A stretch of DNA of 64,000 nt from an uncultured delta proteobacterium. GTDB taxonomy: Bacteria > Myxococcota_A > UBA9160 > JAFDET01. How positions within the stretch are numbered: the first letter of the stretch is position 1; every line of letters starts with the position of its first letter. The stretch lies in assembly GCA_947259215.1 (NCBI GenBank), contig CAMYLJ010000009.1, forward strand, positions 1 through 64,000, in the 5' to 3' direction. The translations under genes were made by a program, and so were the position numbers. Below the pieces are notes generated by a model that was not told the origin of the DNA, ran no database searches, and was given only the letters and a program-made list of their open reading frames with translations. Of this stretch, positions 1-64,000 are shown piece after piece.

Positions 1-10
1 TTCGAAATCC

Positions 11-55
11 TGGAGCACGAGACCGGATTCGAACCGGCGACCCCCACGTTGGCAA
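11..55 (-). repeat. 3' fragment of tRNA-Gly (att copy 1)
   Basis: These 45 bases are identical to the last 45 bases (CCA end through the anticodon loop) of the complete tRNA-Gly at 18676-18751. The 5' half of the tRNA is absent, so this is not a functional tRNA. It is read as an attachment-site remnant left by integration at the tRNA 3' end. The ten bases below it match the flank of copy 2, which suggests that another island of the same family continues left of the window. Confidence 0.9.
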
Positions 56-78
56 AGGGTCGGAAGCGCAAGAAATGA
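55..78 (+). pseudogene. Detached integrase C-terminal codons at left end of island A
   Basis: Read in the frame used by the integrase at 17451-18740, the bases after the att core encode a basic tail KGRKRKK followed by TGA. The same peptide is encoded at 5638-5661 with different synonymous codons for Gly and one Lys. It is interpreted as the natural 3' end of an integrase gene separated from its body by integration. No integrase body remains in island A. Confidence 0.6.
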
Positions 79-141
79 CGCGTACTTGCGTCTCGTCGCT
101 TGCGAGGGTCTGCGAGCGGCAGCGCAGCGGGGCACGGAGGG

Positions 142-165
142 CGTCTCCGCGTCTCCATGCGTCTC
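142..165 (+). repeat. Phased CGTCTC repeats, left arm of island A
   Basis: Three copies of CGTCTC start at 142, 150 and 160, beginning 87 bases beyond the att core that ends at 55. The same triplet with the same 8- and 10-base spacing lies 87 bases beyond the core of copy 3. By position these are candidate arm-type integrase binding sites; binding is inferred. Confidence 0.55.
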
Positions 166-245
166 CTCCACAGGGGGAGTGATGGGGGCGGTGCAAACGC
201 CCCAACGAGCGGTGACAAGGCTACAATGCCGACGGAGGTGAGAGC

Positions 246-1001
246 TTGATCAGCGAAGGCACACCGGCGCCCGTGTTCACGCTGAAGGACCAGTTCGGCC
301 GCGAGATCTCGCTTTCTGACTTCCGGAATCGCCAGCACGTCCTGTTGCTCTTCTACCCGCTCGACTGGACGCCCACCTGAAGCCAGGAAGTGCCCGGCGT
401 CGAGGCGCTCCTGCCGCGCTTCCGGGCCGCCCACACCCAGGTCCTGGGTGTCAGCATCGACAGCATCCACTGCCACGCCAGCTGGGCACGCGATCTCGGG
501 GGCATCTCCTTCCCGCTGCTGGCCGACTTCCAGCCGAAGGGGGCGGTGGCCCAGTCCTACGGGGTTTACCTGGCTGCTGCTGGGATCACGGACCGGGCCA
601 CGGTCCTGATCGACAGCGGTGGCAGCGTCCGCCACGCGTCGTCCGTGACGCCCGCTGGCCAGCGGGACATCGAGGAGCTGGCCGCCCTGTGCGAGCAGAT
701 GGATCGCGAGGCGGGGACGCCCACACAGCCCGCACCCGAGCCGCGGGGCCTCGGCTCCGACGCGGTGCTCTACGTGAGGAGTCACTGCGGATTCTCGCGG
801 CGGGCCCGGGTGGCCGTGGACAACGTGCACGCCCGCGGTCTCGCGGTGAGGAGCGCCAGCGACGACCCGCAGGCCCTGGACGCGCTGCGCGCCGCGAGCG
901 GCACCGAGACGGCGCCGTGCCTGGTGATCGACGGCGAGCCGCTATCCGAGTCCGACATGATCGTGCGCACCCTGGCCGAGCGCCTGGCGCCCATTCGCTG
1001 A
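246..1001 (+). CDS. Peroxiredoxin-glutaredoxin fusion, predicted selenoprotein
   Basis: A TTG start at 246 follows a good ribosome site (GGAGGTG, 234-240). The frame gives 251 residues if the in-frame TGA at 378-380 is read as selenocysteine. That TGA is residue 45, exactly the peroxidatic position of the peroxiredoxin motif PxxxTxxC (here PLDWTPTU). The thioredoxin-like fold continues undisturbed after it, with Cys76 and the usual active-site region Arg near 117. Residues about 170-251 form a glutaredoxin-like domain with a CGFS motif (Cys181). The predicted role is reduction of peroxides, with the fused domain possibly acting as reductant. A hairpin at 384-413 fits a bacterial SECIS. The first gene of island A, it lies 68 bases before a methyltransferase gene. 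The alternative is a gene broken by a nonsense mutation, which is less likely because frame and motifs are intact on both sides. Confidence 0.8.
384..413 (+). promoter_or_regulatory. Candidate bacterial SECIS hairpin
   Basis: Just after the in-frame TGA (378-380), CAGGA (384-388) pairs with TCCTG (409-413) and GTGCC (390-394) pairs with GGCGC (404-408), with one bulged A at 389. The nine-base apical loop (395-403) starts about 15 bases after the TGA and has G at its second position. Bacterial SECIS elements lie within the coding sequence directly downstream of UGA with a loop at about this distance and are recognised by SelB. Folding was done by eye. Confidence 0.6.
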
Positions 1002-1069
1002 ATCATCGGGTCCGACGCGGGCCGCCCGTAGCCTGCCGGCAGCAACCCCAAGAGAAGGGATCTCTCAGC

Positions 1070-1681
1070 ATGGAACTCCGCGCGCGACTCCGCGGCCGCA
1101 CGCTCGACTGGATGATGCGGCAGATGAACGACCTGCGGCCCGAGGTCCTGGAGAGGGCCGAGGGCGACGTGCTCGAGGTGGGCTTCGGCACCGGCCTCAA
1201 CGTCCCCTTCTACCCCCCTGGAACGAAGAAGCTGGTCGGGCTCGACCCGAATCCCGCCGACGGGCTCCCAGCGCTGGAGGAGCGCGTCCGCGCCGCAACG
1301 TTCGGGGTGGAGCGGTGCGCCCTGCGCGCCGACGGCATGCTTCCCTTCGATGCCGGGCGGTTCGACACGGTCGTCACCACCTGGACCCTGTGCTCGATCG
1401 CGGACCACCGCCGCGCGCTCGACGAGATGCGCCGGGTTCTCAGGCCGGGCGGCCGCTATCTCTTCATCGAGCATGGCCGTGCGTCCGCGGAGCGGACGGC
1501 GCGCTGGCAGGATCGAGTGAACCCTCTCTGGAGGCGCCTCACGGGTGGCTGCAACATGAACCGCCCGATCGACCTCATCGTACAAGAAGGCGGGTTCGAG
1601 CTCGAAAGGCTGGCCCGCTTCCGTCACACGGGCCCTGGGCTGCTGGCCCACATGTACCGGGGTGTGGCGAAAGCCGTCTGA
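1070..1681 (+). CDS. Class I SAM-dependent methyltransferase
   Basis: 203 residues, ATG start with AGAAGGGA upstream. Motif I is VLEVGFGTGLN at residues about 35-45, followed by an acidic motif II (GLDPNP) and the post-motif LRPGGRYLFIEHG. The C-terminal part (GGCNMNRPID) resembles the small METTL7/UbiE-like methyltransferases; human METTL7 proteins methylate thiols. The substrate here is unknown. Its position directly after a selenocysteine/thiol peroxidase makes a thiol or selenol substrate an idea worth testing, but this is inference only. Confidence 0.8.
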   Translation: MELRARLRGRTLDWMMRQMNDLRPEVLERAEGDVLEVGFGTGLNVPFYPPGTKKLVGLDPNPADGLPALEERVRAATFGVERCALRADGMLPFDAGRFDTVVTTWTLCSIADHRRALDEMRRVLRPGGRYLFIEHGRASAERTARWQDRVNPLWRRLTGGCNMNRPIDLIVQEGGFELERLARFRHTGPGLLAHMYRGVAKAV

Positions 1682-1709
1682 CGGCGGGCCGCATCCGCGC
1701 CTGCACACC

Positions 1710-2324
1710 CTACCGGCGATCCTTCTCCCTTTTCAGCCGCAATCGGTCCACCCGAAGTGGGTCCTGGGCCTGGAGCCTGAGGAATGGCTCGATCTGCGCG
1801 GGAGCGCGGAAGGAGACCCCCGACGCCCCGTTCTCGATGACCAGGGGCTCTTCGAGCAGGATCTCGAACGTCCGGGTCACCACCTCTGCGTGCACGTGCT
1901 GCGCTCCGTCGAGCTGCATCTGGACGCGGTAGGTCCCGGGCTCGAGCCTTCCGAGCGGAACGAGATAGCTGCGCCTCGAGGGGATGCAGAGACGCCCCAG
2001 GAGCCCGGAGGACCAGTCGCCGTCCAGCGGAACGGGGGCGTCCACGGGCGGATAGGCGCACTCCTTCTTCATTCGCTCGAGGAGGGCAATGAGCTCCCGC
2101 ACCGAAGCGTCCGAGATGGCTCCCGCGTAGCGCCGGACGTGGCCAGTGGCCGCGTCGGCTCCGAGGTCGAAGGTCAACCGGCCACTGCATTCCCCCTCGT
2201 GGCAGCGGGCGCAGGTCGTCCCGAACGCAACGGAGGATGCCAGCGAGGGCCCGTCGCCGGCCGCGACGACCGGCGCTACCAGGGATACGGGGACGAGTGC
2301 CCACTTCAGGAGTCTGGATGTCAC
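1710..2324 (-). CDS. Secreted protein with a single CxxCH haem-type motif
   Basis: 204 residues from GTG at 2324, chosen because AGAGAAG lies about ten bases upstream and the following residues form a signal peptide (hydrophobic stretch ending near VVAAGD). Mature residues 36-40 read CARCH, the haem c attachment motif, followed by ECSGRL. No second haem motif is seen. The rest is not a family I recognise. It is likely a periplasmic monohaem cytochrome-like protein. It converges on the methyltransferase gene with 28 bases between, and its 5' end abuts the att-side sequences of island A. Confidence 0.65.
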   Translation of the reverse strand: MTSRLLKWALVPVSLVAPVVAAGDGPSLASSVAFGTTCARCHEGECSGRLTFDLGADAATGHVRRYAGAISDASVRELIALLERMKKECAYPPVDAPVPLDGDWSSGLLGRLCIPSRRSYLVPLGRLEPGTYRVQMQLDGAQHVHAEVVTRTFEILLEEPLVIENGASGVSFRAPAQIEPFLRLQAQDPLRVDRLRLKREKDRR

Positions 2325-2345
2325 ACGCAACGTTCTTCTCTCGGA

Positions 2346-2361
2346 CGTCTCTATACATCTC
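2346..2361 (+). repeat. Phased CGTCTC repeats, right arm of island A
   Basis: CGTCTC at 2346 and CATCTC at 2356 are ten bases apart, 85 bases before the att core at 2431. The stretch 2343-2430 is nearly identical to 18588-18675, which places the same repeats 85 bases before the tRNA end. Homology to the integrase-gene end starts at about 2343 and does not extend upstream. A candidate arm-type integrase site. Confidence 0.55.
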
Positions 2362-2387
2362 CGACAACCGAGCGCGATCCCGACAAC

Positions 2388-2420
2388 GAAAACGCCCCCG
2401 GCGCAACTGGCCGAGGGCGC
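2388..2420 (-). terminator. Duplicated tRNA-Gly terminator
   Basis: On the minus strand GCGCCCTCGGC pairs with GCCGGGGGCG, followed by TTTTCG. The same structure follows the complete tRNA-Gly at 18631-18665, so it was carried along with the att fragment. It probably still terminates minus-strand transcription. Confidence 0.6.
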
Positions 2421-2430
2421 TTCGAAATCC

Positions 2431-2479
2431 TGGAGCACGAGACCGGATTCGAACCGGCGACCCCCACGTTGGCAACGTG
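2431..2479 (-). repeat. 3' fragment of tRNA-Gly (att copy 2)
   Basis: 49 bases identical to the 3' part of the tRNA at 18676-18751, extending four bases further into the anticodon stem than copies 1 and 3. It forms the junction between island A and island C. The flank below resembles the flank of the complete tRNA; the flank above is of a different type. Confidence 0.9.
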
Positions 2480-2932
2480 CGTAAAGGGCCTGAAAACACT
2501 GAGGATTCCAGCTAGCGTGCCGCAGGAAGCCGCACCAAGCCGCAGTTGCGTGCCCATTTGGGCACGCGGTGGGCACGCAAGCGCCCGGGCTGCACACGGG
2601 TCGCAATCACGCCCGGCCGCAGATGCCGCCCCTGGGGGCTCCGGGACGGGCGAACTCGCGAAGGCCCGATGCTCGACCGGCGCATCAGATTCTTAGAACG
2701 AGAGGCCATCCCGCTCGTGGCGGGCTGAGCCCGGAGCGCGCCGACGGGATTCCCGGCAGCTGGGCTGCGGGCCCCGCGCAGCCGTGGAGCAGCCCGGCGG
2801 CAAGGTACGGCCCGCGGGTGGCTCGCGTGATCACCGAACCCTTTAGCGCGGATCCGGTCCTACCGAGACGTAGGGATCGGGTGTAAAAAGCTACGCCCTT
2901 GCCCCAGACCCTCTCCCCCCAAGGAGGTCGCC
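2480..2932. other. Non-coding left end of island C
   Basis: No convincing gene is seen in these 453 bases. Just after the att core there are two GGGCACGC repeats (2560-2578), and the last bases hold the ribosome site (AAGGAGG) of the next gene. The rest is GC-rich without recognisable content. Confidence 0.5.
2560..2578 (+). repeat. GGGCACGC repeats, left arm of island C
   Basis: Two copies of GGGCACGC start at 2560 and 2571, 11 bases apart and 85 bases beyond the att core. A matching pair with the same spacing is at 5408-5426, near the other end of island C. They differ from the CGTCTC arms of islands A and B, which suggests that a different integrase moved island C. Confidence 0.5.
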
Positions 2933-4120
2933 ATGCTCCGATCCATCCGACTTTCCCAGGCCCTGCCGGTGCTCCTCACCCTCGCGCTCCTGGTCCCGGC
3001 CGTCGCCGGCGCCAAGGAGGAATCGAAGATCCAGATCCCGCTCCTAGGGAGCGGCGGCGGCGGCAAGGGCAAGGGCAAGGGCCCTCGCGCGAACGTGCGC
3101 ACCCACCTGCAGGGCACCAAGGTCGACCTGCAGCTCAAGGTCGTCGGCGTCTCCCCGAACACCGAGTACGTGCTCCTGTGCAAGGAGGACGAGAGCGCGA
3201 CCGAGTCGGCGGAGCTGGTGCGCTTCACCACCCGCTCGAACGGCAAGGCCAACGTCACTCAGAATCTCGCCAAGACCGACGACGTGAATGCGCCGGAGGA
3301 TCCGCGCGGGAAGTTCCTGGTGCTCGCGGACGCCGCCGACCCCGCGGTGGAGGTCCTCTCCGGCTGGCTCTACGGCGACCCGGCCGACGACCCGGCCAAG
3401 ACCAAGGTGAAGGAGCAGACCGCCCTCGCCGCGGACGTGACCAGCGCCCCCTCGGGAGGCGTCCACGCCCGCTACCGGATGCTTCCCAACGGAAACGGCA
3501 GCCTCTCGCTGGACATGAGGGGCGTGCCCGCCGGCGACTACGAGGCCTTCGTCGGCGGCCTCATGGTCGCAACCCTGACGCCGAACTCCGGCGGAAACGC
3601 CAAGGCGCACTTCCAGACCAAGCCGATCAAGGGCAAGTCGGGCAAGGCGAAGCCCCACAAGAAGAAGGCGGACCTCAGCTTCGATCCGCGGCGCAAGCTG
3701 GTCGAGCTGAAGCTCAGCGACGGCACGCCGATGTTCGCGGGCCCGATGATCGCCCAGATCGAGGGCCTGAACGCCTGCACCGAGACCTCGGCCGCAAGCC
3801 CCCTGACCGGCCCCAGCGGCTCCGGCACGGCCGCACTCGAGGTAGAGAGCGATTGCGAGACCGCGTTCGACGTAATGGTGATGGACGTGCTCGCAGGCTC
3901 CTACGACCTCTACGTGGACGGCTCTCTGGTGGGCACCTTCGCGGTCGCCGACGATGGCGCGGGCACGGGCTCGGGAGGCCTGCGGTTCGACCCCACGCCC
4001 GACGACGTCGCCGAGGGGCTCCTCGACTTCCCCGTCGGGACGGGCTCGCTCGTCAAGGTCTTCAGCGCGGGGGCCAACCCGGCGGTCGACGCCCCGGTGC
4101 TCTCCGGAACCCTGATGTAG
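2933..4120 (+). CDS. Secreted protein with three related internal modules
   Basis: 395 residues with a strong ribosome site (AAGGAGG) seven bases before the ATG. A signal peptide ends near VAGA (residue 26), then comes a Gly/Lys linker (GGGGKGKGKG). Three modules of roughly 100 residues follow the same plan: a strand-rich part containing SPNTEYVL, VPAGDYEAFVGG or VLAGSYDLYVDG, then a short linker, then a closing strand pair such as KFLVLADAADPAVEVLSG or SLVKVFSAGANPAVDAPVLSG. This looks like internal duplication of a beta-sandwich unit. No enzyme motif is visible. It is probably an extracellular or periplasmic structural or binding protein of unknown function. Confidence 0.75.
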   Translation: MLRSIRLSQALPVLLTLALLVPAVAGAKEESKIQIPLLGSGGGGKGKGKGPRANVRTHLQGTKVDLQLKVVGVSPNTEYVLLCKEDESATESAELVRFTTRSNGKANVTQNLAKTDDVNAPEDPRGKFLVLADAADPAVEVLSGWLYGDPADDPAKTKVKEQTALAADVTSAPSGGVHARYRMLPNGNGSLSLDMRGVPAGDYEAFVGGLMVATLTPNSGGNAKAHFQTKPIKGKSGKAKPHKKKADLSFDPRRKLVELKLSDGTPMFAGPMIAQIEGLNACTETSAASPLTGPSGSGTAALEVESDCETAFDVMVMDVLAGSYDLYVDGSLVGTFAVADDGAGTGSGGLRFDPTPDDVAEGLLDFPVGTGSLVKVFSAGANPAVDAPVLSGTLM

Positions 4121-4175
4121 GTTCGTCGAATCAAGAGACGCCGGCGGCGCCCCAGGGCGAGATCGGGCGCGGATG

Positions 4176-4211
4176 CCCGCCCCGCGGCCGCCAGCGCGAC
4201 CGCGGGGCGGG
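4176..4211. terminator. Strong hairpin between convergent genes
   Basis: CCCGCCCCGCGG (4176-4187) and CCGCGGGGCGGG (4200-4211) are perfect complements around a 12-base loop. It lies between the stop codons of the genes at 2933-4120 and 4236-4994. No T-run follows on either side, so it may stop RNA polymerase only with Rho or protect 3' ends. Confidence 0.55.
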
Positions 4212-4235
4212 TCCGCACCGCGGGCCCGAGGCTGG

Positions 4236-4994
4236 CTAATCGAGCGAGCCGTCAACCTGGCAGGCGTCACCCACGCCGTCCCCGTCGCTGTCGAGCTGGT
4301 CGGGCTTCGCCGCATCGGGGCAGTTGTCGCAGGCGTCTCCGACGCCGTCCCCGTCGCCGTCCGCTTGGTCTGCATTCGCCACATCGGGGCAGTTGTCGCA
4401 GCGCTCGCCCACGCCGTCGCCGTCCGGGTCCGCCTCCGGCCGCAGATCGGCCACGTCCACCGCCAACATGGCCGTCGGGCCGGCCACCGGGAGGTCCGTG
4501 TCGGAGGCGCTCCGGTCGACCGCCACTGCGCCGTCATTCAGGATGAGCGGCTCGCAGGACGTCGGGGCGAAGGCCGGCTCCTTGTGTCCGCGACCGGGGC
4601 TCTGGCGAGTCTCGAAGGTGACGAGGAGCGTCGCGTCGGTATCGGCGGGAAGATCGCAGGCAATCTTCGTGGCGCCCTTGCCGGGCTTCTTGCTGGCGCG
4701 CTCCACGCGCACGCCGCCGACACAGGCCATCGCGATGTCTTCGACCGCTACGTTCGTCCACTCGGCCGGGAGCGTATCGAGGATGGTCACCTCCGGACCT
4801 CCCTCCGAGACGTACGTGAGGATGAACGCGTAGGTCGTGGTCTGGATATCCTTCACCTGGATCGGGTTGAGATTGTCCGCAGCGGTCGTGTCGGTCAGCA
4901 CCTTCTCCAAAGTGGCGGCGCTGGCGGGTGCGACTGCGACGCCGAGCATCGCGGCCAGCAGCAGATAGGAGGCAGGAGTCCTGAATCGTCGCAT
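4236..4994 (-). CDS. Secreted protein with thrombospondin type 3 calcium repeats
   Basis: 252 residues, ATG at 4994 with GGAGG upstream. A signal peptide ends near APASA (residues 24-28). Residues about 30-190 form an extracellular-type domain with paired cysteines, with no family recognised. The C-terminal 50 residues hold tandem repeats of the type [14 protein letters not shown], the thrombospondin type 3 pattern that binds Ca2+ through aspartates. The protein ends with the last repeat, so no sorting anchor is seen. It converges on the other secreted protein of island C. It is likely exported and calcium-stabilised; its role is unknown. Confidence 0.8.
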
Positions 4995-5407
4995 GGGGGT
5001 CCCTCCATCGCGGAGCCTCCCGCCCTCGAAAGGGCAAAGACGGCTCCACTCGGGTCTACCCCCCGTCCCGGTGCCCTCGCTTCGGCGAGTACGACCCCCT
5101 GAACTGTGTCGAACCTCACCGTCCATGCGGTCGCAACCGAGTCTCTGGCGGTCGATAAGCTCATCTCAGTGCAGCACGAGGGCAAGCTGGCTGGACTGGT
5201 CAGCAAGGGACGTCAGCGACTTCGGGCGGCGCGGGAGCTTGGCGCCGTGCTGGCTAACCCGAGCTCTCCCAAAACTCTCGTCGCGACGCGCGCGTCGGGC
5301 TCCCCGTAGATAACTGTCGCGCCAGAGATCGGGGCCTCGTTCTCGGACCCGGCCGCCTCACAGCCATGCTGCGGAAACGACCCTCACGCGCGCCCGCGTC
5401 CCCCTTC

Positions 5408-5426
5408 GGGCACGCAGTGGGCACGC
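5408..5426 (+). repeat. GGGCACGC repeats, right arm of island C
   Basis: GGGCACGC copies start at 5408 and 5419, 11 bases apart, in the same orientation as the pair at 2560-2578. The shared pair at both ends supports treating 2480-5593 as one inserted unit. Confidence 0.5.
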
Positions 5427-5556
5427 ACGGACACGCAGCGGCGGGATGTCATCGAATCAGCAGGGGCTGCCGGCGTAACCCCGCGACACCGTTGCGATCG
5501 GCTACTGCGTTTTGGACGCGCGACCCCCACGTAGCCACGTGACCCGGAAATGCGTC

Positions 5557-5585
5557 GCCCCGACCACGGAAGTCATGGCCGGGGC
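5557..5585 (-). terminator. Hairpin beside att copy 3
   Basis: GCCCCGACCA (5557-5566) pairs with TGGCCGGGGC (5576-5585), allowing one G-U pair on the minus strand. It occupies the position that the tRNA terminator holds beside copy 2 but has a different sequence and no following T-run. It is probably the 3' signal brought in by island C. Confidence 0.4.
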
Positions 5586-5593
5586 AAGGGAAA

Positions 5594-5638
5594 TGGAGCA
5601 CGAGACCGGATTCGAACCGGCGACCCCCACGTTGGCAA
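5594..5638 (-). repeat. 3' fragment of tRNA-Gly (att copy 3)
   Basis: 45 bases identical to the 3' part of the complete tRNA-Gly, ending in the anticodon loop. It is the junction between island C and island B, and with the tRNA at 18676-18751 it brackets the island that still has an integrase. Confidence 0.9.
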
Positions 5639-5661
5639 AGGGCCGGAAACGCAAGAAATGA
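5638..5661 (+). pseudogene. Detached integrase C-terminal codons at left end of island B
   Basis: Joining this point to the integrase frame at 18720, as would occur on excision, continues the protein as KGRKRKK and then TGA. The integrated gene instead reads ATWRSTS from tRNA antisense. The same peptide at 55-78 differs only at synonymous positions. This is therefore probably the real 3' end of the integrase gene at 17451-18740. Confidence 0.65.
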
Positions 5662-5944
5662 CGCCTGCTTGCGGCTCCGGGCCTGCGAGCGCCTGCCGGC
5701 GGCGGCGCAGCGGGGCACCGAGGACGTCTCCGCGTCTCTATACGTCTCCTACACAGAATCGCGTCAACGCTCCGAAGACGCGGGCCCCACGTGAGCTCGT
5801 GGAGGTCCCGCGGCGCCCCGATCCGTCCCCGGGCTCGGATTCACGCGGCCCGCCTGTCGGCGGGAACCGAATCGTGAGCCCTCGACCGCACGTCGGTGGA
5901 GATCGCGCCTACCCACCACCGGTTCGGTCCGAGGGGCTCCGCCC
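5639..5944. other. Left end of island B, non-coding
   Basis: Apart from the integrase-tail codons and the CGTCTC arm, no gene is supported here. The first 110 bases resemble those after att copy 1; the rest has no recognised content. Confidence 0.5.
5725..5748 (+). repeat. Phased CGTCTC repeats, left arm of island B
   Basis: CGTCTC at 5725, 5733 and 5743, with the same spacing and the same distance from the core as at 142-165. Candidate arm-type sites for the integrase of this island. Confidence 0.55.
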
Positions 5945-6601
5945 CTATCGATCGCGACGACGTCCGATCATGGCGAGCCCGGCGAGCCCGAATCCCAGCA
6001 GGCTCACGGTCCCGGGCTCGGGGACGAGGGAGAGGTTCGAGCTGACATTCGACGCACTCTGTGCAGCGTCGGCCAGCCCGATGTCCATTCGCATGGTGAG
6101 CGAGCCGACCGAGTTGCTGATGGATGTCTGCACGCTGTCGCTGAAGGTGCCCGTCTGGCCCAGAGACGACCCGGTGTCGAAGCCCATGCCGAATTCCTGG
6201 TTCGCGGAGTCGCCCCAGGATCTGAAGTTGAGGCTGCCTCCGGTGCCCCCCGAGACCGCGAGCATCGCGGTGGGGAGGTTCGCGCTGAAATCCGTGTCCG
6301 TGAGCAGGATGCTGACTCCCCCGCCCGAGATTGTCGTGGCACTCGACAGGTTCAACTGGAGCTCGGGAGACGAGGCGCTGCCGAGGACGGGCTTGCTCTG
6401 GCCGCTCACCTGTACGCTGATTCCACCGAGGCTTCCGGAGAACCCGATGATCCCGGGAATGCCATTGTTGTCCATCGGCCCCTGGTCCTGGATCGTGATG
6501 TCGGTGGCGCCGTCGTCCAGCTTCATCATGAACGATGCGTCCGCAGCTCCCGATCCGAGTACGACCACGAGAGCAAGTCCCAGCCCGCTGAATCGACGCA
6601 T
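5945..6601 (-). CDS. PEP-CTERM sorted exported protein
   Basis: 218 residues, ATG at 6601 with AAGGAG upstream. It has an N-terminal signal peptide (MRRFSGLGLALVVVLGSG) and a Ser/Gly/Thr-rich, low-cysteine body. The C-terminus is VPEPGTVSLLGFG, a hydrophobic helix and the basic end RRRDR, the PEP-CTERM tripartite signal. Such proteins are processed and sorted by an exosortase (EpsH family) in exopolysaccharide-producing Gram-negatives. No exosortase is in the window, so it must be elsewhere if the signal is used. The body function is unknown. Confidence 0.85.
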   Translation of the reverse strand: MRRFSGLGLALVVVLGSGAADASFMMKLDDGATDITIQDQGPMDNNGIPGIIGFSGSLGGISVQVSGQSKPVLGSASSPELQLNLSSATTISGGGVSILLTDTDFSANLPTAMLAVSGGTGGSLNFRSWGDSANQEFGMGFDTGSSLGQTGTFSDSVQTSISNSVGSLTMRMDIGLADAAQSASNVSSNLSLVPEPGTVSLLGFGLAGLAMIGRRRDR

Positions 6602-6885
6602 TGATGCCTCTCCTTGCCGCGCTGCCCAGCGCAATGATGCGGTGGCGGTTACGGGTGTACGTGGGAGCACGCGACGCGATGTGTCCCGGGATGCGGCCGG
6701 AGCCGGCCAGATTGGCAGAGCGCGGACACCCCGGTGGGGACGGGATCCGTGGCCGGAGTGGTTCTTGGCAGAAAGCGGATACGGCGGCGGCCAGTCACCT
6801 GGCAGCGCCAGCCCCGGCCTGGTGCGCAAGTGCGGATCGTGGACGCGGCACCGGGTCCGCGGCTCCTCGTCGGGGCTCGGCCCGC

Positions 6886-7809
6886 CTATGCCCGCCGCGC
6901 CAGAGTCTGCGTCGGGAGCTCCCCGAAATGACGGCGGTAGAGATCGGCGAGTCGCCCCAGGTGGGTGAAGCCAGCTTCAGCAGCCGCCTCCGCCACCCGG
7001 CCCCGCCCCGGTCCACGCGCGAGGAGCATGGCGCGAACTTCGTGCAGCCGGCGCAGCTGATCCACCTCTCGGGGGCCCATGCCCAGGCTCTGCCGAAACG
7101 CCCGGAAGAGCGTCCGCTCCGACACCGCGAGCTCGCGCGCCAGCTTGGGAATCGGGACGCTGCCTCGCGTCTCTCGCAGGTGCCCGCGCGCTCGTTCCAC
7201 GAGCTGAAACCGGCCCAGATCGGTAGCGCTGATGGCCTCCGGGGGAAGCCCCCTCGCCGACAGGGCCCTCAGCGCCCCGAGAAGCCTGGCCTGGGCCAAC
7301 TCGCGCCGCTTCTCGCCGGCGGCCGCCGGGCGCGCGTGGTCTGTACGGCACGCCTCGACAAGCGCGCGACTCGCTGCGATCAGCTCGCGGCGAAGCGGCT
7401 CCGCTCCCCGCATCGCGACGATCCTCGAGGGTCCGCGGTAGCCCCCGAGATGCTCGGGCGCCACGTCGAAGTTCAGCGAGCGGGTCTCGGCGGCGGTCAC
7501 GTACTCGCTCTCGTCGCCCGCGGTCCGCACGACGAGGTGATGCGCTCCCACTTCGAAGCCGCGCAGTCGCGGCGGCGCCGAAGCCTCCAGGACCAGGGAG
7601 AGCGTCACAAGCTCGTCTGCCTTGATCTCCCGGAATTCGAGCGCCTGCCCGTAGCGCATGAACTCGACGCCGAGGCCGGGGAGTCGGACCCGCTCGGCGC
7701 GGTGGCCGAGTGAGCCCGCGCCGAGCTGCAGCAGCTCCGCCTGCCAGCCACTCTGGTTGAGCGCCGCGCAGAGTCTGTCGATGTCGTCCGTGCCGCTAGC
7801 CGAGTACAT
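6886..7809 (-). CDS. AraC-family transcriptional regulator
   Basis: 307 residues from ATG at 7809; an upstream ATG at 7887 would add 26 residues, and neither has a clear ribosome site. The C-terminal 100 residues carry two helix-turn-helix units: LARELAVSERTLFRAF, then the second near AEAAAEAGFTHLGRLADLYR with the usual FG ending (HFGELP). The N-terminal 190 residues resemble the sensor part of EutR-like regulators. It is transcribed away from the lipoprotein genes and is the only regulator in island B apart from AbiEi, so it may control the amidohydrolase cluster. That link is inference. Confidence 0.75.
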   Translation of the reverse strand: MYSASGTDDIDRLCAALNQSGWQAELLQLGAGSLGHRAERVRLPGLGVEFMRYGQALEFREIKADELVTLSLVLEASAPPRLRGFEVGAHHLVVRTAGDESEYVTAAETRSLNFDVAPEHLGGYRGPSRIVAMRGAEPLRRELIAASRALVEACRTDHARPAAAGEKRRELAQARLLGALRALSARGLPPEAISATDLGRFQLVERARGHLRETRGSVPIPKLARELAVSERTLFRAFRQSLGMGPREVDQLRRLHEVRAMLLARGPGRGRVAEAAAEAGFTHLGRLADLYRRHFGELPTQTLARRA

Positions 7810-8041
7810 GACGAAGCTCGAGCGATTCCAAGCAAAGCCGAGGGCTTTGGTATCCGAATCCTGCCAGCGTAGGCGCCCGAGTGCCATCCGCAAGCGTGCA
7901 TCGGGACGCCCTTCAGTCAGGGGTCGACGGCGGAGCGAAGGCCGGAGGATCTTGCAGATCCCGTGGCCGGCCAGGCCGCCGACCGCCAGCCCCGCCGCGC
8001 CGAGGCGCGCGGCCACAGGACGGCTCGCGCTGCCGGCTTCC

Positions 8042-8212
8042 TCAGCGACCCCAGATGTCGACGACCGCCCCGGCCGTGGCCCCGACGGCGGCGCCCATCT
8101 CCGCGTCGCCTGCGATCGCACCGATCCCGGCGCCCACCAGGGTTCCTCCCACCGTGGCGCACGCCGTCAGCAGCGCGGCCCCGACCAGCAGCGTCGCGAT
8201 GCGTCGCTTCAT
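8042..8212 (-). CDS. Small glycine-zipper lipoprotein
   Basis: 56 residues with a lipobox (LLTAC, Cys18) and a glycine-zipper stretch (GTLVGAGIGAIAGD and GAAVGATAGA). GGAGGAG lies just before the ATG at 8212, and the start overlaps the stop of the gene upstream (ATGA). The family pattern is that of small outer-membrane lipoproteins with a Gly-zipper helix. It probably acts with its partner gene at 8212-8607; function unknown. Confidence 0.65.
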   Translation of the reverse strand: MKRRIATLLVGAALLTACATVGGTLVGAGIGAIAGDAEMGAAVGATAGAVVDIWGR

Positions 8213-8607
8213 CACTTCTCCTCCCCGGTGTGGTAGCGCCGCGATTCGGGCAGATTGGGTCGAACCATGTCCAGCCAGATCACCTCGAGCACGGTCGTAT
8301 CCATCTGGTCCGGGTTCTGCTCGTACCAGCGGTCGATGCGCTCGATGGCGCCGTCGAGGGTCACGTTCTCGACGGAGTCGTAGAACCGCTGGATCGACGT
8401 CTGATCGTCCGGCGGCGGACCGAACTCCTTCTGCAAGGCGTACTCGGCGTTGAGCAGGTTGCTCACACCGATGAGGTACGCCCGCTTCAGCACGGGCGCG
8501 GAGTCCTCCCACAGCTTCCCGTCGATGAAGGGAACGTCCGAGGCGAAGGCCGGACCGGCTGTCAGAAGCACGGCGGCGATCACGCAGCGGCGCAGAAGTC
8601 GTCGCAT
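8212..8607 (-). CDS. Secreted hypothetical protein
   Basis: 131 residues with a signal peptide ending at AFAS (residue 23). The mature part is acidic and helical, with a repeated aromatic pattern (RFYDSVENVTLDGAI, RIDRWYEQNPDQ). No known motif or cysteine is present in the mature part. It is translationally coupled to the downstream glycine-zipper lipoprotein. Family not recognised. Confidence 0.65.
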   Translation of the reverse strand: MRRLLRRCVIAAVLLTAGPAFASDVPFIDGKLWEDSAPVLKRAYLIGVSNLLNAEYALQKEFGPPPDDQTSIQRFYDSVENVTLDGAIERIDRWYEQNPDQMDTTVLEVIWLDMVRPNLPESRRYHTGEEK

Positions 8608-8834
8608 TCGCTACCTCCTCCTTGGCGGCGGGTAGCCTAGCCGACAGCCGGGCGATTTGGGAGCAGAAAATGCTCGTATCCGGATCCTGCCGAAGTCGCA
8701 TACGACCGAGTTTCTCAAGCCCAAATTCATCAAGATCCAGTACTCTGCCGTCGACGTCGGGCTCATCGAGGGTGCCGATGTTTCATTGATTGGGCCTGTG
8801 GAGCCCCCTCGTGGCGTCCGGCCCCCTTGGCCGT

Positions 8835-8850
8835 TGGCACGCGGGATGCG
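8835..8850 (+). promoter_or_regulatory. Possible sigma-54 promoter
   Basis: TGGCACG, four bases, then ATGCG: one mismatch to the -24/-12 consensus TGGCACG-N4-TTGCW. It lies 54 bases before the start of the lipoprotein pair at 8904. The chance of a random match in GC-rich DNA is not negligible. Confidence 0.35.
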
Positions 8851-8903
8851 CCCCATCGGCAGCGAACTCGAATCCGCGATCCAGGGGCAGGAGGAAGTCT
8901 CGT

Positions 8904-9305
8904 ATGCACCGCGGGTCGCCCCTCTCGCTCGGAAGAGTGGATCGCGGCGTGGCGCTTACGCTCTCCCTCCTGGCGTGCCTCGCCGGCTGCGGGCGCATGA
9001 CGCCGCACGCCCGCACCTTGGAGGTGATCGGCGTGATGCTCGCGCCCGGCGATTACGAGCGCCTCGACTACGTCCAGGGCGAGGACTGCGTCCCCCGCTA
9101 CGCGATCTTCTTCCGCCTGTCCTCGCCCAACGTCGTGCTGGCGGCCCAAGACGCGATCCGGAAGGCACCCGGGGCGAACTTCTTCGCCAACCGGCACGTT
9201 TCGATGGACGAGCGGTTCACCGTACCGCTTCTGTATCACCAGGTCTGCGTGGTGGTGGAGGGCCGGGCCATCCGGCTTCGGACGGCGGAGGAGGCAAGAC
9301 CATGA
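8904..9305 (+). CDS. Putative lipoprotein
   Basis: 133 residues, GGAGGAAG just before the ATG. The signal sequence ends in the lipobox LAGC (Cys near residue 29). The mature part (PGDYERLDYVQGEDC) resembles short secreted lipoproteins of unknown role; three further cysteines may form disulphides. The stop overlaps the next start by four bases (ATGA), so the two genes form an operon. Confidence 0.65.
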   Translation: MHRGSPLSLGRVDRGVALTLSLLACLAGCGRMTPHARTLEVIGVMLAPGDYERLDYVQGEDCVPRYAIFFRLSSPNVVLAAQDAIRKAPGANFFANRHVSMDERFTVPLLYHQVCVVVEGRAIRLRTAEEARP

Positions 9306-9829
9306 GCCGACGTGGCCCCTGCGCCCTGCTTGCGTTGCTGATGCCTCTGGCGGGCTGCGCCTACCAGGTTGCCGTCAGCCAGAGCGAAGACGTGGTCGAG
9401 CTCAAAGTGACCCCCCGCGAGATGATCATCCAGGGTGGGACGATGGCGAGCACCCGGCGCTTCCAGATCCTGTTCTTCGGCTTCGGCAAGCGGAACTCGT
9501 TCCTCGAGGCCGAGCGGAAGGCGATCGAGGCAAAGGGCTCGGACCTCCTGGTGAACCGCCTCCGCCTGAAGCACTTCGAGGGATTCCTGATCCCGACTCT
9601 CTGGCTGCAGGCCCTCGGCGTGGAGGCTGCGCAAGACCTCCCCATCATCGGCTGGGAGATCTACACCGTCGCCGGGACGGGCGTTCGACTCGTCCCGGAG
9701 GGCCCGGAGCGACAGCGAGTCCACGCGGGAGGGTTCTCCACGCGGGTCGGCGAGCGGAAGGAGAGCTACGCCGAGATGTCTGACGTCTACCAGCAGAGCG
9801 AGGACGACCCGGCAATCGCGCTCAAATAG
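9302..9829 (+). CDS. Putative lipoprotein with a deaminase-like C-terminal tail
   Basis: 175 residues with lipobox LAGC (Cys19). Residues 20-140 form an unrecognised domain. The last 22-25 residues, SYAEMSDVYQQSEDDPAIALK, closely match the end of the Tat-exported deaminase at 13519-14337 (SYAEMSDIYQ and PLK), with strong nucleotide similarity around 9765-9805. The gene may have acquired its 3' end from a lost copy of that deaminase gene by recombination. Coupled to the lipoprotein gene upstream. Confidence 0.6.
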   Translation: MSRRGPCALLALLMPLAGCAYQVAVSQSEDVVELKVTPREMIIQGGTMASTRRFQILFFGFGKRNSFLEAERKAIEAKGSDLLVNRLRLKHFEGFLIPTLWLQALGVEAAQDLPIIGWEIYTVAGTGVRLVPEGPERQRVHAGGFSTRVGERKESYAEMSDVYQQSEDDPAIALK

Positions 9830-9969
9830 GCGGCGTGGAGCAGCACGTTGCGGATCCGTCCGCCAATCCTGAGTCTCGGCCAGCATCATCGTCGCCGTGG
9901 CCGTGAAAACCCGACTGACACGGCTACTCATCAGTCAAAGGACGGCTGCCCTTCAGGGAGGATAATGGA

Positions 9970-11820
9970 ATGACTCGATCTAGATCGCTTCGCGCTCTCG
10001 CAGGCGCGATCTCGCTGCTGGCGACTTCCGCAACGGGCGCGATGGCGCTGCCCGACCAGACCGCCGACTACGTGTTCGCAAACGGCAAGGTCTACACGGT
10101 CAACAAAGCCCAGCCCTGGGCCGAGGCGGTGGCCGTCAAGGACAACAAGATCGTCTATGTCGGCGATGCCGCGGGAGCAGCGGCGTTTCAGGGCGAGGGG
10201 ACTGAGACCATCGACCTCGCCGGCAAGCTGCTCCTGCCGGGCTTCGTCAGCGCCCATGACCACCTGATCGCCTCCAGTTGGACCAACGCGGGTGTCAAAC
10301 TGTTCAGCGCCAAGTCCAAGGAGGAATACCTGAAGCTGATCAAGGAATATGCCGAGGCGCATCCTGACGACAAGGTCATCAAGGGTCTCGGCTGGAACGT
10401 GGAGAATTTGAACGGCGAGTATCCCACAGCCAAGGATCTCGATACGGCAGTGCCAGACCGCCCAGCCTTCATTCTCGATTTCACCATCCACGATGGCTGG
10501 TTGAACACCGCGGCGCTCAAGGCCGGCAATATTACCAAGGATACGCCGGATCTCCTGCCCGGCACCACCTACTGGAGGCGCGACAAGGAGGGGAACCCGA
10601 CCGGCGTTGCGATGGAAATCCAGTGGATGGGCGCCTACGTTGACGCCGGGGCCTGGGAACCCGAGAAGATGATGCGGGAAAGTACCGAGAAGCTCTTCAG
10701 CATCGCGGCCGCGAACGGCACCACCGCCATCCTCAACCCCGGCGTGGTGACACCGAACATCAAGGATACGAACGGCGGCATGGCGACCGACTTCAAGTCG
10801 GCCATGGCCATGCTCACTCAGCTCGACGAGGAGGGCAAGCTGCCCTTGCGCGTCCAGGCGCTGCCGATTTTCAAATCCGCCACCGCAGACCCGGCGAAGT
10901 TCGTCGCGTTCGCAAAAGAGATGAGCAGGCAATACAACAGCGATCGGTTGAGCGTACGCTCCATCAAGATCCACCCGGAGGGGAACGCGCTCGCCAAAGC
11001 CGCGCCCTTCCTCGAGCCCTACACCGGCACGGATAACAAGGGCAGCTTCAATGTGGCGCCCGAGGTTAGCCGGGAGATCATTCTGCTGGCCAACGAGGCC
11101 GGTCTGGATGTCATGATCCACACCGACGGGGACGCCTCGTCGCGTGCCGCGGTCGATGCTTTCGAGGCGGCGCTCGAGGCGGGCTACAAGGACAACCGCA
11201 ACGCGATCCACCACGCGCAATGGATCCATCCCGTCGATCAGCAACGCATTATCGATATGAAGATCCCGATCAATACGACACCGAGTTTCTTCACCGACTG
11301 GAGCGGCCAGGACGCGCAGTACACCCAGCTTCTCGGAGAGGAGCGGGTGAACACCTCGCTGGGCCGTTATCCTGACTTCGCACGCGCCGGCAACCGTGTC
11401 AGCATCTCGGCCGATGTCCCGAGCACCATGCCTGACATGCAGGCGCCGCTCTTCTGTGTCGAGGCAGCGGTCACCATGATGGAGCCCAGCAATCCGGGCA
11501 GCTCGAAGCCATTTCCGCCCGGCATGCAGGGCTTGACCGTAGAGCAAGCGATCCGTGCGGTGACCATCGACGCCGCCTGGCAGCTACGCATGGACGACAA
11601 GATCGGCAGCCTGGAAGTCGGCAAGTACGCGGATCTCGTGGTGCTGGAGAGGAACCCGTTCGACGTCGACCCCCTCGAAATCGAGGAGATCGACGTGCTG
11701 ATGACCATGATGAACGGCAAATTCACCCATCGATCCGATGGGGAAGAGGACGAGGACGATGCGCCGTCCCGGGACACCTATCTATCCCCGGCCGAATTCA
11801 CTCCGGGGGTCCACGAGTGA
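9970..11820 (+). CDS. Exported amidohydrolase, YtcJ/NfdA-like
   Basis: 616 residues, GGGAGGA seven bases before the ATG. A cleavable signal peptide ends near GAMA (residue 25), so it acts outside the cytoplasm. The amidohydrolase-superfamily frame is clear: VFANGKVYTV at the N-terminus, LLPGFVSAHDH as the first metal-binding segment, MIHTDGDASSRAAVDAFE, NAIHHAQWIHP, and a closing beta-sandwich (GSLEVGKYADLVVLERNPF). Length and motifs match the amidohydrolase_3 group that includes N-substituted formamide deformylases. The substrate is unknown. Its codon use is visibly less GC-rich than its neighbours, a sign of transfer. It is followed by a porin and a deaminase, suggesting uptake and breakdown of a nitrogen compound in the periplasm. 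Confidence 0.8.
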   Translation: MTRSRSLRALAGAISLLATSATGAMALPDQTADYVFANGKVYTVNKAQPWAEAVAVKDNKIVYVGDAAGAAAFQGEGTETIDLAGKLLLPGFVSAHDHLIASSWTNAGVKLFSAKSKEEYLKLIKEYAEAHPDDKVIKGLGWNVENLNGEYPTAKDLDTAVPDRPAFILDFTIHDGWLNTAALKAGNITKDTPDLLPGTTYWRRDKEGNPTGVAMEIQWMGAYVDAGAWEPEKMMRESTEKLFSIAAANGTTAILNPGVVTPNIKDTNGGMATDFKSAMAMLTQLDEEGKLPLRVQALPIFKSATADPAKFVAFAKEMSRQYNSDRLSVRSIKIHPEGNALAKAAPFLEPYTGTDNKGSFNVAPEVSREIILLANEAGLDVMIHTDGDASSRAAVDAFEAALEAGYKDNRNAIHHAQWIHPVDQQRIIDMKIPINTTPSFFTDWSGQDAQYTQLLGEERVNTSLGRYPDFARAGNRVSISADVPSTMPDMQAPLFCVEAAVTMMEPSNPGSSKPFPPGMQGLTVEQAIRAVTIDAAWQLRMDDKIGSLEVGKYADLVVLERNPFDVDPLEIEEIDVLMTMMNGKFTHRSDGEEDEDDAPSRDTYLSPAEFTPGVHE

Positions 11821-12070
11821 AGACGACTGGGGAGCTGGTCCATGACGCGGCTGCGCGGAAAAGACGCCCGTGCATGCCGCGTCGGATCCGAAGCCCAGAT
11901 GGCGATCCGACAGAGGCCCTCGCACTCACGGCACGGGACTTCGCGCCGTCGGAAATGCGACAGCCGTGGCCGAGCCCGACCAGGGACTGCTGCTAGAAGA
12001 CGCGCTGCGGGCGCGCTCCGGGGCTTCGATGGACGTGGAATCGAGATCGCGTCGGCTCCCGACGGGAGCG

Positions 12071-13441
12071 ATGCTCCCGGCCTTCGAAAGAGCGGTTGAG
12101 GCTCTCGCAAACGCTGCTCGACCCGCGGACCCGCGCCTGGCCCCGTCCCTTGTGTGGCGCCCGCTCCAGAAGGCCGCCGTGGCACTGGTGGCGGTTCTCC
12201 TCGCGCCGGCGAGCGCCGCGCAGCCTGCCACCGACGCCAATCCCCCGGCGGAGGAGGTGGAGATCCGAGAGGTCGAGCCGCTCGTCGCAGAGACTCCCAA
12301 CGACGTGAGCAACGAGCTCGAGCAGAGCCGTGTCGTGGTGGACTCGCTCTTCGGACCCGGACTGCTCGGTCCCCTCCACCAGGTGTGGAATGCCGGCGCA
12401 AACTGGTTGGAGGACTACACGAACCTCCAGATCGGGATGAACTACACCTTCGTCTACCAGTACGGCAGCCGGGCTCGCGACGAGACACACGCCGCCGGGG
12501 GCGACTTCGACCTGTTTGGAAGCTGGAGGCTGTTCGACTTCGAGGGGCGATGGCCAGCCCGCCTGGTCTTCGCCACGGAGGCGCGCCACCGGGCAGCTCC
12601 GATTCCGCCCGCGGAGCTCGAAGCCCGGGTCGGATCCCTCTGGCCCACAACGGTGGGCTTCAACGTAGAAGACTTCTCACTGGTGGAGCTCTACTGGGAC
12701 CAGGGCTCCATCGAGGATCGCGCCCGGCTTCGGCTCGGAAAGATCGACCCCTCCAACTTCCTCGACAGTGGCCGCTACGTGACCTCGAACTTGGCGTTCT
12801 TGAATGCCGCCTTCTCCGACACGCCCACACTGCCCTTCCCCGAGGCGGGATTCGGCCTGGCGACGGCGTTCTACCCCACCAACGAGATCTACATCATCGG
12901 GTCGCTACAGAACGCCAACGGGGACCGGACCGGCACGGACCTCGACTCACTGGGGGAATTGGAGCTCTTCTACGCCGTCGAGTTGGGAGTCGTGCCCGGG
13001 GGCGTCAGCGGATCCGCGCCGGACCACTACCACCTCACGCTCTGGCACACGGACGCGCGCAAGAAGGAGAAGCGGCCCAGCGCCTACGGTGTCGCGATCA
13101 CGCTGGAGAAGGGGTTCGGACCGGGAGGCAACATCGTTCCCTTCCTCCGCTATTCGTGGTCGAGCGACGCCGCCACCAGCGTCGAGCAGCTCGTGGCCGT
13201 CGGGGTCGGCTTCGAGGAGGTATTCGGCCAGAATCGCGACGTGATCGGCCTCGGCTTTTCCTGGGGTCGGCCTCACGACCGCTCGCGCCCCGATCAGTAC
13301 GTGGCCGAGGCCTTCTACCGGTTCTTCCTCACCGAACGCACGAGCGTGACGCCCGATGTGCAGCTGATCGTGAACCCCTCGCTGGCTCCAAGCCGACGCA
13401 ACGTCTGGCTCTTCGGTCTCCGTCTGCGAACGGTCTTCTGA
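12071..13441 (+). CDS. Outer-membrane porin, OprB-like
   Basis: About 456 residues. The start is uncertain: ATG 12071 has a GGGAG upstream, GTG 12152 begins right before the hydrophobic signal segment (VALVAVLLAPASAAQ), and the frame is open upstream to 11870. The mature protein is rich in alternating beta strands (NLQIGMNYTFVYQYG, RLRLGKIDPSNF, GVAITLEKGFGPGG) and ends in Phe, the usual outer-membrane barrel signal. The layout resembles carbohydrate-selective porins (OprB). It lies between an exported amidohydrolase and an exported deaminase, so it probably admits their substrate. Confidence 0.75.
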   Translation: MLPAFERAVEALANAARPADPRLAPSLVWRPLQKAAVALVAVLLAPASAAQPATDANPPAEEVEIREVEPLVAETPNDVSNELEQSRVVVDSLFGPGLLGPLHQVWNAGANWLEDYTNLQIGMNYTFVYQYGSRARDETHAAGGDFDLFGSWRLFDFEGRWPARLVFATEARHRAAPIPPAELEARVGSLWPTTVGFNVEDFSLVELYWDQGSIEDRARLRLGKIDPSNFLDSGRYVTSNLAFLNAAFSDTPTLPFPEAGFGLATAFYPTNEIYIIGSLQNANGDRTGTDLDSLGELELFYAVELGVVPGGVSGSAPDHYHLTLWHTDARKKEKRPSAYGVAITLEKGFGPGGNIVPFLRYSWSSDAATSVEQLVAVGVGFEEVFGQNRDVIGLGFSWGRPHDRSRPDQYVAEAFYRFFLTERTSVTPDVQLIVNPSLAPSRRNVWLFGLRLRTVF

Positions 13442-13518
13442 TGGCAGGAACTTTGACCAGGCACACAGTTTCATACAGCCCAGCGCCATGCCGGCGCACA
13501 TGACCAAGGAGCTATGCC

Positions 13519-14337
13519 ATGGGTGACTACAGGAAACCGTCTGAGATGGTTGCCAATGCCGAAGTCGAAAAGGGCGCGATGACGCGACGTCGTCTCCTGC
13601 AAGGAGCGAGCGGGCTTGCTCTTGCCGCCGGGGTGCCGACCCTCGCTTCGGTACCGGTGGCCCGCGCGGCCACCAAGCCGGGGTGCAGCGAGTGGAGGCA
13701 ACCGACCGACGCCGACTTCGCCGCGATCGTTGGCAAGGACAAGGCGGAGTTCCTCGATCGCGTCCTCTCCGTCCTCGAGAACGAGGTTGTCCCGAAGACC
13801 ATGGAAGGGGTTCGCGCCGGCAACAAGCTGTTCGGTGCCGCGATCCTGAACAAGTCGGACCTCTCTACGGTGATCGCTGCTACCAACGCCGAGACCGGCA
13901 ACCCGCTCATGCACGGCGAGGTCACCGGGATCTTCGCATTCTACGATCTCCCGAAGGACCAACGCCCCTCGTCGAAGGACACGATCTTCATCGCGACCCA
14001 CGAGCCGTGCCCCCTCTGCCTCTCCAGCATCACCTGGGGTGGTTGGGACAACTTCTTCTATCTCTTCACCTACGAAGATTCGAGGGACGCCTACGGCATT
14101 CCGCATGACATCGTGATGCTCGACGAGATCTTCCGCTGCCCCGAAGGGACCTACTCGGAGAAGAACAAGTTCTGGAGCTCCTGGAATCTGCGGGATCTGA
14201 TCGCGAGCACCCCCCCGGAGCAGCGGGCCGGCTTCACAAAGCGGGTCGATGCGCTGAAACAGAGCTACGCGGAGATGTCGGACATCTACCAGAAGGCCAA
14301 GGCCGCGGGCAAGGGCGCCGACGTTCCTCTGAAGTGA
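13519..14337 (+). CDS. Tat-exported zinc deaminase
   Basis: 272 residues; AAGGAG lies nine bases before the ATG. The N-terminus has a twin-arginine signal (MTRRRLLQGASGLALAAG) with cleavage near ARAAT. Zinc deaminase motifs follow: HGE in MHGEVTGIF and PCPLC in THEPCPLCLSS, the HxE...PCxxC set of the cytidine/guanine deaminase superfamily. An exported member is unusual, since known relatives act on bases or nucleosides in the cytosol. Tat export implies folding and metal loading before transport. The C-terminal tail is shared with the lipoprotein at 9302-9829. It forms a likely operon with the porin and amidohydrolase. Confidence 0.75.
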   Translation: MGDYRKPSEMVANAEVEKGAMTRRRLLQGASGLALAAGVPTLASVPVARAATKPGCSEWRQPTDADFAAIVGKDKAEFLDRVLSVLENEVVPKTMEGVRAGNKLFGAAILNKSDLSTVIAATNAETGNPLMHGEVTGIFAFYDLPKDQRPSSKDTIFIATHEPCPLCLSSITWGGWDNFFYLFTYEDSRDAYGIPHDIVMLDEIFRCPEGTYSEKNKFWSSWNLRDLIASTPPEQRAGFTKRVDALKQSYAEMSDIYQKAKAAGKGADVPLK

Positions 14338-14574
14338 CGCCTCGACGCTCTTCCGCTTGACCCGGGAAGTTCTCCACGTCGGTCTCCCAGACGGCCTCCA
14401 TGCCGGGCTCGGAGTACTCGAGAACCCCGCCCGTCCTGATGCAGCCCGGGCGAGGATGGCGGGCAGCTACTTCCTTGGCTCCCAAGGGTCCGACTTCTCC
14501 TGATGCGTCCCGCTCCGTAGTCGGAAACGCTGCGCCCAACCGCGTGGCGGAGGCTGGCGAAGGATCGCGTAGGG

Positions 14575-14620
14575 GTTACAAAATGTCGGTAGATGTGCTT
14601 AACTACTGACGTTTTGTAAC
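14575..14620 (+). promoter_or_regulatory. Promoter and operator of the abiE operon
   Basis: GTTACAAAATGTC (14575-14587) and GACGTTTTGTAAC (14608-14620) form an inverted repeat with 12 of 13 matches, the second arm touching the ATG of abiEi. A promoter fits inside it: TTACAA (14577-14582), 17 bases, TAACTA (14600-14605). Transcription would start only a few bases before the ATG, so the mRNA may be leaderless. AbiEi antitoxins are known to bind inverted repeats in their own promoter and repress it. Confidence 0.7.
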
Positions 14621-15232
14621 ATGGCCCGGAAACCGCGGACGAAGCAAGAAGAGGTGCTCGAGCTGGTGCGCCGCGCTGGCGTGCTCCGGCCGCGGGATCT
14701 GGACCGGTACGGGATCGCTCGAACCTACCTGCAGAGGCTCGAGCAGCGCGGCCTGCTGGAGCGGGCCGGGCGCGGCCTCTACCGGCTGGCGTCGGCAGAC
14801 GTCACGGAGCACCACGGCCTGGCCACCGCCTGCAAGCGCGTTCCGCACGGGGTGATCTGCCTGCTGTCCGCGCTTCGCTTCCACGACCTGACGACCCAGG
14901 CTCCCTTCGAGGTCTGGATGGCGATCGACGTGCGGGCACGGCGACCGCGCGGGAAGGCGCCGCCGCTCCGGATCGTGCGGTTCTCCGGCAAGGCGCTGAC
15001 GGCGGGGGTGGAGACCCACCGGATCGAGGGGGTGCGGGTCCGCGTCTACGGCCCCGCCAAGACCGTGGCGGACTGCTTCAAGTACCGGAACAAGATCGGC
15101 CTCGACGCCGCCCTGGAGGCGCTCCGCGACTACCGGCGCCGGCGTCCGGGCGGGCTGGACGAGCTCTGGAAGTTCGCGCGGATCTGCCGCGTCGCGAACG
15201 TGATGCGGCCGTACCTCGAGGCCCAGGCGTGA
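14621..15232 (+). CDS. abiEi: AbiEi-type antitoxin
   Basis: 203 residues. An N-terminal winged helix (QEEVLELVRRAGVLRPRDLDRYGIARTYL, written here across residues about 9-38) precedes the AbiEi C-terminal domain with GRGLYRLA, HGVICLLSALRFHDLT, RIEGVRVRVYGPAKTVADCF. This is the COG5340 antitoxin of type IV toxin-antitoxin systems, which neutralises AbiEii without direct binding and represses its own promoter. The inverted repeat at 14575-14620 fits this role. The stop overlaps the toxin start by four bases. Confidence 0.85.
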   Translation: MARKPRTKQEEVLELVRRAGVLRPRDLDRYGIARTYLQRLEQRGLLERAGRGLYRLASADVTEHHGLATACKRVPHGVICLLSALRFHDLTTQAPFEVWMAIDVRARRPRGKAPPLRIVRFSGKALTAGVETHRIEGVRVRVYGPAKTVADCFKYRNKIGLDAALEALRDYRRRRPGGLDELWKFARICRVANVMRPYLEAQA

Positions 15233-16152
15233 GTCCCCGCGAGCCGCGGGATCTCGCGGCCTCGGTGCGCCAGCGGCTCCTCAACCGCGCGAAGGAGCGC
15301 GGAGAGGACTTCCAGCTCGTGCTCACGTGGTACGGCATCGAGCGGCTTTTGTATCGCATCTCCGAGTCGCCCCACGCGGACGCCTTCATCCTGAAGGGTG
15401 CGATGCTCTTCTCGCTCTGGAGCGGGGAAGCCCACCGGCCCACACGCGACCTCGATCTGCTCGGCGCGGGCGACGCCCAGGTACCGCGCATGGAGGCCGT
15501 CCTGCGGGAGGTCTGCCAGGTGCCGTCCGAGGACGGGCTCGAGTTCGACCCGGCGTCCGTCCGCGGAGAGGAGATCCGAAGCCCCGACGAATACGAGGGC
15601 GTCCGCATCAAGCTGGTCGGGCGGCTGGCCGGAGCCCGCATTCCCCTGCAGGTCGATATCGGCTTCGGGGATGCCGTGGTACCCCCGCCGGAGACCATCG
15701 AATACCCGTCCCTCCTCGACCTTCCCACGGTGCGTCTGCGCGCCTATCCGCGGGAGGCCGTGGTTGCCGAGAAGCTCCAGGCCCTGGTCGAGCTCGGGAT
15801 CGCCAACACGCGCATGAAGGACTTCTACGACCTGTGGATGCTCGCCCGCCGGTTCGACTTCGAGGGCGAGCGCCTGGCCCGGGCGATCGCCGCGACGTTC
15901 GAGCGGCGGCGCACGCCGATCCCCGTGGAAGCTCCGCTGGCGCTGACCTCGGAGTTCCACACGGATGCCGCCAAACAGACGCAGTGGCGCGCATTCCTCC
16001 GCAAGGGATCCGTCACCGAAACCCCCGAGCTGGCCCCGGTTGTCGAGCTGATCGCAGGCTTCATCATGCCTCCCGCGGTAGCCGCTCGTGCGGGCAATCT
16101 GTTCGCGAGCCGCTGGCAGAGGGGCGGACCGTGGAAGCGCGGATCGGACTGA
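15229..16152 (+). CDS. abiEii: AbiEii-type nucleotidyltransferase toxin
   Basis: 307 residues from GTG 15229, which overlaps the antitoxin stop (GTGA). The nucleotidyltransferase core is ILKGAMLFSLWSGEAHRPTRDLDLLG, residues about 44-70, with the metal-binding DLD; later conserved parts are REAVVAEKLQALVELG and MKDFYDLWML. AbiEii toxins act bacteriostatically and give phage abortive infection. The related toxin MenT3 adds nucleotides to tRNA acceptor ends. In island B it may stabilise the element or defend it. Confidence 0.85.
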   Translation: MSPREPRDLAASVRQRLLNRAKERGEDFQLVLTWYGIERLLYRISESPHADAFILKGAMLFSLWSGEAHRPTRDLDLLGAGDAQVPRMEAVLREVCQVPSEDGLEFDPASVRGEEIRSPDEYEGVRIKLVGRLAGARIPLQVDIGFGDAVVPPPETIEYPSLLDLPTVRLRAYPREAVVAEKLQALVELGIANTRMKDFYDLWMLARRFDFEGERLARAIAATFERRRTPIPVEAPLALTSEFHTDAAKQTQWRAFLRKGSVTETPELAPVVELIAGFIMPPAVAARAGNLFASRWQRGGPWKRGSD

Positions 16153-16742
16153 TGGCGTCCGCGTGGCGTCGATCACCCGGCAAGTCGGAAGTGACTTGCG
16201 GATCCGGCAACCCTTCACGAGATACGCCGGAGAAACGAGGACTTCGGCGAACTTCGAGTCCCTCTTATCTTGCCGTCGCCCCCTCCAGTGAAGTGGACCA
16301 CTTTGGCCCACGCGCAGCGGAATGGGCCACGAAATACTCAGCGGCCGCGAGCGTCTCCAGAGAAGTGGCCCACCTCTTATCTTGCTTTCCCACGAAACTG
16401 TCCTGCATCGCTCTTCAGCCAGACTCGAAACTCATCAACTTCTTGCCATCGAGCTGCATGCCACGCTTCCGTCCTGGCGCCGAAGATGCGCCCGTCGGTT
16501 TTCCGTCGAGCTGCAGACGATCCGCCGTCGGTGCTGCGTACACGGTGCCGTGCGGCAACTGTCAGCTCGCCGGGGCCGTGCGCTGACGCTGCCAACGGCC
16601 CGTCGAGGAGCCGTCCGCCGCGCGACCCCTTAAGCCTCCGTGAGGGTGCGACCTTGGACGCGCTTCGGGGACGCGAGCAGCAGCTGCCGGTGCGATAGTC
16701 TGTGCAGCTGGAGCTTCCAGGACCACGTACAGCGAGGTCACG
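16153..16742. other. Non-coding stretch with a possible IS remnant
   Basis: 590 bases without a supported gene. The middle holds repeats resembling IS21-family ends at 16261-16385. A minus-strand frame ending at 16377 gives some protein-like sequence but no recognised family or start site. Confidence 0.4.
16261..16385. mobile_element. Possible remnant of an IS21-like terminal region
   Basis: CCTCTTATCTTGC occurs at 16261-16273 and 16373-16385. Between them lie AAGTGGACCACTTTGGCCCA, GAATGGGCCACGAAAT and AAGTGGCCCAC, which resemble the repeated transposase sites near IS21 ends. No istA or istB gene is present, so this can only be a remnant, and the assignment rests on pattern alone. Confidence 0.3.
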
Positions 16743-16979
16743 ATGGACTACGACACCGACAAGGTGGATGACGCCGTCCTGGCGCTCCTCCACCTCACCT
16801 CGTGGGAGCAGCACGGCATCTCCCGTGCGTGGAAGGGGCACGATTGGGACGCCCTGGACCGGCTTCACCACAGAGGGTTGATCGCCAACCCACGCAGCAA
16901 GGCGAAATCGGTGCTGCTGACCGACGAGGGTGCGGTCCGCGCCCGCGAGCTCTTCCAGGAACTCTTCGGCGCAGGCTGA
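16743..16979 (+). CDS. DUF6429 family protein
   Basis: 78 residues; GAGGT precedes the ATG. The sequence follows a widespread small family with an MDYDTDKVD start, a central AWKGHDWDALDRLH and a C-terminal SKAKSVLLTDEG. It has a winged-helix-like length and pattern, but no function is established. Such genes are often seen among mobile-element debris, which fits its place beside the integrase. Confidence 0.7.
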   Translation: MDYDTDKVDDAVLALLHLTSWEQHGISRAWKGHDWDALDRLHHRGLIANPRSKAKSVLLTDEGAVRARELFQELFGAG

Positions 16980-17110
16980 GTTCTCCCGCTTGGTCGCGGT
17001 GACCGCACCAAGGCCCGCCAGAAGGGCCGCATGGCGGCTCCTCGAGCGCTATGAGACACGGAGTCGACCGTCGGTACTGGCACGCACCTTGCTCCTCGAG
17101 CTGCCGGAGG

Positions 17111-17386
17111 ATGCGGGTCGTGGAGACGATCGAGGCTGGTACCGGAGAACCGAGCTTCCTGGCCGGACGCCTGGCGCTGCGGCCGCGCGAGGCGGCGCGA
17201 GCGCTGGGCATCGGAGAGCGGACGTTGCGCCAGATCCTGCCGGAGATCCCGCACGTCCACGTCGGCTCGGCGGTGGTGATCCCGGTGGACCTGCTGCGCG
17301 AGTGGCTGCGGAGTCGGGCCCGCGCCGAGCAGCGGCGAGCGGACCAGGTGGTGCACGAGGTCCTGGCCGATGTGGCGCCGCGTTGA
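17111..17386 (+). CDS. Excisionase-like helix-turn-helix protein
   Basis: About 91 residues from ATG 17111; GTG 17120 has better spacing from the GGAGG at 17106-17110. The centre reads LRPREAARALGIGERTLRQI followed by a strand-turn with VVIPVDLLREWL, the winged MerR-like pattern of excisionases and HTH_17 proteins. It sits 65 bases upstream of the tyrosine integrase, the usual place for a recombination directionality factor. Excision control is inferred from context. Confidence 0.65.
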   Translation: MRVVETIEAGTGEPSFLAGRLALRPREAARALGIGERTLRQILPEIPHVHVGSAVVIPVDLLREWLRSRARAEQRRADQVVHEVLADVAPR

Positions 17387-17450
17387 GCCGCGGGTGCCTG
17401 GTGGACTACGATCGCATGACCCCGTCCGAGATCCCGAGCGGAGACGCGCG

Positions 17451-18740
17451 ATGGCCGCCAAGGTGGTGTGGTATCGCAAAGCCTGGTGGGTGCGGACGCA
17501 CCATCGGCGGAAGAAGAAGGACCGTCGCATCGGTCCCAGCAAGGCCGACAAGCGCCAGGCGGACGAGATCGCGCGCAAGATCAACGCGGCGATCGCGCTC
17601 GGCACCTTCGCCATCTCGGAGCCGGACGAGAGGCCCCTCCCCTGCCGCGCGCAGCTCGAGCGCTGGCACGCGACCTACGCGCCGACCTTCAAGCCCTCGT
17701 TCGAGCAGGAGAGCCAGCGGACGATCGAGAACCACCTGGTGCCGTTCTTCGGCGCGAAGGACCTGCGCGAGATCCGCGAGGACGACCTCCTGGCCTACAT
17801 CCGGGCGAAGCTCGAGGCTGGCCTTGCGCCGCTCACCATCCAGACGCACCTCTCGATCCTGCGGCGCGTCTTCTCGCTCGCCGTCCGCGAAGGGCTGGTG
17901 GACCGCAATCCCGCCGCGCGCCTCGGCGAGCTGATGCGTCGGGTCGGTCGCCGGGCCGCCGCCGAGGCGCCGTCGGTGGACAGCTGGACCCGGGAGGAGG
18001 TGGCGTCGCTGCTCGCCGTGGCCCGCGAGTCCGAGCCGCGGTTCCACGCGGCGCTGGTCTTCCTCTTCTCGACCGGCGTCCGCCGCGGCGAGCTCCTGGG
18101 CCTCAAGTGGGCGGACGTGGACTTCGAGCGCCGGCGGATCCACGTGCGCCGGGCCTGGGTGCGGGGCGAGGTCACGAGCCCGAAGAGCGGCCGGGGGCGA
18201 TTCCTGGCCATGCCGCCGGGCCTGGGATCACTCTTGATCGATCTCCTGGCCGAGCGGCGCCGCGAGGGCCTCCAGCGCGGCTGGCCGGACGTGCCCGAGT
18301 GGGTCTTCCCCGCCAAGACGGGCGGGCCGCTCGACGCCCGGAACTTCGAACGCGCCTGGCTGCGTGTGCGCCGGCGCGCCGCCAAACGCAGTGTCCGTCC
18401 CCTGAAGCTCCACTGCACGCGCCACACCTGGGCGAGCCTGGCGCTGGCCTCGGGCAAGAGTGTGCGCTGGGTCGCCGACCAGCTCGGGCACGCATCGCCC
18501 ACATTGACCCTGAAAACGTACGCGCACGCGCTGCGAGAAGAAGAAATCGACCTCGGTTTCGCCGATTTCGGAGCGGAGGGCGTCGCCGGACGTCTCTATA
18601 CGTCTCCGACAACCGGGAGCGACGCCGACAACGAAAACGCCCCCGACGCAACTCGCCGAGGGCGCTTCGGAATCCTGGAGCACGAGACCGGATTCGAACC
18701 GGCGACCCCCACGTTGGCAACGTGGCGCTCTACCAGCTGA
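17451..18740 (+). CDS. int: Tyrosine integrase of island B
   Basis: 429 residues from ATG 17451. An N-terminal arm-binding part (KVVWYRKAWWVRTHHR), a SAM-like core-binding domain (about 85-170) and the catalytic domain follow. Catalytic residues are visible: Arg in FSTGVRRGELLGLKW, HxxR in HCTRHTWASLAL, GH in QLGHASPTLTLKTY and the nucleophile Tyr in TYAHAL. It lies next to the intact tRNA-Gly, as expected for tRNA-targeting integrases. The frame runs past the catalytic domain, through the tRNA terminator and 65 bases into the antisense of the tRNA, ending at 18740. In the excised circle the last residues would instead be KGRKRKK (codons at 5638-5661). Confidence 0.9.
   Translation: MAAKVVWYRKAWWVRTHHRRKKKDRRIGPSKADKRQADEIARKINAAIALGTFAISEPDERPLPCRAQLERWHATYAPTFKPSFEQESQRTIENHLVPFFGAKDLREIREDDLLAYIRAKLEAGLAPLTIQTHLSILRRVFSLAVREGLVDRNPAARLGELMRRVGRRAAAEAPSVDSWTREEVASLLAVARESEPRFHAALVFLFSTGVRRGELLGLKWADVDFERRRIHVRRAWVRGEVTSPKSGRGRFLAMPPGLGSLLIDLLAERRREGLQRGWPDVPEWVFPAKTGGPLDARNFERAWLRVRRRAAKRSVRPLKLHCTRHTWASLALASGKSVRWVADQLGHASPTLTLKTYAHALREEEIDLGFADFGAEGVAGRLYTSPTTGSDADNENAPDATRRGRFGILEHETGFEPATPTLATWRSTS
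18581..18606 (+). repeat. Phased CGTCTC repeats, right arm of island B
   Basis: CGTCGC at 18581, CGTCTC at 18591 and CGTCTC at 18601 are spaced exactly ten bases, 85 bases before the tRNA end. They lie inside the 3' part of the integrase frame and match the right arm of island A. Candidate integrase arm sites. Confidence 0.55.
18631..18665 (-). terminator. tRNA-Gly terminator
   Basis: Downstream of the tRNA on the minus strand, GCGCCCTCGGC pairs imperfectly with GTCGGGGGCG and is followed by TTTTCG. A near-identical copy lies at 2388-2420. Confidence 0.6.
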
Positions 18741-18751
18741 GCTACTCGTGC
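18676..18751 (-). tRNA. tRNA-Gly(GCC)
   Basis: 76 bases including the encoded CCA. The acceptor stem GCACGAG/CTCGTGC, D-arm (AGCTCAGCTGGTAGAGC), anticodon stem CCACG/CGTGG around TTGCCAA, and T-arm GGTTCGAATCC are all intact. Anticodon GCC reads GGC and GGT. It is the insertion site of the tandem islands; its last 45 bases are repeated at 11-55, 2431-2479 and 5594-5638. It stays functional because each island restores the 3' end. Confidence 0.97.
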
Positions 18752-18763
18752 TCGCGAAGGCGA

Positions 18764-18791
18764 AAGGTAGGCAGGCGGCGGGCGCCGTCAA
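18764..18791 (-). promoter_or_regulatory. Promoter of tRNA-Gly
   Basis: On the minus strand TTGACG (18786-18791), 16 bases, TACCTT (18764-18769), with a predicted transcript start about 12 bases later, immediately before the tRNA. Confidence 0.55.
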
Positions 18792-18830
18792 GCCCCCGCA
18801 AAACCGGCGGAAACCCGTAGGCTGGGCGGC

Positions 18831-19382
18831 TCAGCCGCCGAAGCTGCGGGCGAAGAGGTCCTCGATGGCGGCGCGGCCCGGGTCCGTGAGGAAGCGCGTG
18901 CCGGTGCCGCAGAAGTGGGGGTCGCCGATGGTCGGGTCGGCCGCCTCCTGGAAGGCGCGCCCGTCCCAGCGGTACCAGCCGTCGCGCTCCTGGTCGAAGA
19001 CGAAGAGCGGCTTGTTGCAGAGCTTGGCGAACTCGGCGCCCCAGCCGGTGCCGCCCTTCACGGTCTGGTTGGGGAGGATCCGCCCGACGACGAAGATCTC
19101 CTGGCCGCGGTTCACCTGGTGCCAGATGGTCTGGAGCACCTTCTTGAAGAGCGGCGTGTCCGGGTACTCGCGGTCCATGAGGCGGCCCACGTAGCTGAGG
19201 CTGACGTCGCCCTGCTTCAGTTCCTCGGGCGTGAGGACGCGGATGCCGCGCTGACGCGCGTCGTTGTGGCCCTCGAAGGTGAAGTTCACCTCGGGGATGC
19301 CGCGGCGCTCGGCGGCCTCGCCGAAGGTCGCCTCGGCGCCCTGGGCGGCGCCGCTGTAGAGAATGCACTCTTCGGGCTTCAT
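18831..19382 (-). CDS. Hypothetical protein, possible SLOG-like nucleotide-binding fold
   Basis: 183 residues. The N-terminus (ILYSGAAQGAEATFGEAAERRGIPEVNFTFEGH, residues 6-38, shown here in parts: YSGAAQGAEATFG and RRGIPEVNFTF) has the strand-loop-helix look of DprA/LOG-like Rossmann proteins. The middle holds IFVVGRILPNQTVKGGTGW, a second glycine-rich loop, and the end has FCGTGTRFLTDPGR. No catalytic motif is certain. It is the first chromosomal gene beyond the tRNA, transcribed toward it. Confidence 0.6.
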   Translation of the reverse strand: MKPEECILYSGAAQGAEATFGEAAERRGIPEVNFTFEGHNDARQRGIRVLTPEELKQGDVSLSYVGRLMDREYPDTPLFKKVLQTIWHQVNRGQEIFVVGRILPNQTVKGGTGWGAEFAKLCNKPLFVFDQERDGWYRWDGRAFQEAADPTIGDPHFCGTGTRFLTDPGRAAIEDLFARSFGG

Positions 19383-19505
19383 GCGGGCTCCTCCGGTCCG
19401 GGAGGGGCGGGAATCTACCGCCGCCCGTGGGGAGCGAAAGGGGGCGCCCCTTCAGGGGCCCTTCACGCCCCCTGCCCTGCCCGTCCCCTACACTCTTCTA
19501 TACCC

Positions 19506-20495
19506 ATGCCTCCGATGGTCTCCCGGCTGGTCGCGCTCGGGCTCGGCCTGGCGGTCTCCCTGGCGCTCGCCGAGGGCGCGGTGCGCCTGGCGGGCTGGGC
19601 GCCGCGGCGGAGCGACACCCAGTCGCACATCCCGCGGGTCTTCGAGCCGGATCCGGTGCTCGGCTGGCACGCGAAGCCCGGCAGCTACGTCTACCCGGGC
19701 TACGGGGACGCCGTGGAGCCGGTGGTGATCACGATCCTCGCGGACCACACGCGCTCCGTGGGGAGCGGTCTCGCCGATCCCGAGCCCTCGGCGGAGATCC
19801 TCTTCGTCGGCGGCTCGTTCACCATGGGCTGGGCACTCTCGGACTGGGAGACCTTCCCCTGGCGCCTCCAGCGGCGCATGCGGCACCTGCGGGTGCGCAA
19901 CCTGGGGACGTCGGGCTACGGCACCTACCAGTCCCTGCTGACCCTCGAGCGGGAGCTTCCGAAGCGGGCGCCGGACCTGGTCCTCTACGGCTACATGGTG
20001 CATCACGAGCAGCGCAACGTGGCCTCGCTCTCGTGGCTGCGCTTCCTGGCCGAGCTGGCGCGCGACGACGTGGCGGAGGTGCCGTACGTCACGCTCGGTC
20101 CCGAAGGCGAGCTCGTGCGGCGCCCTCCCCTGGGCCACCTCCTCCTCCCCCTGCGCCGGCAGCTGGCGCTCGTGGCCTTCGCCGAGGACGTGTGGATGGA
20201 CCTGGCGATCTGGGGCCTGACCGAAGAGACGCGGGCGGTGACGAGGCTGCTGCTGCTGGAGATGGCGCGGACGAGCCGCGCCCACGGGGCGGAGTTCGGC
20301 GTGGTCTTCCTGCACGCGTCAGACAAGCAGCGGGCAAACCTCAGCCGCTTCCTGGCCAACAAGGACATCCTCAGCATCGACTGCAACCAGCAGATCCAGA
20401 AACACGAGGAGGTGCCGGAGGATGGGCACCCGGGCGCGCGCGTGAACCGACGCTGGGCGCGCTGCCTGCACCGCGCGCTCGAGGGGCGCTGGTAG
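19506..20495 (+). CDS. SGNH-family hydrolase-like protein, membrane anchored
   Basis: 329 residues with an N-terminal signal/anchor (LVALGLGLAVSLALAEGAV). SGNH blocks can be followed: ILFVGGSFTMGW (block I, Ser), NLGTSGYGTYQSL (block II Gly), and a late DGHPGARVN (block V Asp-x-x-His). The Asn block is less clear (YGYMVHHEQRN). Such proteins remove or add acyl groups on sugars or lipids at the envelope. Its nearness to a UDP-sugar dehydrogenase hints at polysaccharide modification. Divergent from the gene at 18831-19382. Confidence 0.65.
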   Translation: MPPMVSRLVALGLGLAVSLALAEGAVRLAGWAPRRSDTQSHIPRVFEPDPVLGWHAKPGSYVYPGYGDAVEPVVITILADHTRSVGSGLADPEPSAEILFVGGSFTMGWALSDWETFPWRLQRRMRHLRVRNLGTSGYGTYQSLLTLERELPKRAPDLVLYGYMVHHEQRNVASLSWLRFLAELARDDVAEVPYVTLGPEGELVRRPPLGHLLLPLRRQLALVAFAEDVWMDLAIWGLTEETRAVTRLLLLEMARTSRAHGAEFGVVFLHASDKQRANLSRFLANKDILSIDCNQQIQKHEEVPEDGHPGARVNRRWARCLHRALEGRW

Positions 20496-20533
20496 CGGGT
20501 CAAGCCGGCCTTGCGACGGGCCGATGCGGGGGC

Positions 20534-20935
20534 ATGCGCCGCGCGCCGCTGGCCTGTCTCGTGCTCGTCTTCGCCGTCTCCGTCGCGACCGGCTGCATCC
20601 GCTACTCCAGCTCCAGCAGCTCCTCCAGCGGCAGCACCGGCTTCGGTTCGGGCGGCGGTGGGATCGGAGGCGGGAGCGGGGGCTCCACCTCGGGCACCTA
20701 CGGCGCGACGCCGATCCCCGGCCGCGGCCCGGAGCGGCCCGCGCAGTCGACCCAGGAGGCCTACGCCTGGGACCCGGCGCTCGGCGTCTACCACGTGACG
20801 GCGTGGCCCGGCGTCTACTGGGACGGCCACGCGTTCTACCGCCGCGATCACACGGGCTGGTCCGCGAGCCGCGACGGCTCGGCCTGGGCCCCGGTCAACC
20901 AGGACGCGCTCCCGCCCGGACTGCGCGGACGCTAG
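20534..20935 (+). CDS. Ser/Gly-rich lipoprotein
   Basis: 133 residues with lipobox VATGC (Cys near residue 20) followed by a poly-Ser and Gly-rich linker (YSSSSSSSSGSTGFGSGGGG, 20 residues). The C-terminal 60 residues hold an aromatic repeat, VYHVTAWPGVYWDGHAFYRR, with W and Y spaced as in small surface domains. Function unknown. It lies 38 bases after the SGNH gene on the same strand. Confidence 0.6.
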   Translation: MRRAPLACLVLVFAVSVATGCIRYSSSSSSSSGSTGFGSGGGGIGGGSGGSTSGTYGATPIPGRGPERPAQSTQEAYAWDPALGVYHVTAWPGVYWDGHAFYRRDHTGWSASRDGSAWAPVNQDALPPGLRGR

Positions 20936-20938
20936 CCG

Positions 20939-20959
20939 ACGGAGCCCGAAGGGCTCCGT
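20939..20959. terminator. Hairpin between convergent genes
   Basis: ACGGAGCCC and GGGCTCCGT pair perfectly around GAA, between the stop codons of the lipoprotein gene and wbpA. A likely bidirectional terminator, though without a long T-run. Confidence 0.55.
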
Positions 20960-20976
20960 TCGCGGCTTGCCAGCCG

Positions 20977-22290
20977 CTAGAGCTTGCGGACCTTGTCCAG
21001 GTTCGCGTCGAGCCCGGCGGTGGCGTTGCGCGTGTCGAAGACGCGCGGCGCCAGCTCCAGCACGCGCGAGTAGTCCACGCCCCGGTGGTTCGTCAGGATC
21101 GCCACCAGGTTCGCCTGCAAGAGGCGCTCGTCGGTCAGCTCCACGCTCTTCTGCACCTGGCCGTCGAGGTCGAACTCCGGCACGTGCGGGTCGTGGTAGG
21201 CGACCTCGGCGCCCTTGTCGCGCAGGAGCCGCATCACGTCGAGGGCGGGCGACTCGCGCATGTCCGACACCTCGGGCTTGTAGGCCACGCCCAGCACCAG
21301 GATGCGGGCGCCGTTCACCGCCGTGCGCACCTCGTTCAGCATGTCGCCGATGCGCGTCGCCACGTGTTCGGGCATGTGGGTGTTGATGTCGGTGGCCAGC
21401 TCGATGAAGCGTGCCGAGAAGTTCAGCGACTTCATCTTCCACGACAGGTAGCTCGGGTCCACCGGGATGCAGTGGCCGCCGAGTCCGGGTCCCGGCAGGA
21501 ACTTCATGAAGCCGTAGGGCTTGGTGGCGGCCGCCTCGATCACCTCCCAGACGTCGAGACCGAGGCGGTCGCACATCAGCGCCACCTCGTTGGCGAGGCC
21601 GATGTTGATGGCGCGGAAGGTGTTCTCGAGCAGCTTCACCATCTCGGCCGCCTGGGAGCTCGAGACCGGCACCACGCGGTCGAAGATGGTCTCGAAGACC
21701 TTGACGCCGAGCTCCGTGCAGAGCGGCGTCTCGCCGCCCACCACCTTCGGCACCTGGCGCACCGTGAACTCGGTGTTGCCGGGGTCGATGCGCTCCGGCG
21801 CGAACGCCAGCGCGAAGTCGCGGCCGAGCTTGAGCCCGGTGCTCTCCAGCATGGGCACGAAGAGCTCGTGGGTGGTGCCCGGGTAGGTGGTGCTGCCCAG
21901 GATCACGAGCTGGCCGGAGCGCAGCCGACGCTGGATCGTCTCCAGCGCGGACACCATGGCGGAGACGTCCGGGTCCTTGGTGCGGGTCAGCGGCGTCGGG
22001 ACGCAGACGTTGATGACGTCGATGGCCGAGAGCTCGGCGCCGTCGGTGGTGGCGGCGAAGCGGCCGCTCTCCATCGCCTGGCGCACTTCGGCCGAGGGCA
22101 CATCCTCGATGTAGGAGCGCCCCTCGCAGAGGGTGCGCACCTTCTCGGAGTTGAGCTCCACGCCCGTCACCCGGAAGCCCGCCTTGGCGAACTCGAGCGC
22201 CAGGGGCAGGCCCACGTAGCCCAGGCCGATCACGCCGATGCGCGCCTCCCGCGACTCGATCCGATCCTTCAGCTCCAGCAGCCTCGTCAC
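20977..22290 (-). CDS. wbpA: UDP-N-acetylglucosamine 6-dehydrogenase (WbpA-like)
   Basis: 437 residues from GTG 22290 (AGGAGCGG upstream), overlapping the pgsA stop. The NAD-binding start is IGVIGLGYVGLPLALEF; the catalytic segment GPGLGGHCIPVDP contains the nucleophilic Cys; the C-terminal domain has VLGVAYKPEVSDMRESP. This family oxidises C6 of UDP-GlcNAc or UDP-ManNAc to the uronic acid for surface polysaccharide. GHCIPVDP and GFMKFLPGPG point to the WbpA branch. Here it is coupled to phospholipid and cell-wall genes rather than an O-antigen cluster. Confidence 0.85.
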   Translation of the reverse strand: MTRLLELKDRIESREARIGVIGLGYVGLPLALEFAKAGFRVTGVELNSEKVRTLCEGRSYIEDVPSAEVRQAMESGRFAATTDGAELSAIDVINVCVPTPLTRTKDPDVSAMVSALETIQRRLRSGQLVILGSTTYPGTTHELFVPMLESTGLKLGRDFALAFAPERIDPGNTEFTVRQVPKVVGGETPLCTELGVKVFETIFDRVVPVSSSQAAEMVKLLENTFRAINIGLANEVALMCDRLGLDVWEVIEAAATKPYGFMKFLPGPGLGGHCIPVDPSYLSWKMKSLNFSARFIELATDINTHMPEHVATRIGDMLNEVRTAVNGARILVLGVAYKPEVSDMRESPALDVMRLLRDKGAEVAYHDPHVPEFDLDGQVQKSVELTDERLLQANLVAILTNHRGVDYSRVLELAPRVFDTRNATAGLDANLDKVRKL

Positions 22291-22925
22291 GCGTCCGCTC
22301 CTTCGGGTCCTGGCGGTGCCCCGCGCCCTTGCTGCGCGAAGTAGCTCCGGAAGTAGAGGATTCCGGACCCCAACGTGAGTGCCGTCGCCAGGGCCAGAAG
22401 GGTCAGGCCGATCCGGTGGGCCGGCAGGCCCAGGGTGGGGTCGGGGAAGAGCAGCGCGCCGATGGCCACGTTCTGGCAGAAGGCCTTGATCTTGCCGATC
22501 CGGCTGGCCGCCATCACCTGTCCCTCCGCCGAGGCCAGGCCGCGCAGGCCCGTCACCGCCAGCTCGCGCCCGATGATCACCACCACCATCCAGATTCCCC
22601 ACACGGGGATGCGGCCGATCGCCACCAGCACGATCAGGGCCGTCGAGACCAGCAGCTTGTCGGCAAGCGGGTCCAGCAGCTTGCCGATCCGGGTCACCAT
22701 CTGCCCGCGGCGCGCCAGCCAGCCGTCCACCAGGTCCGACGTGGCCGCCACGATGAAGGCCCAGGCCACCACCCGGCTCGCCGTCGGGCCGTGGTAGAAG
22801 GGCAGCACCAGCAGCACCGGGATCACCCCGGTCCGAAGCACCGTGATGGTGTTCGGCAGGTTCCAGAAGCGTTCGGGGTGCGCGAGACCGCCGGCGACGG
22901 CCGCCCTAGCGGTCGAACTCCGCAT
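22287..22925 (-). CDS. pgsA: CDP-diacylglycerol-glycerol-3-phosphate 3-phosphatidyltransferase
   Basis: 212 residues with the CDP-alcohol phosphotransferase signature D-x2-D-G-x2-A-R-x8-G-x3-D-x3-D, seen as DLVDGWLARR then GKLLDPLADK. Several membrane segments follow (VSTALIVLVAIG, GIWMVVVIIGRELAVTG). It makes phosphatidylglycerol phosphate in the inner membrane. The start at 22925 overlaps the transglycosylase gene by 20 bases; a slightly later start is possible. Confidence 0.85.
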   Translation of the reverse strand: MRSSTARAAVAGGLAHPERFWNLPNTITVLRTGVIPVLLVLPFYHGPTASRVVAWAFIVAATSDLVDGWLARRGQMVTRIGKLLDPLADKLLVSTALIVLVAIGRIPVWGIWMVVVIIGRELAVTGLRGLASAEGQVMAASRIGKIKAFCQNVAIGALLFPDPTLGLPAHRIGLTLLALATALTLGSGILYFRSYFAQQGRGAPPGPEGADA

Positions 22926-23490
22926 CGTAACGGCGATAATAGGCCAGAACCCGGTCCACGTACTGCCGCGTCTCGCGGTACGGCGGGATGCCGCTATAGC
23001 GGTCCACGGCCTCGGGTCCGGCGTTGTAGGCGGCCAGGGCGCGGCTCCAGTCGCCGTAGCGATCGAGCATCCGGGCCAGGTAGCGGGTGCCGCCCTCCAC
23101 GTTCTGCTCCGCCCGCCAGGGGTCGCGGACGCCCATGTCGGCCGCGGTGGCGGGCATGAGCTGCATCAGGCCCTGGGCCCCCTTGGGAGAGTGGGCCCGG
23201 GGGTTGAAGTTGCTCTCGGCGGCGATCACGGCCTTCACGAGCCCGGGCGGCACGCCGTGGGTAGCGGCCGCGCGGGCGATCAACGGGTCGTACTCGTCGG
23301 TGCTGCGGGGCGCCCAGCGCCGGGGCGTGAGCCGCCGCACCGCCACGAAGCGGGGATCCGAGGGCACGTTGGAGAAGTGGATCGTCCCGTCCTGGTCCAC
23401 GAACCGGTAGAGCGTGTTCGTGTCCGCGGCGGCGGGCGCCGCACACAGGGCTCCCACCAGGAGCCCGGCTGCCAACGAAGCGCGATGCAT
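22906..23490 (-). CDS. Soluble lytic murein transglycosylase-like protein
   Basis: 194 residues, signal peptide to APAAAD (residue 22). A DUF4124-like segment (LYRFVDQDGTIHFSNVP) precedes an SLT domain with the catalytic Glu in AAESNFNPRAHSPKGAQGLM, then MPATAADMG and AAYNAGPEAV. It cleaves peptidoglycan glycan strands in the periplasm with formation of 1,6-anhydro ends. This DUF4124-SLT order is common in Proteobacteria. First gene of the minus-strand set with pgsA and wbpA. Confidence 0.9.
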   Translation of the reverse strand: MHRASLAAGLLVGALCAAPAAADTNTLYRFVDQDGTIHFSNVPSDPRFVAVRRLTPRRWAPRSTDEYDPLIARAAATHGVPPGLVKAVIAAESNFNPRAHSPKGAQGLMQLMPATAADMGVRDPWRAEQNVEGGTRYLARMLDRYGDWSRALAAYNAGPEAVDRYSGIPPYRETRQYVDRVLAYYRRYDAEFDR

Positions 23491-23599
23491 CGACGTTTCC
23501 GTTCCCGCGGGGAGGCGATAGAATCAAGCCAACGCCCCCCGGCTCGGGGGCTTATCGGTGGGTCGAGGGAGCCACCTTACCCCCTCGGGGAACCACGGC

Positions 23600-25213
23600 A
23601 TGTCCGACCGGGTCGATTTCGACTTTCTGGTGCTCGGCAGCGGCATCGCGGGCCTCTTCTACGCCCTGCGGGTGGCGGAAGTCGGCAGCGTCGGAATCGT
23701 CACCAAGAAGCGCGGAGCGGACTCCGCGACCAACTGGGCCCAGGGCGGGATCGCCGCCGTCACCTCGCCGGAAGACAGCTTCGAGGGCCACGAGCGCGAC
23801 ACCCTGGACGCCGGCGCCGGCCTCTGCCGCGAGGACGTGGTGCGCTTCGTGGTGGAGCGCGGCCCGGCGCTGATCGAGCAGCTGCTGAAGTACGGGATCG
23901 AGTTCGACCGCCGCGCCGCCAAGAACGCCGACGAGGCGGGCGAGTTCGACCTCGGCCGCGAGGGCGGCCACAGCAAGCGGCGCGTGCTGCACCGGGCCGA
24001 CACCACCGGGAGCGAGATCGAGTCGGGGCTGCTGCGCCACGTGGCGGCCCATCCGAACATCAGCCTGCTCGAGGACCACTGCGCGGTCGACCTGCTCACC
24101 GCGAGCCGGGCCGGGCTCCCGGGACCGGACCGCGCCCTGGGCGCCTACGTGCTCGACACGCGCAAGCGCGAGGTGCAGCGCTTCCAGGCGCCCATCACGC
24201 TGATCGCCACGGGCGGCGCGGGCAAGGTCTACCTCTACACGTCGAACCCGGACATCGCCTCGGGCGACGGCATCGCCATGGCCTACCGGGCGGGAGCCAC
24301 GGTGGCCAACATGGAGTTCTTCCAGTTCCACCCGACCTGCCTGTTCCACCCCGAGGCCAAGTCGTTCCTCATCACCGAGGCGGTGCGCGGCGAGGGCGGC
24401 CTGCTGCGGACGCTCGCCGGCGAGCGCTTCATGCCCGGCTACCACGAGAGCGCCGAGCTCGCGCCCCGGGACGTGGTGGCCCGCGCCATCGACATCGAGC
24501 TCAAGCGCTCCGGCGACGACTTCGTGCTGCTCGACATCAGCCACCAGGACGCCGCCTTCGTGCGCAACCGCTTCCCGAACATCTTCCGCACCTGCCTGCG
24601 CCACGGGGTCGACATCACCCGCGAGCCGATCCCGGTGGTGCCCGCGGCGCACTACTGCTGCGGCGGCGTGCGCTCGGACCTGCGCGGCGAGACCGACATC
24701 GCCAACCTGTTCGTGGCCGGGGAGGCCGCCTGCACCGGGCTCCACGGTGCGAACCGCCTGGCCTCCAACTCGCTGCTGGAGGCGCTGGCCTTCGCCGACG
24801 CCGCGGCAAGCGAGAGCCTCGAGCGCCACGCGTCCATCGCGCCTCCGGAGGGCGCCCCCGCCTGGGAGGAGGGCGAGGCCACCGAGAGCTCCGAGGCCGT
24901 CGTCATCACCCAGAACTGGGAAGAGATCCGCCGCTTCATGTGGAACTACGTCGGTATCGTGCGCAGTGACAAGCGCCTTGCCCGGGCGACCCACCGCATC
25001 GACCTCCTGCGCGAGGAGATCGCCGAGTACTACTGGAACTTCCGCCTCACGCCGGACCTGGTGGAGCTGCGCAACCTGGCCCTGGTGGCGGAGCTGGTGA
25101 TCCGCTGCGCGACCCTGCGCACCGAGAGCCGCGGCCTGCACTACAACCTGGACCACCCCCACCGCGACGATTCCAACTGGTCGCGGGACACCTTGCTGCG
25201 GCGGGAGAGCTGA
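23600..25213 (+). CDS. nadB: L-aspartate oxidase
   Basis: 537 residues, the usual family size. FAD binding is shown by [16 protein letters not shown], followed by [38 protein letters not shown] and the flavoprotein C-terminal segment [19 protein letters not shown]. It oxidises aspartate to iminoaspartate, the first step of NAD synthesis. NadA and NadC are not in the window. Divergent from the transglycosylase gene. Confidence 0.93.
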
Positions 25214-25225
25214 GCCGGGGGCTCA
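25211..25225. terminator. Hairpin made from two convergent stop codons
   Basis: TGAGCC-GGG-GGCTCA. The first TGA is the stop of nadB and the last TCA is the stop of the minus-strand gene at 25223-25612, so one perfect six-base hairpin spans both stops. It is GC-rich but has no T-run, so termination strength is uncertain. Confidence 0.4.
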
Positions 25226-25612
25226 GGGCAGCGACGTCGCCAGGAAGTCGATGCGCCAGCCGGCGCTGCACTTGTTGGCCGCCGCGCAGGCGAGCGCCAC
25301 GCTGCGGAGCGCGACGCTGCAGAGGGCGCGACCGCTACGGGCGGTCACGAGCTGCGGCCCGCCCCCGTTCAGCGACACCGTCACCGGGTCGCGGCCGGCG
25401 GTCACGCTGACGCAGGCGGCCGGCGGGGCCGGGGTCGCGCCCCGGCCCTCGAAGACCGCGGTCGCCGCCACGCCGAGCTGGACCTCGGCCGGGCCCCCGA
25501 CCGTGCGCGGGCCCGGGGCCAGCTCGGCGACGCCGCCCTTGCCGGCGGCAGCCGGGGACGGGGCCAGCAGCACGGCCAGCACGAGTCCGGTGGCGAAGCC
25601 CCGGCCGCTCAC
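25223..25612 (-). CDS. Secreted four-cysteine paralogue 7 of 7
   Basis: 129 residues, GTG start overlapping the preceding stop (GTGA). A signal peptide ends near SPAAAG. It follows the array pattern: RTVGGP after the linker, Cys in ACVSV, Cys in ALCSV, then LACAAANKCSAGWRID. It is the last gene of the array, with a slightly longer C-terminal end (FLATSLP). No known family is recognised; the product is probably a small disulphide-bonded periplasmic or secreted protein. Confidence 0.7.
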   Translation of the reverse strand: MSGRGFATGLVLAVLLAPSPAAAGKGGVAELAPGPRTVGGPAEVQLGVAATAVFEGRGATPAPPAACVSVTAGRDPVTVSLNGGGPQLVTARSGRALCSVALRSVALACAAANKCSAGWRIDFLATSLP

Positions 25613-25983
25613 AGGAGATCCACCCGCACCGTGGCGCTGCAGCGCGAGGTCTGGCAGGCCAGGGCTGCGAACCCCGCGTCGTTGCAGACGACGAGCGTCT
25701 CGCCGGGCAGCACGCTGGCCGCCTCGCCGTCCACGTCCACGTCCACCACCTCCTTGCGGCTGGTGTTGGTGACGCTGACGCAGACGTTTGCGGACGCCGA
25801 CTCGACGATCTCCCAGACCGTCCGCTGGGTTGCGTCGGGCAGCTCCACCGCGAACGGGCCGGCGATGGTCCCGCCGCCCGCGCCGGGCGCGGTCTTGTTT
25901 TTCTTCTTGGCGCCGGCCGGCAGGGCGAGGAGCACCGCCGCCGCGACCATGGCCACGAACGTTCGCGTGCCGCGCCGCCTCAC
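25609..25983 (-). CDS. Secreted four-cysteine paralogue 6 of 7
   Basis: 124 residues from GTG 25983 (MRRRGTRTFVAMVAAAVLL), overlapping both neighbours by four bases. The mature protein starts after ALPAGA with KKKNK. Conserved positions: GTIAGP, VCVSV, VVCND, LACQTSRC, then ATVRVD, where Val replaces the conserved Trp. Function unknown. Confidence 0.7.
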   Translation of the reverse strand: MRRRGTRTFVAMVAAAVLLALPAGAKKKNKTAPGAGGGTIAGPFAVELPDATQRTVWEIVESASANVCVSVTNTSRKEVVDVDVDGEAASVLPGETLVVCNDAGFAALACQTSRCSATVRVDLL

Positions 25984-26393
25984 GGGAGCGCCTCCAGCGA
26001 GTCGACGCGCCAGGCGACGGAGCAGTTGCCGTTGCCCAGGCACAGCAGCTTCAGCAGATCGAGGGAGCCGCACACCACGCGCGTGGTCCCGGAATCGACC
26101 GTGACCGCCACCACCGGCCCCGTCGGCGAGGACTCGCCGGTCAGGCTGACCGCGGCCGCGCCGGTGTTGGCCACGGTGCTGCACACGCGGCGGTTGCCGT
26201 CGAGCGACGCCCAGTAGACCACGTCCCCGTCGCTGGCCTTGAATCTCTGGGACAGGGGGCCGCCCTCGGTGCTGCCCGTTGCGACCGGCGGCTGGGCGCC
26301 CTTCTTCTTCTTGGCGTCGGCCGGAGCCGGCGCCCAGAGCAGGAGCGCCACGCCGCAGGCGGCGGCCGCGAAGCCCGTCAGGGCGCGCCTCAC
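25980..26393 (-). CDS. Secreted four-cysteine paralogue 5 of 7
   Basis: 137 residues, the longest of the array, GTG start at 26393. Signal peptide to PADA, then KKKK. Conserved positions: VCSTV, VVCGS, LLCLGNGNCSVAWRVD. An insertion before the second cysteine (SSPTGPVVAV) accounts for the extra length. Function unknown. Confidence 0.7.
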   Translation of the reverse strand: MRRALTGFAAAACGVALLLWAPAPADAKKKKGAQPPVATGSTEGGPLSQRFKASDGDVVYWASLDGNRRVCSTVANTGAAAVSLTGESSPTGPVVAVTVDSGTTRVVCGSLDLLKLLCLGNGNCSVAWRVDSLEALP

Positions 26394-26782
26394 CGGTCCA
26401 CCCTCCAGGAAAGGAAGCAGGTGCGCTTCGGCGGCGCGAAGCACGCGAACGCCACCTCCTCCACGGCGTCGCGGCAGAGCGTCACCGCCTGGCGCGCGAC
26501 GATCGTGACCGCGGTCTCGACGGCGCCGGTCTGGGTGAACTCGAGCTCCACCTCGGCGTTGCCGTTGCTCACGCTGACGCAGACCTTCTCAGGCGTCTGG
26601 CTCTTCCAGACCTCGCGCTCCTCGTCGCGCAGGTCGAGGAGCGCAGGGCCGCCCACGGTGTGCCCGGTGACGGGCAGGATCTGGACGCCGCCCTTGCCCT
26701 TGCCCGTCGCGGGCCCCGCCCCGGCGAGGACGAGCCCGGCCAGGAGCGGAGCCAGCAGGCCGCGCGCGAGCCGCGCCCTCAT
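26390..26782 (-). CDS. Secreted four-cysteine paralogue 4 of 7
   Basis: 130 residues from ATG 26782, coupled to both neighbours. Signal peptide to GPATG, then KGKGG. Conserved positions: HTVGGP, VCVSV, TLCRD, FACFAPPKRTCFLSWRVD, ending right after the WRVD motif. Function unknown. Confidence 0.7.
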   Translation of the reverse strand: MRARLARGLLAPLLAGLVLAGAGPATGKGKGGVQILPVTGHTVGGPALLDLRDEEREVWKSQTPEKVCVSVSNGNAEVELEFTQTGAVETAVTIVARQAVTLCRDAVEEVAFACFAPPKRTCFLSWRVDR

Positions 26783-27171
26783 CGCCGGTCCACCCGCCAG
26801 CGCCCGAGGCAGCCGGCGGACGACGGGCACGTGAGCTGAACCCGGTCCGCCGTCCCGCAGACCGCCTCGGTGGTGCCGGGCTGCACCCGGTGAAAGATCA
26901 CGAGCGCCGATGCGGCGTACAGCTCGACGCTGATCGGACCGGCACCGACTGCGAGGGTGATGCAGAGGGCGATCGCCTCGTTCGCGTCGAGGATGCCCGC
27001 CAGCCCGCCGGCCGCGATGGCCTGCTCCGCCGCGCCGCCTATGGTGCGCGACGACTCGGGCAGCTCCTGGACCGAGGGGCCCTTCTTCTTGCCGGCGGCG
27101 GGTCCCGGCGTCAGGCAGAGCGCCGTCCCCAGCGCGAGAATGGCGACCGCGAACCGTCGCGCGCTCCTCAT
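26779..27171 (-). CDS. Secreted four-cysteine paralogue 3 of 7
   Basis: 130 residues from ATG 27171, coupled to both neighbours. Signal peptide to GPAAG, then KKKGP. Conserved positions: RTIGGA, LCITL, AVCGT, LTCPSSAGCLGRWRVD. Function unknown. Confidence 0.7.
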   Translation of the reverse strand: MRSARRFAVAILALGTALCLTPGPAAGKKKGPSVQELPESSRTIGGAAEQAIAAGGLAGILDANEAIALCITLAVGAGPISVELYAASALVIFHRVQPGTTEAVCGTADRVQLTCPSSAGCLGRWRVDRR

Positions 27172-27557
27172 GGCGCGTCCCCGCGCCAGGAGAACGGGCA
27201 ATCGCCGATCCCGGCGCAGATGGCGCGCACGGAGTCGCCGTCGGCGCACACGGTCTTCGGGATGCCCGGCCAAACGAACATGTCGCCCCCGAGGCTGACG
27301 CCGTCCAGGATGGCGATGCGCAGCAGGCCCGGGCCCGCGTTGGCGGCGGTGAGGCACAACCTGAAGACGTCGGCCGAGCTCAGCAAGGTGACGGAGGCGC
27401 CGTCGGACAGGGCGACGCTGGAGGGCCCCGCCAGGGTGGAGCCGCCGAGGGCCAGGGGCGGCGGCTGCCTGGGCTTGTTCTTCTTGGCCTGGGCCGTCGA
27501 GAAGCCGGAGAACCCGTAGAGAACCACCACGAGCGAAGCGGCGAGGAGGATCCGCAT
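27168..27557 (-). CDS. Secreted four-cysteine paralogue 2 of 7
   Basis: 129 residues; the start is four bases after the stop of paralogue 1. Signal peptide to TAQA, then KKNKP. Conserved positions: STLAGP, LCLTA, TVCAD, AICAGIGDCPFSWRGD, where Gly replaces Val in the WRVD motif. Function unknown. Confidence 0.7.
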   Translation of the reverse strand: MRILLAASLVVVLYGFSGFSTAQAKKNKPRQPPPLALGGSTLAGPSSVALSDGASVTLLSSADVFRLCLTAANAGPGLLRIAILDGVSLGGDMFVWPGIPKTVCADGDSVRAICAGIGDCPFSWRGDAP

Positions 27558-27561
27558 CGCG

Positions 27562-27939
27562 CTAGAAGCCGTCCACGCGCCAGGCGCTGCGACAGCTGGT
27601 TCCGGGACACGAGAGCGTGACCAGCACGGCCAGCGGAACGCACACGCTCGACACGAGATCGCGCGGGATCGCGAACTGCTCGATGCCGGAGCCGGTGTCG
27701 ATCACCACCGACACGTCGTCGCGAGACAGCACCGTCACGCACACGCCCCGGGCGTCGTTGGCCTGGTAGACGTCGGTGATGCCGGTGATGCCGGTCGAGA
27801 TCTCGGCGCTGGCGGGACCTGCCAGGGATCTGCCGGTGGCCGGGAGCTCCGGCATCTTGCCCTTCCTGCCCGCCGCCGGATCCGAGGGTGCGACCGCGAG
27901 CAGGCCCGCGACCGCGATCGCCGCACCGTGCTTGAGCAC
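27562..27939 (-). CDS. Secreted four-cysteine paralogue 1 of 7
   Basis: 125 residues, the first gene transcribed in the array. GTG 27939 has GGAGG nine bases upstream and a promoter with a perfect TATAAT at 27961-27966. Signal peptide to PAAG, then RKGK. Conserved positions: RSLAGP, VCVTV, SVCVP, LSCPGTSCRSAWRVD. Function unknown. Confidence 0.75.
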   Translation of the reverse strand: MLKHGAAIAVAGLLAVAPSDPAAGRKGKMPELPATGRSLAGPASAEISTGITGITDVYQANDARGVCVTVLSRDDVSVVIDTGSGIEQFAIPRDLVSSVCVPLAVLVTLSCPGTSCRSAWRVDGF

Positions 27940-27960
27940 CCTCTAGAACCTCCGTGCGGG

Positions 27961-27991
27961 ATTATACACCCAACTCGGCAGTTCGCCTCAA
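27961..27991 (-). promoter_or_regulatory. Promoter of the seven-paralogue operon
   Basis: On the minus strand TTGAGG (27986-27991) and TATAAT (27961-27966), with a long 19-base spacer. A perfect -10 hexamer stands out in this GC-rich DNA, and GGAGG and the GTG start follow directly. Confidence 0.6.
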
Positions 27992-28062
27992 GAGTTGCCG
28001 GAAAATGTGCGCCTTTTCCGAACGCCCTTGACGCAGCAGACCCCCCGCGGTTCTCTGGGGTC

Positions 28063-29877
28063 GTGCGCGCCCCCCTGCACGCCCGGCGGCTGATCTGCGC
28101 CGCGCTCGTCGTAGCTGCGGTGGGGTGTGCGACGGAGCCCAAGACGGTGGCGCTGGTGCCGGTGAAGCCGGAGCCCACCGAGCGCGACGTCGAGCTCTTC
28201 GTGCAGCGCCGCCTCTCCGACGCCCGGGCCTTCCGCGAGCAGGGACGCCTGGAGGCCGGCGAGCGGGCGGCGCGCCGCGCGGTGGAGGTGGCGCCCGAGG
28301 ACGCGCGCGCCCAGCGTCTGCTGGCCCGCATCCTGGAGGACCAGGGCCGCGCGTCCCAGGCCCGGGAGCACTGGGCCACGGCCGACGCCCTCGATCCCCC
28401 GCCCCCGCCCCCTTCCGACCGCCCCCTGCCCGTCGAGTCCGAGGGCCTGGTGGTGCTGCTGGTGGATCAGGCGGACCCCGGAGACGGTCATGGCGCGCGC
28501 GCCCGGCGGCCGGACCCGCAGGTGGAGGAGACCATCCTCACCGGACGTCTGGGCGCGCGCCTGCCGCTGGCGGAGGTGGTGCGCGCGGACCCGGCGAGCG
28601 TCGCCGAGGCGCGCGCCGAGCTGAGCGACCGCGGGGCGCGGGCGGCCATCTCCCTGCGCACGGACCGGGGCTTCTGCGGCTACTCGCGCAAGGACGGCAA
28701 CTTCGGCGTGGCCTGGCTGCGCGTGGCGAGCGCCACGCCCACGGCGATGGTGGAGCCGCCCACCACCGTGCGCGAGGTGATCGTGGATCCTCCGAGCGGC
28801 GACGCCTGTCTGCGACTCGTGATGGCCCGCGCTCTCGAGCGGGTGCTGCTCGAGACCGACGTGGTCCGGGTCGTGGAGGAGTCTGCGACCTCGGGCGAGT
28901 GGCCTGCGCCGGCCCTGCGGGCGCTCTTCCCCGGAATCGGGCGGCGGGTGGCGGTCGAGATCGAGCGCGGCCGGGCGCGCCTGGCCACGGGGCGGGTGTC
29001 GGAGGCCGGGGATTCGTTCCGCGCGGCCCTGCTGATCGACCCCGAGCACCCGGACGCGCTGGCGTACCTGCGCGAGGCCGAGGAGACCCTGGCCATCGCC
29101 CGGGCCCTCGACCCCGAGGGCGCGACCGGCGGGGAGGTCGGAAACCTGGCCTTCACCCTCACCGACGCGGAACGCAACATCGCCGAGGCGCTCCTCGCCG
29201 AAGAACGGCGCCGGCGCGACGAGCTGCTGGCGGCGCTGGTGATCTCCGAGGTGGAGGAGCGCCCGCCGCCGCCGGAAGCGGTGGCGACCCTGCGACCGGT
29301 GGCGCTCGCCGAGCCGCCCGCCCCGGGCCCGCGTCTGGCGCGCACCGCCAACGAAGGCGCCGTCGAGGCGCGCGCGCTCTACGCCGACGACGGCGCGGTG
29401 CTCACGACCTACTACTTCGCGGTCGGCAGCCGGGATCCCCTCCTGCGCGAGGAGGACACGTCGGGCGACGGCCAGCCGGACCGCTGGATCGCCTACCGGG
29501 AGGGGCTGCGCAACGCCCTCTTCGAGGACCGCAACGGCAACGGCCAGCCCGACGTGGTGGTGCGCTTCGACGCCGAGGGCCGCGTCGCGGCGATCGAGCT
29601 CGACGCCAACGACGACCGCCGGCCCGAGCGGGTCTTCCGCTACGCCGACGGCGCGCTGGCGTCCGAGGCGCGCGACACCGACGGCGACGGCGACCTGGAT
29701 CGCTTCGAGACCCTCGACGCCGAGGGGCGCGTGGTCCAGCGCGAAGAGGACCTGAACGGCGACGGGCGCATCGACGTCCGCAGCAGCTACCGCGACGGCA
29801 AGCTCGTCTCCCGCGAGATCGAGGATCCGCGGGTGGTGGAGCAGCTGCTGAAGGACTCCGAGGAGCCGCGCGGCTGA
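28063..29877 (+). CDS. TPR lipoprotein with C-terminal DxDGDG repeats
   Basis: 604 residues from GTG 28063, chosen because it begins a lipoprotein signal (lipobox AAVGC, Cys near residue 20). Residues about 35-110 and 310-370 hold TPR-like helices (AERAARRAVEVAPEDARAQR region). The last 170 residues contain repeated acidic loops: DTSGDGQPD, DRNGNGQPD, DANDDRRPE, DTDGDGDLD and DLNGDGRID, alternating with RYADG/YRDG strands. These resemble calcium-binding and RHS/YD-like repeats. It is probably an outer-membrane lipoprotein that assembles other proteins. Divergently transcribed from the seven-paralogue operon, with 123 bases between. Confidence 0.7.
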   Translation: MRAPLHARRLICAALVVAAVGCATEPKTVALVPVKPEPTERDVELFVQRRLSDARAFREQGRLEAGERAARRAVEVAPEDARAQRLLARILEDQGRASQAREHWATADALDPPPPPPSDRPLPVESEGLVVLLVDQADPGDGHGARARRPDPQVEETILTGRLGARLPLAEVVRADPASVAEARAELSDRGARAAISLRTDRGFCGYSRKDGNFGVAWLRVASATPTAMVEPPTTVREVIVDPPSGDACLRLVMARALERVLLETDVVRVVEESATSGEWPAPALRALFPGIGRRVAVEIERGRARLATGRVSEAGDSFRAALLIDPEHPDALAYLREAEETLAIARALDPEGATGGEVGNLAFTLTDAERNIAEALLAEERRRRDELLAALVISEVEERPPPPEAVATLRPVALAEPPAPGPRLARTANEGAVEARALYADDGAVLTTYYFAVGSRDPLLREEDTSGDGQPDRWIAYREGLRNALFEDRNGNGQPDVVVRFDAEGRVAAIELDANDDRRPERVFRYADGALASEARDTDGDGDLDRFETLDAEGRVVQREEDLNGDGRIDVRSSYRDGKLVSREIEDPRVVEQLLKDSEEPRG

Positions 29878-29889
29878 GACGCGCCGCGC

Positions 29890-30681
29890 TCACTCGGGGG
29901 TCACGTAGGCGCCGCTGATCCCGCCGTCCACCAGGAAGGTGGTGCCGTTCACGTAGGCGGCGTCGTCCGATGCCAGGAAGAGCGCCGCCCGCGCCACTTC
30001 GTGGGCCTCGGCCAGCCGGCCCATGGGCACGTGCACCAGCCGTCGCGCGCGCGCCGCGGGATCCGCCAGCAGCTCCTCGAGCAGCGGCGTGTTCACGGGG
30101 CCGGGGCAGAGCGCGTTGGCGCGGATGCCGCGCCGGGCGTAGCTGACTGCCACCTCGCGAGTCAGCGCCAGCACGCCGCCCTTGCTGGCGGTGTAGGCGA
30201 TCTGCGGCGTCGCGGCGCCCATGACCGCGACGAAGGAGGCGGTGTTCACGATGGCGCCGCCGCCCGCTCGCAAGAGCGCCGGGATCCCGTGTTTGCAGCC
30301 CAGGAAGACGCCCTTCAGGTTGACCGCGACGACGCGGTCCCAGACGTCCTCGGGCGTCTCCACCGGGTCCGTGTCGTCGCCGGGGAAGATGCCCGCGTTG
30401 TTGAAGACGACGTGGAGGGCGCCGTAGCGCTCTTCGGCGTGGGCCACCGCGGCCGCCACGGACTCCGAGCGGGTCACGTCCGTCGCCGCGAAGGAGGCGC
30501 CGCCGCCCGCGCCCTCGATCGCCGCCACCGTCGCGCGGCCGGCCTCCTCGGACACGTCGGCCACGACGACCCGGGCGCCTTCCGCAGCGAAGAGCTCCGC
30601 CGCCTGGCGCCCGATGCCACTGGCGGCGCCGGTGATGAGTGCCGTCCTGCCGTCTAGCCGCAAGGCCTGCCTCCGGAGCAC
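29890..30681 (-). CDS. Short-chain dehydrogenase/reductase
   Basis: 263 residues with all classical SDR landmarks: TGAASGIG (cofactor loop), NNAG, the Ser in NTASF, the YxxxK pair in YTASKGG, and CPGPVNTP. Asp in VVADV at the end of strand 2 favours NAD over NADP. The sequence NGTTFLVDGGISG is typical of FabG-like enzymes. The substrate cannot be told. Confidence 0.85.
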   Translation of the reverse strand: MLRRQALRLDGRTALITGAASGIGRQAAELFAAEGARVVVADVSEEAGRATVAAIEGAGGGASFAATDVTRSESVAAAVAHAEERYGALHVVFNNAGIFPGDDTDPVETPEDVWDRVVAVNLKGVFLGCKHGIPALLRAGGGAIVNTASFVAVMGAATPQIAYTASKGGVLALTREVAVSYARRGIRANALCPGPVNTPLLEELLADPAARARRLVHVPMGRLAEAHEVARAALFLASDDAAYVNGTTFLVDGGISGAYVTPE

Positions 30682-30696
30682 CGGAGGCTAGCAGGC

Positions 30697-31935
30697 TCAG
30701 GAGCCCGCGCTGACCAGGCCGCGCTCGATCAGACCCAGCAGCGCCCGCAGGATGGTGTGGTCCTCTTCCGGGATTACGTCGATCGCGCCGCGCACGCTGA
30801 AACCGGCGACGGCCAGGTCGAGCACCGCCTCCTCGGTCTTCGAGAGCGGCTCGCCGTCGCGCGCCCCGCCCGTCGCGTGGAGATCGTCGTCCAGCGACAT
30901 CGGGAGCGGGTCGAGGCGCTTCGCCTCGTCGAACTGACGGGCGGCGTCGATCAGCAGCGGCTCGAGCGGCATCGCATCGCCCACGCGATCGACGTCGTCC
31001 ACCTCGGCGTGGAACGTGAAGCTGCCCGTCTCCCATCCCAACATCCGCGCCAGCGCCTTGCCGCCGGCGACCCGGCCCGCGCGCGCGCCGACCAGCAGCC
31101 CGCCCTCGAAGGCGACCCGGCCCTCCTCCCGATCGTGCTCCACCGCCAGGGTGCCCTTGGGCGAGGCGTTGGCGAAGCTCTGGAGGAGCCCCGGAAAGCC
31201 GACCTCCTCCAGCGGACCCGAGATGCCCGCGAGCTTGCGCGCGTGGCCCAGGGAGTGCAGGTCGTCGACGAAGAGCATCACGTCGGGGCGCGCGGCCTCG
31301 CGCTCGGTGAACGCCACGGCGAGCGACGGGACGCCCCCCTTGCTGTCCACGTGGCGGACCACGCTGCCCTCGACCTCGAGCTCCTGGCCGGTGATCGGGT
31401 GCACCAGCTTGAGCTGCACGAGCTCGCCGACGGGAACCAGCGGGACCCCGTCCATGCTCACCAGCACGCCGCTGTGGGAGAGGTCGCGGGTCCGCACCGC
31501 CAGGCTGGCGTCCGAGCTGGAGAGGTTGCCCACCACGCGCGCCTCGGCCCGCGGCGCGCGGCGGCGCTCCCCGGGCTGCTGGCCGCCCGCGGGCCCCGGG
31601 CTCTGACCTGCGATGGGCTCGAGCTTGGCGCGCAGGGCGGTCGGCGACACCAGCAGCTGCACCGCCACGCCGGGCGTGCCGCCGGCGCGCGCCAGCTCGG
31701 CGCCGACGACGGACACCACCTCGCCGGGAAAGCGCAGCGAGGTCGAGGCGAAGGCGAGCTCGAGCTCCACGTCCACCTCCTGGCGCAGCTCGAGGCTCTC
31801 GCGGGTGGCCAGGAACAGGCCGCCCTTCACCAGGTTGGTCTGGTACTCGCCCCGGAACTCCTCCAGGGTCTCGAAGCGCACCCGGAGCGTCGGGCGCACG
31901 CCCGGAAGCGAATCCACCTGCTGGCCTCGTCGCAT
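30697..31935 (-). CDS. PilZ-domain protein with DUF4388-like C-terminal region
   Basis: 412 residues from ATG 31935. Residues 10-110 (VRFETLEEFRGEYQTNLVKG and GLFLATRESL) form a first PilZ-like unit; residues about 135-235 form a second with RRRAPRAEARV and DLSHSGVLVSM, close to the RxxxR and (D/N)xSxxG c-di-GMP motifs. The C-terminal 160 residues (GFPGLLQSFANASPKGTLAV, GGLLVGARAGRVAGGKAL) resemble DUF4388/PATAN regions found in deltaproteobacterial signalling proteins. It probably links c-di-GMP to motility or surface behaviour. Confidence 0.75.
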   Translation of the reverse strand: MRRGQQVDSLPGVRPTLRVRFETLEEFRGEYQTNLVKGGLFLATRESLELRQEVDVELELAFASTSLRFPGEVVSVVGAELARAGGTPGVAVQLLVSPTALRAKLEPIAGQSPGPAGGQQPGERRRAPRAEARVVGNLSSSDASLAVRTRDLSHSGVLVSMDGVPLVPVGELVQLKLVHPITGQELEVEGSVVRHVDSKGGVPSLAVAFTEREAARPDVMLFVDDLHSLGHARKLAGISGPLEEVGFPGLLQSFANASPKGTLAVEHDREEGRVAFEGGLLVGARAGRVAGGKALARMLGWETGSFTFHAEVDDVDRVGDAMPLEPLLIDAARQFDEAKRLDPLPMSLDDDLHATGGARDGEPLSKTEEAVLDLAVAGFSVRGAIDVIPEEDHTILRALLGLIERGLVSAGS

Positions 31936-32041
31936 GGGCGAGTCCTGCCTCCCCGCCGGGCTTATCGACCGTTCGATCGCCGCAGTGAAGGGCACGCTGA
32001 AGCGCGTGGAGCGCGAGCCGACAAGCGCGCTTGCAGCGTTC

Positions 32042-32085
32042 GCTGCCGCCTTGGGCCGCTCTAGCTGCCGCCTTGGGCCGCTCTA
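32042..32085. repeat. 22-bp tandem repeat
   Basis: GCTGCCGCCTTGGGCCGCTC plus TA is repeated exactly twice, and the second copy contains the stop codon of the gene at 32083-32802. A short duplication of a gene end; no function is evident. Confidence 0.6.
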
Positions 32086-32802
32086 GCTGCCGCTTCGAGC
32101 CATCTCGATGAAAGACCCCAGAAGGCGGCGGTCGGGCGAATCCGGCTCGAGCTCGAGCTCCGGGTGCCACTGGACGGCCAGGAGCCACGGCGCCGACGGA
32201 TCCTCCAGGGCCTCCACCGTGCCGTCCTCGGCCCAGGCCACGGCGCGCAGGCCGCGCCCGATCCGGTCCACGGCCTGGTGGTGCCAGGACGCCACCGAGA
32301 ACGATTCGGCCCCGTAGACCTTCGCCAGGCGCGAGTCGGGGGCGAGCCGCACCAGGTGGTGGGTGTGGCGCTGCTGCGACTCGCGGTGGTCGATCTCCTC
32401 GCCCACCACGTCCGGCAGGTGCGCGTGCAGGCCGCCGCCGCGCAGCACGTTCACCACCTGGAGCCCGCGGCAGATCGCCAGGGTGGGGAGCCTGCGCTCG
32501 AGCGCCGCCGCCAGCAGGGTGAGCTCGAAGGCGTCGCGCTCGGCATCCACGAAGTAGTTGCTGCCGTGCACCGCGCCGCCGAAGAGCGAGGGATCCAGGT
32601 CGCCGCCGCCGCCGAAGACGACGCCGTCGAGCCCCTCGAGCAGCTCCTCGGGACGGTCCTCGCCCGGGGGCAACAGCAGCGGGATCCCCTCCGCCACGCG
32701 CACGGCGTCGACGTAGGCCGAGGGCAGCGAGAAGGCCAGCCGTTCCTCGCCGCTGCGATGGTAGGTCGTGATGCCGATCCGCGGCCGCCGCCCCGGGCCC
32801 AC
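32083..32802 (-). CDS. Gamma-glutamyl-gamma-aminobutyrate hydrolase-like amidotransferase
   Basis: 239 residues of the peptidase C26/PuuD family: IGITTYHR start, VFGGGGDLDPSLF, nucleophile elbow AICRGLQVVN with Cys, and the His-Glu pair in QWHPELE. It hydrolyses gamma-glutamyl amides. It lies directly after a glutamine-synthetase-like gene, the PuuA/PuuD arrangement used in polyamine breakdown by gamma-glutamylation. Oxidation enzymes (PuuB, PuuC) are not present here. Confidence 0.8.
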   Translation of the reverse strand: MGPGRRPRIGITTYHRSGEERLAFSLPSAYVDAVRVAEGIPLLLPPGEDRPEELLEGLDGVVFGGGGDLDPSLFGGAVHGSNYFVDAERDAFELTLLAAALERRLPTLAICRGLQVVNVLRGGGLHAHLPDVVGEEIDHRESQQRHTHHLVRLAPDSRLAKVYGAESFSVASWHHQAVDRIGRGLRAVAWAEDGTVEALEDPSAPWLLAVQWHPELELEPDSPDRRLLGSFIEMARSGS

Positions 32803-32805
32803 GGC

Positions 32806-34163
32806 TCAGATCCGCTCGAAGAGACGCGAGCGCTCCCAGTCGGTCACGCTGGCGTCGAAGGCCTTCTGCTCCGTGCGCGCGAAGTGGAGCAGGTGGTCCA
32901 CCACTTCGTCGCCGAACGCCGCGCGTGCGAAGGCGCTGGCCTCGAGCTCGGCGATGGCGTCGCGCAGCGAGCGCGGCACCTGGGGCAGCCCTTCGGCGTC
33001 GTACACGTTGCCCTCGAAGGCGGGGCCGGGATCGAGACGGCGCTCGAGCCCGTCGAGCGCCGCCGCCAGCAGCGCGGCGTACACCAGGTAGGGGTTGGCG
33101 TCGGCACCCGGAATCCGGCACTCCACCCGCAATGCGTCCCCGCGGCCCACGACCCGGAAGCCCGAGGTGCGGTTGTCCCGGCTCCAGGCCACGCCCGTCG
33201 GCGCGAAGCTGCCCGCCTGGTAGCGCTTGTAGCTGTTCACGTTCGGCGCGAAGAACCAGGCCAGCTCCCGGGCGTGGGTCAGCAGCCCGCCGAGAACGTG
33301 ACGGAAGGCGTCGGACTCGCCGGCAAAGGCGGACTCGCCGCGCTCGTTCCAGAGGCTGGTGTGGACGTGCAGGCTGCTGCCGGCGAGGCCGGCATCCCAC
33401 TTCGCCATGAAGGTCAGCGAGTGGCCGTGATCGGCCGCGATCTCCTTGGCGGCCTGCTTGTAGAGCACGTGGCGATCCGCCATCTCGAGGGCCGGCGCGT
33501 AGCGCAGGTTGATCTCGTGCTGCCCGGGGCCCCACTCGCCCTTGCTGAACTCCACCGGCACCCCGGAGGCGTCGACCCCGCGCCGGATGGCCCCCACCAC
33601 GTGCTCGGCGAAGGTCCCCGAGAGCACGTGGTAGTCCTCGATGTAGGCGGCGGTGGTGCTGAGGTCGCGGTAGCCGAGCTCGTGGGCCTCGCGATAGCTG
33701 TCGCGGAAGAGGTAGAACTCGAGCTCGCTGGCCATCTGGGCCTCGTAGCCCGCCTCGCGCAGGCGCTCGAGCTGCCGGCTGAGGATGCGGCGCGGCGACA
33801 CCTCGATGGGCTCGCCGGTCTCCTCGTCATGGGCGTCGCAGAGCACGATGGCGGTGCCCTCGAGCCAGGCCGCACGGCGCAGGGTGCCGAGGTCCGGCAC
33901 CGCGTGCAGATCGCCGTAGCCCGTGTCCCAGCTGGTGTAGGCGTAACCCGGGGTCGGATCCATCTCCATGTCGCACGCGAGCAGGTAGTCGCAGACGTGC
34001 ATGCCCCCCTCCACCACCTCGTCCAGGAAGAAGGGCGCGTGGATGCGCTTGCCCACCAGACGCCCGTACAGGTCCGGCAGCGCCGTGATGAGCGTGTGGA
34101 TGCTGCCCGAGGCCACCTCGCGCCGCAGCGCCTCCAGGTGGAGTCGGCCGGCCGGAGGCTCGC

Positions 34164-34167
<4 letters not shown>
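32806..34167 (-). CDS. Glutamine synthetase family, gamma-glutamylpolyamine synthetase-like
   Basis: 453 residues. The glutamine synthetase catalytic domain is clear: SELEFYLF, GEWGPGQHEINLRY, GSSLHVHTSLW, NSYKRYQAGSFAPT and VECRIPGADANPYL. The N-terminal domain (LITALPDLYGRLVGKRI) is that of the GlnT/PuuA group rather than GlnA, and the adenylylation-loop Tyr of GlnA is absent. It ligates glutamate to an amine with ATP. Coupled to purF by a four-base overlap and followed by a PuuD-like hydrolase. Confidence 0.8.
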
Positions 34168-37887
<3,720 letters not shown>

Positions 37888-37891
<4 letters not shown>

Positions 37892-38574
37892 GCGGCCTTC
37901 CCGCGACCCTGCACGAAGTCCACCAGGGATCCGAGGATGCGCGCCCCATCGGTTCCGCCGACCACCGGCTCCACGGCATGCTCGGGGTGGGGCATCATCC
38001 CGAAGACGTTCCCCGCCTCGTTCGCGACGCCGGCGATGTCGTTGCGCGACCCGTTGGGGTTCTCGCAGTAGCGCAGCAGCACCTGCCCCCGCTCCTCCAG
38101 CCGGGCCAGCGTGGCGTCGTCGGCGAAGTACGACCCCTCGCCGTGCTTGACCGGGATGTGCAGGATCTCGCCGACCCGGGCCCGCGACGTGAAGGGCGGC
38201 GCGCTGCGCTCCACCCGCAACGCGACGTGCTCGCACACGAAGTGCAGGTCGCGGTTGCGCAGGAGCGCGCCGGGCAGGAGCCCCGACTCGCACAGGATCT
38301 GGAAGCCGTTGCAGATTCCGAGTACCGGCCCGCCCGCCTCGGCGAAGCGGCGCACCGCCGCCATCACCGGCGAGAAGCGCGCCATGGCGCCGCAGCGGAG
38401 GTAGTCGCCGTAGGAGAAGCCGCCGGGGAGCAGGACCGCCCGGGTGTCGGCCGGCAGGTCCGCGCTCTTGTGCCAGGCCAGCTCGGACGGGACCCCGAGC
38501 ACCGACTTCATCGCGAAGCGCGTGTCCCGATCGTCGTTCGAGCCGGGGAACTGGATGACGGAGAACACGTGCAC
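37888..38574 (-). CDS. purQ: Phosphoribosylformylglycinamidine synthase, PurQ glutaminase subunit
   Basis: 228 residues from GTG 38574. Class I glutaminase triad: Cys in GICNGFQIL, His and Glu in [16 protein letters not shown] and [12 protein letters not shown] are PurQ signatures. It supplies ammonia from glutamine to PurL. There is no strong ribosome site; a 72-base gap separates it from the phosphoesterase gene upstream. Confidence 0.95.
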
Positions 38575-38646
38575 CTCGTGACGGACGGTGAGGATTCCGA
38601 GCGTCGCTCCCTCGAAGTCGAAAAGCGTAATGGGGACGGGGGGATT

Positions 38647-39711
38647 CTACCGATGGGGCGGCGGCGGGTCAACGCGTTCCACACGCCCCTGGCGGTCGAC
38701 CGCGAAGGCCGCCCGGGGGCGCGCCCGCGGGCCCCAGGGCTGCCAGCGCGGGACCGTGTAGAGAGTGGCGCGCAGCCGGGCACCCTCCCCCGCCCCCACC
38801 CGGTCGAGGCGGGCGAAGCCCAGCTCCCGGGCCGTGAAGAGCACGCCGTCGCCGGCGAGCTTGATGCGCCGGGCGCTGCCGCCGGCTCCCGCCACCACCT
38901 GGAGGAAGGGGTACGGTGCCTCCGCCTGGACCGCGCCCAGGTAGTGCTCGTGGCCCGCCAGCACCGCGTGCACCCGGCGCGGGGACGCGGCCAGGATGGC
39001 ACCCACCCGCTCCAGGTACTCCGCCTCGGACGGGTCCCGGTCCGCCGGCACCAGAGGGTGGTGGAGCGCGAGGACCCGCCACTCGCCGGGCGCCTCGGCC
39101 AGGGCCCGCGCCAGCTCCGCCTCGCCCCGTCCCTCGCGCAGCGCGGGCGAGTCGACGAGCAGCAGGCTCACGCTCCCGGGGAGGTCCACGCGTTCGACCA
39201 CGCCGGCGGGAACGTGCCAGCTCGACACGAAGCGGGGGACCTCTTCCCGCTGGAGCGCGGCGCTGCCCTCGGTGTAGAGGTCGTGGTTCCCGAGCACGGC
39301 GAGGATGCGGGCGTCGCGGCGTCGCTCCTCGGGCGGGAGGAGACAGGCATCGGCCACCTCGCCGGAGCGGGGCGCGTCCAGGACGGCGAAGCGGCAGAAG
39401 GGGCGCACCACGTTGGCGCGGATCCGAGCCACCAGCTCGTCGCTGCGCAGGCCGCGCGGGTAGAAGTTGTCGCCCAGCAGGATCAGCGCGTCCGCAGGCC
39501 GGCGGCGGTCCTCCGCCGCCAGGGCCGCGCCCACCACGTAGGGCTCGTGGCGGATGCCCAGACCCTCGGGCGCGAAGCCGGCGTCGCCGACGGCGAGCAG
39601 CGACACGGCCGCGTCCTGCGACGGTGCGGGTGCAGCCGTGGCGCCCATCCAGACGAAGGCCGCGGCCGCGGCGAGCGAGACGGCCCCCAGGAAGCGCGCG
39701 AACCGGATCAA
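38647..39711 (-). CDS. Exported metallophosphoesterase inserted in the pur operon
   Basis: 354 residues from TTG 39711, overlapping the purS stop. An N-terminal hydrophobic signal ([15 protein letters not shown]) implies export. Metallophosphoesterase motifs: [19 protein letters not shown] and GHEHYLG, the arrangement of tartrate-resistant acid phosphatases. An exported phosphatase between purS and purQ is unexpected; it may supply phosphate or nucleosides, but this is a guess. Confidence 0.8.
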
Positions 39712-39956
39712 GACTCGATGGACTCGACGCGGAAGTCCTCGATCACCGGATTGGCCAGCAGCTTTTCCGCCAGCTCCGACAGCAGCGCCGCGGCCTCCTC
39801 GCGATCGGCGGCAGGCTCCAGCGTGAGCTCGAAGCGCTTGCCCTGGCGCACGTCGCGGACGGCGTCGTAGCCGAGGAAGCGGGCGGCGTGCTGGATGGCC
39901 TGGCCCTGCGGGTCGAGCACGTCCGGCTTCAGGGTCACGGTGACGACGGCCTTCAC
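39708..39956 (-). CDS. purS: Phosphoribosylformylglycinamidine synthase, PurS subunit
   Basis: 82 residues, the usual size. MKAVVTVTLKPDVLDPQG and the ending NPVIEDFRVES are typical. It forms the bridging dimer of the PurS/PurQ/PurL complex. Coupled to purB by overlap upstream and to the TTG of the phosphoesterase downstream. Confidence 0.93.
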   Translation of the reverse strand: MKAVVTVTLKPDVLDPQGQAIQHAARFLGYDAVRDVRQGKRFELTLEPAADREEAAALLSELAEKLLANPVIEDFRVESIES

Positions 39957-41275
39957 GAATCCTCTCCCAACGCCCTGGCGAAGATGGCATCCACGTGGCG
40001 CAGCGCCACCTCCAGACTGAAGGCGCGCTCGATCTCCTCGCGCGAGAGCACCTTGCTGATCTCGCCGTCGGCCAGCACGCGCGTGAGGAGCGCATCCGGC
40101 GCCACCGGCTCCTCGGCGGCCTGGCGCCAGATCTCCATGGCGTGTCCCTGCACCAGCGCGTAGGCGTCCTCGCGGGTGAGCCCCTTGCGGGCCAGCTCCA
40201 GCAGCAGGGTGCCGCTGTAGACCAGCCCGCCGGTGAGCTCCAGGTTGCGGCGCATGCGCTCGGGGAATACGACCAGCCCCTCGACCAGGCCGGCGAAGCG
40301 CTGCAGCAGGAAGTCGAGCAGGGTGCAGGCGTCCGGGAGGACGATGCGCTCCACCGACGAGTTGCTCATGTCACGCTCGTGCCAGAGCGCCAGGTTCTCC
40401 AGGCCCGCCACCGCGTAGCCGCGCATCACGCGGGCCAGCCCGGAGACGTTCTCGAAGCGCCAGGGGTTGCGCTTGTGGGGCATGGCCGAGGAGCCCTTCT
40501 GGCCCCGCCCGAACTCCTCCTCCACCTCGCGCACCTCGGTCCGCGCCAGGTGCCGGAACTCGACGGCGAACTTGTCCAGGCTCGACGCCACCAGGGCCAG
40601 GGTCGAGAGCAGCTGGGCGTGGCGGTCGCGCTGCACCACCTGGGTGGCGGCGGGCTCGAAGCCGATCCCGAGCCGCGCGCACACGGCCTCTTCCACGGCC
40701 GGCTCCAGGTGGGCGAAGGTGCCGACGGCGCCGGAGATCTTGCCCACCGCGGCCTCGGCCAGCGCCCGATCCAGACGCACCCGGTTGCGGCCCATCTCCT
40801 GGGCGAACACCAGCAGCTTCAGGCCGAACGTGGTGGGCTCGCCGTGCACCCCGTGGGTGCGGCCCACCGTCGGCGTGTGCCGGTGCTCGCGGGCTCGCGC
40901 CACCAGCGCCGCCTCCACTCGCGCCACGCCCTCCTGCAGCACGCGCCCGGCGTCGCGGATCTGGAGCGCGAGCGCGGTGTCGAGCACGTCGCTCGAGGTC
41001 ATGCCGAAGTGCACGTAGCGCGAGTCGGGACCGACGTTCTCGGCCACGTTGGTGAGGAACGCGATCACGTCGTGGCGCACCTCGCGCTCGATCTCCGCGA
41101 CGCGCGCCGGGTCGAAGTCCGCCTTGCGACGGATCGTCTCGACCGCCTTGGGCGGGATCACGCCCCGCTCGGCCAGCACGTCGCAGACCGCCAGCTCGAC
41201 CTCGAGCCAGCGCGCGTAGCGCGCCGCTTCGGTCCACAGCTTGGCCATCTCGGGGCGGGAGTAGCGCTCGATCAC
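39953..41275 (-). CDS. purB: Adenylosuccinate lyase
   Basis: 440 residues from GTG 41275, overlapping cdsA. Fumarase-superfamily signatures: MTSSDVLDTA, THGVHGEPT (catalytic His), and GSSAMPHKRNPWR carrying the flexible catalytic Ser loop. It acts twice in purine synthesis, on SAICAR and adenylosuccinate. Transcribed with purS, purQ, purL and purF. Confidence 0.95.
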   Translation of the reverse strand: MIERYSRPEMAKLWTEAARYARWLEVELAVCDVLAERGVIPPKAVETIRRKADFDPARVAEIEREVRHDVIAFLTNVAENVGPDSRYVHFGMTSSDVLDTALALQIRDAGRVLQEGVARVEAALVARAREHRHTPTVGRTHGVHGEPTTFGLKLLVFAQEMGRNRVRLDRALAEAAVGKISGAVGTFAHLEPAVEEAVCARLGIGFEPAATQVVQRDRHAQLLSTLALVASSLDKFAVEFRHLARTEVREVEEEFGRGQKGSSAMPHKRNPWRFENVSGLARVMRGYAVAGLENLALWHERDMSNSSVERIVLPDACTLLDFLLQRFAGLVEGLVVFPERMRRNLELTGGLVYSGTLLLELARKGLTREDAYALVQGHAMEIWRQAAEEPVAPDALLTRVLADGEISKVLSREEIERAFSLEVALRHVDAIFARALGEDS

Positions 41276-42261
41276 GGCCGGAACTCCTGCGCGTACACCA
41301 GCGCCAGCATCGCGTAGTACATCACGGGAATCCCCAGCAGGCTCGAGTCCAGCCGGTCCAGGACGCCGCCCATGCCCGGCAGGAGCTGGCCCGCGTCCTT
41401 CTGGTCGGCGTCGCGCTTCAGCAGCGACTCCACCAGGTCGCCCACGATCCCGACGGTCGAGATGAGCAGCCCCAGGAGTGCCGCCGTGCCGAAGCCGAAG
41501 ACCGCGGAGAGCTCGGGCCAGAAGAGGTCGAAGAGCCCCTTGGCGGCCACGCCGCCCAGGGCGCCGGTCAACACGCCGCCGATGGCGCCTTCCAGCGTCT
41601 TTCCCGGACTGATGCGTGGCGCCAGCTTTCGCTTGCCGTAGGCGCGACCGGCGAAGTACGCACCCGCATCGGAGAGCACCACGCAGGTGGCGCAGTAGAT
41701 CACCAGGAAGATGCCGACCTCCGGGTGCAGGTCCACGGGCGCGAAGCCGCCCCACTTGGCGCGCACCACGTTGTCGAAGTTGCGCAGCACCACGGCGTGG
41801 GAGAACAGCCAGCCCGCGTAGAAGACCCCGAAGAAGGTGCCCGAGATGCTCGCCAGGGCGTCCTTGATCTCGGCCTTGCGCAGCTGCGCCACCATCACGC
41901 CCAGGAGCACCGCCGTCATCAGGATGGTGGCGTGGTATTCGTTGCCGACGTAGGCCACCACCGGCAGCGCCGCGCCCGCGGCATAGCCAGCTCCCTCCAG
42001 CGGCTCGGCGCCCTTCGCCTCGATCATCTGGTAGAACTCGCGCAGCATGAGCAGGACGAACACGACCACGACCGCCAGGTAGACGAGTCCGCCCAGCACG
42101 ATCACGTAGAGGACCGCGGGCACCAGCACCGCGGCGGTGAGCGCCCGGCGCGTCAGATTCGACAGGGGCTTGCGCCCGGCCGGCGGCGGGTCCGGCGGCC
42201 GCGGGTGCAGCGGCTCGGGCCCGGTCGCCTCCGTCGCCTGGATGGGCGTGCCCTCGCTCAC
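41272..42261 (-). CDS. cdsA: Phosphatidate cytidylyltransferase
   Basis: 329 residues with a Pro-rich N-terminus and about eight membrane helices. The CDS signature appears near the end: [20 protein letters not shown], then [12 protein letters not shown], and [15 protein letters not shown] with [11 protein letters not shown]. It makes CDP-diacylglycerol, the substrate of PgsA at 22287-22925. Coupled to dut and purB. Confidence 0.93.
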
Positions 42262-42736
42262 GATGCTCCTTCGTTCGCTCCGCCCCGGCCGGTGTGTCCG
42301 AACCCGCCGCCAGCGCGCGCCGTCGTGTCCAACGCCTCCACCTCGATCGGGGCCACCCGGGCCACGGGAGCGACCACGAGCTGCGCGATGCGGTCTCCGC
42401 GGCGGATGGTCACCGGCTCGGCGCCGGTGTTGAGCAGGATGACCTTCAGTTCACCCCGATAGTCGGAGTCTATCGTACCCGGGGCGTTGGGCAGCGTGAT
42501 CCCATGGCGCAGGGCCAGACCGCTGCGCGGACGGACCTGACCCTCGTAGCCCTCCGGGATCGCCAGCGCGAAGCCGGTGGGCACCAGCGCGCGCGCCCCG
42601 GGCGCCAGCACCAGCTCGGCCTCCACGGCCGCGGGCAGGTCGAGGCCGGCGGCGCCGGGCGTCGCCGCGCGGGGCAGGGGCAGGTCCTCGGCGCCGGGCT
42701 GGCGCGCGATCCGGACCTGCAGCGGCCCCGGGCCGG

Positions 42737-42740
<4 letters not shown>
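42258..42740 (-). CDS. dut: dUTP diphosphatase
   Basis: 160 residues from GTG 42740, overlapping the pnp stop. The five dUTPase motifs are present: [43 protein letters not shown] and a C-terminal Gly-rich GGGFGHTG. It removes dUTP to prevent uracil incorporation. Its place between pnp and cdsA is typical of some deltaproteobacteria. Confidence 0.95.
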
Positions 42741-44920
<2,180 letters not shown>

Positions 44921-44933
44921 GATTTCCCTCTCC

Positions 44934-44992
44934 CCCGAGTCTCTGCTCGGGTGGGGACGGTACGCGCGGGGATGGGATCGAGGGGTCGATCC
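44934..44992 (-). promoter_or_regulatory. Two hairpins in the rpsO-pnp spacer
   Basis: CCCGAG/CTCGGG (44934-44951) and GGATCGA/TCGATCC (44975-44992) are both perfect. In E. coli the rpsO-pnp spacer contains an RNase III-cleaved hairpin through which PNPase controls its own mRNA; a similar use here is inferred from position. Confidence 0.45.
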
Positions 44993-45001
44993 GACGCGAG
45001 G

Positions 45002-45268
45002 CTAGCGACGCAGCCCGAGGCGCTGGATCAGATCCTTGTAGCGCGCGGCGTCCTTCTTGCGGAGGTAGTCCAGCAGACGCCGGCGCCGACTCACCATGCG
45101 GAGAAGACCGCGACGTGAGTGGTGATCCTTGGCGTGCACCTTGAAGTGCTCGGAGAGCTCGTTGATCCGCTCGGTCAGCAACGCCACCTGTACCTCGGCC
45201 GAGCCCGTATCGGACTCGCCCCGGCGGTGTTCCTGCACTACTTCTGATTTCTTTTGTGCGCTGATCAA
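45002..45268 (-). CDS. rpsO: 30S ribosomal protein S15
   Basis: 88 residues from TTG 45268, chosen because the family starts at [13 protein letters not shown] and no ATG or GTG lies nearby. [35 protein letters not shown] and [13 protein letters not shown] are the S15 core. It binds 16S rRNA in the platform. A TTG start is unusual for an abundant ribosomal protein. Confidence 0.94.
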
Positions 45269-45389
45269 CGCGCTGTCCCGTCTCGAAAACCCGCGACCCG
45301 ATGTCGCTGCTACCGTCCTGTTTCTTTCTTCTACGGGCGGGTGAGTACCAAAGTCCCGTGGGGGAGGCAACCAGTGCCCGGGCGGGCGC

Positions 45390-46316
45390 TCAGGCGGCTG
45401 GGGGCGGGAGCACCCGCAGGGGCCGCAGCCGGTAGTCCGGGTGCAGCTCCATCACGGCCAGCAGGCGGCCGTCCGCTCCCTGGACGGCCACGCGCGTGCC
45501 GGGCCCGTCCGGGAAGCGGGTGCGGGGCACGGCCAGGTCGCTGCCGTTGGCCACGCGTCGGGCCTCTTCGTCCCCAAGGGACAGCACCGGTAGGCCCAGG
45601 GCCTCCACCTCCGGCACCAGACGCTCGGCGATCTTGCCGGCCGCGGCCTCCTGCTCGAGGGTCTCGAAGGGCGCCGCCTGCTCCAGGCCGAAGGGACCGC
45701 TGCGGGTGCGCCGCAACGAGTCCAGATAGGCGCCGCAGCCGAGGGCCTCCCCCACGTCCGCCGCCAGGCTGCGCACGTAGGTGCCCGGCGAGCAGACGAC
45801 CTCGATCTGGGCCAGCGGGGGCTCGTAGCGGAGCAGCGCGAAGCGCTCCACGCGCACCCCCCGCGGCTCCCGCTCCACCTGCTCTCCGCGGCGCGCGAGC
45901 TTGTGCAGCGGAACCCCCTGCACCTTCACGGCGCTGTACATGGGCGGCGTCTGGAGGATGTCGCCCTCGAAGCGGGTCAGCGCCGCGCGCACCGCCGCCT
46001 CGTCGGGCAGCGCGCCCTCGAACCGCTCCAGCACCGTGCCGTCGCGATCCAGGGTGTCCGTGCGCGCTCCCAGGCGGATCGCGCCGACGTACTCCTTGGC
46101 GCCTCCCTCGACGAAGGGAATGAGCTTCGTGGCGTCGCGAATCGCCAGGGGCAGCACGCCCGTCGCCTGGGGATCCAGGGTGCCCAGGTGGCCCACGCGA
46201 CGCGTGCCGAGCCAGCGGCGTGCGGCGTCCACCACGTCGTGGGAGGTCATGCCGCTCGGCTTGTCCACGACCAGGAAGCCCGAGGGTCCGGGACGCTCGC
46301 GCCTACGCTTCGCCAT
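45390..46316 (-). CDS. truB: tRNA pseudouridine-55 synthase
   Basis: 308 residues. Catalytic Asp is in [28 protein letters not shown] and [12 protein letters not shown] are further TruB signatures. A C-terminal PUA-like segment follows. It makes pseudouridine 55 in the T-arm of tRNAs. Overlaps rbfA by 14 bases. Confidence 0.95.
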
Positions 46317-46689
46317 CGCCCGCCTCCACCTCGACTTCGCCGGGCGCCACGTCCGCCTCGCGCAGGGTGGCCAGGGTGCGGTCCCCGAGCTCGAGGGAGC
46401 GGTCGTGCCGGAAGCGCAGCTCGGGCACCCGCTTCAGAGGCAGGCTCTTGGCCAGCCGCCGGCGCAGGAAGCCCGCGGCGCTCTCCAGTCCGGCCTGCAC
46501 CTCCGCCGGATCGGGCGCGGCGGCCGCCGGCAGCGGGCTCCACCAGACACCGGCGTTCGAGAGGTCGGGCGCCACATCGACACGGGTCAGGGTCAGCAGA
46601 CCGATGCGCGGATCGGTGACGTCGCGCCGCAGCAGCAGCGCCAGCTCGGCGCGGATCTGCTCGGCGATGCGTTCGGTCCGGCGCGACAT
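46303..46689 (-). CDS. rbfA: Ribosome-binding factor A
   Basis: 128 residues: RIAEQIRAELALLLRRDVTD is typical RbfA, followed by the KH-like fold and VPELRFRHDRSLE near the C-terminus. It matures the 16S rRNA 5' end. In the nusA-infB operon between DUF503 and truB, its usual place. Confidence 0.93.
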   Translation of the reverse strand: MSRRTERIAEQIRAELALLLRRDVTDPRIGLLTLTRVDVAPDLSNAGVWWSPLPAAAAPDPAEVQAGLESAAGFLRRRLAKSLPLKRVPELRFRHDRSLELGDRTLATLREADVAPGEVEVEAGDGEA

Positions 46690-46696
46690 GGCTCGG

Positions 46697-47010
46697 CTAC
46701 TCCTCGGGATCGGCCGGCTCGACGTGGGGCAGCGACAGGATCTCCACGTCCGAGCCCGTCACCTCCGCCAGATGGAGCCCCTCGATGAAGTCCAACGCCC
46801 GGTCCAGCACCCGGCGCACGCTGACCCCGTCGCTTCCGGCTGCGGCCAGGCCCAGGGTCACGCGTTGCCAGGTGTCCTGTCCGCCCACTTCCGCCACGGC
46901 CAGGTTGAAGCGGTTGCGCACGCGCTGAGTGATCGAACGCACCACTCCCCGCTTCTGTTTCAACGACTGCGAACCGTGGACGTGAAGCTCGACGAGCGCG
47001 GCGCCGACGA

Positions 47011-47014
<4 letters not shown>
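46697..47014 (-). CDS. DUF503 family protein (YlxP-like)
   Basis: 105 residues with the family pattern: HGSQSLKQKRGVVRSI, RFNLAVAEVGGQDTWQ. Members lie between infB and rbfA in many bacteria and are linked to ribosome assembly, but the role is not established. Overlaps the infB stop by four bases. Confidence 0.9.
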
Positions 47015-49443
<2,429 letters not shown>

Positions 49444-49449
49444 GCGCCC

Positions 49450-50838
49450 CTAGCTCGATGCCTCCGGCTCGGCGGCGATCTCGGTTGCAGCCGGCGCCTC
49501 GGAAGCGGCTTCCGCGGACGCGGCCTCCGCCGCCGCTCGCGCGGCCTCCTCGGCCACGCGCTGCTCCTCTTCTTGACGCTTGCGCTCGTCGTCCGCCACC
49601 TTCTCCAGCGTCAGCTCGGCGGCCTTGGCCTTGATGCGATTGGCCCCGGCCTCGTCGATGCCCGGCAGCTGGGTCAGGAGATCCGACTGGCACTCCGCCA
49701 GGTCTTCGAGGGACGTGATGCCCTGCTGGAGCAGCAGCTCCGCCTCGGGCTCGCCGCAGCCGTCGACGACCTCGACCGCGCGCGCCAGCCACTCGGCGAC
49801 CTCGCGCATGGCCGACTCGCTCTTGATGTCGATCCGCCAGCCGGTCAGCTGGACCGCGAGGCGCACGTTCTGGCCCTTGCGCCCGATGGCCAGCGAGAGC
49901 TGGTCGTCCGGCACGATCACGTCCATGGACTTGGCGCCGTCGTCGATGATCACCTTGGAGACCGCCGCCGGCGAGAGCGCGCTGCACACGTAGCGGGCCG
50001 GATCCGGGCTCCAGGGCACGATGTCGATCCGCTCGCCCCTCAGCTCCTGGACCACGGCCTGCACCCGGCTGCCCTTCATGCCGACGCACGCGCCCACCGG
50101 GTCCACGTCGCTGTCGCGGGAGGCCACCGCGATCTTCGAGCGTCCGCCCGGCTCTCGCGCCGAGGCCTCGATGGTGACGATGCCCTCGTACATCTCGGGC
50201 ACCTCCTGCTCGAAGAGCTTGGTCAGCAGCTCCCGGGAGCAGCGGGAGAGGATGATCTGCGGTCCCTTGGTGGCCTTGTTGACCTCGGTCACGTAGGCCC
50301 GGATGCGATCGCCGGGCCGGTAGTTCTCGCGCGGCACCTGCTCCTTCACCGGCAGCATCGCCTCGGCGCGCCCCAGGTCGACGATGATCGAGCCCTTCTC
50401 GAAGCGGCGCACGATGCCGTTCACCACCTCGAGGGCGCGGTCCTTGTACTCGTCGTAGACGATGTCGCGCTCGGCGTCGCGAACGCGCTGGATGATCACC
50501 TGCTTGGCGGTCTGGGCCACGATGCGGCCGAACTCGGCGGTGTCGAGCTTGACGCCGATCTCGTCCCCGACCTCGGCCTCGGGGTCGTCGCCGCGCGCCT
50601 GATCCAGCGTGATCTGGGTTTCCGCGTCAGTGATCTCGGCGACCACTGTCTTGAACTCGAAGAGCTCGATCTCCTCCAGCTCCTCGTTGTACTGGGCCTC
50701 GATGGCGCGCTCCTGGCCGTACTTGCGGCGTGCCGCCTGCTTGAGCGCCTCCTCGAGGGCGCCGATGATGACCATGCGGTCGATGCCCTTGTCCTTGGCG
50801 ACCTGGTCGATCTCGCGCTTGAGACCCGCAAACATCAT
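49450..50838 (-). CDS. nusA: Transcription elongation factor NusA
   Basis: 462 residues from the first of two ATGs (50838), with GGGAG upstream. N-terminal RNAP-binding domain, S1 domain (about 135-200), two KH domains (GACVGMKGSRVQAV, AIGRKGQNVRLAV), one helix-hairpin-helix repeat (LEDLAECQSDLLTQLPGID) and an Ala/Glu-rich C-terminal tail. It promotes pausing and intrinsic termination, and may govern the terminator ahead of rimP in its own operon. Confidence 0.95.
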   Translation of the reverse strand: MMFAGLKREIDQVAKDKGIDRMVIIGALEEALKQAARRKYGQERAIEAQYNEELEEIELFEFKTVVAEITDAETQITLDQARGDDPEAEVGDEIGVKLDTAEFGRIVAQTAKQVIIQRVRDAERDIVYDEYKDRALEVVNGIVRRFEKGSIIVDLGRAEAMLPVKEQVPRENYRPGDRIRAYVTEVNKATKGPQIILSRCSRELLTKLFEQEVPEMYEGIVTIEASAREPGGRSKIAVASRDSDVDPVGACVGMKGSRVQAVVQELRGERIDIVPWSPDPARYVCSALSPAAVSKVIIDDGAKSMDVIVPDDQLSLAIGRKGQNVRLAVQLTGWRIDIKSESAMREVAEWLARAVEVVDGCGEPEAELLLQQGITSLEDLAECQSDLLTQLPGIDEAGANRIKAKAAELTLEKVADDERKRQEEEQRVAEEAARAAAEAASAEAASEAPAATEIAAEPEASS

Positions 50839-50842
50839 GGCT

Positions 50843-51337
50843 CTATCTCCCGCGCCCGAAGTCGGCGGACGAGAAGGCATAGACCGTGCTCGCCCGCGCC
50901 ACCTCGTCGAAGCGGATCGCGACCGCCTGCCCGTCCACCGCGACCCGGGCTTCGGCGCCGTCGAAGGCCTCGAGCCGGCCTCGGAAGCGGCGCCTGCCGT
51001 CGAGCGGGCGACGGGTCTCGATCCGCACGTCCTGCCCCACGGCCGCGGCGAAGTCCTTCTCGCGTGCCAGCATCCGATCCAGGCCCGGGGACGACACCTC
51101 CAGGCGGTAGCGGCCGGAGATCGCGTCCCGCTCGTCGAGCTGGGTTCCGACCTCCCGGGAGACCGCCACGCACCGCTCGACCGGGACCCGACCGTCGCCC
51201 GCCGGCGTGTCGATGGTGACCCGCACGACCCGCACGCCGCGGCCGCCGAGGGTCTCGACGTCCACGAGCTCGAGGGCGTGGTCCTGCACGATCGGCTCGA
51301 TCACGCTGCGCAGCTCCTCCGGAATCTCGCGGTACAC
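50843..51337 (-). CDS. rimP: Ribosome maturation factor RimP
   Basis: 164 residues from GTG 51337. A TTG at 51355 lies within the T-run of a terminator and is less likely. Family features: ELVDVETLGGRGVRVVRVTI, SREVGTQLDE, YRLEVSSPGLDRML. It assists 30S assembly and opens the nusA-infB operon, as in most bacteria. Confidence 0.88.
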   Translation of the reverse strand: MYREIPEELRSVIEPIVQDHALELVDVETLGGRGVRVVRVTIDTPAGDGRVPVERCVAVSREVGTQLDERDAISGRYRLEVSSPGLDRMLAREKDFAAAVGQDVRIETRRPLDGRRRFRGRLEAFDGAEARVAVDGQAVAIRFDEVARASTVYAFSSADFGRGR

Positions 51338-51352
51338 GCGCTGCCCCAGAAA

Positions 51353-51377
51353 CAAAAAAAGCGGACATGCCGTCCAC
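51353..51377 (-). terminator. Intrinsic terminator in the rimP leader (possible attenuator)
   Basis: On the minus strand GTGGAC pairs with GTCCGC around GGCAT, three further A-T pairs extend the stem, and TTTTTTTG follows. It lies between the predicted promoter at 51482-51510 and rimP. A strong terminator ahead of an operon containing nusA suggests feedback by NusA on its own transcription. Confidence 0.7.
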
Positions 51378-51481
51378 TTTCCGCCGGCCGATCCGCCTAC
51401 CGGTTGCGCCCTTAGAAACGCTCCCGGAAGCGTCCAGCCCTACCCCGACCATGTCCAAACCGGGGCATCAAAAGCCGGCGT

Positions 51482-51510
51482 AACTTATCCGAATCGCTAG
51501 GGGATTGCAA
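51482..51510 (-). promoter_or_regulatory. Promoter of the rimP-nusA-infB operon
   Basis: On the minus strand TTGCAA (51505-51510), 17 bases, TAAGTT (51482-51487). The predicted leader of about 120 bases contains the terminator at 51353-51377. Confidence 0.45.
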
Positions 51511-51588
51511 GGCGGGCGGGGGAGGCGCAGCCCCGCAGAAACGCGACTCCCCCCTGGGGAAGATCTCCGTTCGACGCTCCGCGCCGGG

Positions 51589-51699
51589 CTAGGCGCTCCC
51601 ACGGCTCCGGCGCCGCCGCCGGGACGGACGCCGGGGTCGAGCCTGGGGCTTCGCGGCGACCAGCGACTCCAGCCGCCCGGCCAGGCAGGGGGCGCACAT
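51589..51699 (-). CDS. Possible small Arg-rich protein with a CxxC pair
   Basis: 36 codons: MCAPCLAGRLESL, then an Arg-rich end. The frame is open upstream with GPPESDRTG before the Met, so a non-ATG start nearer the preceding gene is possible. No ribosome site is clear. Listed because the CAPC segment looks protein-like. Confidence 0.25.
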   Translation of the reverse strand: MCAPCLAGRLESLVAAKPQARPRRPSRRRRRSRGSA

Positions 51700-51728
51700 C
51701 CCGGTCCGGTCGGACTCCGGCGGGCCCC

Positions 51729-52121
51729 TCAGTCGCCCCAGGTGGCGGCCTTCTCCGGGAAGTCGCCGCGCACGACGGGCACCACGCAGAAGGCGTGGCC
51801 GGACGGCGCCAGCATCACCACGTGGTTCGAGATGCGCGCCTTCACGCGCGCACCGAGCTTCTCGAGGCGTGCCACCTCGGCCTCGACGTCGTCGGTCTCG
51901 ATGTCCAGGTGCACAGCCCGCTCCTCGGGCGGCACGCGCTGAAGCAGCACGTAGGGCGCGCCGCCGGATCCCAGACGGCCGCGCAGGCTCACGTAGCGGG
52001 GGTCGTCGCCCTCCTCGGGCATGAGCTCCCGTCCGAGGGCCGCGCTCCAGAACTCGAGGCTGCGCTGCCAGTCCGCCTCCGCGCAGTCGATCAACACGGA
52101 GGTCAGGCGACTCCGGTGCAT
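51729..52121 (-). CDS. VOC/glyoxalase-like domain protein
   Basis: 130 residues with the beta-alpha-beta-beta-beta layout twice: SRLTSVLIDCAEADWQRSLE, FWSAALGRE, then VHLDIETDDVEAEVARLEKL and LAPSGHAFCVVP. Metal ligands are partly conserved (His in VHLD, Glu absent), so enzymatic activity is unsure. Transcribed downstream of pyrD. Confidence 0.75.
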   Translation of the reverse strand: MHRSRLTSVLIDCAEADWQRSLEFWSAALGRELMPEEGDDPRYVSLRGRLGSGGAPYVLLQRVPPEERAVHLDIETDDVEAEVARLEKLGARVKARISNHVVMLAPSGHAFCVVPVVRGDFPEKAATWGD

Positions 52122-52140
52122 GGCGTCCTCCCGTGCCGCG

Positions 52141-53070
52141 CTACTCCGGCACCTCGAGCGTCCCCACCAGGTCGGCCACGCGCGCCACGCCGTTCGCGGC
52201 GCACCAGGCGACGATCCCGTCCGCCACCTCGGCCGCCGCCATGGGGTTCGTGTAGTTCGCCGTGCCGACCTGCACCGCGCTGGCGCCGCAGAGCAGGAAC
52301 TTCAGGGCGTCCTCGGCCGTCGCAATGCCTCCGATCCCGCAGATCGGGATCGCGACGGCCCGCGACGCCTGCCACACCATGCGCAGGGCCACGGGTCGGA
52401 TCGCCGGACCCGAGAGCCCACCGAGCACGTTGCGGAGCGCGGGACGGCGGGTGGCCAGATCCACCTCCAGCGCCTGGAGCGTATTGATCAGGCTGATGCC
52501 GTCGGCGCCCTGGTCCTCGCACACCCGCGCCATCTCTGCGATGGACGTGACGTTCGGCGAGAGCTTGATCAGGAGCGGAAGGTTCGTGGCGCTGCGGGTG
52601 GCGCGCACCAGGTCCGCCAGCAAGGTCGGGTCCTGGCCGAACTCGATCCCTCCGCTCTTCACGTGCGGGCAGGAGGCGTTGATCTCGAGCCCGGCCACCC
52701 GGGGAACGCCCGTGAGGCGCTTGCAGACCTCGGCATAGCTGGCCGGCTCCGACCCGAACACGCTCGCCACCACCGGCACGCCGTCGGGAAGCGCCGGGAG
52801 CTTCTCGCGCACGAACGCGTCGACGCCCACGTTCTCGAGACCGATCGCGTTCAGCATGCCCGCCGGTGTCTCGACGATGCGGGCCGGCAGGTTCCCGTGG
52901 CGCGGCTCCAGGGTGAGGCTCTTGGCCACGAAGCCGCCGATCCGCCGCAGGTCCAGGAAGGGCCCGAACTCGGTGCCGTACCCGAAAGTGCCCGACGCGG
53001 TCAGCACCGGGTTGCGCAGCGCGATGCCCCCGAGATCGACGGCGGTGTTGATGGGCGCCGAGGCGCTCAC
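52141..53070 (-). CDS. pyrD: Dihydroorotate dehydrogenase, class 1B catalytic subunit
   Basis: 309 residues from GTG 53070, overlapping pyrK. NPVLTASGTFGYG, AIGLENVG, LEINASCPHVKSGG with the catalytic Cys, and CGIGGIATAEDALKF are family signatures. Oxidises dihydroorotate with NAD through PyrK, which is encoded directly upstream. Confidence 0.94.
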   Translation of the reverse strand: MSASAPINTAVDLGGIALRNPVLTASGTFGYGTEFGPFLDLRRIGGFVAKSLTLEPRHGNLPARIVETPAGMLNAIGLENVGVDAFVREKLPALPDGVPVVASVFGSEPASYAEVCKRLTGVPRVAGLEINASCPHVKSGGIEFGQDPTLLADLVRATRSATNLPLLIKLSPNVTSIAEMARVCEDQGADGISLINTLQALEVDLATRRPALRNVLGGLSGPAIRPVALRMVWQASRAVAIPICGIGGIATAEDALKFLLCGASAVQVGTANYTNPMAAAEVADGIVAWCAANGVARVADLVGTLEVPE

Positions 53071-53867
53071 GCGAGGTTCTCCCAGTCGATCGCGGCCGCG
53101 TCGAAGACCGGACCGTCGCGGCACACGAGGCCGAAGCCGCCCCCGGCCAGCGGCGCCGCGCAGCCGAGGCAGACCCCGAAGCCGCAGGCCATGGGGTTCT
53201 CGAGGGAGACCCAGGTCGCCGCGGACGCCCGCGAGGCCAGCTCCGCCGCCGCGCGCATCATCGGCGTGGGGCCGCAGGCGTAGACGCTCGGGGCGCCGCC
53301 TTCCTCGAGGGCCTCCGCCAGCAGGTCGGTGACCAGCCCGCGGCGCCCGGCGCTGCCGTCCTCGCTGGCGACGTCGAGGGAGACACCCAGGGCGGCGAAG
53401 TCATCGCGCCCCATCAGGTCGTCGGCGCTGCGCGCGCCGAGCAGGACGAGGACCTCGCCCTGCGCGCGGGCGGCCAGCTCGTACAGGGAAGCGATGCCCG
53501 TGCCTCCGCCCACCAGGATGGCGCGTCCGCCGGCAGGCGGATCCGGAAACGGACGGCCGAGGGGGCCTAGCAGTCGCACGCGGTCTCCGGGTCGTGCGTC
53601 GGCGAGCAGCGCCGTCCCCCGCCCGTGCACCTTGTACAGGATCTCGACCTCGGACCCGCCCGGCACCGCGTGCTCGCGATACACCGCCATGGGTCGCGGC
53701 AAGAGCGGGTCGTCCCGCTGCGCCGAGCCCCGCGCTCCCGCCGACAACATGGCGAACTGCCCCGGCGCGAACCCGGGCCAGTCGGCCACCCGCAGGCGCA
53801 GGCGGCGATTCGGCCCGCCCGCGTCGGCGTGGGCCGCCACCTCCGCATCCACGCGCAGCGGCCTCAC
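53067..53867 (-). CDS. pyrK: Dihydroorotate dehydrogenase electron transfer subunit
   Basis: 266 residues from GTG 53867, overlapping the acetyltransferase stop. FAD/NAD ferredoxin-reductase fold (FAPGQFAMLS, ILVGGGTGIASLYELA, VYACGPTPMM) and a [2Fe-2S] cluster motif near the C-terminus, CGFGVCLGCAAP then VCRDG. It passes electrons from PyrD to NAD. Confidence 0.92.
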   Translation of the reverse strand: MRPLRVDAEVAAHADAGGPNRRLRLRVADWPGFAPGQFAMLSAGARGSAQRDDPLLPRPMAVYREHAVPGGSEVEILYKVHGRGTALLADARPGDRVRLLGPLGRPFPDPPAGGRAILVGGGTGIASLYELAARAQGEVLVLLGARSADDLMGRDDFAALGVSLDVASEDGSAGRRGLVTDLLAEALEEGGAPSVYACGPTPMMRAAAELASRASAATWVSLENPMACGFGVCLGCAAPLAGGGFGLVCRDGPVFDAAAIDWENLA

Positions 53868-54404
53868 GCCGCCGCCCACGTCATCAGCAGCGCGTCCTCC
53901 CCGTCGGCGTAGTAGCCGCGCCGCCGGCCGACCCCCTCGAACCCGTGCCACGCGTAGAAGCCCCGGCCGGCGGCGTTCGACTCCCGCACCTCCAGGTACG
54001 CCGCCCGCGCGCCGACCAGCACCCGTCCGAGCAACGCACTGGCGATGCCGCAGCGTCGCCAGGCCGGCAGCACCGCGATCGCCAGTACGTGCACTTCCTC
54101 CGCGACCCGCCGCACCTCCGCATACGCGACGATCTCTCCAGCCTGCGTGCGCGCCACGAGCGTGTCCGTGGTCCGAGGCGCGCCCGGCCCGGGCAACAAC
54201 GCGCGCGCCATCTCCGCCAACGCCACCCCATCCCCGGCCCGCGCAAGATCGACGCACACCCCCAACGCATCGTCGCGTCGCTCGGCGGAGGGGGCTCCCG
54301 GAGGCGTAATCCGCAGCGCGCTGACGGATTCGGAGCGAGCACTGCGCCCGCCGCGCACGAGGACATCGCCGCAGGGAGCCCCCTCCGCCGAGCGCCGCAC
54401 CGAC

Positions 54405-54412
<8 letters not shown>
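53864..54412 (-). CDS. RimI-like GNAT acetyltransferase
   Basis: 182 residues. The acetyl-CoA site is LPAWRRCGIASALLGRVL, followed by YLEVRESNAAGRGFYAWHGF, as in RimI, which acetylates the N-terminus of ribosomal S18. The first 55 residues are unlike RimI and contain both arms of a 21-bp inverted repeat (54279-54395), giving SAEGAP and GAPSAER. The true start may lie after the repeat. Overlaps ntrX by eight bases. Confidence 0.75.
54279..54395. repeat. 21-bp perfect inverted repeat with 75-base loop
   Basis: 54279-54299 and 54375-54395 are perfect inverted complements (CGCTCGGCGGAGGGGGCTCC plus C, and its complement). The repeat lies in the 5' part of the acetyltransferase frame. A candidate small mobile or palindromic insertion. 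Confidence 0.8.
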
Positions 54413-55763
<1,351 letters not shown>

Positions 55764-55774
55764 GCGTGGGACTC

Positions 55775-58060
55775 CTACGCGCCCCGGACCGGAAGCTCGA
55801 CGATCACCCGGGTTCCGCGGGGCCGGTTGTCGTGGACGCGAATGTAGCCCCGGTGGTCGGCCACGATGCGGGAGACGATGGCGAGCCCGAGGCCCGTCCC
55901 GTGGCTCTTGGTGGAGAAATAGGGCTCGAAGATCCGGCGCCGGTCCTCGGGGCGGATGCCCGCGCCGGTGTCGGCGACCTCGAGCCGCACCGTCTCCAGG
56001 GGCGCATCGTGCACGGTTCGCAGCTCGACCACGCCGTCGACGCGGCCGTCGCCTTCCTCCTCGGAGAGCGCCGCGACGGCGTTGTCGATCAGGTTCGTCA
56101 GCACCCGGCGCATCTGCTCGCGGTCCAGATCCACCTGCGGAAGCTTCGCGTCGAAGTCCGTCTCGAACGCGACGCCCTCGGTGCCGTGGTAGCTGGCCAC
56201 GGCCTCGGCGACCAGGCTGTTCAGGTCCTCGGGCTTGGGATTGGCCGCCGGCAGACGCGCGAAGTTCGAGAACTCGTCCACGAGCCGCTTCAAGGTCTGG
56301 ACCTGGCCCGTGATCGCGCCCACGCACTCGTCGAACACCTTGCGATCGCCGGGATCCTCGACGGAGCTGCGGAAGCGGCGGCGGATGCGCTGGGCGGAGA
56401 GCTGGATCGGGGTGAGCGGGTTCTTGATCTCGTGGGCGATCCGCCGGGCCACCTCGCGCCAGGCCTCCATGCGCTGCACCTTCACCATCTGGGTGTAGTC
56501 GTCGAACACGACGACGGTGCCCAGCCGCTGTCCCTCTTCGTCCTGGAGCAGGGTCATGGTGACCAGCAGGGTGACCATCTCGTCCCCGATGGCCGTCTGC
56601 ACCTGACGCCGGATGCTCTCGCGCATGCCGGACACCAGCTTGGCCGCCAGCTCCTGGACCATCTCCAGCTGATCGGGCCGGGTGATCACCTCGGCCAGCT
56701 TGCGCCCGATCACGCCGGTGCCCGGCGGGATGCCGAGCAGGCGCTGGGCCGAGGGATTGATCGTGCCGACCCGCCCCTCGGCGTCGAGCGACAGCACGCC
56801 GGCGCCGATGTTGCGCAGCACGATCTCCATGTAGCGACGGCGCTGGTCCAGCTCGCTGTTGGAGGTCTCGAGCGACCCGCGCGTGTCCTTGATCTCGCGG
56901 GTCATGCGGTTGAACGAGGTGACGAGGAAGCCCACCTCGTCGTCGGACGTGCTCTCCACCACCACGTCGAGGTTGCCCCGGGCCACCTCCGCCGTGCCTT
57001 CGGCCAACGCGCGAATGGGCGTGGTCACGCCCTTGGCGAGCCGGAAGCCCAGCCAGGTGGCCAGTAGCAGGATCACGAAGAAGGCCAGGGTCAACTCCAG
57101 CAGGTAGGCGCGGCCGATGTGTCCGGCCTTGGGCTGCACGCGGCGGTAGTCCGCCAGGGTCTCCTGGATCGTGCGCACCTTGCGGTAGAGCGGCACGGGC
57201 AGGAAGTAGTTCACGACCACCGCGCCGACGGTCTCCTCGGACCGGAAGGTGGAGTGGATCGGGACGGCGCCGCGCACCAGGTCCCCGGCCCCGGCGGGCT
57301 CGACCCGGGTGTCCGGCTCTCCCGCCAGGGCGGAGCTCACGAAGTCCGTGTCCGGGCGCGAGAAGCTGGCCGCCGGGATCTCCGGATTCACCGCCGCCAC
57401 CAGCTCCTCGCCCGTCGCGCTGAAGACCTCGACCACGCCGAGCTTGTACTCGCGCTGCTTCTCATGCACGAACGCCTTCAGCTGGTCCAGGTTCTCCTCG
57501 CGGATCAGCCGCCGCGCCGTGATCTGCGAGGCGATCTGTTCGCCGTAGTGGAGCGCGTTCTCCTTGGAGGAGGAATAGGCGCTCTCGGCGACGTCCTGGC
57601 TCTCCTCGAGGGCGCGCTCGACCCGCAGACTGAACCAGGTCTCCATCGACGAGCTGATGAAGTAGCCGGACACGAGCAGCAGGCCGGTAGTGGGCAGCAC
57701 GGCGATCAGGATGAAGGCCGCGACGAACTTCAGGTTGAGGTGCGAGCCCAGGATCCCGCGGCGCCGCTCGGCGAGGATCTTCCAGAAGTTGCGGGTGATC
57801 AGGAAGAAGAGCAGGACGATCAGGATCACGGTCAGCGCGTTCAGGAACAGGAACAGGCCCGAGTCGCCGACGCCCTGGGTCAGCCCGGACAGGGAGGGCA
57901 GCAGCACGAGCGCGGTGATCATCCCGATCACCAGCACGCTGATGTAGGTCTCGCGCCGCCGGCGCTTCACCTCGGCCGGCGCCAGCGGCAGGCGCGGGTC
58001 GGCGGGATCCCGGACCGGGGTCTCGCCTGCGCTCCCCTTGGGCGTGCGGATGCTGTCCAT
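55775..58060 (-). CDS. ntrY: NtrY-type membrane sensor histidine kinase
   Basis: 761 residues from ATG 58060. Three N-terminal membrane helices (about 35-60, 72-90, 115-140), a periplasmic-type sensor region, a fourth helix (LELTLAFFVILLLATWLGF), HAMP (about 315-370), PAS (RNIGAGVLSLDAEG), a HisKA box AHEIKNPLTPIQ with the phospho-His, and an ATPase domain with NLIDNAVAAL, DTGAGI and GTGLGLAI. The topology matches NtrY. It controls NtrX; signal unknown. Confidence 0.9.
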   Translation of the reverse strand: MDSIRTPKGSAGETPVRDPADPRLPLAPAEVKRRRRETYISVLVIGMITALVLLPSLSGLTQGVGDSGLFLFLNALTVILIVLLFFLITRNFWKILAERRRGILGSHLNLKFVAAFILIAVLPTTGLLLVSGYFISSSMETWFSLRVERALEESQDVAESAYSSSKENALHYGEQIASQITARRLIREENLDQLKAFVHEKQREYKLGVVEVFSATGEELVAAVNPEIPAASFSRPDTDFVSSALAGEPDTRVEPAGAGDLVRGAVPIHSTFRSEETVGAVVVNYFLPVPLYRKVRTIQETLADYRRVQPKAGHIGRAYLLELTLAFFVILLLATWLGFRLAKGVTTPIRALAEGTAEVARGNLDVVVESTSDDEVGFLVTSFNRMTREIKDTRGSLETSNSELDQRRRYMEIVLRNIGAGVLSLDAEGRVGTINPSAQRLLGIPPGTGVIGRKLAEVITRPDQLEMVQELAAKLVSGMRESIRRQVQTAIGDEMVTLLVTMTLLQDEEGQRLGTVVVFDDYTQMVKVQRMEAWREVARRIAHEIKNPLTPIQLSAQRIRRRFRSSVEDPGDRKVFDECVGAITGQVQTLKRLVDEFSNFARLPAANPKPEDLNSLVAEAVASYHGTEGVAFETDFDAKLPQVDLDREQMRRVLTNLIDNAVAALSEEEGDGRVDGVVELRTVHDAPLETVRLEVADTGAGIRPEDRRRIFEPYFSTKSHGTGLGLAIVSRIVADHRGYIRVHDNRPRGTRVIVELPVRGA

Positions 58061-58223
58061 TGGATGCTCGGCCCGCCGCGAGGGGCGCAGGTTCACGGAA
58101 CCGTAACCGACCGGAAAGCCTATTCAAACGACGCCGGCGGCGCAAGCGGAAGGGGTCAAGCCGCAGCGCTGAGGGGTCGATGGGGTAGGACCGGCGAGCC
58201 CGTAGCGCCTGGGAGGAGGCCCC

Positions 58224-61200
58224 GTGAATCCGGCGCTCGAGCGCCATCGCGAGCAGTTCGAGGGGGATCCGACCCGGACCAGCTCTTTCGAAGCCCTCGA
58301 GGAGCACTACTTCATCGAGGGGGCCTGGCCCGATCTGGTAGGCCTGTACCGGCGTCGGCTGGAGGCGGCGGACGTCCAGAAGAAGGCCAACCTGCGCTGC
58401 CGGCTGCTCTTTCGCCTGGGCCAGGTCCTGGACGAGCGCTGCCAGGACACCGAGGCGGCGCTCCCCTGCTACGAGGAGGCGGCCCGGCTGGCCCCGGACT
58501 TCCAGCCCGCCCTCCAGCGCCTGCGCCAGATCTACGCGGCTCGCGAGCAGTGGGAGCTGGCCCTCCAGGTGGGCGAGCTCGAGGCCGCGACCCCGATGCG
58601 ACCCCCCGACCGGGCGCGCTTCCAGAGCGAGCTCGGAGAGATCTGGCTCGATCGCCTGGGCGACGCCGAGCAGGCCCTCGACCTCTTCAAGCGCGCCCTG
58701 GCCGCCGACGCCCGCTCCTCCGAGGCCCTCCGGGGCGGCGCGAGGGCCCTCCAGAGCCTGGGCCGCGGCTCGGAGGCCGTGCCCTTCTGGGAGCGCCTGA
58801 TCGCCCAGAGCGAGGGCCCCGAGCGCAGGGAGGCCCGACTCGGCCTGGCGACCCTCTTCGAGTGCGAGCTGGGCGACGCCGGCCGGGCCCTGGACGTCTA
58901 CGCCCAGGCTCTGGCCCACGACCCGGAGGACGGGAACGTCCTCGAGTCGATGCTCGGCACCGCCGTCGCCGCCGGCCGCTGGGAGCTGGTGGGCGATCTC
59001 TCGGAGCGCCGCTTCGACCTGGCGGTCGGGGCCCAGCGCCGGGTGGCGATCGCCCTCGAGACCGCCGAGATCCTGCTCAGCCGCAACGACACGGCCTGGG
59101 CCCGAGCCTGGCTCGAACGGGCCGGCGAGCTGGCACCCGAGGACCCGGAGGTCGCGCTCGCCCTGGCAGACGCCTGCAGTCGCCTGAACGACGAAGACGC
59201 CCGCGCGGCGCACCTGGAGCGCGCGTTTCGGCTGGCTCCCGAGCGCGTGCCCGGCGACGTGCTGGCCGAGCTCGGTGCACGCCGCGCGGAGGCCGGCGAC
59301 CAGCAGCACGCGATCGCGCTCTTGCGAGGCGCCCTCGACGCGTCGCCGGGAGACGCGGAGGTGCTCGACGCGCTGGTCGCGGCCCACGAGCAGGCGGGTC
59401 GCCACGACGAGCTCGTCGATCTGCTGGAGAGCCGCGCTGCCCTGGCCGGCGGGGACGCCGCCGCTCGCGGGGCGGCACTGGTGCAGCTCGGCGCCCTGCA
59501 CGAGCGCCACCTCGACGACGCAGACGCCGCCCTCGATGCCTACCGTCGCGCCCTCGAGACCCACGCGGGCGCGGCGGGTGCGGGAGTCGCCCTGGACCGG
59601 CTGCTGCGAAAGCGCGAAGCCTGGACGGAGCTCGGCGACGTCCTCGAGCAAGCCGGCGAGGCCGCGCCGACGAGCGAGCGCCCCGCGCTGCTCTGCTCCC
59701 TCGGCGAGCTCTACCTCGGGCCGCTGCGCGAGTCGCGCGCGGACGCGGCCGGGCGGGCGCGCATCGCCTTCGAGCGCGCCCTCGACTGCGACGGCGAATA
59801 CGGCCGGGCCCTGAAGGGCCTGGAGCGGGTGGCGGCAGAGACCGGCGACGAGGAGGCGCTGCTCGCGGCCCTCGTGCGCGAGGCCGAGGTCACTGCCGAC
59901 CCGACCCGAAAGCTCGAGCTGCTGTGGCAGCTCACGCGCCGCCACGAGGCGCGCGAGGACGCGGAAGGTGCCGTGCGCTGGGCGGAGCGCCTGGTCCAGG
60001 AGCTGCCGGACGACGTCGAGGCGCTCGAGCACTGCGGCGCGCTCCACGCCCGGCTCGGCCACGACGCGGAGCTGGTGAGGATCCTCGAACGCCTGGCGAG
60101 CGTGGCGCCGGCGACCGGGCGCGCGGCCGCGCAGCGCCGACTGGCGGACGTGCACGCGCGGGCCGAGCGACCCGAGAGCGCCATCGACGCCTGGCTGGCG
60201 GCCCTCGAAGCCGATCCGGACGACCTCGAATCCTTGCAGGCCCTGGTGCAGCCGCTCGCACAAGCGGGCCGCGGGCGCGATCTGGCGCGCGTCTACCGGA
60301 GCCTGGGCGAGCGCCTGACGGGAGCGGAGCGCGCCGACGTGCTCTGGCGGCTCGCCGGCCTCCTGGCCGACGACCTGGAAGACCCGGACGCCGCCGTCGT
60401 GGCGTTGTGGCGGCTGGTCGAGGATCCGGACGCCCCGCCCGAGGTCGACGATCGCCTGGAGGCCCTGCTCGAGCGCACGGGTCGCTTCGAAGAGCTGGCG
60501 CAACGTCTGGGCGAGCGCCGCCACACCCTGGAGGACGCCGAGCCCGAGGCCGTGGAGCTCGACCTGCGGCGGGCCGAGGTGCTGGGCTCCCGCTTGCAGC
60601 AGGTGCAGGCGGCGGCGCCCCTCTATCGCAGCGTCTACGAGCGGCTCGACGCCATCGGGCCCGGTGCGGACGCACGCCGCAGCGAGATCCTCGACGGACT
60701 GGAGCGCTGCGCACGCGCCGGGGGCGCGGACGAGGACCTGGTCTGGGTGCTCGCCCGCCGCGCCGAGGCCAGCGACGACCCCGCGACCCGCAGCGAGCTG
60801 CTCTTCGAGCGCGCGGTCCGCATCGAGGAGGCCCTCGAGCAGCTCGACGCAGCGAGCGACGCCTACGCGGAGCTGGTGGACAGCGGCGGACCGCGGACCG
60901 CGGAGGCGCGCGAGCGCCTGATTCACCTGCTGGAGCGCCGTAGCGACTGGGCCGGGCTGCGAACGAGGCTGGAGGAAGCCGCCCGCGACGCCGTCGCCGA
61001 GCAGGCCTGCGGCCTGCACGAGCGCCTTGCGCAGCTCTGCCTCGAGCGGCTCGACGATCGGGACGGCGCGATCGCACACCTGGAGCAGGCCGCCGAGCTG
61101 GCGCCCGAGCAGCCCCACACCTGGGCGCGCCTGGCGGACCTCTACCGCGAGGCCGAGCGGCCCGCCGAAGCGCTCTCGGCCATCGAACGCGAGCTCGCCA

Positions 61201-64000
61201 CCGGCCCCGAGCCGGAGCGCGAGCGCACGCTCCGCGCCTACGCCGCGGTGCTCTGCCGCGACGCGCTCGACGACGGCGACGCGGCGCGCAGCCACTTCGA
61301 GCGCGTCCTCGAGCTCGACCCCGGCCAGGCCGACGCCGTGACCTACCTGGCGGAGTGCTACCAGGACGAGGGCAGCACGCCCGAGCTGGTGGCGCTGCTG
61401 GCGGGGCGTGTGGAGCGGCTGGAGGCCTCGCCCGAACGGGTGGACCACGATCGCGCCGTGTCGCTGCGCGTGCGGCTGGCCGAACTCGAGGAGAGCGAAG
61501 GCGCCAGCGTCGAGCGCGCGATCGCGCTGCTGGAGCCCGCGGTGGCGGACGGCGCCCGAAGCGTCGCCGCGGCCGAGCCTGCCGCCGAGGCGCTCGCCAG
61601 GCGCTACCAGAGCGCGGATCGGTGGCCGGAGCTGGCCGCGCTGGCGCGCCGACGAGCCGGCGAGTGCCGCGATGTCGCCGCCCGCGCGGACTGGAACCTG
61701 CGCCTGGGCGGCGCGCAGCGCGAGCTGGGCGAGCACGCCTCCGCCGTGGCGGCCTTCCGTGAGGTCGTCGGCGCACGACCGGGAGACCCCGAGGCGGAGG
61801 CCGCCCTGCGCGATCTGCATCGCGCCATGAACGAGCCCGAGCCCCTGGCGCGCCTGCTCGAGGCCCAGCTGGCCGAGCTCGGGGGACCGGACGAGGTACC
61901 CGTACGCCTCGAGCTGGCGGAGATCCTGGCCGAGCGACTCGAGCGTCCCGCCGAAGCGCTCGTGCACCTGCGCCGGGTGCTCGAGATCGCACCCGACCAC
62001 GCCGAGGCCCGGGCCCAGGCCCTCGGCCTGGCCGAGCGGCTGGGAGCCCCGGACGTGCTGATCGAGGTGCTCGACCGGGCGCTCGAGCGCGAGCGGGTCG
62101 CGGGCGAACGGGCGGACCTCCTGGCCCGACGCGGCGGGGTGCTGGCCGGTCCGCTCGGCCGGCTGCCCGAGGCGATCGCCTCGTTCCGCGAGGCGGTGGC
62201 ATTGCGCCCGGACCACGCGCCCACCCGCCGGGCCCTGCGCGATTGCCTCGAGCAGGCGCAGGACTGGTCGGCGGTCCTGGACGAGATCCAGGGCGCGGTG
62301 CGCATCGCCTCGGGTCCGGAGCGCCTCGCCCTGATCGAGGAAGGCGCGCGCCTCGCCGCCGACCAGCTGTCGGGGGATGCGTCCCTCCCCTGGCTCGAGC
62401 GGCTGCGAAGCGTGCGCCCGGACGACCCGGACGTGCTCGAGCGCATCGCCGACGTCCACCGGCGCGCCGGTCGCCCCGAACCGCTTCTGCGCGCGCTGGA
62501 GGCCGAGGTCGCCCTGCGCCAGGACGCCGGACGCCGGCGCGCCCTGCACCTGGAGCGCGCCAAGATCCTCGAGGAGGACCTGGACTCGGCAGCCCGGGCC
62601 GTGTCCGCCCTGGAGGCGGCGCACCGGGAGCACCCGGACGATCCCGATATCCTGGCCGCCCTGGACCGCCTGTACGCTGCCGCCGCCCGACCGCGGGCGC
62701 GCGCCGAGGTGCTGGAGCGACGCATCGCGGTGGCGGCGCCGGAAGCGCGCGCCGTGCTCCACCGGGAGGTCGGCGAGCTCTACCTCGAAGCCCTGGGCGA
62801 CCCGGCTTCCGCGGCCGACCACTTCGGGCGCGCCCTCGACGGCGGCGCGGGGCCGCGCATCGCACTGCTTCAATCCCGCGGCCGCGCGCTGCGCGCCTCG
62901 GGGCGCGCCGCTGCCTGGACCGAGGTGGCGGAGGCCGAGCTGGCTGCACTGGATCCGGGGGACGGCGTCTTCGACGAGCGCCGCCGAGCCCTCCACCGCG
63001 AGCTCGCCTTCGTCTACGCCAACGAGCTGGGTGACCCCGACCTCGCCGCTGCCCACCTCCGCTCCCTGGTGGACGCCCGCGAGCCGTCCGAAGACGACGA
63101 GCTCGCCCAGGGCGAGCGCGAGGCGGCCGAGTCCGCGCTCCTGGCCCGGCTGCGCGCCGACGGCGCCCACGCGGAGCTCGGGGCACGCCTGGCCCGCTGG
63201 GTCGAGCGTCACCCGAACGACGCGCCGGCCCGGCTCGAGCTGGCGCGCCTCTACGAGGAGCAGCTCCACGAGCCCGCGTCGGCCAGCGAGCAGTACGCGG
63301 CAGCCTTCGAGAGCGACGGCCGCTGCCTCGACGCGCTGCGCGGGCTGCGCCGGGTCGAAGCGCGCCGCGGGCGCTGGGAGGCCGTGGCCGACGCCCTGGA
63401 GCGGGAGCTCGAGGTCCGCCCCGACGCGACCGCCCACGAACGGGCCGGCCTGCTGCGCGCGCTCGGCGAAGTGTGCTGGCGCCGGCTGCAATCCACCACC
63501 CGCGCCAGCCGCGCCTACGCGGGCGCCCTGGAGGCGGTGCCCGACGACCGCGGCTCGCTGCGCGCCCTGCAGGCACTCTTCGAAGCCATGGAGGACTGGC
63601 GCGGCGCGGCGGACTTCTACGCCAGCGAACTCGACCTGCTGGCGAACGACGAGGACGCGCGGCGGTGCGAAGTGCAGCTGCGGATCGCTGAACTGGCGAG
63701 CGATCGCATCGGCGATCTCGGCCGGGCCGTGCTGGCCCTGCGGGCCGCGGACGCCATCGAGCCCCTGGAGCCGGCGCGGCGCCGGGAGCTGGCCGAGCTC
63801 CACCGCCGCGAGGGCCAGCTGCCCGAGTTCGCCGAGGTGATGCAGGCCTGGTGCAGCGACCCGGAGGCGCCGGTCACGAGCCGAGACCAGCTGGAGCTGG
63901 TGGAAGCCCTCGAAAGCCTCGGGCGGCTCGACGAGGCCCTGGCCCGCGCCGAAGAGGCGACCCGCCGCGACCTGGGCGAGTCCGCCCTGTGGCTGGCGGT
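58224..64000 (+). CDS. Giant TPR-repeat protein (3' end beyond window)
   Basis: The frame is open from GTG 58224 (ribosome site GGGAGGAGG) to the end of the window, at least 1,925 codons. It consists almost wholly of tetratricopeptide-like units of 34-37 residues, e.g. LGQVLDERCQDTEAALPCYE then EAARLAPDFQPALQRL, with Ala/Gly/Leu/Pro at TPR positions and many Arg/Glu. No signal peptide is seen, so it is probably cytoplasmic. No enzyme domain is visible in the part present. It is likely a scaffold; giant TPR proteins occur in myxobacteria and relatives. Divergent from ntrY with 163 bases between. Confidence 0.85.
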   Translation, partial: MNPALERHREQFEGDPTRTSSFEALEEHYFIEGAWPDLVGLYRRRLEAADVQKKANLRCRLLFRLGQVLDERCQDTEAALPCYEEAARLAPDFQPALQRLRQIYAAREQWELALQVGELEAATPMRPPDRARFQSELGEIWLDRLGDAEQALDLFKRALAADARSSEALRGGARALQSLGRGSEAVPFWERLIAQSEGPERREARLGLATLFECELGDAGRALDVYAQALAHDPEDGNVLESMLGTAVAAGRWELVGDLSERRFDLAVGAQRRVAIALETAEILLSRNDTAWARAWLERAGELAPEDPEVALALADACSRLNDEDARAAHLERAFRLAPERVPGDVLAELGARRAEAGDQQHAIALLRGALDASPGDAEVLDALVAAHEQAGRHDELVDLLESRAALAGGDAAARGAALVQLGALHERHLDDADAALDAYRRALETHAGAAGAGVALDRLLRKREAWTELGDVLEQAGEAAPTSERPALLCSLGELYLGPLRESRADAAGRARIAFERALDCDGEYGRALKGLERVAAETGDEEALLAALVREAEVTADPTRKLELLWQLTRRHEAREDAEGAVRWAERLVQELPDDVEALEHCGALHARLGHDAELVRILERLASVAPATGRAAAQRRLADVHARAERPESAIDAWLAALEADPDDLESLQALVQPLAQAGRGRDLARVYRSLGERLTGAERADVLWRLAGLLADDLEDPDAAVVALWRLVEDPDAPPEVDDRLEALLERTGRFEELAQRLGERRHTLEDAEPEAVELDLRRAEVLGSRLQQVQAAAPLYRSVYERLDAIGPGADARRSEILDGLERCARAGGADEDLVWVLARRAEASDDPATRSELLFERAVRIEEALEQLDAASDAYAELVDSGGPRTAEARERLIHLLERRSDWAGLRTRLEEAARDAVAEQACGLHERLAQLCLERLDDRDGAIAHLEQAAELAPEQPHTWARLADLYREAERPAEALSAIERELATGPEPERERTLRAYAAVLCRDALDDGDAARSHFERVLELDPGQADAVTYLAECYQDEGSTPELVALLAGRVERLEASPERVDHDRAVSLRVRLAELEESEGASVERAIALLEPAVADGARSVAAAEPAAEALARRYQSADRWPELAALARRRAGECRDVAARADWNLRLGGAQRELGEHASAVAAFREVVGARPGDPEAEAALRDLHRAMNEPEPLARLLEAQLAELGGPDEVPVRLELAEILAERLERPAEALVHLRRVLEIAPDHAEARAQALGLAERLGAPDVLIEVLDRALERERVAGERADLLARRGGVLAGPLGRLPEAIASFREAVALRPDHAPTRRALRDCLEQAQDWSAVLDEIQGAVRIASGPERLALIEEGARLAADQLSGDASLPWLERLRSVRPDDPDVLERIADVHRRAGRPEPLLRALEAEVALRQDAGRRRALHLERAKILEEDLDSAARAVSALEAAHREHPDDPDILAALDRLYAAAARPRARAEVLERRIAVAAPEARAVLHREVGELYLEALGDPASAADHFGRALDGGAGPRIALLQSRGRALRASGRAAAWTEVAEAELAALDPGDGVFDERRRALHRELAFVYANELGDPDLAAAHLRSLVDAREPSEDDELAQGEREAAESALLARLRADGAHAELGARLARWVERHPNDAPARLELARLYEEQLHEPASASEQYAAAFESDGRCLDALRGLRRVEARRGRWEAVADALERELEVRPDATAHERAGLLRALGEVCWRRLQSTTRASRAYAGALEAVPDDRGSLRALQALFEAMEDWRGAADFYASELDLLANDEDARRCEVQLRIAELASDRIGDLGRAVLALRAADAIEPLEPARRRELAELHRREGQLPEFAEVMQAWCSDPEAPVTSRDQLELVEALESLGRLDEALARAEEATRRDLGESALWLA

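Follow-up and report, generated by a model that had tools for sequence, protein, structure and literature searches.

The window analyzed here, a stretch of 64,000 nucleotides, carries near its start a gene whose reading frame raises the question of whether an internal TGA is a stop or a codon for an amino acid and, if it is decoded, what sort of enzyme results. On the plus strand, the frame from position 246 to 998 comprises 251 codons with a single interruption, an in-frame TGA at 378 to 380, as read from the window sequence, and the gene closes with a TGA stop at 999 to 1001. The start codon of the window copy is TTG (246), aligned mostly with ATG in relatives, and a ribosome-binding site, ggaggtga, was read directly from the sequence at 234 to 241 on the same strand, about 5 bases 5' of the start. 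Gene calling with the standard code gave an ORF from GTG at 390 to 1001, just as an earlier note on this DNA had predicted of routine calling, and ordinary annotation of 246 to 1001 would thus yield a truncated protein without the active site.

On the basis of the frame and the alignments, we favor, at a probability of roughly 0.8, the reading that the gene (246 to 1001) encodes a protein of 251 residues that may act as a glutathione-dependent selenoperoxidase, in which a selenocysteine at residue 45 (Sec45) of an AhpE-type peroxiredoxin (Prx) would be recycled through C181 of a fused domain and glutathione (GSH), in a host with complete selenocysteine (Sec) machinery.

Two domains across an in-frame TGA

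Pfam searches carried across the TGA matched AhpC-TSA at residues 5 to 130 (E value of 4e-33) and Glutaredoxin at residues 174 to 231 (E value of 1e-7). These matches on both sides bear out the earlier proposals that the coding sequence stays intact beyond the TGA through a peroxiredoxin and a C-terminal glutaredoxin-like domain and that the two are fused, both domains being found in 27 of the 28 homologues collected from Myxococcota-type and Planctomycetota genomes; the other one was cut by a contig end.

The peroxiredoxin domain (residues 1 to 155, positions 246 to 710) is of the one-Cys AhpE type. Its catalytic set of P38, T42, residue 45, and R117 was invariant in the family alignment, with both the PxxxTxx(C/U) motif and the catalytic Arg present. 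When a profile of 16 members was compared with the PDB, the best match was Mycobacterium tuberculosis AhpE (E value of 8e-35). An AlphaFold model (mean pLDDT of 84, with low confidence at residues 70 to 100) likewise placed AhpE at the top of the fold search with Foldseek and VIA-align (Z of 20.6 and rmsd of 2.1 over 150 residues); the fold matches listed for the full model reflect mostly the peroxiredoxin domain and barely sample the glutaredoxin domain. No conserved resolving Cys was found in the peroxiredoxin domain across the family, a Cys near residue 76 alternating with Ser. None of the NCBIfam models reached its cut-off on the fusion protein, the PrxU model NF040737 reaching 72 bits where its cut-off is 270. 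The earlier note had missed the AhpE type of the peroxiredoxin part, and also that the fusion was found in the Sec form only.

A poorly conserved linker in the alignments (residues 156 to 171, positions 711 to 758) leads into a thioredoxin-fold domain that is glutaredoxin/GST_N-like (residues 172 to 251, positions 759 to 998). The window protein scored 32.3 bits on Pfam Glutaredoxin (PF00462), above the gathering threshold of 22.9; across the family this model matched 15 of 16 members and GST_N_3 matched 12 of 16, with GST_N_2 also matching. The structure model of the domain exhibited the order beta-alpha-beta-alpha-beta-beta-alpha, with pLDDT mostly above 85. Its active-site motif in the family is C-x-x-S (once C-x-x-C), occurring as CGFS, CPFS, CMFS, CLFS, and CRFC. 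Since the motif drifts in this way, with neither the G nor the F conserved, and since the model for the CGFS class (Grx4, TIGR00365), whose cut-off is 117 bits, gave a score of 15, assignment to the CGFS-class glutaredoxins was rejected, and with it the earlier description of a monothiol-type CGFS domain. C181 (positions 786 to 788) was invariant in all full-length members and is the family's only invariant Cys; at C225, several members have Ala or Val. This pattern suggests that C181 takes part in the chemistry and makes it the proposed partner of Sec45.

In the proposed mechanism, the Sec45 selenolate would attack H2O2 or an organic hydroperoxide and become a selenenic acid; for this initial oxidation, the chemistry of the peroxiredoxin family gives good support. 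Resolution of the selenenic acid would fall either to glutathione or to C181, since a conserved resolving Cys is lacking in the peroxiredoxin domain. By the first route, glutathione would form Sec-SG, and C181 of the fused domain would remove it in a monothiol glutaredoxin reaction; by the second, C181 would resolve the selenenic acid directly, and the resulting Se-S bridge between Sec45 and C181 would be opened by GSH. The invariance of C181 suggests its role in Sec45 recycling, and the host's capacity to make GSH, in that it encodes glutathione synthetase, is consistent with GSH as the final donor. The whole chain would then combine in one polypeptide the parts played by AhpE and mycoredoxin-1: in M. 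tuberculosis, AhpE is oxidized to a sulfenic acid, which mycoredoxin-1 reduces either directly or after formation of a mixed disulfide with mycothiol (PMC4360819).

It is rather unlikely that the Sec reading is right and that the fused domain is nevertheless not the reductant of Sec45, being instead a GST_N-like or Fe-S/glutathione-binding domain for substrate recognition, dimerization, or sensing, with free thioredoxin or glutathione reducing Sec45. Sec peroxidases are often able to use thiols without a mediator, and the matches to the GST_N_3 and GST_N_2 models and the drift of the active-site motif would suit such a role. However, the invariance of C181 when the other cysteines vary argues against it, as does the fact that glutaredoxin-peroxiredoxin fusions are known redox couples, one of which, the hybrid Prx5 of PDB entry 1nm3, was among the fold matches.

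Codon 45 in homologues and relatives

The TGA at 378 to 380 falls on residue 45 in the sequence PLDWTPTU, so that, as the earlier note had proposed, it occupies the place of the catalytic Cys of PxxxTxxC; the frame and the homologues both confirmed this. The codon aligned with residue 45 was TGA in all 28 homologues, with the frames intact on both sides, and the recurrence of TGA at exactly this codon is beyond chance. Carriers of the fusion gene numbered 15 among 98 related genomes (host included) and 26 among 379 genomes sampled evenly from the phylum, and two further carriers were Planctomycetota records. Among 14 single-domain peroxiredoxin relatives compared, 12 had Cys at the aligned position (including L078 to L081, L031, L051, and L052), and the remaining two, which were more distant, had TGA (L032 and the host's own L099). 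Cys or TGA in homologues at position 45 was what the earlier note had named as support for its reading. No two-domain member with Cys in place of Sec was found among the homologues, and in the tree the Sec fusions grouped together with moderate support (89/85).

The residue right after the UGA was an invariant Ser in the 28 homologues, and its codon was AGY in every case, compared with 45% of other Ser codons. The context UGAU is thereby avoided; UGAU is a strong stop context. Taken as a whole, the alignments support the predicted decoding of the UGA as Sec, which would be the peroxidatic residue of an AhpE-type peroxiredoxin fused to a glutaredoxin/GST_N-like domain.

It is very improbable that the TGA is a true stop, the gene being a pseudogene, the product of a sequencing error, or one of 203 residues from GTG 390. 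Standard gene calling does give exactly that ORF, but P38 and T42 of the catalytic set are encoded ahead of the TGA, the residues N-terminal to it are as well conserved in the fusion homologues as those after it, and the same codon is TGA in homologues from two phyla. The host, moreover, has in-frame TGA codons at other active sites (SelD and a PrxQ-type peroxiredoxin).

Two single-domain proteins were observed in passing. L032 (G067:C10) resembles AhpE and has TGA as its peroxidatic codon (FTGG-U-T); it sits on a long branch outside the fusion clade and may have gained Sec independently. The second peroxiredoxin of the host, L099 (G000:C14:75800-78500, about 968 to 1408; G000:C14:76770), is of the PrxQ/BCP type and has TGA at the peroxidatic Cys (FTPG-U-T); L038 and L041 are related forms.

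Selenocysteine machinery and a putative SECIS hairpin

The host genome was found to hold the counterparts of selA, selB, selC, and selD whose presence the earlier note had set as a check. SelA was matched with an E value of 6e-136, SelB was matched in its C-terminal domain, and a tRNA-Sec with anticodon tca (UCA) scored 73.7 bits. SelD is of the Sec type: an in-frame TGA also interrupts its N-terminal active-site motif, PAGGUARKLG (L003, G000:C5, near 1501), suggesting that the selenophosphate synthetase of the host is probably a selenoprotein itself. With this machinery, the TGA in all of the fusions, and the Cys in most single-domain relatives, the earlier placing of Sec at the peroxidatic position was upheld.

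SelA was found in all 26 carrier genomes tested. In the order, the 14 carriers other than the host all had a tRNA-Sec hit that exceeded the gathering score, those of G011 and G036 being marginal. A search for SelB in 15 carriers found none in three of them (G011, G023, and G048); these are incomplete MAGs, and their lack of SelB may reflect incompleteness. As SelB was present in 12 of 15 carriers and in 78 of 98 genomes overall in the order-level set, it does not separate carriers from noncarriers, and its co-occurrence alone is no evidence.

The UGA is followed in the family by a putative bacterial SECIS hairpin, typically CAGCGC-UGGAA-GCGCUG, with its loop about 19 to 20 nt 3' of the UGA. 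The bacterial SECIS model of PMC13188914 has a loop of 3 to 9 nt with a G in its first two positions, 16 to 37 nt from the UGA. With a simplified version of this model and an MFE at or below -7.5, 19 of the 28 members passed, versus 3.5 expected from synonymous shuffles. Compensatory changes were also in excess: 10 doubly changed cells were counted, versus 2.6 in shuffles (0 of 500 shuffles reached 10), and among these were A-U pairs turned into U-A (five members) and C-G pairs turned into A-U or G-C. The covariation score of the hairpin was 0.211, versus at most 0.113 for slid structures. Codon choice was biased toward keeping the hairpin, with GCG at +9 in 22 of 25 members (P = 7e-8) and further bias to GCG at +6 and CTG at +7, these P values ignoring relatedness.

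In the window copy the apical hairpin, GGCGU-CGAG-GCGCU (positions 396 to 409, plus strand), is weak. The distance from the UGA to the start of its loop is 20 nt, and the geometry and the G are present, but its 5-bp, bulge-free stem (-4.5 kcal/mol) was no better than that of synonymous shuffles. The 54 nt from 372 to 425, beginning six bases before the UGA, folded better than dinucleotide shuffles (z of -2.4). The closest relatives of the window copy, L017 and L018, have a shifted, weaker hairpin as well.

Sequence comparison by itself does not reveal the identity of the inserted residue, but a reading of the UGA as Trp, Gly, or Cys rather than Sec is hardly credible, given that TGA is an ordinary stop in other places read (999 to 1001 and, for a methyltransferase gene, 1679 to 1681), that the host has tRNA-Sec, SelA, SelB, and SelD, that a conserved hairpin follows the UGA, and that the aligned residue is Cys in most relatives.

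Known systems and other features of the window

The hybrid Prx5 of Haemophilus influenzae (1nm3) likewise has an N-terminal peroxiredoxin and a C-terminal glutaredoxin in one chain and stood lower among the fold matches. Its peroxiredoxin is of the Prx5 type with Cys, whereas that of the window protein is closest to AhpE by sequence and fold and has Sec, and the glutaredoxin motif of the window protein is divergent. The monothiol CGFS glutaredoxins (Grx4/Grx5) share the glutaredoxin fold and the letters CGFS with the window copy, but the score and the variable G and F reported above set the window protein apart from them. AhpE (Rv2238c) of M. tuberculosis, the best match in both sequence and fold, resembles it in having a single peroxidatic residue and a glutaredoxin-like partner (PMC4360819), but it has Cys rather than Sec, no fused domain, and mycothiol rather than the glutathione presumed here. 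The TxxU selenoprotein peroxiredoxins (PrxU of Eubacterium acidaminophilum and those of marine metagenomes) have Sec in PxxxTxxU (PMC2398784 and PMC13188914) but consist of a single peroxiredoxin domain, and the PrxU model falls far short on the window protein.

In the portions of these two sources available, Prx (TxxU) and Grx (UxxC) are separate entries in a table of prokaryotic selenoproteins from 2026, and the fusions named there differ from this one (PMC13188914), a marine survey reports a selenoprotein peroxiredoxin fused to a PP2C phosphatase (PMC2398784), and neither mentions a glutaredoxin fusion of a selenoprotein peroxiredoxin. The open-licence literature yielded no published peroxiredoxin-glutaredoxin selenoprotein and no AhpE with Sec. 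Sec peroxiredoxins and peroxiredoxin-glutaredoxin hybrids are thus each known, and no published case was found of an AhpE-type Sec peroxiredoxin fused to a glutaredoxin. To that extent the earlier impression that the combination looked new holds, without the CGFS class and the tRNA island that had been part of it.

We put at about even odds the broader proposal that these proteins form a new family of selenoproteins, self-contained selenoperoxidases driven by glutathione whose fusion requires Sec (in Myxococcota-type genomes and Planctomycetota; always Sec, never Cys) and which would be a bacterial functional counterpart of the Sec glutathione peroxidases. The fusion would add a new domain architecture to the catalog of prokaryotic selenoproteins, and with Sec and the fused glutaredoxin together in every member found, the question of why Sec is used and not Cys becomes testable in one chain.

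No conserved gene neighbors were found around 19 copies of the fusion gene, and hence no operon argument can be made. In the window, a Methyltransf_11 gene (1070 to 1681, plus strand) directly follows the selenoprotein gene; it is not kept as a neighbor at other loci.

The small tRNA island of the earlier note did not materialize, as ARAGORN identified one tRNA-Gly in the window (18676 to 18751) and at the window start there is no more than a 3' piece of a tRNA. The 3' portion of tRNA-Gly(GCC), together with flanking bases, occurs in four copies, at 1 to 55, 2421 to 2475, 5594 to 5756, and 18666 to 18751, and the tRNA is complete only at 18676 to 18751. A diverged repeat of 163 bases (88%) is shared by the first and third copies, and the start of the contig falls within the first; the copies could be scars of integration or a repeat derived from a tRNA. 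On the minus strand, an ORF at 4239 to 5003 encodes a thrombospondin type 3 (Ca-binding) repeat, with a 69-base tandem repeat (4260 to 4397) at its 3' end.
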